43,300 nucleotides of DNA, from the IMG/VR virus record IMGVR_UViG_3300005842_000022, positions 1 through 43,300 of that record. One strand, 5' to 3'. Within the stretch, counting starts at the first letter, position 1; every line of letters starts with the position of its first letter. A program made the translations under genes and the position numbers. The DNA comes from a virus. Below the pieces are notes generated by a model. It worked only from the letters and a program-made list of their open reading frames with translations, ran no database searches and was not told the origin of the DNA. Positions 1 to 43,300 of the stretch are shown piece after piece.

Positions 1-120
1 GCACTTCATCTCGATACCCCTCGCATAGTCGCGACGACTTCTTCCTTGGTTCGGAGAGGGCTGTCGTTCCAGTTGATAATATTGCGGTTAACCCGCCGCT
101 CTAATTCGCGTACAGCGGCG
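1..120. repeat. Left copy of 120-bp terminal inverted repeat
   Basis: Bases 1-120 are the exact reverse complement of 43181-43300, with no mismatch; identity stops sharply at base 121 (c here, where the complement of 43180 would be t). In the right copy the repeat encodes the end of an intact small protein gene. Here the same bases read antisense and run in frame into the large virion protein, so the right copy looks original and this one derived. It could be a true terminal repeat, an assembly fold-back, or an inverted repeat bounding a missing segment. Confidence 0.95.
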
Positions 121-123
121 CGA

Positions 124-3100
124 GTGGCTGACGCTCCCAACTGGGATGACCTCGAACCGATCGCCGGTCCCGCACAGCAGGACAACTCCGCCCCAAAGTG
201 GGAAGACCTGGAGCCAATCGCTGGTCCCCAGCAGCAAGCGGCTGCTCCGAAATGGGAAGACCTAGAGCCGATCGGCAAGGAAGAACCGCGCCCCAAAGAA
301 GAACCCCGCCGCTTCGACCAGGCGCACGAGCATCCGGAAGGAGCCGAGCCCCCCGGCGATGAGCCCTCGACCTTAAGCTCAGCTGCGCGCGGCGTAGCCC
401 GTGGTGTTGCCCCCGGAGCCGCCGGCTATCTCGGTGGTATGGCTGGGCTGGAACTCGGAGCCGAAGGCGGTGCCTTGCTTGGCGGCGCGGTCGGTTCGGT
501 GGTGCCTGGTATCGGCACCGCGATCGGCGCCGGCGTCGGTGGTTTTGTTGGCGGCGCTGCCGGCTTATTCGGTGGCGGTGCCCTGGCAGCTGGGGCCGCC
601 CGTAAAGCTCAAGACACCGTCGCAGACCGGCTCGGGCTCGACAGCCCCGAGTCACGAGAGCGTGATGTCGAAGCACATCCTTATGTGACCACGGCGGCCG
701 AGCTCGGCGGCGCTGCTGCCACCCTATCCCCCGGTAACCTGAGCACCAAATTGGCCACCCGGCTGGCGTCGGGTGGCATCATGGGCGCGGTCGACGTTGT
801 CAATCAAGGCGTCACCAAAGGCTTCGGCGATATCGACCCGGCCCAGACAGCGATCGCCGCCGCCGGCGGAGCGGCTCTGGCTGGACCCGCGCGACCGTGG
901 GCCCGTGGCGTGCTGGGCAAGGCGTTCCCCGAGAAGACCTTCGGCCCGGTACAAGCTGAAGCCAAGGCTGCCGAGCCAGAGGTGATCCAGCCTGCGGGTA
1001 ATGGTGTGACCTGGGGTGAGGGCCTAGCCGGCGATCCCACGATCCAGGCCGGTCTAAACCGCGGCAATGCCCCTTCCCCGGGGGTCGACGTCACTGAGGG
1101 ACCAGCCCGCGTCAACATCAACCCACCGCGCGACGAATTCGCCGCCAATTCTAATGCCCCCGAGCGCAATGCCGAGGGGGTCGCCCCGATCCAGGAGCTA
1201 TCCAACATACGCCCCGACAGTGATGTGCGGCTGCCCGATATGGGTGGCGCCGGCGACCCGTCAATGATGCAGCGATACGGAGAGAGGACAAGGCTGAAGA
1301 TCCCCGAAAGGTTGCAGCAGTGGCGTGAAAAGAATCCTGAGAACTATCCGCCGTTGCCCGGCGTTGGAGAAGTGGCGGCTCCCGAGGCCGCTGCCCCGTC
1401 GGAGCGTCCCCCAGCCCCCCCACCCCAGGCTCCGGCGGGGCCTGACCGTATTCGTGTTGTCAACTCCCTCATCCGGCAGGCCCAGGACATGGGTGTCCAA
1501 GTGCCGATGGAGGAGATCAACCGCCGCGCCGACCGGATCTTGGCGGAGCAAGCAAACCAGCCGGCGCCGCGCGCGCCGATGCCCAACGTGGACGTCAACG
1601 AGATCCCGGCCGCCCTGCGCCGCGTTCCCGCCCGGGAAGTTTCTGCTGAAATTCCTCCTGCCGGGGCACAAAAGTTACCGAGCGGGAAACCCGAATCTGA
1701 AAATTTTGGGGAACGGGGGGTTGGCGGACAAAACAAGAACGTGGTTTCGCCGGCTGAGAACGCCGAAATCGGAGCGCTGAAAGAAGCGCCACGACCGCAG
1801 TCGCTGTCTGCCGCTGCTCCTGAGGGCGGCGCCGCCGGCACCTATGGCGAACCACCGGGCGCCGCCGATCTGAAATGGCGCGGTGGCTTCCAGGGGCTGC
1901 GGAATGCACTCAAGTCCGCCATGGGGAAGCTGGGGAAAACGCCGCAGGAGATCTTCTCTCCTGAAACGATCAGCGACGATAGCGAGGCTATGGACAAAGT
2001 GATCCGTGCCACCTTCGGCCCGATCGCAAGTCGCGATGTCGCTGATGTGCAGTCGATCAAGGAGTCCTTAGCTAACACACAGGGGCATATTCAGAAACTG
2101 CCAGCGAAGGTACGAGAAGAAGCAATCCAGAATTATGAGCGCGGCACGGTGCCGAAAAGCAACCCGCTTTCGGGTTGGGCGGAGAACCTCCGCCGTATCG
2201 CCCAACGGCAAGACACCGATTTAGCCAGAGTTGGTGGTGAAGCCGAGTATGGCAACAGCCTGGCCGCCATGTTCGAGAAACCGGAGGAAGCCAGAAATTA
2301 CATCAAGCAGTTTCGCGACGACAACAAACGTAACCCGACCATCGGCGAAATCATGAAGAAATATCAACTGCACGATGAGTTCAGGGACGCCGACGGCTCG
2401 CCCAACGTCATGCCGATCGTGAACGCGCAGAATTTCGCTAAGAGCCGGGTCATTACCAAAAACACCATCGTCGACCAAGGGCGCAACACCCAAGTTGGCA
2501 ATCACATGATCCTATCCGAGCATCAGGCACCGGGGTACGAGGCCATCGATACTCGCTTGACCAAAGGGGTGCCACTCTACGCCCCGCGCGAAGTCAAGCT
2601 GGTGCTCGAACGCTATCTGAACCCGTTTACCCGGGATCCCGCGGTCAAGGACGCGCTCGATGGAGCCATGTATCTCAAGAACGCCACCAACGCCTGGAAC
2701 CTGGCGATCGACACCTATCACATGAGCTTTATGGCTCAAGAAGGCGTTGGCGCTGATGTGGCGCGCGGCTTTAGCCGGTTGTTGTCGAACCCGCAGGAAG
2801 GGCTCAAAGACATCATGAAAGCCCCGATGGCGCCCTATACTCTGGCAAAGGCCGGGAAACGCAGCGTCATGGATGCGCTACAACACCCGGAAACCGTCAA
2901 GGATGAATTTCAACGCGGTGTCCTGAAGAACCTGCAAGACGCCGGGTTCGTCCCCGGCCGTGTACACGGGACCGAAGTAACGCCGGAGTTAGAGACCGGC
3001 TTCATGAAGAACTATACCAACGCCTTCAAGCCAGCGTTCGAGCAGTACAAACACGATTTGGTCCAGCGGGGGCTCAAGGCCGGTAAAGCGCTTAACAAAG

Positions 3101-4089
3101 GCGAGCTGATGGGAGCCGTGTCTCACGCCGCACTCGGCAGCGTCGAAGCGTTCAGCCGCGGCTTGCAATTGCTCATGCATCCATTCTTCAATACCTACAT
3201 TCCGTTGTTGAAAGCCGGCGCCGCCTATAAAGCTCTGGCCGCCTATAAGCTTGACAACCCCGGGCTTGGCGAAGAGCACTATACCGAGATAGCCAAGCGT
3301 TACATCAAGACCACCGACAACGCCATGGGTGAGCTGAACCAGTCAACCTTGTATTGGCCCCCCATGCTCAAATTTCTCGGCAACTTGGCGACCGTGTCGC
3401 TCGGCTGGAACGTCGGTAACTACCGACAGGCCGGCAGCGCCATCAACGCGCTGGTCCGCAGCAAAGGCCGCGCTGCCTTCACCAACAGTCCAGACTTCAA
3501 TCCGGCGATCCCATCACTCGCCGCCGGTCTCGTTGTCGCTGGTCTTTTCAATATTCTCTACCAGACCGCTAAGACCGGTAAGCCACCAGACAGCCTCACT
3601 GACGTCGTGGTCGGTCGCACCGGGGGTAAGACGAAAAGCGGTCAACCCGAGCGCGCCATTCTACCCGGCTACGAGAAAGACTATCTCGAAGCCGCTAACA
3701 TCATCGGCGGACCTGAGCCAACGAGCAAAGGCGTGCTGCATATGGCCTACAACAAGCTGGCCTCGCTGCCACGCAGCATGCTCGATCTGGCAACGAACCA
3801 GAATTGGGCCGGCAAGCAGATCGTCAACCCCAATGATCCTTTTCTAACCCGGATGCAAGGCTACCTGGCCTATGTCGGCAAGAACGTGCTGGAGCCGATC
3901 GGCTTCCAGAACATCACTCGACCGGAAAAGAACCCAAACACCAACATCTCCACCGCAGAGAAAGCCATTGGTATCCGCCATGCGCCGCAGCAGTGGCAAG
4001 AGCCGCAGAAGTATCTCAGCCGGGTGCAAAAAGAGAACGCGAAGGCCGCCAAAGACGCGAAGAAATTCCACGAGAACACCGGTTACTAA
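124..4089 (+). CDS. Large internal virion protein (probable DNA-ejection / polyvalent protein)
   Basis: About 1321 aa from a GTG at 124; the frame stays open leftward through the terminal repeat to a TTG at 46. The N-terminus carries three near-identical copies of a WEDLEPI motif separated by Ala/Gln/Pro-rich linkers. Next come a glycine-rich hydrophobic stretch (about residues 90-165) able to form membrane helices, a long Pro/Ala-rich low-complexity region to about residue 580, and a helical C-terminal half with more hydrophobic segments near residues 1050-1150. Size and build resemble the large virion-associated or ejection proteins of podoviruses, which help carry DNA across the envelope; this is inferred from architecture. 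I see no lysozyme or protease motif. No convincing ribosome binding site precedes 124, and the repeat ends three bases before that GTG, so the true N-terminus may lie in sequence missing from the window. Confidence 0.7.
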   Translation: MADAPNWDDLEPIAGPAQQDNSAPKWEDLEPIAGPQQQAAAPKWEDLEPIGKEEPRPKEEPRRFDQAHEHPEGAEPPGDEPSTLSSAARGVARGVAPGAAGYLGGMAGLELGAEGGALLGGAVGSVVPGIGTAIGAGVGGFVGGAAGLFGGGALAAGAARKAQDTVADRLGLDSPESRERDVEAHPYVTTAAELGGAAATLSPGNLSTKLATRLASGGIMGAVDVVNQGVTKGFGDIDPAQTAIAAAGGAALAGPARPWARGVLGKAFPEKTFGPVQAEAKAAEPEVIQPAGNGVTWGEGLAGDPTIQAGLNRGNAPSPGVDVTEGPARVNINPPRDEFAANSNAPERNAEGVAPIQELSNIRPDSDVRLPDMGGAGDPSMMQRYGERTRLKIPERLQQWREKNPENYPPLPGVGEVAAPEAAAPSERPPAPPPQAPAGPDRIRVVNSLIRQAQDMGVQVPMEEINRRADRILAEQANQPAPRAPMPNVDVNEIPAALRRVPAREVSAEIPPAGAQKLPSGKPESENFGERGVGGQNKNVVSPAENAEIGALKEAPRPQSLSAAAPEGGAAGTYGEPPGAADLKWRGGFQGLRNALKSAMGKLGKTPQEIFSPETISDDSEAMDKVIRATFGPIASRDVADVQSIKESLANTQGHIQKLPAKVREEAIQNYERGTVPKSNPLSGWAENLRRIAQRQDTDLARVGGEAEYGNSLAAMFEKPEEARNYIKQFRDDNKRNPTIGEIMKKYQLHDEFRDADGSPNVMPIVNAQNFAKSRVITKNTIVDQGRNTQVGNHMILSEHQAPGYEAIDTRLTKGVPLYAPREVKLVLERYLNPFTRDPAVKDALDGAMYLKNATNAWNLAIDTYHMSFMAQEGVGADVARGFSRLLSNPQEGLKDIMKAPMAPYTLAKAGKRSVMDALQHPETVKDEFQRGVLKNLQDAGFVPGRVHGTEVTPELETGFMKNYTNAFKPAFEQYKHDLVQRGLKAGKALNKGELMGAVSHAALGSVEAFSRGLQLLMHPFFNTYIPLLKAGAAYKALAAYKLDNPGLGEEHYTEIAKRYIKTTDNAMGELNQSTLYWPPMLKFLGNLATVSLGWNVGNYRQAGSAINALVRSKGRAAFTNSPDFNPAIPSLAAGLVVAGLFNILYQTAKTGKPPDSLTDVVVGRTGGKTKSGQPERAILPGYEKDYLEAANIIGGPEPTSKGVLHMAYNKLASLPRSMLDLATNQNWAGKQIVNPNDPFLTRMQGYLAYVGKNVLEPIGFQNITRPEKNPNTNISTAEKAIGIRHAPQQWQEPQKYLSRVQKENAKAAKDAKKFHENTGY

Positions 4090-4192
4090 GCCGGCGGTTA
4101 TACGCGATCAGGTATATTCGCTTCTTATACGCACTAGCGTATCCCTAGCCAGATCGGCGCACTCTCTCCGGGTCAGTTTCCAATTCGTCGGC

Positions 4193-4387
4193 TTACCCTC
4201 TTCTGGGGCGAAGAATTTTGTCGCAGACTTCGTTGATTTCTGGGTTGTAGCAAGCTGGATTGTCGTTGATCGCGTCGATGCGCGAGATTGCCGCCAACAG
4301 TTCAGCGTTCTCGGCGTGCAGGCGCTCGATCTCAGCTTCAAGCCGCTGGCGCTCCTCGCAGTTGATCCCATCGTCGGCGCAGTTCAC
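4193..4387 (-). CDS. Small coiled-coil protein
   Basis: A 64-aa protein starting at a GTG (4385-4387) with GGGGAGAG just upstream. Residues 12-40 form a heptad-like coiled coil rich in Glu, Leu and Arg, followed by an Asn/Pro-rich turn. It lies antisense between two plus-strand genes and is separated from the right-hand one by an inverted repeat and a hairpin. Small coiled-coil proteins of this kind are common in phages, and no function can be given. The frame one base over stays open past its stop to 4108. Confidence 0.5.
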   Translation of the reverse strand: MNCADDGINCEERQRLEAEIERLHAENAELLAAISRIDAINDNPACYNPEINEVCDKILRPRRG

Positions 4388-4424
4388 AGCTGCTCTCCCC
4401 TGGCGCGTTTGATGAAGTAGCCCG

Positions 4425-4451
4425 ATATATCAACCTGACCCGTTGATATAT
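4425..4451. promoter_or_regulatory. AT-rich inverted repeat (candidate operator or promoter)
   Basis: Perfect 10-bp arms ATATATCAAC (4425-4434) and GTTGATATAT (4442-4451) with a 7-bp spacer. They lie between the divergent coiled-coil gene (4387, minus) and the plus-strand gene at 4517. The AT-rich arms contrast with the GC-rich surroundings, as expected for a promoter or regulator site. Function is inferred. Confidence 0.5.
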
Positions 4452-4477
4452 AGCAACATATCAGACGCGGGCTATCT

Positions 4478-4494
4478 GTAAAGGCTTCCTTTAC
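4478..4494 (+). terminator. Short perfect hairpin upstream of the 4517 gene
   Basis: GTAAAGG (4478-4484), loop CTT, CCTTTAC (4488-4494). No T-run follows, so a classical intrinsic terminator is not supported. It could be a leader hairpin or a protein-binding site. Confidence 0.3.
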
Positions 4495-4516
4495 GATTGG
4501 CCCGCACTATACCGCG

Positions 4517-4951
4517 ATGCCGTTGCAGTCGAAAGCACAAAATCGTTGGGCACACACGCCTGAAGGGACCAAAGCTCTCGGCGGCCCGGACAAGGTCAAA
4601 GAGTGGGAGCGGGCGACCGATTTCAGCCATCTTCCCGAACGCAAGGGCTATGCCAAAGGGGGCCTCGTGTCAGCAGCTGAATACGCCAGTGGCGGTCCGG
4701 TCCGCAAGGACACCGTCGACAAACACTACAAGACTCCGACCCGGACCAAGCTCGGCCAGTTCCTGAGCACCGAAGACCGGTTCACCAGCGGGCGCAAGCC
4801 GGCCGGTTACCCCGAGGAAGCCCAGACCGACGAAACTTGGAGCAAACCCAAGGGGATAGGCCAGACCGACGAGGACGATTGTGGCGACGGTAAGTCGCTG
4901 AAGCCGATCAAGCCAAACGCCGCCGGCCACGTCTCCTACGCCAAGAAATAA
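4517..4951 (+). CDS. Hypothetical protein, probably minor virion protein
   Basis: A 144-aa hydrophilic protein rich in Lys, Gly, Pro and Thr, with no membrane segment and no known domain that I recognise. Its tone (KGG and GGPV linkers, many charged residues) is like small proteins seen beside structural genes in phages. It follows the large virion protein on the same strand and may be expressed late. The ATG at 4517 lacks a clear Shine-Dalgarno sequence, so the start is uncertain. Confidence 0.6.
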   Translation: MPLQSKAQNRWAHTPEGTKALGGPDKVKEWERATDFSHLPERKGYAKGGLVSAAEYASGGPVRKDTVDKHYKTPTRTKLGQFLSTEDRFTSGRKPAGYPEEAQTDETWSKPKGIGQTDEDDCGDGKSLKPIKPNAAGHVSYAKK

Positions 4952-4980
4952 CCCAGAAGGTATAGGATAGGCCCCTGGCC

Positions 4981-4996
4981 ATAACCTGGGGGTTAT
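4981..4996 (+). promoter_or_regulatory. Hairpin covering the ribosome binding site of the 4998 gene
   Basis: ATAACC (4981-4986), loop TGGG, GGTTAT (4991-4996). The G-run that would serve as Shine-Dalgarno for the ATG at 4998 falls in the loop and 3' arm, so the hairpin could limit translation. The structure is seen; the effect is inferred. Confidence 0.35.
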
Positions 4997-4997
4997 C

Positions 4998-5174
4998 ATG
5001 CGCTCGCGCGTGCGCCGCAAAGGCTTTCCTAAGCATCTTCGCCGATATCTGAACGACGAGATCAATTTTGACGACGATTGGGCCGACCAAGTTGTCGGCA
5101 ACGACTATGACTGTTTGGGAGGACCGATTGACCGACCAACCGATCCCTCTCAACAGGGAGGAAATGCGGCTTAG
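4998..5174 (+). CDS. Small acidic-tailed protein
   Basis: A 58-aa protein with a strongly basic N-terminus (MRSRVRRKG) and an acidic middle (NFDDDWAD). The ATG at 4998 follows a G-rich ribosome binding site held in a hairpin. It ends at 5174, overlapping by four bases the stop of the convergent primase-helicase gene, so this is the meeting point of the late plus-strand and early minus-strand blocks. No function is recognised. Confidence 0.5.
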   Translation: MRSRVRRKGFPKHLRRYLNDEINFDDDWADQVVGNDYDCLGGPIDRPTDPSQQGGNAA

Positions 5175-8100
5175 GATGCGTCTTTCCCGTTTGCTGGGCC
5201 CGTTTGTCCGGGTTGAGGACGAGTCCCTGATTGATCGGGATTTTGTCCAAGCTGTGGTCGGCCGATTTCTGTCGGAGGGTCCTTCACCGCATGATGGTTA
5301 AGGTTCTTCTCCATCCATGAGTTGGGAAGGACGTCGATCTCGTAATATTTCTCGACCCCCTGCGCCGCAATATTATCAAGCCCGGCGGCAATGCGACCCC
5401 GGTTTAGCCGCGCGGCATAGAACTTTGTCAGCCCGTCGCGCACGCGATCGACGCTGACCTTATCGTTGCGTAGATACTCATCAAGTGCCGGCTTGGAGAT
5501 CCGCACCTGCCGGGTACTGGTGAGCCAACGCACAGAGACGCGCTTCATCGAACGCGCTTCGCTGCCCGTAGGCCACAGCGGGGCCACCCGGTCCGGGGCG
5601 CCACGCCCTTGCGGCGCATCGGAAGTCCAGATGATCTCGCTTCGGAGTGCTGCATAATTGTTGATGAACATCGACAAGTGGTGCTTGACGAATTGCGATT
5701 TGCCAGAGTGAATATCGGCATCTTTGAGCCGGAACCGCTGTGCCAAGTAAGTCTCAACCAGAAACTTCTCCAGCGCCGCCAAATCAAATTGGGCGTTCGC
5801 CATGCTCGGCAGGCTGTTGACCAGTTCAGCGGCCATCAGAAGGGTCGCGATTGCCGCCATCCAGTAGCGCTCATGCGGCTGGTAAGGGTGGACTTTATAC
5901 ATTAGCTCGCCCTGGAGCTTGCGGTATTGGACATCCAATTGGGTTGGAGAAGAGCCAAGTAACTTGGCGTACTCGCGGCCAATATGACCGTGATTGTGGT
6001 CGAGCGAGGCCACCAAAGGCGCGATCACGTTGAAGTCAAGATAACCCTTCTCACCTTGCAGGATCGGCGGCACTTCAAACTCGAAGCAGCGCACCAAGGC
6101 GGCGCCGTCTTGTTTGCTCACCATTTCAAGATATTCTGCTAGGCTGTTATTAGAGGACGTTAGTAGCATGTTATCCCACATGCCCTGCTCGCGCTCCTTG
6201 CGGTTGGCGTCAAGCTTGAGCCCGTCACCACCCTGGGTGATCTCCATCAGGGTGTCTTTGACGGTGTCGAACATGGTGTTGCGGATATCGTCCCAGATCG
6301 TCGGCAGGTGGCGGATCCGCCCCATGCGCTTCATCAGCCCGAGCTTCGAGCTGTTGGGCTTGATCACACCAGTGCGGGGACGCGCCCAGACGGCGCAAGC
6401 GATCGCACTTGCAGTCGACTTGCCGCCGCCTGAGTCCCCTCTAACCATGACCACGGTGCTCGGCTGCCCCGAGAAGATCATTAGCGGAGCAGCGAAGGCC
6501 GAGAGAACGATCGCGTCATGTGCTGGTGAGCCCATAGACTGGATGGCGCGCACAGCGTCGAGCCAAGGCTCTGGTAGACCGGTAACGCAGTAAGTGTCTT
6601 TCAGTTCCTCGTCGCCACCATGCGCTTGGCGCACGCCGTCCGGCGCGTAGCGGTGGCCGCCATAGGCGAAAGCGCGCGGCGAGCCTTGGTATTCGCCCTC
6701 CTTACGCTCCGGGTATTCCCAGCCATAGGGTATGTTGCGCAAAGCGGTGGACTCCATTGCCAGCCGGCCACGGAAATAGCACATCAGCTGTGTGACTTTT
6801 GATGAATTTTGCATAACGAGACACCCCCCTTGGTTCAGTGCTTTGTAGGCCCCCATGTTGACGTCGTCGAACGACGAAGGCGCGATATTGATCCATACCG
6901 GCGGCCGGCTGCGGTCGAGAGTGCACAGCACGCGCAAGCCATAACTGTTGCCGCGTTCTTCCAGATAAGCTTCACCGTCTAAAATTTTGGACATGAACAG
7001 CCGTATCGGTTTTTTGTTCTTGCCCTTCTCTTTGAAGCAGATGAAGCCGTCTTCATTGTAGAGATAGATGCAATCGGGAAACTCTTCTTCCGGCGGCAGC
7101 GGTGGCCGCTTGTCGGTTACTTCGGCTTGCTCGGATATATTGATATGACGCGCTGACGTGATTTCACCTTCTGCGTCGGCGACAGCATGCGTCGGTTCCG
7201 GTTGAGCGTTAAGCGGGGATGTGATTTTTCCTTTAAGCGGACAGGTTTTGCATTGTGGAGCGCCATCCGCCTCGAACGCCGCGCACGATGGATAACCCAG
7301 CCCAATCCGCTGACGATCGGCAAACTTACGATCAAACATAGCGTCGCTATCAGTAGGAGTATATCCACCATGTTGGTTCCCCAGCTGATGAAAAATCTTG
7401 CGGCCGTTCATCAGGAAAGTACAGGCCAGCGCTTGCTGATGCCAGACCGGTTGACCGACGTCTTTGCCGCCGGTGGCCAGCGCGTCCTTGAACATCGGGC
7501 ACAGCGCTAACACGGGTGCCGGTTCGACCGTGCCGCCGCCCATCGGGAGGTCGTCTTTGCCGGTGAGCGCGCGCGCCGAAGGACCGGTCTTAGCGAGATC
7601 CTCGCTGAGAAAAAGATTTCTGACCGGGAGGATCTTGGTGTCGCGAACGACTATCTGCGTCGGAGTGGCGTTGCGGAGTGACTTCCAAGCATCGAGGTTT
7701 ATATCGCCGTTAAGGTCCAACAGTTGAACCTTGTCGCCCTCTTTGTTACGCTTGTAGTTCAACGTCTCCGGCGGGCGCAGGATGCGCGCCATGTCGGTGG
7801 AGATATTGTCATGCTTGAGCCCGTGTTGGGTCAGTAGACCGTCGAACCGTGAGGCCGTTTCTAGCCAGAGATCTTTTGAAAGAGCTGCGGGCAATATCCA
7901 ATAAGCGTGCAGACCTCCGCCACTGTCCACCAATGCAGTGGGGTAAGGTGATCCAGATACCTCACAGAAGGATTTAATGGCAGCGAGAGCCTCTCCTTTG
8001 GAGGGATACTTATCCACGTCCGCGAATAAAAGCTTAGACGACAGGGCATTATCAATCGAGCGGACCGCGGAATAGCGTCCATTCTGCTTTGGGTCACCGT

Positions 8101-8332
8101 GGTCTTTCTGAAGCGATGTGCAATAGTATAGGTCGGCGACGTACTGGCTACCCTTGGGCCCTGTCGCCCACTTAATGAACTTGACCACTTCTTCTTGAGT
8201 CTTAAAGGCTTGGCCACCGGTGATGCCTTTCTGGTCTTGGCGACGCCAATGCAGGTTGACCCAACCCGAAGGATCATCCGGGTCAGGCCAAACAAGCGCC
8301 CGCTGGAGGAAGTCAGCAAGCGTATAGGTCAC
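5171..8332 (-). CDS. DNA primase-helicase (AEP primase plus DUF927-type helicase)
   Basis: A 1053-aa protein expected to prime and unwind DNA at the phage fork. The N-terminal archaeo-eukaryotic primase-type domain shows FADVD (Asp105, Asp107), SGGGLHAYW (His142) and an RILRPPETLN motif near 183-192, matching the metal-binding and nucleotide-binding motifs of primase-polymerases. A Cys-rich module follows (Cys278, Cys350, Cys361, Cys364). The C-terminal half is an SF3/AAA-like helicase of the DUF927 kind, with Walker A GDSGGGKST at 632-640, a Walker B-like LPTIWDD at 676-682 and an Asn-rich sensor near 727. The start is a GTG preceded by GAGG. It is the last gene of the leftward operon, three bases after the 8336 gene. 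One polypeptide carries both activities, so no separate DnaB or DnaG-type gene is needed. Confidence 0.85.
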   Translation of the reverse strand: MTYTLADFLQRALVWPDPDDPSGWVNLHWRRQDQKGITGGQAFKTQEEVVKFIKWATGPKGSQYVADLYYCTSLQKDHGDPKQNGRYSAVRSIDNALSSKLLFADVDKYPSKGEALAAIKSFCEVSGSPYPTALVDSGGGLHAYWILPAALSKDLWLETASRFDGLLTQHGLKHDNISTDMARILRPPETLNYKRNKEGDKVQLLDLNGDINLDAWKSLRNATPTQIVVRDTKILPVRNLFLSEDLAKTGPSARALTGKDDLPMGGGTVEPAPVLALCPMFKDALATGGKDVGQPVWHQQALACTFLMNGRKIFHQLGNQHGGYTPTDSDAMFDRKFADRQRIGLGYPSCAAFEADGAPQCKTCPLKGKITSPLNAQPEPTHAVADAEGEITSARHINISEQAEVTDKRPPLPPEEEFPDCIYLYNEDGFICFKEKGKNKKPIRLFMSKILDGEAYLEERGNSYGLRVLCTLDRSRPPVWINIAPSSFDDVNMGAYKALNQGGCLVMQNSSKVTQLMCYFRGRLAMESTALRNIPYGWEYPERKEGEYQGSPRAFAYGGHRYAPDGVRQAHGGDEELKDTYCVTGLPEPWLDAVRAIQSMGSPAHDAIVLSAFAAPLMIFSGQPSTVVMVRGDSGGGKSTASAIACAVWARPRTGVIKPNSSKLGLMKRMGRIRHLPTIWDDIRNTMFDTVKDTLMEITQGGDGLKLDANRKEREQGMWDNMLLTSSNNSLAEYLEMVSKQDGAALVRCFEFEVPPILQGEKGYLDFNVIAPLVASLDHNHGHIGREYAKLLGSSPTQLDVQYRKLQGELMYKVHPYQPHERYWMAAIATLLMAAELVNSLPSMANAQFDLAALEKFLVETYLAQRFRLKDADIHSGKSQFVKHHLSMFINNYAALRSEIIWTSDAPQGRGAPDRVAPLWPTGSEARSMKRVSVRWLTSTRQVRISKPALDEYLRNDKVSVDRVRDGLTKFYAARLNRGRIAAGLDNIAAQGVEKYYEIDVLPNSWMEKNLNHHAVKDPPTEIGRPQLGQNPDQSGTRPQPGQTGPANGKDAS

Positions 8333-8335
8333 GGC

Positions 8336-9343
8336 CTACCTCGCCGGCGGGCGCATGGCCGCCAGAAGCGCGTTCATGTCCGGGGGCGCGTCTTCGATCG
8401 GCTTCAGCAGCTGCGAGGGCGGCACATAAGTGTTCGTCACCGGGGCAGCATCAAGCGGCACCTGTGGCGTAATATCTTCAACCTTGCCCTCGATCGCCTG
8501 CACCGGGGCTTGGCGGAGCAGCGTCGGTGTAGGCGCGCCGTCGTTCGCCGCCAACCGTACGATGCTGCGACCGTCTGGCCCTTGACCGAGAATGCGATAG
8601 GCGGTCGGCTCCTCACGGATCCGCTCCATCTCGGCGATAGCCTCGTCCTTCAACCAGTCGGCGACCACGTAGGTGAACTGGGCGTGCGGCACATCTTGAC
8701 GCATTTGTGCCCGCGTCAAGTAGCCGTAAGACGCTAGCCGTGGGTGCCGAGCCTTGAGAGTGCTGGTGAACTCGACCAACCCCTTCATGGAGGCCGCAGG
8801 GATACGGAACAGGACCGGCTCGTCAATGCGACGGCCAATAGCCCGCTCGATTATCGTCTGCGATCCGGGGAACACAGCCACGCGCAAGCTGTCGGTACAG
8901 GCGCGGCCCTTGCGCCCATTCGGCTGCATGCCCCAAACGTGATGCTGGCAGGTCTGACAAAAGTCAGATTGCTTACCACTTTTGGTTTTCGGGTCGTACT
9001 CCGGCACGCTATCGTCGGGGGCAATGCCGTCCGTCGACTGACAGTCAGGCGAGCCAGTATGCTTCGCGTCGTAAGTCTGCTTATAGTACGTGTGCGAAGG
9101 AAATTCGCCGCCGCGCAGAATAACGAAGTCAAAGTGTTGCGCCGGGTTCTTACCGTCGTCTGCGAGCAGCAAATGGTCTTCGCCATTGTGGTGCAGCTTG
9201 AACTGCTTACCACTGGTAGAAATAACGCTATAGCCTAGGCCAACACCGATGCCGGCGCCAAGGGTTTCGCGTTCGATCGGCCGGTTATCGAAATACTTCG
9301 AGGGGCCGCCGGCAAGGCCGGGTAGAACCAGATCATTCGACAT
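8336..9343 (-). CDS. Conserved replication-module protein (possible ssDNA-binding protein)
   Basis: A 335-aa soluble protein with a CxxC motif near residue 130, followed by a Gly/Arg/Lys-rich stretch and GRACTDSLRVAVF, a pattern seen in phage proteins encoded between helicase and primase genes. The C-terminal 80 residues are Pro/Ala-rich and acidic. In other phages a protein at this position is often proposed to bind single-stranded DNA; that is an inference from position. ATG at 9343 with GAGG upstream; overlaps the preceding gene by 11 bases, suggesting translational coupling. Confidence 0.6.
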   Translation of the reverse strand: MSNDLVLPGLAGGPSKYFDNRPIERETLGAGIGVGLGYSVISTSGKQFKLHHNGEDHLLLADDGKNPAQHFDFVILRGGEFPSHTYYKQTYDAKHTGSPDCQSTDGIAPDDSVPEYDPKTKSGKQSDFCQTCQHHVWGMQPNGRKGRACTDSLRVAVFPGSQTIIERAIGRRIDEPVLFRIPAASMKGLVEFTSTLKARHPRLASYGYLTRAQMRQDVPHAQFTYVVADWLKDEAIAEMERIREEPTAYRILGQGPDGRSIVRLAANDGAPTPTLLRQAPVQAIEGKVEDITPQVPLDAAPVTNTYVPPSQLLKPIEDAPPDMNALLAAMRPPAR

Positions 9344-9767
9344 CGTCTAACCTCTTCATGGGAGCTTTGGGGGCCGTGATACTCAACCTGCGGAACGTCG
9401 TTAACTCCACACCAGGGACTAACGTCTTGTTTTCCTCTACGAAATTCCGGCACGCAGTCATGTTCGCCTTCCAATCGAGCATGTCCCAAGCCCGATTTTC
9501 GATGATAAAGCCCCGGAAATCTTCCGGGTCCATGATACGCGCCGTCGTCTTGCCTACGGTGTGGATGGTGCCGTGGGGGGTATTGATGGAGGACGCCCCA
9601 CTAGTCTCCAACCTTTGGGTTGCGATTTTACTAATCTCTTCGATGATGGCCTTGGCTGTAACATAAGGCGCACTTTCTTTCAACTGCTTTTCCATCGTGT
9701 CAATGGAAGCGTGCGCTTCGTGCCACAGCTGCGCGATCTGGTCGTCGTTGAAGTTAGACAGGTCCAC
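9333..9767 (-). CDS. Conserved hypothetical protein of the replication operon
   Basis: A 144-aa protein, helical N-terminus (residues 5-50), then a beta-rich middle. Its general form resembles small phage proteins sitting between helicase and DNA-binding genes, but I cannot assign a family. It starts at a GTG with a strong GAGGAGG site, and its first codons overlap the end of the helicase gene by 14 bases, so translation is probably coupled. Confidence 0.6.
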   Translation of the reverse strand: MDLSNFNDDQIAQLWHEAHASIDTMEKQLKESAPYVTAKAIIEEISKIATQRLETSGASSINTPHGTIHTVGKTTARIMDPEDFRGFIIENRAWDMLDWKANMTACRNFVEENKTLVPGVELTTFRRLSITAPKAPMKRLDDVE

Positions 9768-11325
9768 GACTAGCCTCCTCGACCATGGCTAAGAAGCCGT
9801 TTTGTATGTTCTCTTTGCGACGGAGTATTCCGTACATCCGACGCTCAGCCGGAGTTGAGACAAGGTACAGGATCTGTTGTTTGTGAGCCTGACCAATACG
9901 CCTGATCCTAAAGTTGGCTTGGTCGAATACATCATAGTCAGCGATCGGCGAGTACCATATGATAAGATCAGCGCTCGTGAGCGTATTGCCGTGTCCAATC
10001 GGGCCAGGGTGAGAGACAAGCGCTTTGTACTCACTAGTGTCCTGAAACTTAAACAGGACTTCATCGCGCCCTTTGTCGCCGATGATCGCAGTTGAGTTGG
10101 CACCGAGGCCCTCCTTGGAATTGAGAAACTTGCCTATTTCCGCCACCATATGGCGGTACGGCGCAAACACCAATACTTTTCGCTCGTTCTCTTCGATAAG
10201 ATCACGAAGAAGGTTAAGGCGTGGGCGAGCATCAAGACAAACGTAGGCAGGGGCCTCAGAATATACATAGCCGCCAGAAATCTGCAAAAGCTTGTTAGCC
10301 ATGGCGCCGGCGTTTGCCGCAGTAATTTGTTTCTGCTGTACCATAATCGCCAGCTTCGCACGAAACTCATTGTAGGCTTTTTCCTGCTCCGACGAGAGCG
10401 CACACTCCACAGTTCTGTGGATAATATCCGGCAGCTCGATGACGTCATCGAGCGAGTAGCGCCGGCTCGGCTGCATCATCGCCAACGCGCGCTCGGTGGC
10501 TTCCGGCTTGGGCCGCCAAGTGAACTGGTCGACCCGGTACATCAGCGCTTCGCGGCAGCTCTTGAAGTATTTTGTCGTCGTGTGCGGGGTGATGATTTTG
10601 CACTGGCCCCAGACGTCGGTGACTTCGTTGGGCATAGGGGAACCCGTAAGGCCCCACACGTGCTTAAAGCGGCTAGCAAAGCCACGCATTCCTCTAGCTC
10701 GATCAGAGTTGTTCCGGTAAACAGCAAGCTCGTCAAGCACAAGAGTGTCGATGTCGGTACGCGCGGCGAGTTCGTCATGGATTACCTTGAGCCCGTCGTG
10801 GTTGATGACGAATATGTCCGCTTCTTTGTCGTCGAGGAGCTTGAGCCTTTGCGCTTTCGGCATGCCTTTGTCGGAGCCGAGAACCACTGCTCGTCGGCCG
10901 AGGAGGGTACGGTCAATCTCGCGAGCCCAGACAAAGTTAAGAGTAGAGAGCTTTGCAACGACAAGGAGCTTTCTAGCTTCGCCGCAACGGTTAAGGTAAT
11001 CCCAAGCCCACAGAGCTGTCTTAGTCTTTCCAGTTCCTTGCTGATTGAGAAGATATGCTCTTGGATTTTCGACGAGCATTTCTGCGCTTCGGCGCTGTAC
11101 TTGGAAGGGAGGTCCACCGGGGAAGTCATAGTACAGCTCCATGGGGTTGGGGATGTCGTGGCCCGCAGCGCGCAGCATGCGGGTGTGGAACGGGGTATGC
11201 GGTAAGACCGTGCGACCGTCGGCCAGTTTACCGATCGGTTTCTGGCTGTCGCTCTCGCTGTCGATAAAGCCCGTCCCGACCGGTAGGACCAGGGCTTTGT
11301 GCTCGCGGGACAATAGAACGGACAT
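9754..11325 (-). CDS. SNF2-family DEAD/DEAH-box helicase
   Basis: A 523-aa superfamily 2 helicase. Walker A is QQGTGKTKT (about 95-103); motif II is LDELA (197-201), a DELA variant of DEAH; motif III is LTGSP (226-230). The C-terminal lobe carries a Q-x4-R-x2-R-x-GQ motif VI near residue 475. Phage SNF2-like helicases are thought to remodel or unwind DNA during replication or recombination. The start is an ATG with GGAG eight bases upstream. It overlaps the end of the VRR-NUC gene by 98 bases in another frame. The operon partners (nuclease, primase, polymerase) support a DNA metabolism role. Confidence 0.85.
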   Translation of the reverse strand: MSVLLSREHKALVLPVGTGFIDSESDSQKPIGKLADGRTVLPHTPFHTRMLRAAGHDIPNPMELYYDFPGGPPFQVQRRSAEMLVENPRAYLLNQQGTGKTKTALWAWDYLNRCGEARKLLVVAKLSTLNFVWAREIDRTLLGRRAVVLGSDKGMPKAQRLKLLDDKEADIFVINHDGLKVIHDELAARTDIDTLVLDELAVYRNNSDRARGMRGFASRFKHVWGLTGSPMPNEVTDVWGQCKIITPHTTTKYFKSCREALMYRVDQFTWRPKPEATERALAMMQPSRRYSLDDVIELPDIIHRTVECALSSEQEKAYNEFRAKLAIMVQQKQITAANAGAMANKLLQISGGYVYSEAPAYVCLDARPRLNLLRDLIEENERKVLVFAPYRHMVAEIGKFLNSKEGLGANSTAIIGDKGRDEVLFKFQDTSEYKALVSHPGPIGHGNTLTSADLIIWYSPIADYDVFDQANFRIRRIGQAHKQQILYLVSTPAERRMYGILRRKENIQNGFLAMVEEASRGPV

Positions 11326-11599
11326 TGAGGATCTCCGGGATCATCTTTGCCATATCCACGGAGTCAATGACAAGCGTTATTCCGCCGGCATCTGCAATCT
11401 TGGTTAGCGTGACTTCTTGGAGCGGCGTCGGTTTCTTGCCAGGCGCTTTCGTTTCAATACCAATAAACCGACCACTTCCGCAGGCCAGGCAGTCAACGGT
11501 CTTCGATCCAAGCCCGGTCTGGACCGGCCAGAACTGATAGAAGCCGAGCGCTTTGAGTTGTTTCTTGACTTCATTCTTGACCCGTCCTTCAGGCGTCAT
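11228..11599 (-). CDS. VRR-NUC domain nuclease
   Basis: A 123-aa protein of the PD-(D/E)XK VRR-NUC family. Candidate metal ligands are Asp36 and Glu49-x-Lys51 (GIETK), with Gln61 in the PTPLQ motif typical of the family. These small phage nucleases are often encoded beside SNF2 helicases and are thought to cut branched DNA. The last 32 residues, Arg/Gln-rich, fall in the 98-bp overlap with the helicase gene and may be a dispensable extension. The start overlaps the stop of the HNH gene (ATGA). Confidence 0.8.
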   Translation of the reverse strand: MTPEGRVKNEVKKQLKALGFYQFWPVQTGLGSKTVDCLACGSGRFIGIETKAPGKKPTPLQEVTLTKIADAGGITLVIDSVDMAKMIPEILNVRSIVPRAQSPGPTGRDGLYRQRERQPETDR

Positions 11600-11982
11600 T
11601 CAGCGGCTTCCGCCCAATGCTCCCGATCACGCAGCTTTTGCATGCGGTGGTCGAACCCATCCCGCAAATTCTCGATGCGATTGTTGAGCGGGTTCTCGTC
11701 GACATGATCAATCTGCCCTTTTGGCCACTTGCCATAATGCCAAAACCAGACCATGCGGTGATAGCCGGTCATACGACCACACACCTGTATCTGCTTAGCA
11801 ATATACGGCTTTTTTCGCCCCGAAGACCCCACGTCGCACACGCGCGTCTTCCCCTTCATGATCTTGCCCTTGCGCTTCCCCGTACGATACACGAAAGCGC
11901 CAGCCCGGTAATCATAATCGTATTTCGCTTTCACTTCCCCCCACGTAATGGGGGGGTTGTAGACTTTTGTCATCTTTGCCAT
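11596..11982 (-). CDS. HNH endonuclease
   Basis: A 128-aa HNH_3-type nuclease. The signature is a His75 (HRMVWF), QIDHVD at 90-95 and N-PLNNRIENLR at 97-107. Proteins of this size are often free-standing homing endonucleases inserted in phage genomes. It sits between a small winged-helix-like gene and the VRR-NUC gene with ATGA coupling, so it is well fitted into the operon rather than an obvious late intruder. Confidence 0.85.
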   Translation of the reverse strand: MAKMTKVYNPPITWGEVKAKYDYDYRAGAFVYRTGKRKGKIMKGKTRVCDVGSSGRKKPYIAKQIQVCGRMTGYHRMVWFWHYGKWPKGQIDHVDENPLNNRIENLRDGFDHRMQKLRDREHWAEAAE

Positions 11983-11988
11983 TTTCCC

Positions 11989-12219
11989 TCACCTCTTCTC
12001 TGCGTAATACTCGTACATCATGTCACCGAGCCGGCGCTGCTTCAGCTCCACGATGCCTAGTTCATGCTGCGCCCAGGCCTCAGTAGCTGTCGAACTCAGC
12101 CGGCGGTTCTTGGTCCGATCGTTGAACAGGAAGCCGACGTGATACATAACCCACTGGCCTCGTTTGGCTGTGGCGATACGTTGTAACAAAGTGGTCTTCG
12201 ACATTTCGACAATGGTCAC
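11989..12219 (-). CDS. Small winged-helix-like protein
   Basis: A 76-aa protein matching a pattern I know from many phages: RG.WV.YH.GFL..DR, an aromatic middle, and a C-terminal QRRLGDMMYEYYA. A small DNA-binding fold is likely but not proven. It starts at a GTG overlapping the stop of the Cas4-like gene (GTGA); an internal ATG six codons on is the alternative start. Confidence 0.55.
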   Translation of the reverse strand: MTIVEMSKTTLLQRIATAKRGQWVMYHVGFLFNDRTKNRRLSSTATEAWAQHELGIVELKQRRLGDMMYEYYAEKR

Positions 12220-12911
12220 GCGGCACGCTCCTTACAGCCCATGAGCTTGCACCAACGGCAATGCTTACCAGGACTAGGATAGAAAGCCCCAGTCGCCACA
12301 GCATCTTCATAAGTCTTGATCCGGGGCATAAGCTGGGCCCAAAGGTCATCAATCTGAGATCGCTTGATCCTTTCGGCGGAGATGCAGTTATGGGAGTTTT
12401 TTCCATCGTCTTCCTTCAGCCAGACAAACATGCTCTCGATGACTTTCAGGTCGGGAAACTTCTGGAACATCAGCGCTGCTCCAAGCCAGAGCTGCAACGG
12501 CTCTTCTAACCGTTTGCCGGTCTTCCAGTCGACCAGCCAGGCGACGTTGCTTTCATGGTTGACCACGGCGAGGTCAACGATCAACCGCATCCACGGCCAA
12601 GCGTCAGCGTTGTTGCGCCGGAAAAACTCAGTCGGCTGAAACTGGTCTGACAGCCCCCATTTCTCTTCGACGAACCGTTCGCCCGGCAAGCTCTTCGCCC
12701 AGTCCACCCAGTATTGCAGGAAGCCCAAACGTGGCGGCAGCGGGATGTCGTCCTTGATTGCCTTGTGCAACGCGATGTGAACCTCGTTGCCGTAGTCGAT
12801 GGCTTCGCCGCTTGGCGGCGGCAGAAGCTTATCAAGCTCGGCTTTATGCTTGCGGCCGCACTCTTCATAGCCCTTCAGTTTGGTGTAGGTGAAGCTAAAC
12901 GGATTAGTCAT
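12216..12911 (-). CDS. Cas4/RecB-like PD-(D/E)XK exonuclease
   Basis: A 231-aa nuclease. His45, Asp113, Asp128-x-Lys130 (VDWKTGK) and a later Gln make the RecB-type active site. Four cysteines (Cys18, Cys218, Cys221, Cys226) are placed like the iron-sulphur ligands of Cas4 and AddB nucleases. In phages such proteins are used in recombination or end processing; no CRISPR array is present here. It overlaps the preceding gene by eight bases. Confidence 0.8.
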   Translation of the reverse strand: MTNPFSFTYTKLKGYEECGRKHKAELDKLLPPPSGEAIDYGNEVHIALHKAIKDDIPLPPRLGFLQYWVDWAKSLPGERFVEEKWGLSDQFQPTEFFRRNNADAWPWMRLIVDLAVVNHESNVAWLVDWKTGKRLEEPLQLWLGAALMFQKFPDLKVIESMFVWLKEDDGKNSHNCISAERIKRSQIDDLWAQLMPRIKTYEDAVATGAFYPSPGKHCRWCKLMGCKERAA

Positions 12912-13293
12912 CGCTCCTCGCGTTCTTCGGCGGTCTTAGCCCGTACTTGCGTTCGAGATAGATCTCGAACACCGCAAGCGCGCGCCAACACATGGCAGCG
13001 CCAGCTTCTTCACTGGCGTCGGAAAAATCAGTCTCGTCGAACTCGCCGGCGTGGCGGAGCATGCAATCCATCTGGTCTTTGCTTTTACCACGCGCCCAGT
13101 GCAGCGGTTGGCCTGGATTGTGTTGTTGGTTACCAACCCAGGATACCCGCGCCACGCGCGCCAAGGCATTAAAGAAGTAACCAACCACCCCCTCATAGAG
13201 GGGATAAGTCTTGCGATCCTGCGCACTGAGACCGTCGAGCAGATCGCGCTTTAGTTGGACGACCTGGTCTGGGGTACGTTCGACGATCTTCAT
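12904..13293 (-). CDS. dATP/dGTP diphosphohydrolase-like (MazG-related) protein
   Basis: About 129 aa from the ATG at 13293, which has GAGGAAA eight bases upstream; longer upstream frames lack such a site. The pattern of helices, the W-x-GN-x-H segment, the D-x3-LRHAG motif (Arg80, His81) and the late Asp-rich turn resemble the dATP/dGTP diphosphohydrolase N-terminal family (DUF5664) found in phages. Members hydrolyse dNTPs to dNMPs, and some act in 2-aminoadenine genome synthesis. No PurZ gene is in the window, so a plain nucleotide-pool role is more likely. Overlaps the zinc-ribbon gene by about 100 bp. Confidence 0.6.
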   Translation of the reverse strand: MKIVERTPDQVVQLKRDLLDGLSAQDRKTYPLYEGVVGYFFNALARVARVSWVGNQQHNPGQPLHWARGKSKDQMDCMLRHAGEFDETDFSDASEEAGAAMCWRALAVFEIYLERKYGLRPPKNARSDD

Positions 13294-13408
13294 GTTCGAT
13301 TTCCTCGGTCCAGAATCGGTACCCACAAGGGCACCGGCGATGACGAAGCTCCGCCCTGGTCTCAAACACATGCGTCCTCGCATCACATCGCGGGCAATGA
13401 AAGCTCAT
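13193..13408 (-). CDS. NrdR-like zinc-ribbon protein
   Basis: A 71-aa protein from an ATG at 13408. Cys5-x2-Cys8, the ETRAELRHRR stretch and Cys26-x-Cys28 followed by GYRFWTEE copy the N-terminal zinc ribbon of NrdR; the ATP-cone is absent. Such stand-alone ribbons are frequent in phages and are likely DNA-binding regulators. Its C-terminal third (basic, PGRPTK) overlaps the start of the dNTP hydrolase-like gene in another frame, and the true end could be disputed. Confidence 0.55.
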   Translation of the reverse strand: MSFHCPRCDARTHVFETRAELRHRRCPCGYRFWTEEIEHEDRRTYPRPGRPTKARSARRSQCAGSQDLSPL

Positions 13409-13737
13409 GGCAGCTGGTACTCGTCGGGCAAGATCCACGTCCGCTTGCCGCAAGCGCGGGCCGCATAGTATTCAGCTTGGGCGCCGTCAGAGTTTTTCCA
13501 GCCCGGCAGTAACGCTACACACTGCGCCCACCGGCACACCCAAGCTAGGTCGTGCTCCAGATACAACGCGACGTCATTGGGCATCCCAACAAGATCGAAG
13601 AAATCATCCTGTTCGACCGGATTGAAGACGTAGTAGCCCTCTTGCCGAAGCCGCTCGGCGGCGAACTCGAACCGCTCTTTGAAGTTGCGGATGCCCCGGA
13701 TCGGGCCGGCCAGATACAGCCTACGTGCGCTCGTCAA
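13405..13737 (-). CDS. DUF4406 protein (nucleoside 2-deoxyribosyltransferase-like)
   Basis: The recognisable domain begins at RRLYLAGPIRG, so I place the start at a TTG (13735-13737), giving 110 aa; the frame is open further up to 13905. The LAGP-x-RG loop, the FNP-x-E motif and the WKNSDGAQAE segment match DUF4406, related to nucleoside deoxyribosyltransferases that handle nucleotide pools. It overlaps the end of the 42-aa zinc protein by 17 bases and the zinc-ribbon gene by four. Confidence 0.65.
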   Translation of the reverse strand: MTSARRLYLAGPIRGIRNFKERFEFAAERLRQEGYYVFNPVEQDDFFDLVGMPNDVALYLEHDLAWVCRWAQCVALLPGWKNSDGAQAEYYAARACGKRTWILPDEYQLP

Positions 13738-13849
13738 GCTCGGTTTCAAGGAGGTCGTGCTCGGATTGGCAGCCCCCGCATAATCCGTCGTTGTCAAGGA
13801 ACTCTCCGTGCTCGATCGGCTCTTCACAAATCTCACAGCGGTATTCCAT
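13721..13849 (-). CDS. 42-aa zinc-finger protein
   Basis: A short gene supported by a strong AGGAGGGG site nine bases before the ATG at 13849. Cys5-x2-Cys8 and Cys24-x2-Cys27 (LCGGC) would bind one zinc, with an acidic C-terminal tail, in the manner of small DksA/TraR-like or treble-clef proteins. It lies between the polymerase and DUF4406 genes, with only 46 bases separating it from the polymerase stop. Confidence 0.6.
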   Translation of the reverse strand: MEYRCEICEEPIEHGEFLDNDGLCGGCQSEHDLLETELDERT

Positions 13850-13895
13850 GGCGCCCCTCCTGCGTCAATCTGTCGCTGCATCACGATATCGTGAA

Positions 13896-15782
13896 CTACT
13901 TGCAATCTCCATAACGCTGGCCGTAGCCAACGTCACAGTCGAGCGGGAGATCGGCGCACCATGCCGGCGGCAAGGTCATTTCCTGTTGGATGGTCATCAG
14001 CGCGCCACCCACGTACTCGTCGGGCACGCAGAAGACTAGTTCATCATGGACTTGATGAATGAAGCGGAGACCTCCGGCTTTGAGTCGCATGGCGATGTCA
14101 AACATGACGACGCGCGCCAGAAACTGAATGATGTTTTCCAGACACGAAGCCCCGTAGATTTTCTTGGGCACGACGCCGCCGTCGAACCACCAGAGTTCGC
14201 CGAAATCGCCGAGCATGGCACCAGGGTAACGGATCTCGCGTCCGCCAGGGCCTTGGACCACACCGCAGCCATCGCGATTAAACATGCGAATAGGACCACT
14301 GACCCAGTCGGCAGCAGAGAGCTTGCCCAGCCATGAGCTGTGCAGCGCGCGGTCGAGCTTGCCCCACATGCGCGGGACTTCGGAGTAACGTTCGCGGTAG
14401 GCTCCAACCGACTTCTCGGCGAGTTCGGGTGTCCATACATTGGTCAACATCTCCATCTGTTGGGGGTTGAGCATGCTCCGACCGGAACGCAGTACGCTGG
14501 CGTAGAATTTATCCTTGCCCATGCCGTAGCCACAGCCGAGAATACCGGCCTTGCCGATGTGGCGGGCGACGCCTTGCATAGTGTTCTTGTTCACCGGCTG
14601 GTCGAAAATATCCGCAGCCAGTTGTGAGTACGGATCGCGCTTGTCGCGAAACTCACTGAGCAGCTTGTCGCAGCCGCAGAACCAGGCGACTAATCGCGCT
14701 TCGATCTGCGCCAGGTCGCCGACAACGATCTTATGCCCCGGCGGGGCCATCAGGCTCTTGCGTAAGACCGGATCGCCCATCCTCGCCGACGGAAGATTTT
14801 GCATATTGATCTTCCAGTCGCCGGAAAGCCGCCATGTATGTGCTCCCGAGTAGCGCAATGGTATCGGCATCAAGGGCGCCTTGTTCGGCCAAGACAGCCC
14901 GGAAATTGAAATAAGCCTTTCGGACCGCTTCTCTTCGAGCGTCGACTTCACTCCCAGGCGTGCCGCTGCTAGACATTGGACCTCTGTCCTTTCATCTTCG
15001 AGTAAATCGGTCATGAATCCGTCGGTCTTGGCGATCGCCGGGATCGGGCCGTTCTTGCCTTGCTTGTATTCGATCTCGACGCCGGCATCTTTAAGGAGCT
15101 GGAGGAAACTGCCGTTGCCGCTAATTGTGTCTTTGTCGGCTCCGACAGCTTCACATAGCGCAGCTTTCTCAGCTCTAATTTTCCGCAAGTGGTCTTGGAG
15201 AAGCTCCACGTCGCATTGAAATACCGGCTCGATACATGTGCGGAGCACTGCGTCCATAACGTCGTACTCTTCCGCAGGAAATTCGTCGTGTAGCGTATCA
15301 AGGATGCTTCGGAGCAGAGCCGTGTCGTTAAGACAATAGGCTCCGAAACGAGCCCATAGACCTTGATCTCGCTTGATGTCTTCACGGTGCATACCTACGA
15401 CGTTATGGATCTCAGTGCCCTTGTGACCGACGCCCAGATGCTCCGCAACGTCTGCAAGACCCAGCTTGCGAAGACGAGTGCCAAGCAGAGCGCGAGCCAT
15501 ACCCAGGCCATCGACCATACGAGCAGGACGAAAGCCAAAGCGCCAAGCCAGGATAGCGTTGTCGAAGAGGGCATTGTAGGTCACCGTTGTGACGTTAGGC
15601 GGAAGCGTTGCGAGGTAGCCGGCGATATGTGGCCCGTCAATCAGGATCGGGTCGTCGCTGTTCTGTGCGACACCCATGCAGATCGCTTCAAACCTCGGAT
15701 CAAGGATGTACTCCGCAGGCGTCATCTTGCGCAGGGAGTAGTCCCTGTCGTAGTACGTTTCGAAGTCGAGGAACAGCAACAC
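13896..15782 (-). CDS. Family A DNA polymerase with 3'-5' exonuclease
   Basis: About 628 aa from a GTG at 15782 that overlaps the TAG of the upstream gene. The exonuclease domain shows DFET (Asp6, Glu8), TYNALFDN and YCLND motifs. The polymerase domain has motif A VVGDLAQIEAR (Asp356), motif B RHIGKAGILGCGYG (about 407-420) and motif C HDELVF (His579, Asp580). No 5' nuclease domain is present, as usual for phage enzymes. It is the replicative polymerase of this phage and shares the leftward operon with the primase-helicase. A family A enzyme of this kind is not of the protein-primed type, which bears on how the terminal repeat should be read. Confidence 0.95.
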   Translation of the reverse strand: MLLFLDFETYYDRDYSLRKMTPAEYILDPRFEAICMGVAQNSDDPILIDGPHIAGYLATLPPNVTTVTYNALFDNAILAWRFGFRPARMVDGLGMARALLGTRLRKLGLADVAEHLGVGHKGTEIHNVVGMHREDIKRDQGLWARFGAYCLNDTALLRSILDTLHDEFPAEEYDVMDAVLRTCIEPVFQCDVELLQDHLRKIRAEKAALCEAVGADKDTISGNGSFLQLLKDAGVEIEYKQGKNGPIPAIAKTDGFMTDLLEDERTEVQCLAAARLGVKSTLEEKRSERLISISGLSWPNKAPLMPIPLRYSGAHTWRLSGDWKINMQNLPSARMGDPVLRKSLMAPPGHKIVVGDLAQIEARLVAWFCGCDKLLSEFRDKRDPYSQLAADIFDQPVNKNTMQGVARHIGKAGILGCGYGMGKDKFYASVLRSGRSMLNPQQMEMLTNVWTPELAEKSVGAYRERYSEVPRMWGKLDRALHSSWLGKLSAADWVSGPIRMFNRDGCGVVQGPGGREIRYPGAMLGDFGELWWFDGGVVPKKIYGASCLENIIQFLARVVMFDIAMRLKAGGLRFIHQVHDELVFCVPDEYVGGALMTIQQEMTLPPAWCADLPLDCDVGYGQRYGDCK

Positions 15783-16258
15783 TATTCGCCCCAGCCGCGC
15801 ACATAGCAGACTACAGTGTTGCCTAGGATGCACATATGGGATCGACCATCGGGGCTTTCACGCGGGTCGATCTGCTGATCCTCGGTCACATGGTAGTTGT
15901 TCGGATACCACTTGTAGCCGTACTCAGCCTGCACAGTAGTGGGTAGGCCGCTCACGTCCGGCATCAGCTCCTCTTTGCCGTCCGTTGACACACGCCGCGC
16001 CAGCACTGGAAAACAATCCTGTCGCGCGCCCGTCCCGTAGCAGCACAACGGTCGTCGATGCTCAATCTGATAGTCGCCTTTGGGGCGATGCCAGGATGCG
16101 TAGAAGTCAACAATGCGTTGTTGCTCGGTAGTCTCGCCGGGTTGGTGCTCGTGAGCAAACACAAGACTACAAAAAACAAGGATGATGCCACCTGCCACAG
16201 CAAGCATAAGGGCTGCCATAGCAACGTTGATAAGCCTGTCGGTCCAGTCGTTCATCAC
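15782..16258 (-). CDS. Cys-rich exported or membrane-anchored protein
   Basis: About 157 aa with one N-terminal hydrophobic segment (residues 12-33) ending near a possible AHE cleavage site, then a soluble domain with five cysteines, including a CCYGTG-x5-CFPV pair and MCILGNTVVCYV at the end. The pattern is familiar from alphaproteobacterial genomes and their phages, which is one reason I suggest that host group. Its role is unknown. A start at the ATG at 16255 or the GTG at 16258 is possible; both overlap the previous stop. Confidence 0.6.
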   Translation of the reverse strand: MMNDWTDRLINVAMAALMLAVAGGIILVFCSLVFAHEHQPGETTEQQRIVDFYASWHRPKGDYQIEHRRPLCCYGTGARQDCFPVLARRVSTDGKEELMPDVSGLPTTVQAEYGYKWYPNNYHVTEDQQIDPRESPDGRSHMCILGNTVVCYVRGWGE

Positions 16259-16518
16259 GGCCTCACCATGTTGGTGTAGTGGGTCGTGACCACGCCGCCG
16301 ACCCCAAAAGTCGAGTGCTCCTCAGCGTCGTAGAAACAGTCCACCAACTCGCCCTTCTTGTGAAAGGCGGTCGCCTCGGCGAAATACTCTCTTCGGCAGA
16401 TACCTTGGCGGATGTGGCAAAGAGCGCGGGCGAGCGCGAAAGGGTCTGACTTGTCGAACGCCCCATAGCGTTTGGCTGCGTTCAGGACACTTTGTTCGTT
16501 ATGATAGTTGTCAGACAC
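16255..16518 (-). CDS. Hypothetical protein
   Basis: An 87-aa soluble protein with a helical N-terminal half and no recognised motif, starting at a GTG. Its stop overlaps the start of the exported protein gene, so the two are probably translated together. Confidence 0.5.
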   Translation of the reverse strand: MSDNYHNEQSVLNAAKRYGAFDKSDPFALARALCHIRQGICRREYFAEATAFHKKGELVDCFYDAEEHSTFGVGGVVTTHYTNMVRP

Positions 16519-16600
16519 TTCGCGCCCGCCCGCACCAAGTCCCAGAGGAGGGTAACGGTGCGACCTTATGACGCGGTCGAGGGGCTTGTCAACTCAAAAA

Positions 16601-16804
16601 TTAATTCCCCGGCAAAACCAGATAATCTTGCAGCGGTTTATCCGGCCTCTTGTCGTGTATCCAGCCGTCCGGCCGGGGGTAGCAAAGCGCTTCGACCTTG
16701 ATTTGCTCGGCTTCTAGCGTGTTCCACTCGCTGCAACACTCATAGGCAACAGGCAAATCTGGGTCCTGCGTTTGCAGGAAAGCGATTAGCTCGCGCACTG
16801 TCAT
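16601..16804 (-). CDS. Small conserved phage protein (MTVRELI type)
   Basis: A 67-aa protein from the ATG at 16804, with GAGGA eight bases upstream. The opening MTVRELIAFLQTQDPDLPV and the closing YLVLPGN are features of a small family common in phages and rhizobial prophages. Function unknown. Confidence 0.6.
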   Translation of the reverse strand: MTVRELIAFLQTQDPDLPVAYECCSEWNTLEAEQIKVEALCYPRPDGWIHDKRPDKPLQDYLVLPGN

Positions 16805-16805
16805 G

Positions 16806-16973
16806 CTAGTCCTCGTCAAAATACAGTTTGCCGTCTTGCTCATACCAGCAACGGGTCGGCTTCTTGCCGCCGTTGCTCCATGAGATACAGCTACCGGCTA
16901 GGACCAAGAGCCCAAGCGCAACGACAACGTAGGTAACTCCGATCAGGAGCCAGAGCATCGCCGCGTGTCCCAT
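16806..16973 (-). CDS. 55-aa single-pass membrane protein
   Basis: An ATG at 16973 sits six bases after GGAGGGG. Residues 6-29 form one long hydrophobic helix, followed by a short basic then acidic tail. It could be an inner-membrane protein of the early host-takeover set. Stop at 16806, just before the next gene. Confidence 0.55.
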   Translation of the reverse strand: MGHAAMLWLLIGVTYVVVALGLLVLAGSCISWSNGGKKPTRCWYEQDGKLYFDED

Positions 16974-17176
16974 TGTTCCCCTCCGCTATAGACTGGCGCG
17001 TACATTTTCAGCCACATCTCAACCGCGTCAAAGTGACGGCTCATCAACTCACAGTTGAGCGGTATGCGGGCTGGATGATCGGGCGGTGTATGCTCGAACC
17101 GTATCCAGTCGTCAACAATCTCGCCCCACTGGGTGTTGCCCAACTCGCCGCAGACCACGTACCACATCTCCGCCAT
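16943..17176 (-). CDS. Hypothetical protein
   Basis: A 77-aa, Trp-rich soluble protein, ATG at 17176 after AAAGG. Its end overlaps the membrane-protein gene by 31 bases. No family recognised. Confidence 0.5.
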   Translation of the reverse strand: MAEMWYVVCGELGNTQWGEIVDDWIRFEHTPPDHPARIPLNCELMSRHFDAVEMWLKMYAPVYSGGEQWDTRRCSGS

Positions 17177-17188
17177 CGTCGCTACCTT

Positions 17189-17332
17189 TAAATAAGTTGC
17201 CGCCTTGCTTCGGTTTCACGGGATAACTAACACGCCGGAGTAGTGAACAGCGTGCGGGAGACGCCCGAACCGAGCCGTGAGCTTGCGCTGTGCCCGAGGG
17301 ATAGGATACCTCCGGCGGCAATGGGCGCACAT
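17189..17332 (-). CDS. Small basic protein with one CxxC
   Basis: A 47-aa frame from the ATG at 17332, beginning MCAHCRRR and rich in Arg. A GGGAGACGGG stretch lies upstream, somewhat far from the start. It ends 12 bases before the next gene's ATG, so it fits the operon spacing. A GTG-started frame over the same bases (17112-17330) is less protein-like. Moderate support only. Confidence 0.4.
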
Positions 17333-17355
17333 GGTTGCCCGTCTCCCTTCAGTTC

Positions 17356-17547
17356 CTAGGCCGCAACGTGGGCTTGTCCGTGCTCACGCTCGCGGGCGTC
17401 GATCTCGCTCATGTTGCGCGCTGTCTTGCGGGCAACGTCGCGGGTATTGGGGTTAGCCGTGGCGACTGTGACCTTAATCTCAGACCACTTGTCGAAGACC
17501 GTCCAAGCGTCGCCAATACGGCGCACTCCATAGCGTAGTTTAGTCAT
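17356..17547 (-). CDS. Hypothetical protein
   Basis: A 63-aa basic protein, ATG at 17547 with a good AAGGAG site eight bases upstream. RYGVRRIGDAWTVFD at the N-terminus suggests a small beta-sheet. The start overlaps the stop of the gene above by four bases. Function unknown. Confidence 0.5.
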   Translation of the reverse strand: MTKLRYGVRRIGDAWTVFDKWSEIKVTVATANPNTRDVARKTARNMSEIDAREREHGQAHVAA

Positions 17548-17759
17548 GTGAACTCCTTTGGTTTGTCGGCTTCTTTACACTCTTCCACACTGTAGGTGTG
17601 GGGCTCACAGTCGGTTCTGATCCAGATACCTTCTGCAATCTCGGAAACCTCTTCAAGCGCTTTGTTGGCGGCCTCGGCCTCATCGGCCGCACGCACATAG
17701 ATGTGACACTCCTCCTCGATCAACCGTGTGACCGTGACCCTATACGCCTTCCAGCCCAT
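17544..17759 (-). CDS. Hypothetical acidic protein
   Basis: A 71-aa acidic protein with alternating beta strands and an Ala/Glu-rich helix (residues 24-45). It begins with a YRVTVTR strand and is coupled by ATGA to the gene below. No family recognised. Confidence 0.5.
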   Translation of the reverse strand: MGWKAYRVTVTRLIEEECHIYVRAADEAEAANKALEEVSEIAEGIWIRTDCEPHTYSVEECKEADKPKEFT

Positions 17760-17856
17760 TGAACAATTCTCCCATCTGGTACGCTCGCAAGCGCTGTTCT
17801 ACCATACGGTAGAGCCGTGCCAACTCAAGAATGACTTCGTCGTTAACATCACTCAC
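17740..17856 (-). CDS. 38-aa helical protein
   Basis: A GTG at 17856 follows GGAGGAATATC, a strong ribosome binding site. The product is a single amphipathic helix. Longer upstream starts lack such a site. It overlaps the genes on both sides. Confidence 0.4.
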   Translation of the reverse strand: MSDVNDEVILELARLYRMVEQRLRAYQMGELFNGLEGV

Positions 17857-18208
17857 GATATTCCTCCTTGAACGCCCGCACGAGTTTCGCCAGCTTGTCA
17901 AACTCGACCGCCATAGCTTCGAGGTCGGTTTCAGGTTCACTCCAATCATTAGTCTCTAGCGCGTCCTCAAGGATTGCACGCAGTGGTGCCGACCAAGATG
18001 CATCATAGTCGAACCCGGGTAGGCTCACCGTCATGACTAATTCGGGATGGGTGTATAGATCAAAGTCCGGAGGCTCATCTTTCATTACTTGGGCGATGTA
18101 GCCGTTCATGTATTCGGCAACCAACTCGTCCCAGTCCGTGCCCTCGCTCACGATATAGGCGTCGGCATCGGGGGTGAATACGGAATCGGCGAACGGTGTA
18201 CTTTTCAT
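17849..18208 (-). CDS. Hypothetical acidic protein
   Basis: A 119-aa acidic protein from the ATG at 18208. Its leader carries GGAG and an AATAGGA element like those before other genes of this block. Highly acidic small proteins of this kind are often host-takeover or anti-defence proteins, but nothing here is diagnostic. Confidence 0.5.
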   Translation of the reverse strand: MKSTPFADSVFTPDADAYIVSEGTDWDELVAEYMNGYIAQVMKDEPPDFDLYTHPELVMTVSLPGFDYDASWSAPLRAILEDALETNDWSEPETDLEAMAVEFDKLAKLVRAFKEEYRE

Positions 18209-18302
18209 GGTCCTATTCTCCATAAGGTTTCTAGCCAATAGGCGTGCCCGCAGGGGATGAAACACAGTCCACGGACACGCCACGCAATGGGATAGTAGGG
18301 GA

Positions 18303-18548
18303 TCACTCGAACCCCTCGCGCGCGTCATCTTTGCGCTGGCGCGCTTCTTCGGCTGCCGCATACTCAGCGTCGGTTAGCTCGCGGTCCTGTTGCCATTCGA
18401 TTTGTTCTAGCAAGTCTTCGATGGCCTCGTCGCGCGTGCGCCCGCAACCTACCGGCCCAGTGCCGTCATAGGTGTCATCGTCAACCGCAGTCCAGTCGAA
18501 GTTGCGCATGGGGATCGGTTTGATCCAATAGTCGGTCTTGATCTTCAT
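18303..18548 (-). CDS. Hypothetical acidic protein
   Basis: An 81-aa protein with a Trp-rich N-terminus, a GCGRTRDEAIEDLLEQIEW segment and an acidic helical end. This resembles small phage proteins carrying a GxTxxEAIxDL motif. ATG at 18548 with GGGAG upstream. Confidence 0.5.
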   Translation of the reverse strand: MKIKTDYWIKPIPMRNFDWTAVDDDTYDGTGPVGCGRTRDEAIEDLLEQIEWQQDRELTDAEYAAAEEARQRKDDAREGFE

Positions 18549-18550
18549 AG

Positions 18551-18778
18551 CTAACTCCCATTCTCCACACATTGATCACAGTTGCGGCTAAGCCGATGGC
18601 CCTTGGCACCGTGCGGCGGGTTCTCGGCGTAGGCGTCGGGGGCGAAATAGCTCTCCGCTACTAACCAGCTATCCAATAATTCCGCCGCTTCCGCATAGGT
18701 ATGGCGGAAAGCAAGAGCGCGATAGTTTTCGTCAACGATATTCCACGCGCCTTGGCTGCCTACGATCTTGTATGCCAT
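18551..18778 (-). CDS. Hypothetical protein
   Basis: A 75-aa protein from the ATG at 18778. The site GAGGAG lies in a 15-bp segment that also holds the upstream gene's stop and recurs before the next gene up. One CxxC (CDQC) lies near the C-terminus. Function unknown. Confidence 0.5.
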   Translation of the reverse strand: MAYKIVGSQGAWNIVDENYRALAFRHTYAEAAELLDSWLVAESYFAPDAYAENPPHGAKGHRLSRNCDQCVENGS

Positions 18779-18780
18779 GT

Positions 18781-19062
18781 TCAAAACTCCTCGCGTGTAA
18801 TTACTGGCCGATTGCCGTATTTTTCATCGGGATAATGATAAGAGCTAGCGACGTCGCGCGGTATGGCGTCAGGATTGCGACGTTGCCACTCATGGCGCAG
18901 CGCTGCGCCGTGCGCAATAGCTCGTTTGTGCCAGTTGGCGATAAGTGTGGGGACGTTACGCTGCAAATATAGCGCCAAACCGATTTCGCGCGTACGCGGG
19001 AATAGCTCGCATTGTTCGTGATAGCGCTTGGTAAGTACTTCGGTTGCATATTGGCGTTCCAT
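18781..19062 (-). CDS. Hypothetical basic protein
   Basis: A 93-aa helical, Arg-rich protein with ATG at 19062. Its last residues TREEF are shared with the unrelated product of the gene upstream, because both stops fall in the same duplicated stop/ribosome-site segment. Confidence 0.5.
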   Translation of the reverse strand: MERQYATEVLTKRYHEQCELFPRTREIGLALYLQRNVPTLIANWHKRAIAHGAALRHEWQRRNPDAIPRDVASSYHYPDEKYGNRPVITREEF

Positions 19063-19065
19063 TGT

Positions 19066-19263
19066 TCAAAACTCCTCACGAGTTACGTTGACACCCTCGC
19101 GCATCGCGCGCAACAATAAAGCTTGCATATGGTTGCTAGTGGGATAACTGCCGACCGTTTCGCCTTGGCGCTTGCGTGTATCAAGCCATGATACGTGGGC
19201 CATGGTCTGGCGGGTATCAGTGTAGCGTGTTATGCGGGCGCTGAGGATGCATTGGATTGTCAT
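19066..19263 (-). CDS. Hypothetical protein
   Basis: A 65-aa protein, ATG at 19263 overlapping the stop of the gene above (ATGA), with a G-rich ribosome binding site. Ends VTREEF like its neighbour. No family recognised. Confidence 0.45.
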   Translation of the reverse strand: MTIQCILSARITRYTDTRQTMAHVSWLDTRKRQGETVGSYPTSNHMQALLLRAMREGVNVTREEF

Positions 19264-19538
19264 AGCTGCCCCCTTTCATCAAGTTGTTTGTCAAAATCGG
19301 GCATTTCATCGTCTGTCGTTTCATAGGCGACAATGCGATCAGGTCGCTTAAAGTCGATGCAATCAAGCGAAAGCTCGCCAACGTCGCCCAGGTTCTGATA
19401 TTCGTCACCGTCGAAAGCGACATAGACGTCGCCCCATTTGACAAACCAATCGGTCACGTCATCCCAAGTCTTACCTTCGGGTAGTTCAATTGTACCGAAA
19501 ACGCTGCCCGAATAGGTAGCTTCAATTGATACTTTCAT
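19260..19538 (-). CDS. Hypothetical acidic protein
   Basis: A 92-aa protein, strongly acidic (Asp/Glu-rich), beta-rich at the N-terminus. Its leader holds GATAGGTG, a variant of the GATAGGA element, and an ACCGTGT octamer pair lies 30-50 bases further up. Function unknown; DNA mimicry or anti-defence is only a guess from charge. Confidence 0.5.
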   Translation of the reverse strand: MKVSIEATYSGSVFGTIELPEGKTWDDVTDWFVKWGDVYVAFDGDEYQNLGDVGELSLDCIDFKRPDRIVAYETTDDEMPDFDKQLDERGQL

Positions 19539-19566
19539 GTTTCACCTATCTATGTTGCGGTCAGGT

Positions 19567-19587
19567 TTAACCGTGTGACCGTGTCAC
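19567..19587. repeat. Outlying ACCGTGT octamer pair
   Basis: Two tandem NACCGTGT octamers lie at the junction of two early genes, like those clustered in the control region at 22.9-24.2 kb. A shared DNA-binding protein is possible. Confidence 0.45.
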
Positions 19588-20306
19588 GAGACTTTCACAA
19601 CAAAGCCGCTGGTGTCACGTTTTGCCTTGTTCCCTTTCGGCGACAAGGCAATCACATGGCCGCGCGGGCCGCGTGGGTCGAGGTGGCGCAAGTCGTGACT
19701 GTCGCCATCTGTAACCGTGTAACCGTGCCACGTTGCGGGCTTGTCGCCAGCAAAGACCACCGCGACGTTGACGCCTTGTTCCAGTAGCCGAATGGCCGTT
19801 GCGTCGTTTTCTTCGCTGCGGCTAAAGGTTAAGTGATAGTTTGCCGGACGCTTAGCGACACGCGAGAACCTATTCGGATTTTTGGTATAGTCCACAAACT
19901 GAATATCCGGGAACAAATCAAAGAGCGTGCGCCCCTTGCCGTCGCGAATATATTCCCAACTTATGTCCGTGCTGCCGTTCATGCGCACGCAGAGCGTCTT
20001 GCCCTTGCGCTTAGCGTTGCGGAGCTCGGCATTAATCGCCCGCACAACGTCGGCCATATAGGCGTGTCGTTCACGCATAAACCGGCGCGCCTTGGCGATG
20101 CGTGATTGCAGCACGCTCGGGTAATACGTAGCTGCGCCGCTATGGGCGCCAAGGCAAAGCGCTTTACAACCCGTAGAAAGGAATGGACAAAGATTGCCAA
20201 CGCCCGCGAGGTCGGCCGGAGCCATATAGTGAATGGCGTTCAAGTAGCCGTATTTGTCGGCTTTGATAGCTTTCGGGCTATCCGTGCTGAAAATGCGGTT
20301 GCGCAT
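19584..20306 (-). CDS. Gene product 88-like (GP88/DUF7227) protein
   Basis: A 240-aa protein from the ATG at 20306, which follows GGGAGGACTAAGG. Cys40, Cys47 and Cys51 in LCPF-x3-GCKALCLGAHSG, then LCVRMNGSTDISWE, match the GP88 family known from mycobacteriophages and other phages. The cysteine cluster suggests a metal or Fe-S site; biochemical function is not known to me. The start overlaps no gene but sits five bases after the stop of the gene above. Confidence 0.65.
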   Translation of the reverse strand: MRNRIFSTDSPKAIKADKYGYLNAIHYMAPADLAGVGNLCPFLSTGCKALCLGAHSGAATYYPSVLQSRIAKARRFMRERHAYMADVVRAINAELRNAKRKGKTLCVRMNGSTDISWEYIRDGKGRTLFDLFPDIQFVDYTKNPNRFSRVAKRPANYHLTFSRSEENDATAIRLLEQGVNVAVVFAGDKPATWHGYTVTDGDSHDLRHLDPRGPRGHVIALSPKGNKAKRDTSGFVVKVS

Positions 20307-20310
20307 GACC

Positions 20311-20511
20311 TTAGTCCTCCCGCAGAACAAGGCATGGCTTCACATGCTCGGCATCGGGATGCTTTGCATAGAGCGCGTCAATCGCCGCAGAGCGGACTTG
20401 CGCAGCGTCATCAACGGTAACCGTGACAACGTCAAAATGCGTTGACAGTGTTGTGCAAGCCGGGAAGTTTCCCGCAATGCGGTAGCCGCATTTCACGCGA
20501 TATGTTTTCAT
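20311..20511 (-). CDS. Hypothetical protein
   Basis: A 66-aa protein with an opening KTYRVKCGYRIAG strand pair. Leader with GATAGGAAC and a GTTCAACCC element paralogous to that of the DUF2786 gene. Function unknown. Confidence 0.5.
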   Translation of the reverse strand: MKTYRVKCGYRIAGNFPACTTLSTHFDVVTVTVDDAAQVRSAAIDALYAKHPDAEHVKPCLVLRED

Positions 20512-20516
20512 CGGGC

Positions 20517-20543
20517 GTTCCTATCAGGGTATTAGGGTTGAAC
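20517..20543 (-). promoter_or_regulatory. Leader element: GTTCAACCC ... GATAGGA
   Basis: Reading leftward, GTTCAACCC is followed about 10 bases on by TGATAGGAAC and then the ATG at 20511. The same order and spacing occur before the DUF2786 gene. It may combine promoter and ribosome binding functions. Confidence 0.5.
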
Positions 20544-20565
20544 TGATTGCAGTAGAGCACGAAAG

Positions 20566-20599
20566 ACCAAGGCGCGCCAGTGTAACCGTGCGCCTTGGT
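20566..20599 (-). terminator. Hairpin between early genes (possible terminator or processing site)
   Basis: Perfect 10-bp arms ACCAAGGCGC (20566-20575) and GCGCCTTGGT (20590-20599), 14-base loop. It follows the stop of the gene at 20610-20843 and precedes the leader of the next gene. The leftward strand reads TCTTTCG afterwards, a poor U-tract. Confidence 0.45.
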
Positions 20600-20609
20600 T
20601 ACTGGTTAG

Positions 20610-20843
20610 TTAGCGTGCTCCTGATGTTGGTAACGGGATATATGGGCCGCCGAACGACGAACGCACCACAGACACAGTTTCGCGAACAACGTAGGGGCTT
20701 GTAATACTGCATCCGTAGTTTTGCTCTCGCGCGGCCCATCTGGCAAAGCGCTTATTAGGCGCGTCAACATATTCTACTGCGACGCGGTTGCCATAGTAGA
20801 AGGTAACTTTCCAGGTTTTAACCTGTGGGATGTTGCGGGACAT
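20610..20843 (-). CDS. Hypothetical protein
   Basis: A 77-aa basic protein with repeated short beta-strand patterns (WKVTFYYGNRVAVEYVDAP). Leader with CAACCC and AATAGGA. No function recognised. Confidence 0.5.
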   Translation of the reverse strand: MSRNIPQVKTWKVTFYYGNRVAVEYVDAPNKRFARWAAREQNYGCSITSPYVVRETVSVVRSSFGGPYIPLPTSGAR

Positions 20844-20857
20844 ATCGCCTTCCTATT

Positions 20858-21271
20858 TTAATAGGGTTGCTCGAACTGTACGCCATGGACCTGTGCCGAG
20901 TAAATCGTAAGCGCTAACGGGATGCCGAGAACCTTATCCAATAGCTGCATATAAGCGGCTACGAATTTAGGACCGTGGCCATCGCCGTTGTGATCATGGT
21001 CCATGGTCAAGCTATGGGCCAACTCGTGCAAAATAATCCAGGCAGGCGTTGCTTCGCGTATTTCGATGTAAGGCCGGCAACCGCGTGCAACGGCAGTCTT
21101 GATCCGCTTACTGATCAGTTCCGCACGCGGTGCGCCGATCTTGCCCAACGATAGCCATACGCCATCGATGAACATTTGCGCGCGATCAAACGTCACTGTG
21201 ACGTTTGTACGTGGGAGGATAACTTGATCCTCCCACGCATAGACGCGCGACTTTTGAAAGTCGCGACACAT
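20858..21271 (-). CDS. Zinc metallopeptidase-like protein
   Basis: A 137-aa protein. His82-Glu83-Leu-Ala-His86 with a later His99 (DGHGPKFV) forms an HExxH-type zinc site. The N-terminal RDFQKSRVYAWED is a motif I associate with phage and rhizobial proteins paired with DUF2786. The protein probably acts in the host cytoplasm, since no signal peptide is seen. Its start overlaps the stop of the DUF2786 gene by one base, so the pair is a unit. Oddly, codons 3-29 hold three tandem perfect hairpins. A peptidase role is inferred from the motif only. Confidence 0.7.
   Translation of the reverse strand: MCRDFQKSRVYAWEDQVILPRTNVTVTFDRAQMFIDGVWLSLGKIGAPRAELISKRIKTAVARGCRPYIEIREATPAWIILHELAHSLTMDHDHNGDGHGPKFVAAYMQLLDKVLGIPLALTIYSAQVHGVQFEQPY
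21187..21265 (-). repeat. Three tandem perfect hairpins in the metallopeptidase start
   Basis: Hairpin 1 is 21187-21207 (arms CAAACGTCAC and GTGACGTTTG, 1-base loop). Hairpin 2 is 21210-21237 (arms CGTGGGAGGAT and ATCCTCCCACG, 6-base loop). Hairpin 3 is 21246-21265 (arms CGCGACTTT and AAAGTCGCG, 2-base loop). All arms pair without mismatch, within 79 bases, all inside coding sequence. Confidence 0.85.
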
Positions 21272-22038
21272 TAGGACAAGTATCCCGACACGTTGCCATT
21301 GCCACCAATCGGCCGATTGAGATTGACACGGTTTCCCGCTTCGCGGCCATGATGGTAGGCGCCGTGATTGCCGATCCGGGCGCTTGATGTGACAGTTCGC
21401 AACTTTACGCCGGTCTTTTTAAATTCTTCTTGGATCAATTGACCCTTAAGAACCATAAGGGCCGTTCCCGTGCTTCCGCTCGCGTGCTGGCGTTCAGCCA
21501 TAGCTTCGTCATTTTCTTTGCGCATCGCCCGCAACCGTTCGGCAATACGCATGGACATGCCGCGCGGGAATGACTTGAGCGCGCTCCGCTTCTGGCCGCC
21601 GGTCAACGCCCGATATTCTTCCGTCGTTTGGTAGGCTTTGGTTTCGCCAGCAATGCCGTGCTTGATCACATCAAACAAGTAGCGCAGCGCGTCGGCATCA
21701 TGCTCCTGCACAAAAAAGGCATAATAGACTTGACGCTGATAACCCTTGTCCGTTCTCTTGTAGTCCGTGCCGAACCATGCCCGGCCGCTAAAGAACGCGG
21801 CCAGACTAGGCACGGCCCAATCCATAGGACCGCGTTGCGAACCATCAACCGGAATGGTGACGGTAACGCACGGGCTCTCACGAACGTCGCACTCGTCCAT
21901 GGACAGATTGTAGGATTTGAGCAAGCGACCCACCATGGCCATAGCGGCCATGGCTTCCGCTTCCGTGCAACCGTTATCCGTGGTCTTGCTGGCAAGGGCA
22001 CGGATTTTGGCTTTAATTCTCGACAACTCTTCATTCAT
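21271..22038 (-). CDS. DUF2786 protein
   Basis: A 255-aa protein. The N-terminal 40 residues (KIRALASKTTDNGCTEAEAMAAMAMVGRLLKSYNLS in outline) are the DUF2786 helical domain. A DUF7168-like middle follows, and the C-terminus has a His/Gly/Asn-rich tail (YHHGREAGNRV). DUF2786 proteins are common in phages and mobile elements; function unknown. It is joined to the metallopeptidase gene by a TAATG overlap, and the leader holds GTTCAACCC and GATAGGATC. Confidence 0.75.
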   Translation of the reverse strand: MNEELSRIKAKIRALASKTTDNGCTEAEAMAAMAMVGRLLKSYNLSMDECDVRESPCVTVTIPVDGSQRGPMDWAVPSLAAFFSGRAWFGTDYKRTDKGYQRQVYYAFFVQEHDADALRYLFDVIKHGIAGETKAYQTTEEYRALTGGQKRSALKSFPRGMSMRIAERLRAMRKENDEAMAERQHASGSTGTALMVLKGQLIQEEFKKTGVKLRTVTSSARIGNHGAYHHGREAGNRVNLNRPIGGNGNVSGYLS

Positions 22039-22044
22039 GGTCTT

Positions 22045-22072
22045 GATCCTATCAAAGGGTTAAGGGTTGAAC
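22045..22072 (-). promoter_or_regulatory. Leader element before the DUF2786 gene
   Basis: Leftward strand: GTTCAACCC (22064-22072), a TTAACCCTT stretch, then GATAGGATC (22045-22053), seven bases from the ATG at 22038. It is a close relative of the leader at 20517-20543. Confidence 0.5.
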
Positions 22073-22129
22073 GTCTAGCCGCGTGCCTCGATGGACTACC
22101 TTGCCGCGCGGCGCGACACTCCGAAAGGG

Positions 22130-22300
22130 TTAGAAGCCGTTTTCTAGCACGTCAATAGCTTGCTCTGCGAGCTCCATGGCGCGCGTTGCCGCCATGTTGT
22201 CGGTCCCGCGTGTATGCTCTATCAGGACCGCGATATGCTCGCGAAGCTTGGCAAGGTAGTCTTGTGCCTGTTCGATGTTTTGGTAAACGTCGCTTTTCAT
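22130..22300 (-). CDS. 56-aa helical protein
   Basis: ATG at 22300 follows GATAGGAGCAA in the leader. The product is a helical, Ala/Glu-rich protein (MKSDVYQNIEQAQDYLAKL at the start) ending NGF. Its stop lies in a TAACCCTTTCGGAGTGTC segment that also occurs after the gene at 22640. Confidence 0.55.
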   Translation of the reverse strand: MKSDVYQNIEQAQDYLAKLREHIAVLIEHTRGTDNMAATRAMELAEQAIDVLENGF

Positions 22301-22305
22301 CTGGG

Positions 22306-22316
22306 TTGCTCCTATC
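22306..22316 (-). promoter_or_regulatory. GATAGGAGCAA start-associated element
   Basis: GATAGGAGCAA on the minus strand, five bases before the ATG at 22300. Identical to the element before the 22906 start. Confidence 0.55.
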
Positions 22317-22343
22317 GTTTAACGGTTTGATGGTGTCGTGGGG

Positions 22344-22622
22344 CTAGTTCCCACAGTTAGCCTTGTCCCACGTCTCGCCGGTAATCTGCGCACCATGGGT
22401 CAAGCGGCCATTCTGCGAGCCGGGACAAGAGCAAGCGGCGACAAGGTAGCCGCCATGATCATCCGGCATGATCAAGCCCCTATGAGCTTTGCCGGATTTG
22501 CGAAACGCAACCTGCTTGGGCTTGCGGTCAATCTCGTCACAAGCAGCAAGAAATCGGCTGACAGACAGCGAACCATCCGGCAACCGGATGGCGTCGCGTG
22601 ATATGCTAGAATATTTTCCCAT
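22344..22622 (-). CDS. Hypothetical protein
   Basis: A 92-aa protein with a helical N-terminus and two late cysteines (ACSCPGSQNG). ATG at 22622 follows CGGAGTGTCCT, part of the segment shared with the end of the 22130 gene. Function unknown. Confidence 0.5.
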   Translation of the reverse strand: MGKYSSISRDAIRLPDGSLSVSRFLAACDEIDRKPKQVAFRKSGKAHRGLIMPDDHGGYLVAACSCPGSQNGRLTHGAQITGETWDKANCGN

Positions 22623-22639
22623 AGGACACTCCGAAAGGG

Positions 22640-22906
22640 TTAGTAGGAACCGGGGCGATTAAAACCGTTCCAGTCAATCGAGGGCGTGTCGTCGGGCGTG
22701 TCTTGCGTCTCGTTGTTGTCGCAATGGAACACACGCTGCCCGTTGTCGTCATCCCATGCGGATACGTACTCCACCGAACGCATGCGAGCATAGTGCAAGC
22801 ATGCCTTGTGAACGTCGTCGATAGTCCCGACAAACGTCGTCTCTTGCGGCATGTCATCGGCGGCAAGGTCACAAATTTCGAGGGTAAAGGTTCGCTCGAT
22901 TGCCAT
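22640..22906 (-). CDS. Hypothetical acidic protein, first gene of the leftward operon
   Basis: An 88-aa protein from the ATG at 22906, which is preceded by GATAGGAGCAA. Acidic C-terminus with many Asp and Asn. It is the gene nearest the control region, so it is likely the first made after infection. No family recognised. Confidence 0.5.
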   Translation of the reverse strand: MAIERTFTLEICDLAADDMPQETTFVGTIDDVHKACLHYARMRSVEYVSAWDDDNGQRVFHCDNNETQDTPDDTPSIDWNGFNRPGSY

Positions 22907-22910
22907 TGGT

Positions 22911-22921
22911 TTGCTCCTATC
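22911..22921 (-). promoter_or_regulatory. GATAGGAGCAA start-associated element
   Basis: GATAGGAGCAA on the minus strand, four bases before the ATG at 22906. Resembles the cluster K mycobacteriophage start-associated sequence GGGATAGGAGCCC. Confidence 0.55.
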
Positions 22922-22988
22922 AAAGCAATACCCAACATACGCCACTCGGCGAGGATGGCAAGCGCAAACCAAATGGCACGGTTAGCAA

Positions 22989-23103
22989 ACGGTTAAACGG
23001 TCACCCGGTCGGGCCTCACTAGGCATCGCCATTGCGGCACGGTGACCGTGTGACCGTTGACCAGGGGAAGTTCCATAGTGGGGGTTGACCGTGTAACCGT
23101 GTG
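22989..23103. repeat. ACCGTGT octamer cluster, left
   Basis: Contains GTGACCGTGTGACCGTT near 23042-23058 and TTGACCGTGTAACCGTGT near 23085-23102, plus an inverted GGTTAAACGGTCACC near 22991. The repeat unit is NACCGTGT, usually as two tandem copies. Confidence 0.6.
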
Positions 23104-23209
23104 CCCGGGCGCGGCTTGGCGGCAACGGCCATTGGGCAGCATTGTGTGATAATGTGCAAAATCGGCAGACACATAAATTCATCAATCAGATCAAGGGGCG
23201 GGGAGATAA

Positions 23210-23262
23210 TGTGCTATATACTATACTTTTAAAGAAAGAAAGTAATATGACTTTTTCTGTTT
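23210..23262. promoter_or_regulatory. AT-rich patch with TATACT/TATAGT boxes
   Basis: The stretch around CTATATACTATACTTTTAAAG is the most AT-rich in the window. It offers -10-like hexamers on both strands but no clear -35 partner. It could be a DNA unwinding element or the leftward early promoter. Confidence 0.4.
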
Positions 23263-23342
23263 CTGAGTTCCCTCTTAACCCCGCCTTAACCTTCTAAGGG
23301 CTCCCTCCCTCTACTCTCTACCCCAAAACAGCGGCACAAAGC

Positions 23343-23428
23343 GCACATTGCTAATTCTCTAGTATTGTCAACGGTTTAAATGTCCCACGGTTAAAAGCAC
23401 ATTGCTGCGCATTAGTGTGCACATTGCC
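23343..23428. repeat. Three GCACATTGC direct repeats
   Basis: GCACATTGC occurs at 23343, 23397 and 23419, all in the same orientation and within 86 bases. A binding site array is possible. Confidence 0.55.
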
Positions 23429-23438
23429 ACTGCGGCTA

Positions 23439-23476
23439 ACGGTCACACGGTTACAGTGTGTCACCGTGTCACAGTG
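23439..23476. repeat. ACCGTGT octamer cluster, centre
   Basis: GGTCACACGGTTAC is directly followed by AGTGTGTCACCGTGTCAC, so octamers in opposite orientations face each other. Confidence 0.6.
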
Positions 23477-23497
23477 TATTAATGCGAGCATAGAATT

Positions 23498-23515
23498 GAT
23501 CACATTTTTGTGATC
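23498..23515. promoter_or_regulatory. Perfect hairpin GATCACA-TTTT-TGTGATC
   Basis: Arms 23498-23504 and 23509-23515. The arms resemble half-sites of CRP/FNR-type regulators, but spacing and order differ from the CRP consensus. A local operator or hairpin is all that can be claimed. Confidence 0.45.
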
Positions 23516-23560
23516 GCTGTTCGGGGGAGGGGTGCGACGCTGCGCCGCAGCTGACAGGGG

Positions 23561-23580
23561 TTGACCGTGTCACCGTGTCA
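23561..23580 (+). repeat. ACCGTGT octamer pair
   Basis: TTGACCGTGTCACCGTGTCA: two tandem NACCGTGT units, same orientation as those at 23085. Confidence 0.6.
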
Positions 23581-23800
23581 TGGAGGGGCGAGCCCTCCCC
23601 CCATGCTGGACAGGCGGTGGGGTGTTGTATGGTGCAAAAGAGGGCCCCTGAAAATACCGGTGACCCCAAATTGACTTTTTAACCTTTTGTTAAGCTCTGT
23701 CAGAAAACCGCGTAACTATTTTGCCACAGATTGACGGTTGACCACGCTGCCGGTTCGCTGCATATTTCACCCAAGCTGGCCACTGTGGCTCACGCGCGGG

Positions 23801-24000
23801 GAGGCTGTGATCAGGCCGATGAGCCGCAAGGGGGCGAGAGTGGGGGCGACTGCCCTGCCCGGCCGCTGATGGACGGTCGACTCCGTCTCCCGCAAGGGAC
23901 CGTGGAGGCATCGTAAGTCGGAACGGTAGGGATCTGGGGGCCACGCCACGGGGTGACCCTCGAAAGGGTGTCGGTTAACCACCGGCGCCCTTTCTTGTTG
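23801..24000 (+). ncRNA. Possible structured RNA
   Basis: Within 200 GC-rich bases lie GACGG/CCGTC (23872-23887), TCCC-GCAA-GGGA (23888-23899, a GNRA tetraloop) and ACCCT-CGAA-AGGGT (23956-23969), plus a short CC-GCAA-GG at 23824-23831. A T-rich TTTCTTGTT follows at 23991. No reading frame here looks coding. Tetraloop hairpins in a row suggest a folded RNA, but no known class is recognised and the strand is a guess. Confidence 0.3.
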
Positions 24001-24027
24001 ACGGTCGCACGGTCACACGGTATCACC
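24000..24027. repeat. ACCGTGT octamer cluster, right
   Basis: GACGGTCGCACGGTCACACGG holds inverted copies of the octamer (ACACGGTC), at the right edge of the control region. Confidence 0.5.
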
Positions 24028-24104
24028 TCACGCACCTCGGAGAAATTGACTGGCATCACCAGTTAGAGGAACCGGGGAGCCAGCGGTCGCCGGTGCGCTA
24101 GGGG

Positions 24105-24139
24105 GCTGTCAACCCCAATGCCGGTGAAGAGTTGACAGC
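24105..24139. promoter_or_regulatory. 9-bp inverted repeat over a TTGACA box
   Basis: GCTGTCAAC (24105-24113) and GTTGACAGC (24131-24139) with a 17-base spacer. The right arm contains TTGACA (24132-24137), a possible -35 for the rightward operon; no good -10 is seen at 17 bp. The left arm offers TTGACA on the other strand. It may be an operator. Confidence 0.45.
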
Positions 24140-24195
24140 TTCAGACGGGGATTAACGGCGCGCCCGTTCGACCGTTTATCAGGAGCAAGCAGCGT

Positions 24196-24390
24196 ATGAA
24201 GCGCAGGTTCATCAAGGTCAGCTCCGACGGCAATTACATCTGGGCGGTCGCCGACGACGGCACTGCCTGGTACAAGATGTTCAGCTATGAGCGCTGGCAG
24301 CAGCTCCCGCCGCTGCCCGATCGCGCGCCGACGCAGGATCGCGAGCCGACGCCCGACGAGCTGCGCCGTGATTACGAGCGCGACCGATGA
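24196..24390 (+). CDS. Hypothetical protein, first gene of the rightward block
   Basis: A 64-aa protein. ATG at 24196 follows ATCAGGAGCAAGC, similar to the GATAGGAGCAA elements on the other strand. SSDGNYIWAVADDGTAWYK suggests a small beta unit, then a charged Arg-rich tail. Overlaps the next gene by ATGA. Confidence 0.55.
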   Translation: MKRRFIKVSSDGNYIWAVADDGTAWYKMFSYERWQQLPPLPDRAPTQDREPTPDELRRDYERDR

Positions 24391-24629
24391 TCGACGAAGC
24401 CGAGCCGCTCTACCATGATCCGCACTGGGACCGCACCGCGCGCGAGCTGTTGGCGCCGTTCCGTGGCAATCTGGATCTCGAAGTCAGCGACTGGGACGGG
24501 ATCGAGCTTGGACCCGAGCGCGTCGAAGAGCTGATCCAGGCGATCATCGTCGCGCTGAGCGAGAGCTACCTCAACGGTTACAGTGATGGCGGCCTCAATG
24601 CCACTCTGGATGACCGGGGCGGCGATTAA
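24387..24629 (+). CDS. Hypothetical acidic protein
   Basis: An 80-aa acidic, helical protein translated by overlap from the gene before it. No family recognised. Confidence 0.55.
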   Translation: MIDEAEPLYHDPHWDRTARELLAPFRGNLDLEVSDWDGIELGPERVEELIQAIIVALSESYLNGYSDGGLNATLDDRGGD

Positions 24630-24672
24630 CCGGGAATTAGTTAACCGTTCGTAAGATCCTGGCTCGGTGAGG

Positions 24673-24930
24673 ATGGACGGGCCTATGGGAACGCAGAACG
24701 TCGGCCAGAAGAGCGTACGGATCATCAGCGGCACGGGCACGCGGGGCGTCCAGCAGATCAATATCACCGGCGCGAGCGGCGGGGCGAACTGGCCGCAATG
24801 GAAACAGCTCACCGCCGCCCAGTTCGCTGCCGGTCCCACCGGATCGTTCTCGACCTACCAGGCGATGAATACCGGCGCCACCGGGCCATTCAAGCGGGTG
24901 CAGATCGTCGGCTATCTGGGGCCGAGCTGA
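24673..24930 (+). CDS. Hypothetical Gly/Thr-rich protein
   Basis: About 85 aa; starts at 24673 or 24685 are both possible, the latter with a GGACGG site. Gly, Thr, Ser and Gln-rich sequence with short beta-strand patterns, like a small virion or fibre-associated protein. Function unknown. Confidence 0.5.
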   Translation: MDGPMGTQNVGQKSVRIISGTGTRGVQQINITGASGGANWPQWKQLTAAQFAAGPTGSFSTYQAMNTGATGPFKRVQIVGYLGPS

Positions 24931-25001
24931 TGTGGATCTGGATCATCGCGGTCCTCGTCGTGGTCGCCATCACCGTCTATCTGGGCTACCTAATCGACTA
25001 G
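24930..25001 (+). CDS. 23-aa membrane peptide
   Basis: ATG overlaps the stop of the previous gene (TGATG). Almost the whole product is one hydrophobic helix (MWIWIIAVLVVVAITVYLGY). Tiny membrane peptides occur in phage operons, but random origin cannot be excluded. Confidence 0.35.
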   Translation: MWIWIIAVLVVVAITVYLGYLID

Positions 25002-25020
25002 CTTGACAAACTGCGTCGAT

Positions 25021-25035
25021 ATGTCATCTTGACAT
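25021..25035. promoter_or_regulatory. Perfect palindrome upstream of the Tat-signal gene
   Basis: ATGTCA, centre TCT, TGACAT. It lies 16 bases before the ATG at 25051, downstream of a TTGACA (25003-25008). Operator-like. Confidence 0.4.
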
Positions 25036-25050
25036 GACACGGAGAGCCCC

Positions 25051-25335
25051 ATGGACCGTCGCGCGTTCTTCAAGACCCTGGCCGGAGCCGGCGCCTTCGC
25101 GGCGCTCCCCGCAGCCGCCTTTGCCAGTACCCCGGTGCCGCATCTATACATGGCGGAGTCGATCGAGTCGACCCTGCAACATCCGTTTGGGCCGCTTGAG
25201 ATCGAGACTTGGCGCCACACCGGCGACCCCGAATACAAGCTGCGCGCGTTGTACCTGAAGGACACAGACTACAACACGCGCCATGCGGAAGTGACGCAAC
25301 ACTACAAGGCATGGAAGGGCCGGCCGCATGGCTAA
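25051..25335 (+). CDS. Tat-signal exported protein
   Basis: A 94-aa protein with a textbook twin-arginine signal: MDRRAFFK (Arg3-Arg4), a hydrophobic Ala/Gly-rich core and an AFA cleavage site near residue 25. The mature 69 residues are hydrophilic with no recognised domain and no cysteine. The host Tat system would export it folded to the periplasm, which is unusual for a phage protein. GGAGAG precedes the ATG. Confidence 0.65.
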   Translation: MDRRAFFKTLAGAGAFAALPAAAFASTPVPHLYMAESIESTLQHPFGPLEIETWRHTGDPEYKLRALYLKDTDYNTRHAEVTQHYKAWKGRPHG

Positions 25336-25513
25336 GACGGACAAAGAGGTCGTGCTCGAACAGCTGGCGATCATGGAAAACACCATCGACGATCTGCTCA
25401 AGCACATGTGGGACGGCGAGGGTATCGACGTTACTTGGCTGGGCGTGGCCCGCCGCAAATTTACCGACGCCTTCGCGTCTTGGCGCCGGGCGATCACCAA
25501 AGGGGATGCATGA
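25328..25513 (+). CDS. Small helical protein
   Basis: A 61-aa protein of two or three helices ending ARRKFTDAFASWRRAIT. The overall form recalls small helical phage proteins such as the Acb2/Tad1-hook group, whose members bind immune signalling nucleotides. The similarity is only by eye. It overlaps the previous gene by eight bases. Confidence 0.5.
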   Translation: MAKTDKEVVLEQLAIMENTIDDLLKHMWDGEGIDVTWLGVARRKFTDAFASWRRAITKGDA

Positions 25514-25923
25514 TGAAAGTGCTCAAGTGGCTGGGAATTATTCTGCTCGCCGGCGTGCTCGGCTGGACTGCCGGCATGGCGGTCCATAGCGCCTATGCCA
25601 AAGGCCACGACGACGGCGGCATGACGATCAAGCCGCGCGGCCCTGGTGGCCCGCCGGTTGTGGTGCCCGATAACCCGGACCAAGAGCCGGGCCCGCGCTG
25701 GAAAATCGTGGTGACGATGGAAGGTCCGCCCGGTAAGGAGGAGCTGGTCTACGGCAACAAGGAAGAGGGCATCCACTGGTTCGTGTCTAAGGACGAGTGC
25801 GAGAAGGCGATCAAGAGTGAGCCTAAGCTGGCGCAGGGTTTGAAGTTGCTGCACCAGCAAGCCACGGCCTCGAAGATGCCGATCGAAATCACGGTCGCGT
25901 GCAAGCCGGACAATAGCATCTAA
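25510..25923 (+). CDS. Membrane-anchored or exported protein
   Basis: A 137-aa protein with an N-terminal hydrophobic segment (residues 5-27, ending AYA), then a Pro/Gly-rich linker and a soluble domain (residues 60-135) with two cysteines. Probably periplasmic, tethered or cleaved. Start overlaps the preceding stop. Function unknown. Confidence 0.55.
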   Translation: MMKVLKWLGIILLAGVLGWTAGMAVHSAYAKGHDDGGMTIKPRGPGGPPVVVPDNPDQEPGPRWKIVVTMEGPPGKEELVYGNKEEGIHWFVSKDECEKAIKSEPKLAQGLKLLHQQATASKMPIEITVACKPDNSI

Positions 25924-26022
25924 TTAACCCCTGCGCGGTAGACTCGCGTGGGGGTCAGGGCTGTAAGCCGATCGGAAGCGCAAGCATTCCAAGGGGGGAT
26001 CGCCTGACCTGACCTCCACTTC

Positions 26023-26052
26023 TGTCCCAAATATGTATACAAATTTGGGACA
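26023..26052. promoter_or_regulatory. 30-bp near-perfect dyad (operator candidate)
   Basis: Left half TGTCCCAAATATGTA (26023-26037) and right half TACAAATTTGGGACA (26038-26052) are reverse complements at 14 of 15 positions, centred on GTATAC. It lies in a 219-base gap between genes and is followed by a CCCTGT/ACAGGG hairpin (26064-26081). Long symmetrical dyads with AT centres are typical of dimeric repressor sites. Confidence 0.6.
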
Positions 26053-26142
26053 TATGGCGGGGTCCCTGTTGCGATACAGGGGGCATGATCTGCGGGAGTG
26101 CAAGACCTCTCCCCCTGCCCCACAATCCCAAGGAGGGATATC

Positions 26143-26313
26143 ATGGACGAAGACAAAAAGGTCGAGAAGGAGTTTGATCTGCCCAAAGAGGCTGACAAGA
26201 AGGATGACCAAAGCAACGGACCAGGCCGTCACGAGGATGGCGAGCGGTTCCGGCACCGGCGCGACGAAGAGCGTCGCCGGCATGAGCATCCACACGAGCA
26301 CCCAAAAGGGTAG
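26143..26313 (+). CDS. Small highly charged protein
   Basis: A 56-aa protein of almost only Lys, Arg, Glu, Asp and His, ending HEHPHEHPKG. ATG at 26143 with a strong AAGGAGGG site. Probably disordered; the His-rich tail could bind metal. Function unknown. Confidence 0.55.
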   Translation: MDEDKKVEKEFDLPKEADKKDDQSNGPGRHEDGERFRHRRDEERRRHEHPHEHPKG

Positions 26314-26325
26314 CTTAAAGGTTAT

Positions 26326-26350
26326 GGCGGGGGATGAGATCTCCCCCGCC
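26326..26350 (+). terminator. GC-rich hairpin (terminator-like, no T tract)
   Basis: Arms GGCGGGGGA (26326-26334) and TCCCCCGCC (26342-26350), 7-base loop. It follows the stop at 26313 and precedes the ATG at 26368. No T-run follows, so it may attenuate or protect mRNA ends rather than terminate. Confidence 0.4.
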
Positions 26351-26367
26351 CACCATGCGAGATCTCG

Positions 26368-26622
26368 ATGCGGATCAAACCCGGCAAGCCAAGCACCCGC
26401 AGTTACATCAAAGGCGGCGTTGTCAAGTCGCTGGCGGACCAGGAAGAGGACCGCCGCAAGCAGTATGCCGACCAGGCGCGCAGCAATATCGAGGGGTCCA
26501 TGAAGAACATGGGCACGGTTGAAGACCCCGATCTTTCTGGCGGCTGGGGGACACACGAGCACGAGAACTGGCCCTATACCCCGGAAGACGAATACGACCC
26601 CACCCCGGGTCGGCGCTCTTGA
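26368..26622 (+). CDS. Hypothetical charged protein
   Basis: An 84-aa hydrophilic protein; basic N-terminus, acidic and aromatic C-terminus (ENWPYTPEDEYD). A CGAGATCTCG palindrome overlaps its ribosome binding region. Function unknown. Confidence 0.5.
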   Translation: MRIKPGKPSTRSYIKGGVVKSLADQEEDRRKQYADQARSNIEGSMKNMGTVEDPDLSGGWGTHEHENWPYTPEDEYDPTPGRRS

Positions 26623-26648
26623 CAACTTAACCATTTATCAACTATTCT
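26619..26648 (+). promoter_or_regulatory. Candidate sigma-70-type promoter
   Basis: TTGACA (26619-26624) and TATTCT (26643-26648) with 18 bases between. The -10 overlaps the palindrome at 26644-26659, so a regulator bound there would block it. Confidence 0.4.
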
Positions 26649-26675
26649 TCACGAAGAATTGACGGGTTCGTGAAG
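26644..26675. promoter_or_regulatory. Nested palindromes upstream of the wHTH regulator
   Basis: ATTCTTC-AC-GAAGAAT (26644-26659) is a perfect dyad. CTTCACGAA (26647-26655) and TTCGTGAAG (26667-26675) form an overlapping 9-bp inverted repeat with an 11-base spacer. Both lie just before the regulator start, so autoregulation is likely. Confidence 0.5.
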
Positions 26676-26684
26676 GAACCCGCT

Positions 26685-27302
26685 ATGTTGGATACCCCCT
26701 TGCCCGTGGGCTATGATCAGATTGCTACCCGCCTCGCTAATGAAGGAATCCCGGTCAATGTCATTGCCCGAGGACTCGAAGTACCCGCCGCCGATGTGCG
26801 TTTGTCCCTTGACGACGCGCTCGCCAGCGGACGTATTACGGAGATGCCGGCGGCTGACTGGCCACCTACTGCGCGGCGAGCGGATCATTTGCCGCCGCAC
26901 ATTGCAGCTGCACGAGACTCTGACCTTGTCACTTCCTTCATGCGAGCCTTCAAGCTCCCCAAGCTCCTAGCGTCTTTTCTCCTGGTCTTAGTGCGGCGTG
27001 AAGAAGCCGACAAGACCACACTTCATCGCGTGATCGAGACCCAGCGCGCCCAGCGCGCCAACCGACCAGATGATCCCGAGGAGACCGACCCGAAGATGGT
27101 CGACGTGGTGATTTGCAATCTGCGCAAGAAACTTAAACCTTTTGGCGTCACCATCCATACCTTGTGGGGGCACGGGTATTTCCTGGACGCCGCGGGACGC
27201 CAGTCTGCGCTCTCGCTGGTGGAAAGGGAAATCGAGCATGTCCGAATCGCGGCCAACGACAACATCCCCGCTGGAAAAGCCACCATTGTTCGAGCGGCCT
27301 GA
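26685..27302 (+). CDS. OmpR/PhoB-like winged-helix transcription regulator
   Basis: About 205 aa from the ATG at 26685 (AAGGA upstream). The N-terminus (residues 1-60) looks like a helix-turn-helix of the DQIATRLANEGIPVNVIARGL kind. The C-terminal part (about 95-175) carries VDVVICNLRKKLKPFG-x-TLWGHGYFL, which is the DNA-recognition helix and wing of OmpR/PhoB-type domains. There is no receiver domain. It probably switches early to late expression or controls its own operon, given the palindromes over its promoter. The spaced basic segments fit DNA binding. Confidence 0.7.
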   Translation: MLDTPLPVGYDQIATRLANEGIPVNVIARGLEVPAADVRLSLDDALASGRITEMPAADWPPTARRADHLPPHIAAARDSDLVTSFMRAFKLPKLLASFLLVLVRREEADKTTLHRVIETQRAQRANRPDDPEETDPKMVDVVICNLRKKLKPFGVTIHTLWGHGYFLDAAGRQSALSLVEREIEHVRIAANDNIPAGKATIVRAA

Positions 27303-27663
27303 AACCGAACTCGACACTGCCGTTCTCGCCCACCACCTGCGCCAAGACATCTCCGCTCAAAGCTTCACCTCGCTGGTTACCGCCACCTACCTGGTGGCGC
27401 TGGCGGCACGCGATCGCAAGCTGACGAGAGAGTATTTTGACGAAGTTCTGGTAACGACATTTAACTTTCACAACCGCTTGGTGCGGATTGCCGAGTTGAA
27501 TACCATGCTGGAGAACCTCGACGCCGGTAAAGGCTTCTCGACGAGCGAACTCAAGGATGAGGTCGAGCGCCACATGGAGATCGCGCTCCGCCACCAGGCC
27601 AAGCTGTTGCTCACCCTGAAGCTGTTCGAGGAGATGCGCTCCCCGGAGGATCCAATATCATGA
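27238..27663 (+). CDS. Helical hypothetical protein
   Basis: A 141-aa protein, mostly helical, soluble, from an ATG inside the end of the regulator gene with GGAAAGGGAAA upstream. No family recognised. The overlap suggests co-translation with the regulator. Confidence 0.55.
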   Translation: MSESRPTTTSPLEKPPLFERPETELDTAVLAHHLRQDISAQSFTSLVTATYLVALAARDRKLTREYFDEVLVTTFNFHNRLVRIAELNTMLENLDAGKGFSTSELKDEVERHMEIALRHQAKLLLTLKLFEEMRSPEDPIS

Positions 27664-27860
27664 TTAGCATCAGTGAAGCCGCATCGATCGTCGTGGCGTT
27701 GGCTTCGGTCACCGCCGCCGTGGTCTCGATCCGCAATATGAAGAGCATCCAGCAGGTGCATGTTTCGATCAATAGTCGCATGGATGCGTTACTGAAGTCT
27801 AGCGGCATTGCTGAGTTTTCTAAAGGTTTGGAACAAGGTCGCACTGAGACCAAGCCATGA
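27660..27860 (+). CDS. Small membrane protein, holin-like
   Basis: A 66-aa protein with one N-terminal hydrophobic helix (residues 5-24), then a V-x-INSRMDALLKSSG segment that I know from small phage membrane proteins near lysis genes. First of a run of membrane proteins. A holin or related role is an inference. Confidence 0.5.
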   Translation: MISISEAASIVVALASVTAAVVSIRNMKSIQQVHVSINSRMDALLKSSGIAEFSKGLEQGRTETKP

Positions 27861-28288
27861 TGCTACCGCAAAGCTCTACCAATGACGCATCATCGGCATT
27901 TGTTGTGGTTGGAACTTGGATCGGTTCGCTATTCGGCTATTTGCCGATCGCCGCCGCAGTCTTGGTATCCTTTGTTGGTTTTGTTTACTACGTCTTAATG
28001 ATCACGTCGCACCCGACGATTACCACCCGGCTTCGTGACCGGCGGGAGCGCCGGATTATCACATTGAAGATGAAGCTGCTGCGGGAACAGATTTCCATGG
28101 CGCAGAACGCGAACGGCGATCATGAGTTTTGGGAGACCATTATCAAAGATAGCCAGCGCACTCTGGCGTCGCTGCAAGAGCACCACGAGCACCGCGACTT
28201 GCGCCACCGTGAGGAAGTTGTGGTCGCGCGCGAACACGCGCTTAACCACCGCGAGGGTGAATTGCGGCGGCGAGAATCGGCGAAATGA
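27857..28288 (+). CDS. Membrane protein with long coiled-coil tail (spanin-like?)
   Basis: A 143-aa protein with two close hydrophobic stretches (residues 14-50) and then a charged coiled coil rich in Arg, Glu and His to the end. Such an arrangement is reminiscent of i-spanins or virion-anchored membrane proteins, but no lipoprotein o-spanin partner is evident. Start and stop overlap neighbours by four bases. Confidence 0.45.
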   Translation: MMLPQSSTNDASSAFVVVGTWIGSLFGYLPIAAAVLVSFVGFVYYVLMITSHPTITTRLRDRRERRIITLKMKLLREQISMAQNANGDHEFWETIIKDSQRTLASLQEHHEHRDLRHREEVVVAREHALNHREGELRRRESAK

Positions 28289-28680
28289 GACACCCCTATC
28301 TGATCATTCTCTATGCTGTCTTACTGCACTTAACCTGGTGCGCGGCGCTCCTGTATGACTCCGCCGCTGGACGCGCGACCGCAGTGCATACGCTGCTGGA
28401 CTACGTCTCACCGACCGTGGCGGCAGGGATTTATTTTGCCGTCGCTGGCTGCGCGCTCCTGGGGTTCTTTTGTAGGAGAGTGGCCACGCCCTATTACCTG
28501 CTGCCGCAACAGGCCATCATGATGATCAGCGCTGGCGGGGCGTTACAGGCGATGTGGCTTGGCCAGTTTGCCGACGGGGTCCAACGGTCGCACGCCTTCC
28601 TCGTTGCCGACCAGGCCCCGGCGGTGATTGGCGCCTTTTTGCATAGCCTAGCGATCTTGATCTTTTTGCGAGAATCCTGA
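28285..28680 (+). CDS. Polytopic membrane protein
   Basis: A 131-aa protein with about four hydrophobic helices. The pattern LLPQQAIMMISAGGALQAMW-like plus FADGVQRSHAF is one I have seen in other alphaproteobacterial phage membrane proteins. Function unknown. Coupled by overlap to genes on both sides. Confidence 0.55.
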   Translation: MRHPYLIILYAVLLHLTWCAALLYDSAAGRATAVHTLLDYVSPTVAAGIYFAVAGCALLGFFCRRVATPYYLLPQQAIMMISAGGALQAMWLGQFADGVQRSHAFLVADQAPAVIGAFLHSLAILIFLRES

Positions 28681-28862
28681 TGGCCACCGCATCAGTACCG
28701 ATCCTGTTCGGAAGTCTGACGATCATGACGGCAACAGCCTGTCTGACGACTTTTGCGCTGCCGTACCAATCCCCCTGGGCCAAGGCCGTCGCCGCGATTG
28801 CGTTCGTCGGGGCCCTGGGGGCCCTGATATGGAACCTGGTGGATCCAACAGGGTTTCCTTAG
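28680..28862 (+). CDS. Two-helix membrane protein, holin candidate
   Basis: A 60-aa protein with two hydrophobic helices (residues 5-27 and 33-53). This size and topology is that of class II holins. No endolysin is visible nearby, so the role stays open. Confidence 0.5.
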   Translation: MATASVPILFGSLTIMTATACLTTFALPYQSPWAKAVAAIAFVGALGALIWNLVDPTGFP

Positions 28863-28899
28863 GGGTTTCCGCTATATTGTGGGGCCCAAGGGGGCTCTC

Positions 28900-29118
28900 A
28901 TGATTGGACTAGCGGTATCATTCCTGTGGTTGTTGATCGGCGTCATCATCCTCGCGGGAATTATCTTCTTGGTGTTGTATGGGCTGAAGACCATCGCTGG
29001 CATCCCGATCCCGGGTCGGATCGAGCAGGCCGTGTGGTTCATCTTCTTCATCCTCGTGCTTATCTACGTCTTGACCACGCTTGCCGGTGGCAGCGGGTTT
29101 GGCGTGCATTTTCGCTAA
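28900..29118 (+). CDS. Two-helix membrane protein
   Basis: A 72-aa protein with two hydrophobic helices (residues 5-30 and 41-60). ATG at 28900 after AAGGGGG. Holin, antiholin or superinfection-exclusion roles are all possible. Confidence 0.5.
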   Translation: MIGLAVSFLWLLIGVIILAGIIFLVLYGLKTIAGIPIPGRIEQAVWFIFFILVLIYVLTTLAGGSGFGVHFR

Positions 29119-29123
29119 CTGAA

Positions 29124-29273
29124 ATGACCTCGCCGAACCGTTACCCACGCCGTCCGCCACAGAAACCTCTGTCGTTCGGCGACTGGATCGTCTTTGTCTT
29201 CTTTTGTGCCGTGATCGCCGGGATTGCCTGGTTTATCACCGCGTCATCGGCCTGCCTGTGGCCGGGAAAATGA
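29124..29273 (+). CDS. Single-pass membrane protein
   Basis: A 49-aa protein with a basic N-terminus and one hydrophobic helix (residues 19-39). ATG five bases after the previous stop. Last gene before the convergent terL. Confidence 0.45.
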   Translation: MTSPNRYPRRPPQKPLSFGDWIVFVFFCAVIAGIAWFITASSACLWPGK

Positions 29274-29345
29274 CTGGGCCAACCGGGCAGGTGTTGACGG
29301 CCCACGCGGCGACGCCGGGCCGGCATCCGGCTGAGCCGGGCGCGG

Positions 29346-30863
29346 TCAAGTCCACCCCGCCGCGGTGACCTTCTGCGCCCGCCGGCGCTTTCGTCCCCAC
29401 AGATAGTCATGCACATACGGCAGCATGCCGCCATGCACCACCATGCACACGTATTGCAGGCAGTCGGCTATGTGCGAGTAGCCTTCCGGCTCGTTTTTGT
29501 CCGGCTTCGGCTTGAGCGCGCCTTCCTTCGTGCGAGCGTAGCGGTATCCACCTCCAAGCGCACGACATAGTTTCGGACAGCCTTGCCGACTGATAATGAG
29601 AGTAGGTCCACCGTTCGTTTGGCGTGAGAGCAGAGCTTCAACGGATCGGATCCGGGGCTCGATGTCATTTCCTGGTGCAGGAATCGCTGCAAATCCGAGA
29701 CGCTTGAGAGCATCAAAGCAACTTTCCTCAGCAATGTTACTCTTTGCGACACCGGCAGGGTCGCCCACCATGGCAACTTTGAGCCCTTGGTACTTCGACT
29801 GTAGGAGCCGTGGCCGGAGATTTTGCCAGACATGTTTTTCTAACCCGATGTTATCCGCTTTGACTTCCTCATGGACCAACAAACGACCCATGTGATCGAC
29901 TTGACAAATGAGCGACCACGGATTTCGGCCGAAATCTTGACCCACGTAGATGGGATAACCCGGGATGACGAGCGTGTCGTCGACAGTGTGAAAGTCAGCC
30001 CGATAGGACTCCTTGAACACAGCCGCGCCGGAGGGATCGTTACCGTAATTGGCGTATACATACCGATTGACATAGTCGTGGGTCTCTCCGTAAGTGGCGA
30101 CGATGTTCTCGTAGTATTTACGCCCCTGGTCGATGCGCGGCTTGCAATTAAGAGGGAATTTCACGGTCTCAGCGTTTTGCAGGAGCCAGTTCAGGTTCTC
30201 GGCGCCGCCGGTCTGGTTGCCATGGCGATCGAAGGTCGGATAGTCCATGCCCGAGGGCTGCTTGAAGAACTGCCAGTTGGCAACTTCACCTTGTTTGCAT
30301 TTTTCCATGAACTCCCACCAGGGCGACATCTCGACAGGCATGTTGGTGTCTGCTACGATGCCGAACCATGAAGGAACCCCACGCTGCCCACTTGGATAAC
30401 GGCCGATACGTCCTTGAACGTGTCCGAGAATGTCTATGTTCATCTCAATGCACTCGGACAGGAATGCTCCGGTTAATTGCATTGATAGAAGCCGAGCTTT
30501 ATCCTCCGCATCCTCCAGCGGCAGAAACACCCACTCCGAAATGATATCGTTGAATTTCACATGGTAGGTCGATTCACTAACTTTCCAGGCCCCAAGACGG
30601 CTAAGCCACTGATCACAATCTTTGAGGACGGTAGCTTTGAGCTGCATGAGGGTCTGCCGACAGAGCGCGAAGCGAGTGTAGCGTATGCCATCCGGTGCCT
30701 TGGCCTGCTCAGCCGCACGGCGCAGCAATTCCATGATCACGCCAGTCGTTTTACCGGAGCCTATTGGTCCAGCGATGATACGGCCGAATGAATCGGAGCG
30801 GGCGAACTCGGCCACCGTCGGCGGGGCAATATATTCGAGTAGCTCGGGGGCGAGATCACTCAT
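29346..30863 (-). CDS. terL: Terminase large subunit
   Basis: A 505-aa packaging motor. Walker A GPIGSGKTT is at 32-40 and Walker B-like GAFLSECIEM at 132-141. The nuclease domain shows VGQDFGRNP (Asp310), MVGDPAG (Asp368) and HIADCLQY (Asp near 464), the three acidic residues of the RNase H-like fold. Length and motifs fit the T7-like branch, whose members usually make genomes with direct terminal repeats. It is transcribed leftward, away from the portal, and overlaps the endonuclease VII gene by four bases. Confidence 0.95.
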   Translation of the reverse strand: MSDLAPELLEYIAPPTVAEFARSDSFGRIIAGPIGSGKTTGVIMELLRRAAEQAKAPDGIRYTRFALCRQTLMQLKATVLKDCDQWLSRLGAWKVSESTYHVKFNDIISEWVFLPLEDAEDKARLLSMQLTGAFLSECIEMNIDILGHVQGRIGRYPSGQRGVPSWFGIVADTNMPVEMSPWWEFMEKCKQGEVANWQFFKQPSGMDYPTFDRHGNQTGGAENLNWLLQNAETVKFPLNCKPRIDQGRKYYENIVATYGETHDYVNRYVYANYGNDPSGAAVFKESYRADFHTVDDTLVIPGYPIYVGQDFGRNPWSLICQVDHMGRLLVHEEVKADNIGLEKHVWQNLRPRLLQSKYQGLKVAMVGDPAGVAKSNIAEESCFDALKRLGFAAIPAPGNDIEPRIRSVEALLSRQTNGGPTLIISRQGCPKLCRALGGGYRYARTKEGALKPKPDKNEPEGYSHIADCLQYVCMVVHGGMLPYVHDYLWGRKRRRAQKVTAAGWT

Positions 30864-31231
30864 AACGCGGTGACCCGCAGGTACTCGATCGCCGCCGCTA
30901 AGACGCTAGGCTTTTCTTGGAAGAGTCCGATTGCGGTATTGCAGGCGCGGCAAAGCAGCCCGCGCACCACCTTAGTGCCTTTGAGGTGGTCGACGTGGAG
31001 TTTGCCGTGCTGTTCGAGTTGTGCCGGTCGCTGGCAGATCTTGCAGCAATGTTCCTGTCCCTCCGCCATTTTCTGATATTCGGCTTCGGTTAACCCATAC
31101 CGGTAGAGCAGATTATATGCTCTGAGGTGCGCGCGGTTTTCTGCGCGCCAGCGTCGCGTACGTTCAAGGTATTGTGGGTTTTTCTTCCGCCACTTGCGTA
31201 GATATTCGCGCCGCTTTTCAGACGCTGACAT
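30860..31231 (-). CDS. Recombination endonuclease VII-like protein
   Basis: A 123-aa protein of the T4 endonuclease VII (gp49) family. The basic helical N-terminus leads to a zinc site Cys63-x2-Cys66 and Cys94-x2-Cys97, with the active-site HVDH (Asp81, His82) and GLLCRACN. Such enzymes cleave DNA branches so that replicated DNA can be packaged. Its place between the two terminase genes fits that job. Overlaps both neighbours (four and fourteen bases). Confidence 0.85.
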   Translation of the reverse strand: MSASEKRREYLRKWRKKNPQYLERTRRWRAENRAHLRAYNLLYRYGLTEAEYQKMAEGQEHCCKICQRPAQLEQHGKLHVDHLKGTKVVRGLLCRACNTAIGLFQEKPSVLAAAIEYLRVTAL

Positions 31232-31727
31232 CTGGATTGTTCTCCAGTGCCGGCAGCGGCTCGGTGTCGATCTGCTTGGGGCTTTCGGATTGCAGGCTCA
31301 CTTTGTGGGAGCCGAAGTCGATGCGGATGGCGAAGCCGCCGCCCTGCTGCGCTTGATTCTGCGGCGCCGGCGCGGCGATGCCACCCAGCTCCTTGAACAG
31401 CTTGGCCGCGGCCACCGCGTCGGCGAGCCCGCTGGCGCGCGAGCCCATGCGGTCGGCTAAGACCGGCAGGTTCTCTTCCAGCGCCATCAGCGCCGAGGCG
31501 GCCACCCGCTTCTGCGTCGAAGCCAGCGACTGCCACTCCTTGGTGTAATCGGCTAAGACCCGCTGAAAAAACGGGTTGGCGAGGATCTTTGCAAAGATCT
31601 CCGGGTCGATGTCGTAGCGCGTGATGATCTGTTCTGGCGTGAAGGTCTCGGTCGCCAGCTCGCGCGCGATGCGGGTCAACAGGGCCGGCTCGTACATGCC
31701 CGGAACGGGCGGGGGGGCCTCACTCAC
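31218..31727 (-). CDS. terS: Terminase small subunit (probable)
   Basis: About 169 aa from a GTG at 31727 with TAGGAG upstream. An N-terminal helix-turn-helix region (PEQIITRYDIDPEIFAKIL) is followed by helices that could oligomerise, then a Pro/Gln-rich tail. Assigned chiefly from position ahead of terL and from the helix pattern. Small terminases bind the packaging site, but its location is unknown. Confidence 0.7.
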   Translation of the reverse strand: MSEAPPPVPGMYEPALLTRIARELATETFTPEQIITRYDIDPEIFAKILANPFFQRVLADYTKEWQSLASTQKRVAASALMALEENLPVLADRMGSRASGLADAVAAAKLFKELGGIAAPAPQNQAQQGGGFAIRIDFGSHKVSLQSESPKQIDTEPLPALENNPDVSV

Positions 31728-31825
31728 AAGAAATCTCCTAGCACAATGCGACATGGGGTCGCAAGTGCTAAGGGATCGTTAACATCTGCGTGACAGTGTG
31801 GGGCAGTCTTTTGGAACGGTCCCAC

Positions 31826-34159
31826 ATGGCAGACACTCTCGGCCAGTCCGGCGTCTTACAGGTTATCCCGCCGGCGGCGCTGGAACAGCAGCTCGCCCAG
31901 CAGGCGCAGGACAAGGCCGCGGCCCAGGACGCCGCCCAGCAAGGCGGTCAAGTGCCGGAGATGCTGGCCGGCTATATCCAGGGCCGCTGGGAGATCTTCC
32001 GCAACCACCGCAACACGTCGGCCGGCTGGTCGGAGCTATTGCTCAAGGCGCTGCGCACCTTCAACGGCCAGTACGATGCCACCAAGCTCAACGAGATCCG
32101 CAAATTCGGCGGTAGCGAGATCTTTCTCCGCCTGGTGGCGCAGAAGTGCCGCGCCGCCACGTCACTCTTGCGCGATATCTATCTCGGCCCCGACCGCGCC
32201 TGGTCGGTGAAGCCGCCGGCCAGTCCCGACCCGCCGGACGTGATCGTGCAGAAAATCAACGAGCTGCTCATGCACGAGCGGCAAATCGTGACCCAGCAGA
32301 CCGGGCAGCCGCCGTCGACCGCTGACGAGACCTCTCGCCGCATCGCGCTGATGGAATCGGCCATGGACGCCGCCAAGAAACAAGCGGCCGACCAGGCCAA
32401 GATTGCCGAGGACAAGATCGAGGACATTCTCCAGCAGGGGGGCTTCTACATTGCGCTGGCTGATTTCCTGGTGCAGATCTGCATTTTCCCGTTCAGCTGC
32501 ATCGTCGGACCGGAAGTCAAGATCCTGCCCGAACTGCAATGGCCACCTGGCGGCGGACCGCCTGCGGTCAAACGGGTACCCAAGCTCACCTGGCGCAGTC
32601 CTTCGCCCTTCGACCTGTGGTGGACTCCCGGAATAAGTCGCATCGAGGATGCTGAAATAATCGAACGAGTACGCATGACCCGGGCCGAGTTGAATGATCT
32701 GCTCGATCTGCCTGGCTATAATCACGCCGCAGTTCGCGAAGTCCTACAACATTATGGGCAAGGAGGATATTACGACAATTGGGACACCACAGACGCAGAG
32801 CGGGCGATTCTGGAGAACAAGGAGAATCCGGCATGGAATCGTTCTGGCCTGATTGACGTGATGCTCTATAACGGCCCGGTGCAGGGGCAGATGCTGGCCC
32901 AGTACGGTATCGAGGTTGAAGACCCGTTGCGCGACTACTTCGTGCAGGCTTGGAAGATCGGCCCGCACATCATCAAGTGCCATCTATCACCGAGCCCGCG
33001 GCAGCGCCACCCCTATTTTATCACCGCCTTTGAGAACGTGCCCAACGCCGTGCTCGGCCATGGTCTCACTGACATCCTCGAAGACCTTCAGGAGATCATC
33101 AATGGGACTGTTCGCGCTGTGGTTAACAATGTTAGCATTGCTTCTGGACCCCAGGTTACCGTTCGCGATGATCGACTGTCACCTGACGAAACCGGAGAGG
33201 AAATGTACCCATGGAAACGGTGGCACGTCCGCTCCGATCCTCTGAGTTCGACCAGCGAGGACCCGATCAGCTTCTTCATGCCGACCAGCAATGCGCAGGA
33301 CATGTTGATGGTGTTCGACAAGTTCGCGGCGATGGCCGACGATGTTTCTGCCATACCCAAATATATTGGGGGTCAGGCGGGCAGTGGTGGCGCCGGGCGA
33401 ACTGCCAGTGGGCTTGCCATGCTGATGGGAAATGCGTCGAAGATCTTGCAGACGGTGGCGGCGAATATCGACCGCGACGTGATGCAGCCGGCGCTGATCC
33501 AGCTGGCTGATTTAATCCTTTTGACAGACGAGACCGGCATCCTCACCGGTGAAGAGAAAATCACCGTGCAGGGGGTGCAAGTTGCTGTCCAGCGTGAAAC
33601 ATTTCGGCAGCGCCAGATCGAGTATCTACAGGCCACCAACAACCCCGTGGATAACCATATTATGGGGATTAAAGGTCGCGGCGTTGTGCTTCGCGCTGTT
33701 GCTTCAGATATTGGCCTCCCTGGCGAACAGGTCATTCCAGCGCAAAAGCAGCTCGAACAAATGGACGCCCAGGCCAACGCCCCGCCACCCCCGGTCAACC
33801 CACAGTCCATCACCGAAGCGATGAACAAGGGAGTCGCCGCTGGCGTGCAGCGGGTAATCACCGAGCTCACCGCTGGCCAACTGGCGATGCTCGAAGGCAT
33901 GCCGGAAGGGATGCCGACCCATATCGGCACGCCCGCCGGACAGCCCGGCATGCCAATGCCGCCGCAGCCAGGCCAGCCTGGTGGACCGCCGGGAATGTCG
34001 CCGCCGGTGCCGGGCGCGCATATCAATCTACCGCAAGCTTCTGCGCAGGCCCAGGGCATGCGTACCGCGCCGGCCGCGGCTGCGGGTGGACCGCAGCTCG
34101 CCAACAGTGTAAGCAACACCCCGGGGCCAGGCGCCAAGATTTCTCCGGGGCCGGGATGA
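31826..34159 (+). CDS. Portal protein
   Basis: A 777-aa protein from the ATG at 31826. The long helical N-terminal half, the WRSPSPFDLWWTPG-type central segment, the INGTVRAVVNN stretch and the GSGGAGRTASGLAMLMG motif match podoviral (P22/N4-like) portals. The last 100 residues are Pro/Gly/Gln-rich and probably disordered. The portal forms the ring through which terL packs DNA. It diverges from terS, with about 100 bases between start codons. In most phages terL and portal are on the same strand; here they are not. Confidence 0.9.
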   Translation: MADTLGQSGVLQVIPPAALEQQLAQQAQDKAAAQDAAQQGGQVPEMLAGYIQGRWEIFRNHRNTSAGWSELLLKALRTFNGQYDATKLNEIRKFGGSEIFLRLVAQKCRAATSLLRDIYLGPDRAWSVKPPASPDPPDVIVQKINELLMHERQIVTQQTGQPPSTADETSRRIALMESAMDAAKKQAADQAKIAEDKIEDILQQGGFYIALADFLVQICIFPFSCIVGPEVKILPELQWPPGGGPPAVKRVPKLTWRSPSPFDLWWTPGISRIEDAEIIERVRMTRAELNDLLDLPGYNHAAVREVLQHYGQGGYYDNWDTTDAERAILENKENPAWNRSGLIDVMLYNGPVQGQMLAQYGIEVEDPLRDYFVQAWKIGPHIIKCHLSPSPRQRHPYFITAFENVPNAVLGHGLTDILEDLQEIINGTVRAVVNNVSIASGPQVTVRDDRLSPDETGEEMYPWKRWHVRSDPLSSTSEDPISFFMPTSNAQDMLMVFDKFAAMADDVSAIPKYIGGQAGSGGAGRTASGLAMLMGNASKILQTVAANIDRDVMQPALIQLADLILLTDETGILTGEEKITVQGVQVAVQRETFRQRQIEYLQATNNPVDNHIMGIKGRGVVLRAVASDIGLPGEQVIPAQKQLEQMDAQANAPPPPVNPQSITEAMNKGVAAGVQRVITELTAGQLAMLEGMPEGMPTHIGTPAGQPGMPMPPQPGQPGGPPGMSPPVPGAHINLPQASAQAQGMRTAPAAAAGGPQLANSVSNTPGPGAKISPGPG

Positions 34160-34205
34160 TCCGCATTGGGCGTGTCAACAATGCCCCCGAGCGCAAGGGT
34201 GGACC

Positions 34206-34532
34206 ATGTCACGGGTGTATGGCGGTCCGTGCGGTGATCAGTCGTGTTATCGCGGCACCGCGGGTTCTGGCGGCCCGGGTGGCGCCATGGTCTACAAGGA
34301 CGGGCCATGTCAAGCCCCCGACTGCCAGTGGCCCTGGCAAACCTTCCACAACGGGGAATGGATAACGGTGCGCGCGGCGCAGCCGGTCAACCCGGCTGAT
34401 CCTGGACCACATGTTCGTCGCTTACCGCCGCGGCCGCACTACACCGACAACCCGACTCCACCGATCGTCGACGCAGGCAAGGAAGCAAGGCTATGGCTGA
34501 AATTGGTGAACCAGAAAAACGCCGGGTGCTGA
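34206..34532 (+). CDS. Hypothetical Pro/Gly-rich protein
   Basis: A 108-aa protein with five cysteines in the first half, two of them in CQAPDC, and a Pro-rich centre. AAGGGTGG precedes the ATG. Position after the portal suggests a minor virion protein. Function unknown. Confidence 0.5.
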   Translation: MSRVYGGPCGDQSCYRGTAGSGGPGGAMVYKDGPCQAPDCQWPWQTFHNGEWITVRAAQPVNPADPGPHVRRLPPRPHYTDNPTPPIVDAGKEARLWLKLVNQKNAGC

Positions 34533-34639
34533 TCCCCGCCGAGGTGCCAGCAGCACCGATGACCCCGGACAGCCCGCTGTGGACTGAGCCGACCATCCCC
34601 GAGCCTAACCCTGTGGTGCCGGAGAAAGTGCCGGCGTAA
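34493..34639 (+). CDS. 48-aa Pro-rich protein
   Basis: ATG at 34493 with AAGGAAGCAAGG upstream, overlapping the previous gene by 40 bases in another frame. Product rich in Pro, Glu and Val, likely disordered. Coupled to the next gene through TAATG. Confidence 0.4.
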   Translation: MAEIGEPEKRRVLIPAEVPAAPMTPDSPLWTEPTIPEPNPVVPEKVPA

Positions 34640-34809
34640 TGCCGAAAAAAATCATCGTGTCAAGAGCGTTCGCTAAGAAAGTCCGCTCCCGGTTCTATTT
34701 CACCGGAATGCCTTGTATTCGTGGGCATACTGTCGAACGCTACACGCTCACCGGCCACTGTACTCAATGCGTTTCTGATCGCAACGCGCGCAGGATACGA
34801 CGGCATTAA
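34639..34809 (+). CDS. Small zinc-finger protein
   Basis: A 56-aa basic protein. Cys26-x3-His30 (PCIRGH) and Cys41-x2-Cys44 could hold one zinc, in the manner of small phage proteins related to the N-termini of endonuclease VII/HNH enzymes. Start overlaps the preceding stop by one base. Confidence 0.55.
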   Translation: MPKKIIVSRAFAKKVRSRFYFTGMPCIRGHTVERYTLTGHCTQCVSDRNARRIRRH

Positions 34810-34848
34810 CGAGTTTCTAACTCGGCTCCTGTACGGATGGATCCGTAC
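34810..34848 (+). promoter_or_regulatory. Two tandem hairpins before the fibre cassette
   Basis: CGAGT-TTCTA-ACTCG (34810-34824) and GTACGGAT-GG-ATCCGTAC (34831-34848, perfect). They fill the space between the zinc-protein stop and the GGAG site for the GTG at 34861. They may set mRNA ends or control the fibre genes. Confidence 0.45.
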
Positions 34849-34860
34849 TAGGAGAGCTGC

Positions 34861-35475
34861 GTGCCGATTACCTCAAGTCAACAGTACGACCGCAACCAGC
34901 TAGGGCTGATTCTGGCCCAGGTTGTCGGTGCGTTTGTCACCGGTGTCTCCGGCGCCAGCCCCGGACCTGCTGGTCCGACCGGCGGCACGACTGGCCCCAC
35001 GGGCCCGGCCGGCAACGCCATGACCGGCCCAACCGGTCCGATCGGCCCGACCGGTCCTGACGGCTCGCAAGGACATCAAGGCCCTCCGGGCCCGACAGGA
35101 CAGACAGGTGTCACCGGTGCAACAGGCAATACTGGTCCGCAAGGCGCCTTCGGCCCCATTGGTCCGGCTAATTCTGGTACCGGTCCTACTGGACCTACAG
35201 GTTCCACCACTGGCCCCACCGGCAATGCCGGCAACACTGGAAGCTCTGGACCTCCGGGCAATACTGGCGCCACCGGCGCCACCGGTTTCCCCGGCTTCGT
35301 TGGCCCTACCGGCCCCACGGGTCCCACCGGGATTCGTATGCTTGGACCCGGTGGCACTGGGCTGTTCATCCCGCCCTGGTCGGCTCCGACCGGCTCAGGA
35401 CTGATTTGGTTCAACCCCAACGCGACTGGCACGGCGCCGGGACAGTATTTCAATAAATTCGTGAGGACTGCCTGA
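34861..35475 (+). CDS. Collagen-like fibre protein 1
   Basis: A 204-aa protein from a GTG with GGAG nine bases upstream. Residues 1-35 are a globular N-terminus with an [15 protein letters not shown] helix. Residues about 38-160 are Gly-X-Y triplets, mostly GPT with GAT and GNT. The C-terminal 45 residues form a different domain ([15 protein letters not shown]). Collagen-like triplets give trimeric rods; Thr in the Y position is a known O-glycosylation site in bacterial collagens. Expected in a tail or head fibre. Followed by two paralogues with TGATG overlaps. Confidence 0.8.
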
Positions 35476-36095
35476 TGCCTAGCAGCCAGAGCACCCTCTT
35501 TCCCAACGGCCCGATCCCCGAGATCCGCAATCTGGAGTTCAACCAGATGTCGGTTATCCTCAAGCAAGAGGTTGACTGGGTTAATGCGGGCGGCGGCACG
35601 GGTGGCAACACTGGCCCCACTGGCCCTACGGGTCCGAGCAATGGTCAACGTGGCCCGACGGGCCCGAACGGGACGCTTACTGGTTCGACCGGCCCTGCTG
35701 TTGGGCTGCAAGGACCGGCCGGCCCGACCGGTGTCACCGGGGCCACTGGTGCCCTGGGTCCACAAGGAACACAGGGTAGCGGCGGCGCTACCGGACCGGC
35801 TGGCCCTGTTGGCCAGATCGGCCCAGCCAATTCACTCAATGCGACCGGCTTCACCGGCCCGCAGGGGCCAAGCAACGCTCCGCTGGGGCCGTCCGGTCCA
35901 GTTGGTCCTTCCGGTGCGACCGGCTTGACGGGTCCTTCTGGTGGTCGCGGCCCCATGGGTCCGACCGGCGGCACGGGCATGACTGGCCCGACCGGCGTGA
36001 ACTACACGGTCTTCAAGCCGCCGACGAGCGACCCGGGAGTCACCGGCCAGGTGTGGTGGAATACTGACCACCTGCAAGTATCGGGGCTCGCATAA
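35475..36095 (+). CDS. Collagen-like fibre protein 2
   Basis: A 206-aa protein. N-terminus with [15 protein letters not shown], Gly-X-Y triplets from about residue 38 to 175, then a C-terminal domain [25 protein letters not shown] that looks like a fibre tip or capping unit. It is coupled to the first and third genes by overlaps. Function as for its neighbours. Confidence 0.8.
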
Positions 36096-36970
36096 TGGCT
36101 GGCATCACCTTCGTACCCAATGAGGCCCCGGACAGCTACGACGATCACTCGCTCGGCATCGTGATGATGCAGATCGCGCATGTGATCAACACCAACTCTT
36201 TCACGGGCCCGGCTGGCCCCACCGGTGCTACCGGTACCGTGGCCGGCGCTTCTGGCGTCACTGGTCCGATTGGCCCCACGGGTGGCACCAATGTCTATTA
36301 CACCACAGGTATTACGGGCACGACTGGCTACACCGGCTACTTCTTGGGTTACTATGGTCCAACGGGTCCGGCAGGTGGTCCTCGCGGTGTCACTGGCCCG
36401 CAAGGCTACACGGGCATCAATGGACCTCAAGGCCCCACTGGCCCTAACGGTGTCGCCGGCAATACGGGCGCGACTGGCCCGACGGGTCAACAGGGTCCGG
36501 TCACGGCCACAGGTCCGACGGGTCCGAGCGGCACGGTCGCAGGCGCCAGCGGCGTCGGTGGTCCGACCGGCATCACTGGACCGACGGGTCGCCAGGGCAA
36601 TGTTGGCAACACCGGTCTGACCGGTCCGACAGGTCCCACAGGCACCATCCTCTACAACTTCCAAGCCTTCGGCGTCGGCACCGGCGTCTCGGGACAATAC
36701 TCTCCGTTCCCGGCTGGCGGTTTCACCGGCGCTGGCAACAACTACGGCCAGTTTGGCAACACCGGCCCGTACAACTTCTCCTTCGGCCAGACCGGCGTCT
36801 ATCGCGCCCAGGGTGGCCCCGTCGGTCCTCCGGGCCCGGTGGCCAACACCGTGCTGATCCTCAACATCGGCCATCGGTGGCACATCCCTGGCGCCATGTA
36901 CTGCCTGCCGGGCTACGGCACTACGGGCATCTTCCTCGACGAGGGCTTCCCGTTCAAGGGCTCCAGCTAA
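36095..36970 (+). CDS. Collagen-like fibre protein 3
   Basis: A 291-aa protein. N-terminus with [17 protein letters not shown], triplets from about residue 36 to 185 (GPT and GPQ), then a beta-rich C-terminal domain of about 100 residues ([18 protein letters not shown] ... [15 protein letters not shown]). The largest and probably the most distal fibre part. No chaperone or receptor-binding family is recognised. Confidence 0.8.
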
Positions 36971-36972
36971 TC

Positions 36973-37001
36973 TTGACAGGGTAAAGTCAACGTGACATAA
37001 G
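36973..37001 (+). promoter_or_regulatory. Candidate promoter of the sugar-enzyme cassette
   Basis: TTGACA (36973-36978), 17 bases, CATAAG (36996-37001). It lies in the only non-coding gap between fibre 3 and the glycosyltransferase. A TTGAC/GTCAA inverted repeat overlaps the spacer. Confidence 0.4.
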
Positions 37002-37026
37002 GTCGCGACTGAATCAAAAGGTCGTG

Positions 37027-39096
37027 ATGGCCCCCCGTCTATGCCTGAACATGATCGTCAAGAACGAAGCTTCGCGCATCTTGCGAGCGCTGGACTCGGC
37101 GCGCGAGCATATCGTCAGCTTCGCCATTCTGGACACCGGATCGACCGATGGCACGCCAGAGATCATCAAAGAGTGGGCTGAACTACACAATGTACCCGGC
37201 GATATCGGTCGGGGACGTTTTGAAACTTTTGCGCAGGCCCGCAACGATGCCCTGGTACTTGCTCGCAAGCGCGACGACTGGGACTATCTGCTTTTGTTTG
37301 ATGCGGACATGGAGCTGGTGGTCAGTAGCCCCGATTGGCTCTACGGTGTTCTCGCCGAATCCCACGACATGTATCAATGCGCTGGAGCGTTGCATTACCA
37401 AAATCGAAGGCTGTTAAGCCGGCATTCCAGCGCCGTCTATGTCACCCCCACGCATGAGTTTCTTGCCGCCCAGACCGGCGGCTGTATCCCTATGGCGAAA
37501 GCCTTCTTCATCGACCACGCCGACGGCGCTAACCGCAAAGACAAGTTCATCCGCGATATCAGGATCTTTAAGAAGGCACTCAAAAATGGCGAAGAGCCGA
37601 AAGACCGGATCTACTATTACCTTGCACAAAGTTATCGCGATGCCGGCAAGCCTGCTGAAGCAATCAAGTGGTATCAGCGACGTGTCGAGCTTGGTGGATG
37701 GCATGAGGAAGTCTGGTCTGCGTATACAAACATCGCTGCATGCCACCGAGACCTGGGTAATATTGGAGAGTTCCTCCGATACAATATTGCTGCATACAAT
37801 TTCCGACCTAGTCGGAGCGAGAGTCTATACGATGTCGCGAAATTCTTCCGGGAAAAAGGCGAAAACCCCGCGTCGGTGATCTTCTCCGATGCCGGCATGC
37901 GCATCCCGCTGTCGACCGACGCGCTGTTCGTCAACGACTACGTCTACAAACAGGGGCTCAAGGATGAATTTTCTATCTCGGCATTCTATGTTCCTGGCCG
38001 CTATGACGATGGCTTTCGCGTTTGCGACGAGCTTGCTCTTACGCGAGGTCCATATGGTTTTTCAGCCGCCTTGGCTGACTCCAATCTCCTTCATTACATG
38101 CGGTCTCTCGTTGCTGACTGTCCTAGCCTTCGGCTCCAACAAATCGAGTTCGTAGCCGAAGAACACTGGACACCGATGAACCCCAGCGTGTGCGCGCACC
38201 GCGGGGAGCTGAAAGCGCTGGTACGCACCGTCAACTACAGGATGGACGAAGATGGCAGATACCTTATCCGATCCACAGATGGCACTGCAAATAGTTCTAA
38301 TCCTATCAATACTCGCAATTGGCTTGTCCCTCTGGATCGTGACCTCCATTCAATCACACAGATTGAACTTCTTCCAAGAGAACCTCAACCGGTTGAATAC
38401 CCTCTGGTCATCGGTTTTGAAGACGCGCGAATCTTCGACCACGACAACAACCTCTACATCTCCGCCACCGTCCGACAACGCTGCGCTGATGGACTTGCTG
38501 AACAGACGCTTGCACGCATTGGAGGACCATGTGGCGAATCGAGCGAACTCGGTGGATATGCGCGACTGGGTCTTGATGATGTTAAGCCGATGCTTAGGCA
38601 CCCTCGACTCTATGAGAAAAACTGGATGCCCATCGTCGGCGGCGACGCCATTCGCTTTATGTACCGACCCGGACATGTCGTTGATCAAGCAGGACAAGAT
38701 GTTGGAACTCAACACGTTCCGCAGCTCCGCACCGATAGTTTCTCCGGGTCCAGTCAACTCATCCGGTTTCGCGACGGCTGGCTCGGCATCATCCACGAAG
38801 CCCACGTCTACACCGACCGACCGTGGAAGCGCTACTACTCGCACCGGTTCGTCTTCTACGACCAGCTATTCCGGCTTAGCCGAGTATCGCAACCCTTCTT
38901 TTTCAAAGACAAGGTCATCGAGTTTGTGGCCGGTCTCGCCTGGCACCCGGACCCGGAAGACAAAAGGCGGGAAGCCGGGTTCGGCAAAGACCTGATCATC
39001 TCGTTCGGGTTCAAAGACTGTGAAGCCTGGTTGGCGCGCGTCGACGCCAACGAGGTCTGGAGATTCGTGTGTCGGGGTCAAGAAGAGCCAAAGTGA
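37027..39096 (+). CDS. Glycosyltransferase-TPR-beta-propeller fusion
   Basis: A 689-aa three-part protein. Residues 1-190 are a GT-A fold family 2 glycosyltransferase: NMIVKNE (8-14), LDTGSTDGT (35-43) and the DxD motif FDADME (Asp92, Asp94). Residues about 190-300 are TPR-like helical repeats (YYYLAQSYRDAGKPAEAIKWYQR). Residues about 330-680 resemble the five-bladed propeller of GH32/43/130-type enzymes, with FEDARIF, SSQLIRF and HEAHVY motifs. It could transfer sugars to the neighbouring fibres, with TPRs holding a protein or glycan partner. Donor and acceptor are unknown. A candidate promoter stands in front, and the next gene overlaps. Confidence 0.75.
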   Translation: MAPRLCLNMIVKNEASRILRALDSAREHIVSFAILDTGSTDGTPEIIKEWAELHNVPGDIGRGRFETFAQARNDALVLARKRDDWDYLLLFDADMELVVSSPDWLYGVLAESHDMYQCAGALHYQNRRLLSRHSSAVYVTPTHEFLAAQTGGCIPMAKAFFIDHADGANRKDKFIRDIRIFKKALKNGEEPKDRIYYYLAQSYRDAGKPAEAIKWYQRRVELGGWHEEVWSAYTNIAACHRDLGNIGEFLRYNIAAYNFRPSRSESLYDVAKFFREKGENPASVIFSDAGMRIPLSTDALFVNDYVYKQGLKDEFSISAFYVPGRYDDGFRVCDELALTRGPYGFSAALADSNLLHYMRSLVADCPSLRLQQIEFVAEEHWTPMNPSVCAHRGELKALVRTVNYRMDEDGRYLIRSTDGTANSSNPINTRNWLVPLDRDLHSITQIELLPREPQPVEYPLVIGFEDARIFDHDNNLYISATVRQRCADGLAEQTLARIGGPCGESSELGGYARLGLDDVKPMLRHPRLYEKNWMPIVGGDAIRFMYRPGHVVDQAGQDVGTQHVPQLRTDSFSGSSQLIRFRDGWLGIIHEAHVYTDRPWKRYYSHRFVFYDQLFRLSRVSQPFFFKDKVIEFVAGLAWHPDPEDKRREAGFGKDLIISFGFKDCEAWLARVDANEVWRFVCRGQEEPK

Positions 39097-39758
39097 GGGT
39101 GGTCACGGCCTATGTGCCAATCCAAGGGCACACCCGTACACCGCCGGAATACGGCAAGCTCAGCGAACAGCTCATCGGCGCGCTCGGCGATTTCAAGCCA
39201 ATTGTATTCCTCGAAGACACCGTCCGCCATTTGTGGATGACGCCGTTCATCGAGAAGCTCGCCGCCAACGGTCACCAGGTGCGGCACTCCGAGGGCGATA
39301 ACCCACAGAAAAACAGCGTGGAATACCATGCCGTCCAGCACAACAAGTTCGAGTGGCTGGAGCGGGCGCTGAAGCGCGACACCGAGGCCGATGTGTTCAT
39401 CTGGCTGGATATCGGCGCCATGCGCTTGCCGGGGTTCGACAGTAATACGTTGACAGAGTTCCTGCGCCGGGTTAGAAAAAATGATCTGGCAATACCTGGG
39501 TGTTGGGAGAAAAAAGACGTTACGGACTACTATCCGTGCTGGCGGTTCTGCGGCACGCTCTTTGTAGTCCCCCGTCACGATGTCCTTCCACTCAACGCTG
39601 CTTTCAAGGCTGTCACCCGGCTCTATACGCGCGCTTCGCGTAACGTGAGCTGGGAAGTGAATGACCTTGCGCGCATGGAATTAGCGAATGTCGGTCCGAA
39701 GATCCGGTGGTATCCGGCGGACCATAACGCAACCATGCTCACGGGGTACGGGTCATGA
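39093..39758 (+). CDS. HtrL/YibB-like putative glycosyltransferase
   Basis: A 221-aa protein beginning at a GTG overlapping the previous stop (GTGA). The EADVFIWLDIGAMR segment resembles the WLDxG motif of HtrL/YibB proteins, which are thought to be GT-A enzymes. FCGTLFVVPR and a late ADHNATMLTG add to that. Substrate unknown. Coupled to the epimerase gene. Confidence 0.55.
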   Translation: MRVVTAYVPIQGHTRTPPEYGKLSEQLIGALGDFKPIVFLEDTVRHLWMTPFIEKLAANGHQVRHSEGDNPQKNSVEYHAVQHNKFEWLERALKRDTEADVFIWLDIGAMRLPGFDSNTLTEFLRRVRKNDLAIPGCWEKKDVTDYYPCWRFCGTLFVVPRHDVLPLNAAFKAVTRLYTRASRNVSWEVNDLARMELANVGPKIRWYPADHNATMLTGYGS

Positions 39759-40780
39759 AACACGTTCTAGTTACCGGCGTCGGCGGCTCGATCGGCTGCC
39801 ATGTTATGGAGCATCTTTTGGTCAATACCGACTGGGAGATTACCGGCATCGACTCGTTTCGGCACAAGGGGCTGAGCGATCGGCTGCACACGAAGATTTA
39901 CCAATCGCCGCGCGTGCGGATCTTCACCCATGACTTGACCGCGCCGATCTCCGACATCCTGGCCAGCAAGATCGGCGAGGTCGACTACATCATTAATCTA
40001 GCAGCGATCAGTGACGTCGATGTGTCACTGGACGACCCGGGCTACGCCATCCGCACCAATACCGAGGTTATGCTCAACATGGGCGCCTATGTGCGGAAGC
40101 GGTGGCGCTACGAGCAGCTCAAAGACCGGCCGGTCTTTCTGCACGTCTCCACCGACGAGGTCTACGGGCCCACCGACGGCCGCACCACCCACAAGGAGTG
40201 GGACCCGATCGTGCCGTCCAACCCGTACTCGGCCAGCAAAGCCTGCCAGGAAGCCATCGCTATCTCCTATTGGCGCTCCTACGGGCTGCGGCTGATCATC
40301 GTCAATATCATGAACAATTTCGGCGAGCGGCAGAGCGGTGGCAAGTTCCCCTGCATTGTCCAGCGCGCCGTGCGCCGAGGGCTGAAGATCATCCTGCACC
40401 GGTTCGGAGGTGGCTATGGAAGTCGCTATTATTTGCATTCTCGCAACGCTGCTGACGCTATGCTTTTCCTCCTGCGTAATGTCACTCCTCATATTCATGA
40501 CCCTGGAACGGTGGACCGACCTGATCGCTACAACATTGTCGGCGACAAACAGATCGACAATAAGCAGTTCGCCAGCTACATCGCCCAAGTCCTCAACAAG
40601 CCCCTTATCTCAGAAGACATGGTCGTCACCGACCAACGACCAGGTCACGACGGGCACTATGGGCTTAATGGCGAGAAGCTGGCACGACTGGGATGGAAAT
40701 CGCCGATGACGTTCGAGCAGAGCATGAAGAAATGTGTGCTCTGGTACGAGGAGAACCCGGAGTGGTTAGACCCCTCTTGA
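39755..40780 (+). CDS. NAD-dependent sugar epimerase/dehydratase (RmlB-like)
   Basis: A 341-aa extended SDR protein. The NAD-binding loop is GVGGSIG (8-14), the catalytic STDEVYG is at 132-138, and the Tyr158-x3-Lys162 pair is intact. The retained Asp-Glu (134-135) after the Thr is typical of NDP-hexose 4,6-dehydratases such as RmlB. It would make a modified nucleotide sugar for the transferases around it. Overlaps both neighbours by one to four bases. Confidence 0.8.
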   Translation: MKHVLVTGVGGSIGCHVMEHLLVNTDWEITGIDSFRHKGLSDRLHTKIYQSPRVRIFTHDLTAPISDILASKIGEVDYIINLAAISDVDVSLDDPGYAIRTNTEVMLNMGAYVRKRWRYEQLKDRPVFLHVSTDEVYGPTDGRTTHKEWDPIVPSNPYSASKACQEAIAISYWRSYGLRLIIVNIMNNFGERQSGGKFPCIVQRAVRRGLKIILHRFGGGYGSRYYLHSRNAADAMLFLLRNVTPHIHDPGTVDRPDRYNIVGDKQIDNKQFASYIAQVLNKPLISEDMVVTDQRPGHDGHYGLNGEKLARLGWKSPMTFEQSMKKCVLWYEENPEWLDPS

Positions 40781-41433
40781 TGATATCGACCTGGCAGCCC
40801 GACGCGCTGCCGAAGGGGCGGGTTGACAGCCCCAACGATGTGTGCCGCGGGACCTACCTCTATACCTGGGGAGCGTTCCTTGAGCATCGTTTCGTCTTCG
40901 ACAAGACTCGGCAGTATGAGGAGCTACTGCCCGACGAGCTGCGCTTCGACGTCGACAGCGGTTTGCTGAATACCTCGTTCAAAACAAAACAAGCCATCAA
41001 ATGGGCTTACGAGAGGAAATACACGCATGTCTGCTATTGCCCGACCGATTGCTACATCATCGTCCCCCGTCTCCTCCGAAATCTCGCCGAGCATGCCGGA
41101 TCCGCCCACGACTATTGGGGCTTCCATACCTATGATGAGCACCATATTGGCGGAGGGTCTGCGTACGTCCTTTCCCGCCGAGCCATGGAAGCCGTTGCCG
41201 CCTTCGATTGCTACCCGGATTATGAGGATCGTTGGGTCGGATCTGCTTGCCGCGCTGCGGGTCTGGCGGCTGTTCACGACGACCGATATCGATCAATCGA
41301 GCAGCCATACTTGGCAGGAGCGATCACAACACATCTATCAATTGCTTCGGGAAGGTATGATCCTGAGACCATGCGAAACCTCCACGAAAGAGTCATCAAA
41401 GGAGCCACCTACGTGAGCGGGGACACGTTGTGA
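40780..41433 (+). CDS. GT31-like glycosyltransferase
   Basis: A 217-aa protein starting within a TGATG overlap. NTSFKTKQAIKWA, the CYCPTDCYII segment in place of a DDD motif, GGGSAYVLSRRAM and PDYEDRWVG follow the order of motifs in family 31 galactosyl/fringe-type transferases. The altered metal motif (PTD) casts some doubt on activity. Same cassette as the sugar dehydratase. Confidence 0.6.
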   Translation: MISTWQPDALPKGRVDSPNDVCRGTYLYTWGAFLEHRFVFDKTRQYEELLPDELRFDVDSGLLNTSFKTKQAIKWAYERKYTHVCYCPTDCYIIVPRLLRNLAEHAGSAHDYWGFHTYDEHHIGGGSAYVLSRRAMEAVAAFDCYPDYEDRWVGSACRAAGLAAVHDDRYRSIEQPYLAGAITTHLSIASGRYDPETMRNLHERVIKGATYVSGDTL

Positions 41434-42101
41434 GCGACATCGGCGTCATCTACATCTGTCGCTTCCCGGACCCGAATTTCCACGAGCGGCTGACCCGGTT
41501 CGTCCGCTCCTGGGTGGAGCATCCGCCGGGCACCGACTGCCAGCTCTACGTGACCTTCAAGGAGTTCACCGACCCCAAAGATATGGAGTGGGCCAAGGCG
41601 CAGGTGCAGCCGCTTATGCCGGTACACCTGTTCATCGACATGGAGCAGAACGCCTATGGTGGCGGCTGTTTTCTTGAAGCCTGCGACTATGTCAAGGAGC
41701 CGCTGATCTGCACCCTGGTGTCGACCACCGAGATCATGCACGACAACTGGCTCGCGCATCTCGCTGCCGCCTACAATATGAATAAAGCCGGCCTCGTCGG
41801 CTGTACCGGTAGTAAGGAAGGAGCCTTACATATACGCGATACTGCCATCCTTATTAAACGCAGCCTTTATCAAGGGATTAGTAAGCAGTTTGACTACACC
41901 ACCTCGAAGGACGGCTATCTCATGTTCGAGCATGGGCCGGATAATTTAACCATCCAGGTGATGCGTGCTGGACTTCCAGTGTTCGTTGTGGAAAAAGAGC
42001 GCGTCTACGAGCCGGCCGAGTGGCCGCACACCACCTACCGGGGCAACATGCACAACGTCCTCGTTCACGATCGCGGCGCCCGCGACTTCCAGGATCTTTG
42101 A
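41430..42101 (+). CDS. Putative glycosyltransferase
   Basis: A 223-aa protein from a GTG coupled to the previous stop. The N-terminal IGVIYICRFPDPNFHERLTRF and the LICTLVSTTEIMHDNWL segment look like a GT-A core in which the DxD acid pair is replaced by TTE. GCTGSKEGALHIRDTAILI resembles the acceptor-side region. Assigned mainly from context. Confidence 0.5.
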   Translation: MSDIGVIYICRFPDPNFHERLTRFVRSWVEHPPGTDCQLYVTFKEFTDPKDMEWAKAQVQPLMPVHLFIDMEQNAYGGGCFLEACDYVKEPLICTLVSTTEIMHDNWLAHLAAAYNMNKAGLVGCTGSKEGALHIRDTAILIKRSLYQGISKQFDYTTSKDGYLMFEHGPDNLTIQVMRAGLPVFVVEKERVYEPAEWPHTTYRGNMHNVLVHDRGARDFQDL

Positions 42102-42838
42102 TGCCACGCATCGAAATCTGCGTGATCGACCACCGCGACCATGACCATCAACCGGCGGGGTCGATTATTGATACGTGGTATTGGAAGCCCGGCATGCCGC
42201 CGGGGACAGAGTACGCCGATTATTGCGCGCTCTGGGAGCGCTGGGAACACCACAACCGCTATCCGCCAGAGCACGCCCCCGAGATCATTGGCTTCTTCGG
42301 CTACCGGAAATATTTATATCCCAACCTTCATATCTTTGCGTCGGATGATTGGTTGACGCCAGCGCATGCTCCAAATTGGTGGCAATGCAAAGAAGGTTGG
42401 TTCGATGATTACCGGAATTGGCTCTCTAACTATGACGGGGGTTGGTATAAGAGAGAATTGGCCCAATACGACATCCTCCAGGCGGCACCGTTTCCGCTTA
42501 CCTGCGGTATTCTAAACGATTTCGCCGTATCGCGCTCGCGCAATGACGCCATCACGATTGGTCAAGCTTTTCTCCGAGCTGGTATTTCGGTGCGACGGCA
42601 TCAAATCTACCCCTACCTCTTCATCACCCGCTGGAGCGTGTTCGACCGCATGATGCGGGAGATAGAGCCGATTCGCTTGCAGCTACACGGTAAATGTCGC
42701 GGCGAAGACAGCACCAACGAAGAATACAAAAAACGGCCTATGGCGTATGTCATGGAGCGGGTGTACTCGTTGTGGCTGGAAAACTCTGGCCTTTCCATCA
42801 AAGAGATGCCTTTGCTGCATTGCTGGGAGAAACACTGA
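42101..42838 (+). CDS. DUF4422-like glycosyltransferase
   Basis: A 245-aa protein. The YADYCALWERWEH-x10-IIGFFGYRKYL region and the late MERVYSLWLENSGLSIKEMPL match the DUF4422 family, found in capsule and exopolysaccharide loci as putative glycosyltransferases. TGATG overlaps at both ends. The last sugar enzyme of the cassette. Confidence 0.65.
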   Translation: MPRIEICVIDHRDHDHQPAGSIIDTWYWKPGMPPGTEYADYCALWERWEHHNRYPPEHAPEIIGFFGYRKYLYPNLHIFASDDWLTPAHAPNWWQCKEGWFDDYRNWLSNYDGGWYKRELAQYDILQAAPFPLTCGILNDFAVSRSRNDAITIGQAFLRAGISVRRHQIYPYLFITRWSVFDRMMREIEPIRLQLHGKCRGEDSTNEEYKKRPMAYVMERVYSLWLENSGLSIKEMPLLHCWEKH

Positions 42839-43020
42839 TGAAATATCCACAGACGTTCAAAATCCAACTGGACGCCGAAACCGCCGACCGACTATGCATT
42901 GCTGTCTTGCGCGATTGGATGAAAATGTGCGCCCCTGTTAAAAGTAAGCACGCAGACGACATCGCTACAAATAAAGAAATCTACGAAGCATGCAAAACTC
43001 TTATTAAGTTCTGGAGCTAA
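42838..43020 (+). CDS. Hypothetical protein
   Basis: A 60-aa soluble helical protein, start overlapping the previous stop. No family recognised. Confidence 0.5.
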   Translation: MKYPQTFKIQLDAETADRLCIAVLRDWMKMCAPVKSKHADDIATNKEIYEACKTLIKFWS

Positions 43021-43022
43021 CA

Positions 43023-43295
43023 ATGAAAACGATCGAACTGTCAGTGGCTGAGAAGGCGTTGCTGCGCGCAGCAGACTACATTGAGAAGCATGGTTGGTGC
43101 CAGCACCGATCCGAGACACCGACGGGTGTTTGCGCTATGAATGCTATCTATTCGGCTACGGCTGGGGAGGATGGCGCTTACGCCGCTGTACGCGAATTAG
43201 AGCGGCGGGTTAACCGCAATATTATCAACTGGAACGACAGCCCTCTCCGAACCAAGGAAGAAGTCGTCGCGACTATGCGAGGGGTATCGAGATGA
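43023..43295 (+). CDS. DUF6197-like protein
   Basis: A 90-aa protein. ALLRAADYIEKHGWCQ, GVCAMNAIYSA and INWNDSPLRTKEEVVATM follow the DUF6197 pattern seen in phages and some bacteria. Its last 38 codons lie in the right terminal repeat, and it is complete there, with a stop at 43293-43295. Function unknown. Confidence 0.65.
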   Translation: MKTIELSVAEKALLRAADYIEKHGWCQHRSETPTGVCAMNAIYSATAGEDGAYAAVRELERRVNRNIINWNDSPLRTKEEVVATMRGVSR

Positions 43296-43300
43296 AGTGC
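43181..43300. repeat. Right copy of 120-bp terminal inverted repeat
   Basis: Exact reverse complement of 1-120. Here the bases make sense: they code for the C-terminus of the DUF6197-like protein and the start of a further gene. Confidence 0.95.
43292..43300 (+). CDS. Start of a gene cut by the window end
   Basis: ATGAAGTGC, overlapping the previous stop as ATGA, the coupling used throughout this block. Only three codons are present, so the product is unknown. It suggests the original sequence continued past the end. Confidence 0.4.

Follow-up and report, generated by a model that had tools for sequence, protein, structure and literature searches.

Three tandem hairpins in the first codons of a phage SprT-like metallopeptidase gene as a candidate cis-acting RNA structure

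A viral gene for an SprT-like metallopeptidase carries, inside its first 29 codons, three consecutive hairpins (21187-21265, mRNA +7 to +85) that we interpret as a selected cis-acting RNA structure of the 5′-coding region, most likely limiting or timing the translation of the peptidase (probability about 0.5). The gene lies in the 43,300-nucleotide stretch of IMG/VR record IMGVR_UViG_3300005842_000022 analysed here (hereafter, the window); its features are collected in Table 1, where the A of the metallopeptidase start codon is +1 of the mRNA. The hairpins are non-random, their pairing is retained through a compensatory change in a close relative (L069), and several phage lineages have hairpins at these codons or close to them. 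Comparative evidence supports a real, non-random RNA-level feature of the phage copies of this gene; its function, that is, action as RNA, translation as the target and the direction of the effect, we infer.

Table 1. Genes and hairpins at the metallopeptidase locus of the window
Feature	Position	Strand	Description
SprT-like metallopeptidase gene	20858..21271	(-)	137 aa, HELAH...H
DUF2786 + DUF7168 protein gene, upstream partner	21271..22038	(-)	one-base overlap with the metallopeptidase start
Hairpin 1	21246..21265	(-)	mRNA +7 to +26, CGCGACUU-UCAA-AAGUCGCG, -10.9 kcal/mol, codons RDFQKSR
Hairpin 2	21208..21239	(-)	mRNA +33 to +64, 13-bp stem (one G.U), 6-nt loop, -22.5 kcal/mol
Hairpin 3	21187..21207	(-)	mRNA +65 to +85, CAAACGUCA-CAG-UGACGUUUG, -9.3 kcal/mol

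Three perfect inverted repeats standing side by side in 79 coding bases, with arms of 10, 11 and 9 bp, had been described in the initial annotation, and all of them are present in the DNA, at 21187-21207, 21210-21237 and 21246-21265, respectively. Because loops of one and two nucleotides cannot close, two of the three arms are one pair shorter as real RNA or single-stranded DNA hairpins; the closable forms have 9 bp and a 3-nt loop (21187-21207), 11 bp and a 6-nt loop, and 8 bp and a 4-nt loop. In the mRNA sense the middle hairpin grows from 11 to 13 bp, with a G.U and a U-A pair added, and its 5′ arm is formed by the codons for (Y)AWED. No unpaired base separates hairpin 2 from hairpin 3 (13 + 9 bp), and the two adopt one dominant fold; for hairpin 1 there is a competing pairing, whose appearance varies with the segment that is folded. 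The energies of the three hairpins add up to about 43 kcal/mol in 79 nt.

That such a triple hairpin would be hard to obtain by chance had also been proposed, and is borne out. The mRNA sense of 21170-21290 folds with -55.4 kcal/mol (z -7.1), a value that none of 200 dinucleotide shuffles equalled, and the hairpin region ranks first in folding among 2,058 windows of 84 nt taken from the 43.3 kb. When codons were resampled so as to preserve the protein and the window's own codon usage, at least three separate perfect hairpins (arm of at least 8, loop of 3-8) arose in one of 60,000 resamplings, so that codon-shuffled controls fail to reproduce the arrangement. Folding energy alone is less extreme under codon permutation (z -3.9, second of 722 coding windows). 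Given the protein and the codon usage, the stable structure within the first ~100 nt of the gene is beyond chance expectation.

Other structured regions were seen elsewhere in the window. A near-palindromic hairpin, GCTCGATGACGTCATCGAGC, lies at 10434-10453 in a gene for an SNF2-type helicase, and no other coding window has a codon-shuffle z as low as that of the one that holds it (-4.26). A strong intergenic hairpin (CCAAGGCGCGCC...GCGCCTTGG), possibly a leader or processing element, lies at 20539-20622, flanked by two small minus-strand ORFs, and the second most folded region of the window is found on the plus strand around short ORFs (28771-28938).

The SprT-like assignment of the gene product comes from a Pfam match below Pfam's own cut-off (E 6.5e-4, 20 bits against 25.6), and the HELAH sequence (an HExxH metal site) is present in the family. 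An AlphaFold model was obtained with a pLDDT of 87; Foldseek returned no solved structure at E <= 0.001, and sequence and structure searches together gave no confident match among solved structures. A DNA search of GenBank phages detected no close phage relatives of the window. As previously noted, the gene overlaps the DUF2786 gene by one base: in the sequence TAATG, its ATG (21271-21269) overlaps the TAA stop codon of the upstream gene, and it has no clear Shine-Dalgarno sequence. The DUF2786/SprT-like gene pair is also found in phage and Acetobacteraceae relatives; overlapping or adjacent, it was seen on Acetobacteraceae plasmids and chromosomes and on a Mycobacterium avium plasmid (L007-L068, L012). 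This conserved pairing suggests a two-protein system.

A close relative, IMG/VR contig 3300028146_000054 (L001/L069), encodes a metallopeptidase with 94% protein identity (DNA about 86%). It shares hairpin 1 and the two arms of hairpin 2 with the window without a difference, whereas the loop of hairpin 2 reads GCC where the window has CAA (Gln to Ala). Hairpin 3 shows a swap of one C-G pair for G-C, which leaves the predicted stability unchanged and costs a Val to Ile substitution; these are the only two differences in the 58 arm bases, whereas loops and spacers together differ at four bases and the remaining 231 bases of the gene at 23. Taken alone, the low substitution rate of the arms in this relative does not reach significance (p 0.07). 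So far, hairpins 1 and 3 have been seen in the phage of the window and in L069 only.

At greater distances, hairpins of other sequence are found at this position or close to it. Three IMG/VR contigs (L070, L071 and L072) encode proteins with 44-53% amino acid identity next to a DUF2786 gene, as in the window. L070 has a hairpin with a shorter stem, GGGAGCAGC/GUUGCUCCC, at the codons of hairpin 2, and L071 has one slightly downstream of them, CGCUCCUCU/AGAGGAGCG, in which L072 carries U.G in place of C-G. The sequences of L070 and L071 differ from the hairpins of the window, and their folding reaches codon-shuffle z values of -2.4 to -2.7. In marine phages with quite different proteins, the codons for VYDWE form the 5′ arm of a 14-bp hairpin, GUCUAUGACUGGGA-AGAU-UCUCAGUCAUGGAU (-20 kcal/mol). 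The 15 distinct sequences of the marine group have no synonymous difference at the codons for Y-D-W-E-D-S-Q-S-W-M, and over the hairpin their same-codon rate is 0.97, compared with 0.74 downstream. The few changes in later marine sequences are GTC to GTT (C-G to U.G), TCT to TCC (G.U to G-C) and one loop change, and in lineages neighbouring the marine group four pairs have changed on both sides (C-G to U-A, A-U to C-G, U-A to C-G and C-G to A-U). In a set of 12 distinct sequences, among which these four pairs vary on both sides, the covariation score was reached in one of 500 shuffles, a result that involves few events in related sequences. The proposal that codons were chosen for pairing is therefore supported by the resampling, by the synonymous constraint in the marine group and by the paired changes, and the comparison of homologues indicates that selection has kept the pairing, within the limits of few independent compensations and of some lineages without the hairpin. 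A second stretch of low synonymous change, with a same-codon rate of up to 0.93, was seen in the marine clade (L129-L186) about 76-90 codons after VYxWE, in the HExxH region; it is perhaps another RNA element.

The hairpin is weak or absent in L117, L131, L203 and L220, so that it is gained and lost among lineages, and since three of these (L220, L203 and L131) are close sub-lineages, it is not essential to the gene. No loop or stem sequence is shared between lineages, which also vary in start context, in the spacing between start codon and hairpin (+25 to about +54) and in the upstream gene; neither a fixed start-codon distance nor a universal stop-start overlap was found across them. An outer stem over the marine start codon appeared in single folds and was lost in the alignment fold.

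The tendency is nevertheless visible in the phage population. We folded 60-nt windows of 40 viral protein clusters and of 51 bacterial homologues, mostly from Acetobacteraceae, against permutations that keep the protein and the codon usage. With a mean z of -0.93 (t -4.9), the viral folding excess was highest in the 60-nt window that begins 6 nt ahead of VYxWE, where the mean z of the bacterial genes was -0.07 (permutation p 5e-5); a z of -2 at this position was seen in one in five viral clusters and in no bacterial gene, and the 28 viral clusters outside the two best clades still had a mean z of -0.56. The viral clusters are not fully independent, and these figures serve as guides. The bacterial homologues have the same stop-start gene overlap as the phage, without the hairpins. 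It is possible, and we propose it only tentatively, that hairpins of unrelated sequence have been acquired time and again by phage mRNAs at the codons for VYxWE, as a convergent, phage-specific control at the RNA level, the bacterial copies being left unstructured; if so, early or excess peptidase would be harmful to infection.

The protein motif encoded at the hairpins, RDxQxxxVYxWE, is conserved in homologues, as had been suspected. Bacteria keep it without hairpins, and the AlphaFold model places residues 3-21 in one confident helix, the predicted N-terminal helix of the domain; the motif is thus a protein constraint and not a by-product of the palindromes. On the same grounds, and with phage homologues that likewise have the motif without hairpins, a palindromic element inserted into the gene was rejected. 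A scan for intrinsic terminators (G+C-rich stem and T run) gave none at 21187-21265, no tRNA was found, and Rfam has no family in the window at the gathering threshold, the best match being far below it.

The simplest reading is that of a brake or timer on peptidase synthesis. Hairpin 1 would lie inside the footprint of the initiating ribosome, which would have to open it and would then meet hairpins 2 and 3; these would stand just downstream of the footprint and could stack into a block of ~22 bp. With no clear Shine-Dalgarno sequence of its own and a start codon that overlaps the stop codon of the gene before it, the peptidase is probably made mostly by ribosomes that finish DUF2786, and the need to melt the structure in a fresh initiation event would leave peptidase synthesis mainly to ribosomes arriving from that gene. 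According to a review, translational coupling tends to be weaker where structure lies just past the stop codon of the upstream gene (PMC12548453). However, coupling is not the whole story, since start contexts in marine phages vary and some have a good Shine-Dalgarno sequence; given that start context, distance and upstream gene all differ between lineages, a close tie of the hairpins to initiation or to coupling is at most tentative.

Among the alternatives, a site of RNA processing or decay, where a nuclease of the RNase III type would bind or cut the stacked stems and so separate or remodel the portions of the message that encode DUF2786 and the peptidase, is unlikely. Typical RNase III targets are two-turn; the single stems here are shorter, down to only 7-9 bp in several phage lineages, and a cut within the coding region would destroy the peptidase message. 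The abutting of hairpins 2 and 3 and the 14-bp marine stem, constant while its surroundings vary, fit such a site, and the binding of RNase III to the phage lambda cIII mRNA is a precedent (PMC2777011).

The hairpins could also be without function, having arisen by quasi-palindrome correction, in which template switching during replication makes perfect inverted repeats that persist as far as the codons allow. This process yields perfect arms with short loops, the TGG GAR of the conserved motif pairs easily with TCC-rich codons, and variation of the hairpins between lineages, with absence in some, is as expected from it. The compensatory swap in L069, the two-sided pair changes, the lack of synonymous change at the marine hairpin only and a phage-specific folding excess at a single position nevertheless make it quite unlikely as the explanation.

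An autogenous operator, bound by the peptidase, its DUF2786 partner or another phage protein that represses translation, accords with a structure that belongs to the message of the peptidase itself and accompanies the peptidase gene across phages. We regard it as decidedly unlikely, as the lineages have no common loop or stem sequence, the protein model is a compact single domain with no added RNA-binding part, and the marine loci have no DUF2786 match.

An element acting as DNA (a cruciform, a single-strand origin, a priming site or a nuclease recognition site) is very unlikely, despite nearly all pairs in the window being Watson-Crick, so that either DNA strand could fold. Several G.U pairs of the homologous hairpins are possible on the mRNA strand only, the marine hairpin loses half its energy as the complement (-20.0 sense versus -10.3 antisense), and over the viral clusters sense pairing exceeds antisense (t -2.4), all of which favours mRNA over DNA; no turn in GC skew is found at the hairpin site. 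A 16-kb contig identical (100%) to 21286-23000 of the window (L003, IMGVR_UViG_3300010397_000680) has its end at 21286, 21 bases short of the first hairpin, as a DNA element might cause, but contig ends have many causes, and this one is possibly an assembly break due to the hairpins or to strain variation. Of the functions first suggested, translation control or mRNA processing fits best, whereas the mRNA-only G.U pairs and the absent skew turn speak against a single-strand origin, a priming site or a branch-nuclease site.

Conserved RNA structures inside the coding sequences of DNA phages are little charted, and the structured phage and unstructured bacterial copies of the same protein offer a clean natural comparison for the effects of hairpins placed after the start codon, as well as a lead on how phages control an SprT-like metallopeptidase. 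Early-codon hairpins with a regulatory role are known in general; in the literature searched we found neither this hairpin, nor the three-hairpin form of the window's clade, nor the recurrence at VYxWE across phages, and this instance and its phage-wide recurrence appear to be new.

The mRNA structure of the phage lambda cIII gene reaches into its early codons. Lying near the start codon, it controls translation, and RNase III binding or temperature shifts its fold (PMC2777011; PMC8346122). The present hairpins resemble it as phage mRNA structure near a start codon, but cIII has two alternative folds over the ribosome-binding site, whereas the hairpins here are simple ones, in a gene unrelated to cIII, and lie beyond the start codon. 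Conserved local hairpins in viral genes have been found by comparison (PMC6563262), and ours are likewise local hairpins in a viral gene, here with no Rfam family match. In coupling systems with RNA unfolding, such as genes VII and IX of phage f1, overlapping stop and start codons are also accompanied by strong structure nearby (PMC12548453); the known inhibitory hairpins, however, cover or precede the ribosome-binding site, whereas those described here follow the start codon, and the bacterial homologues have the overlap without them.
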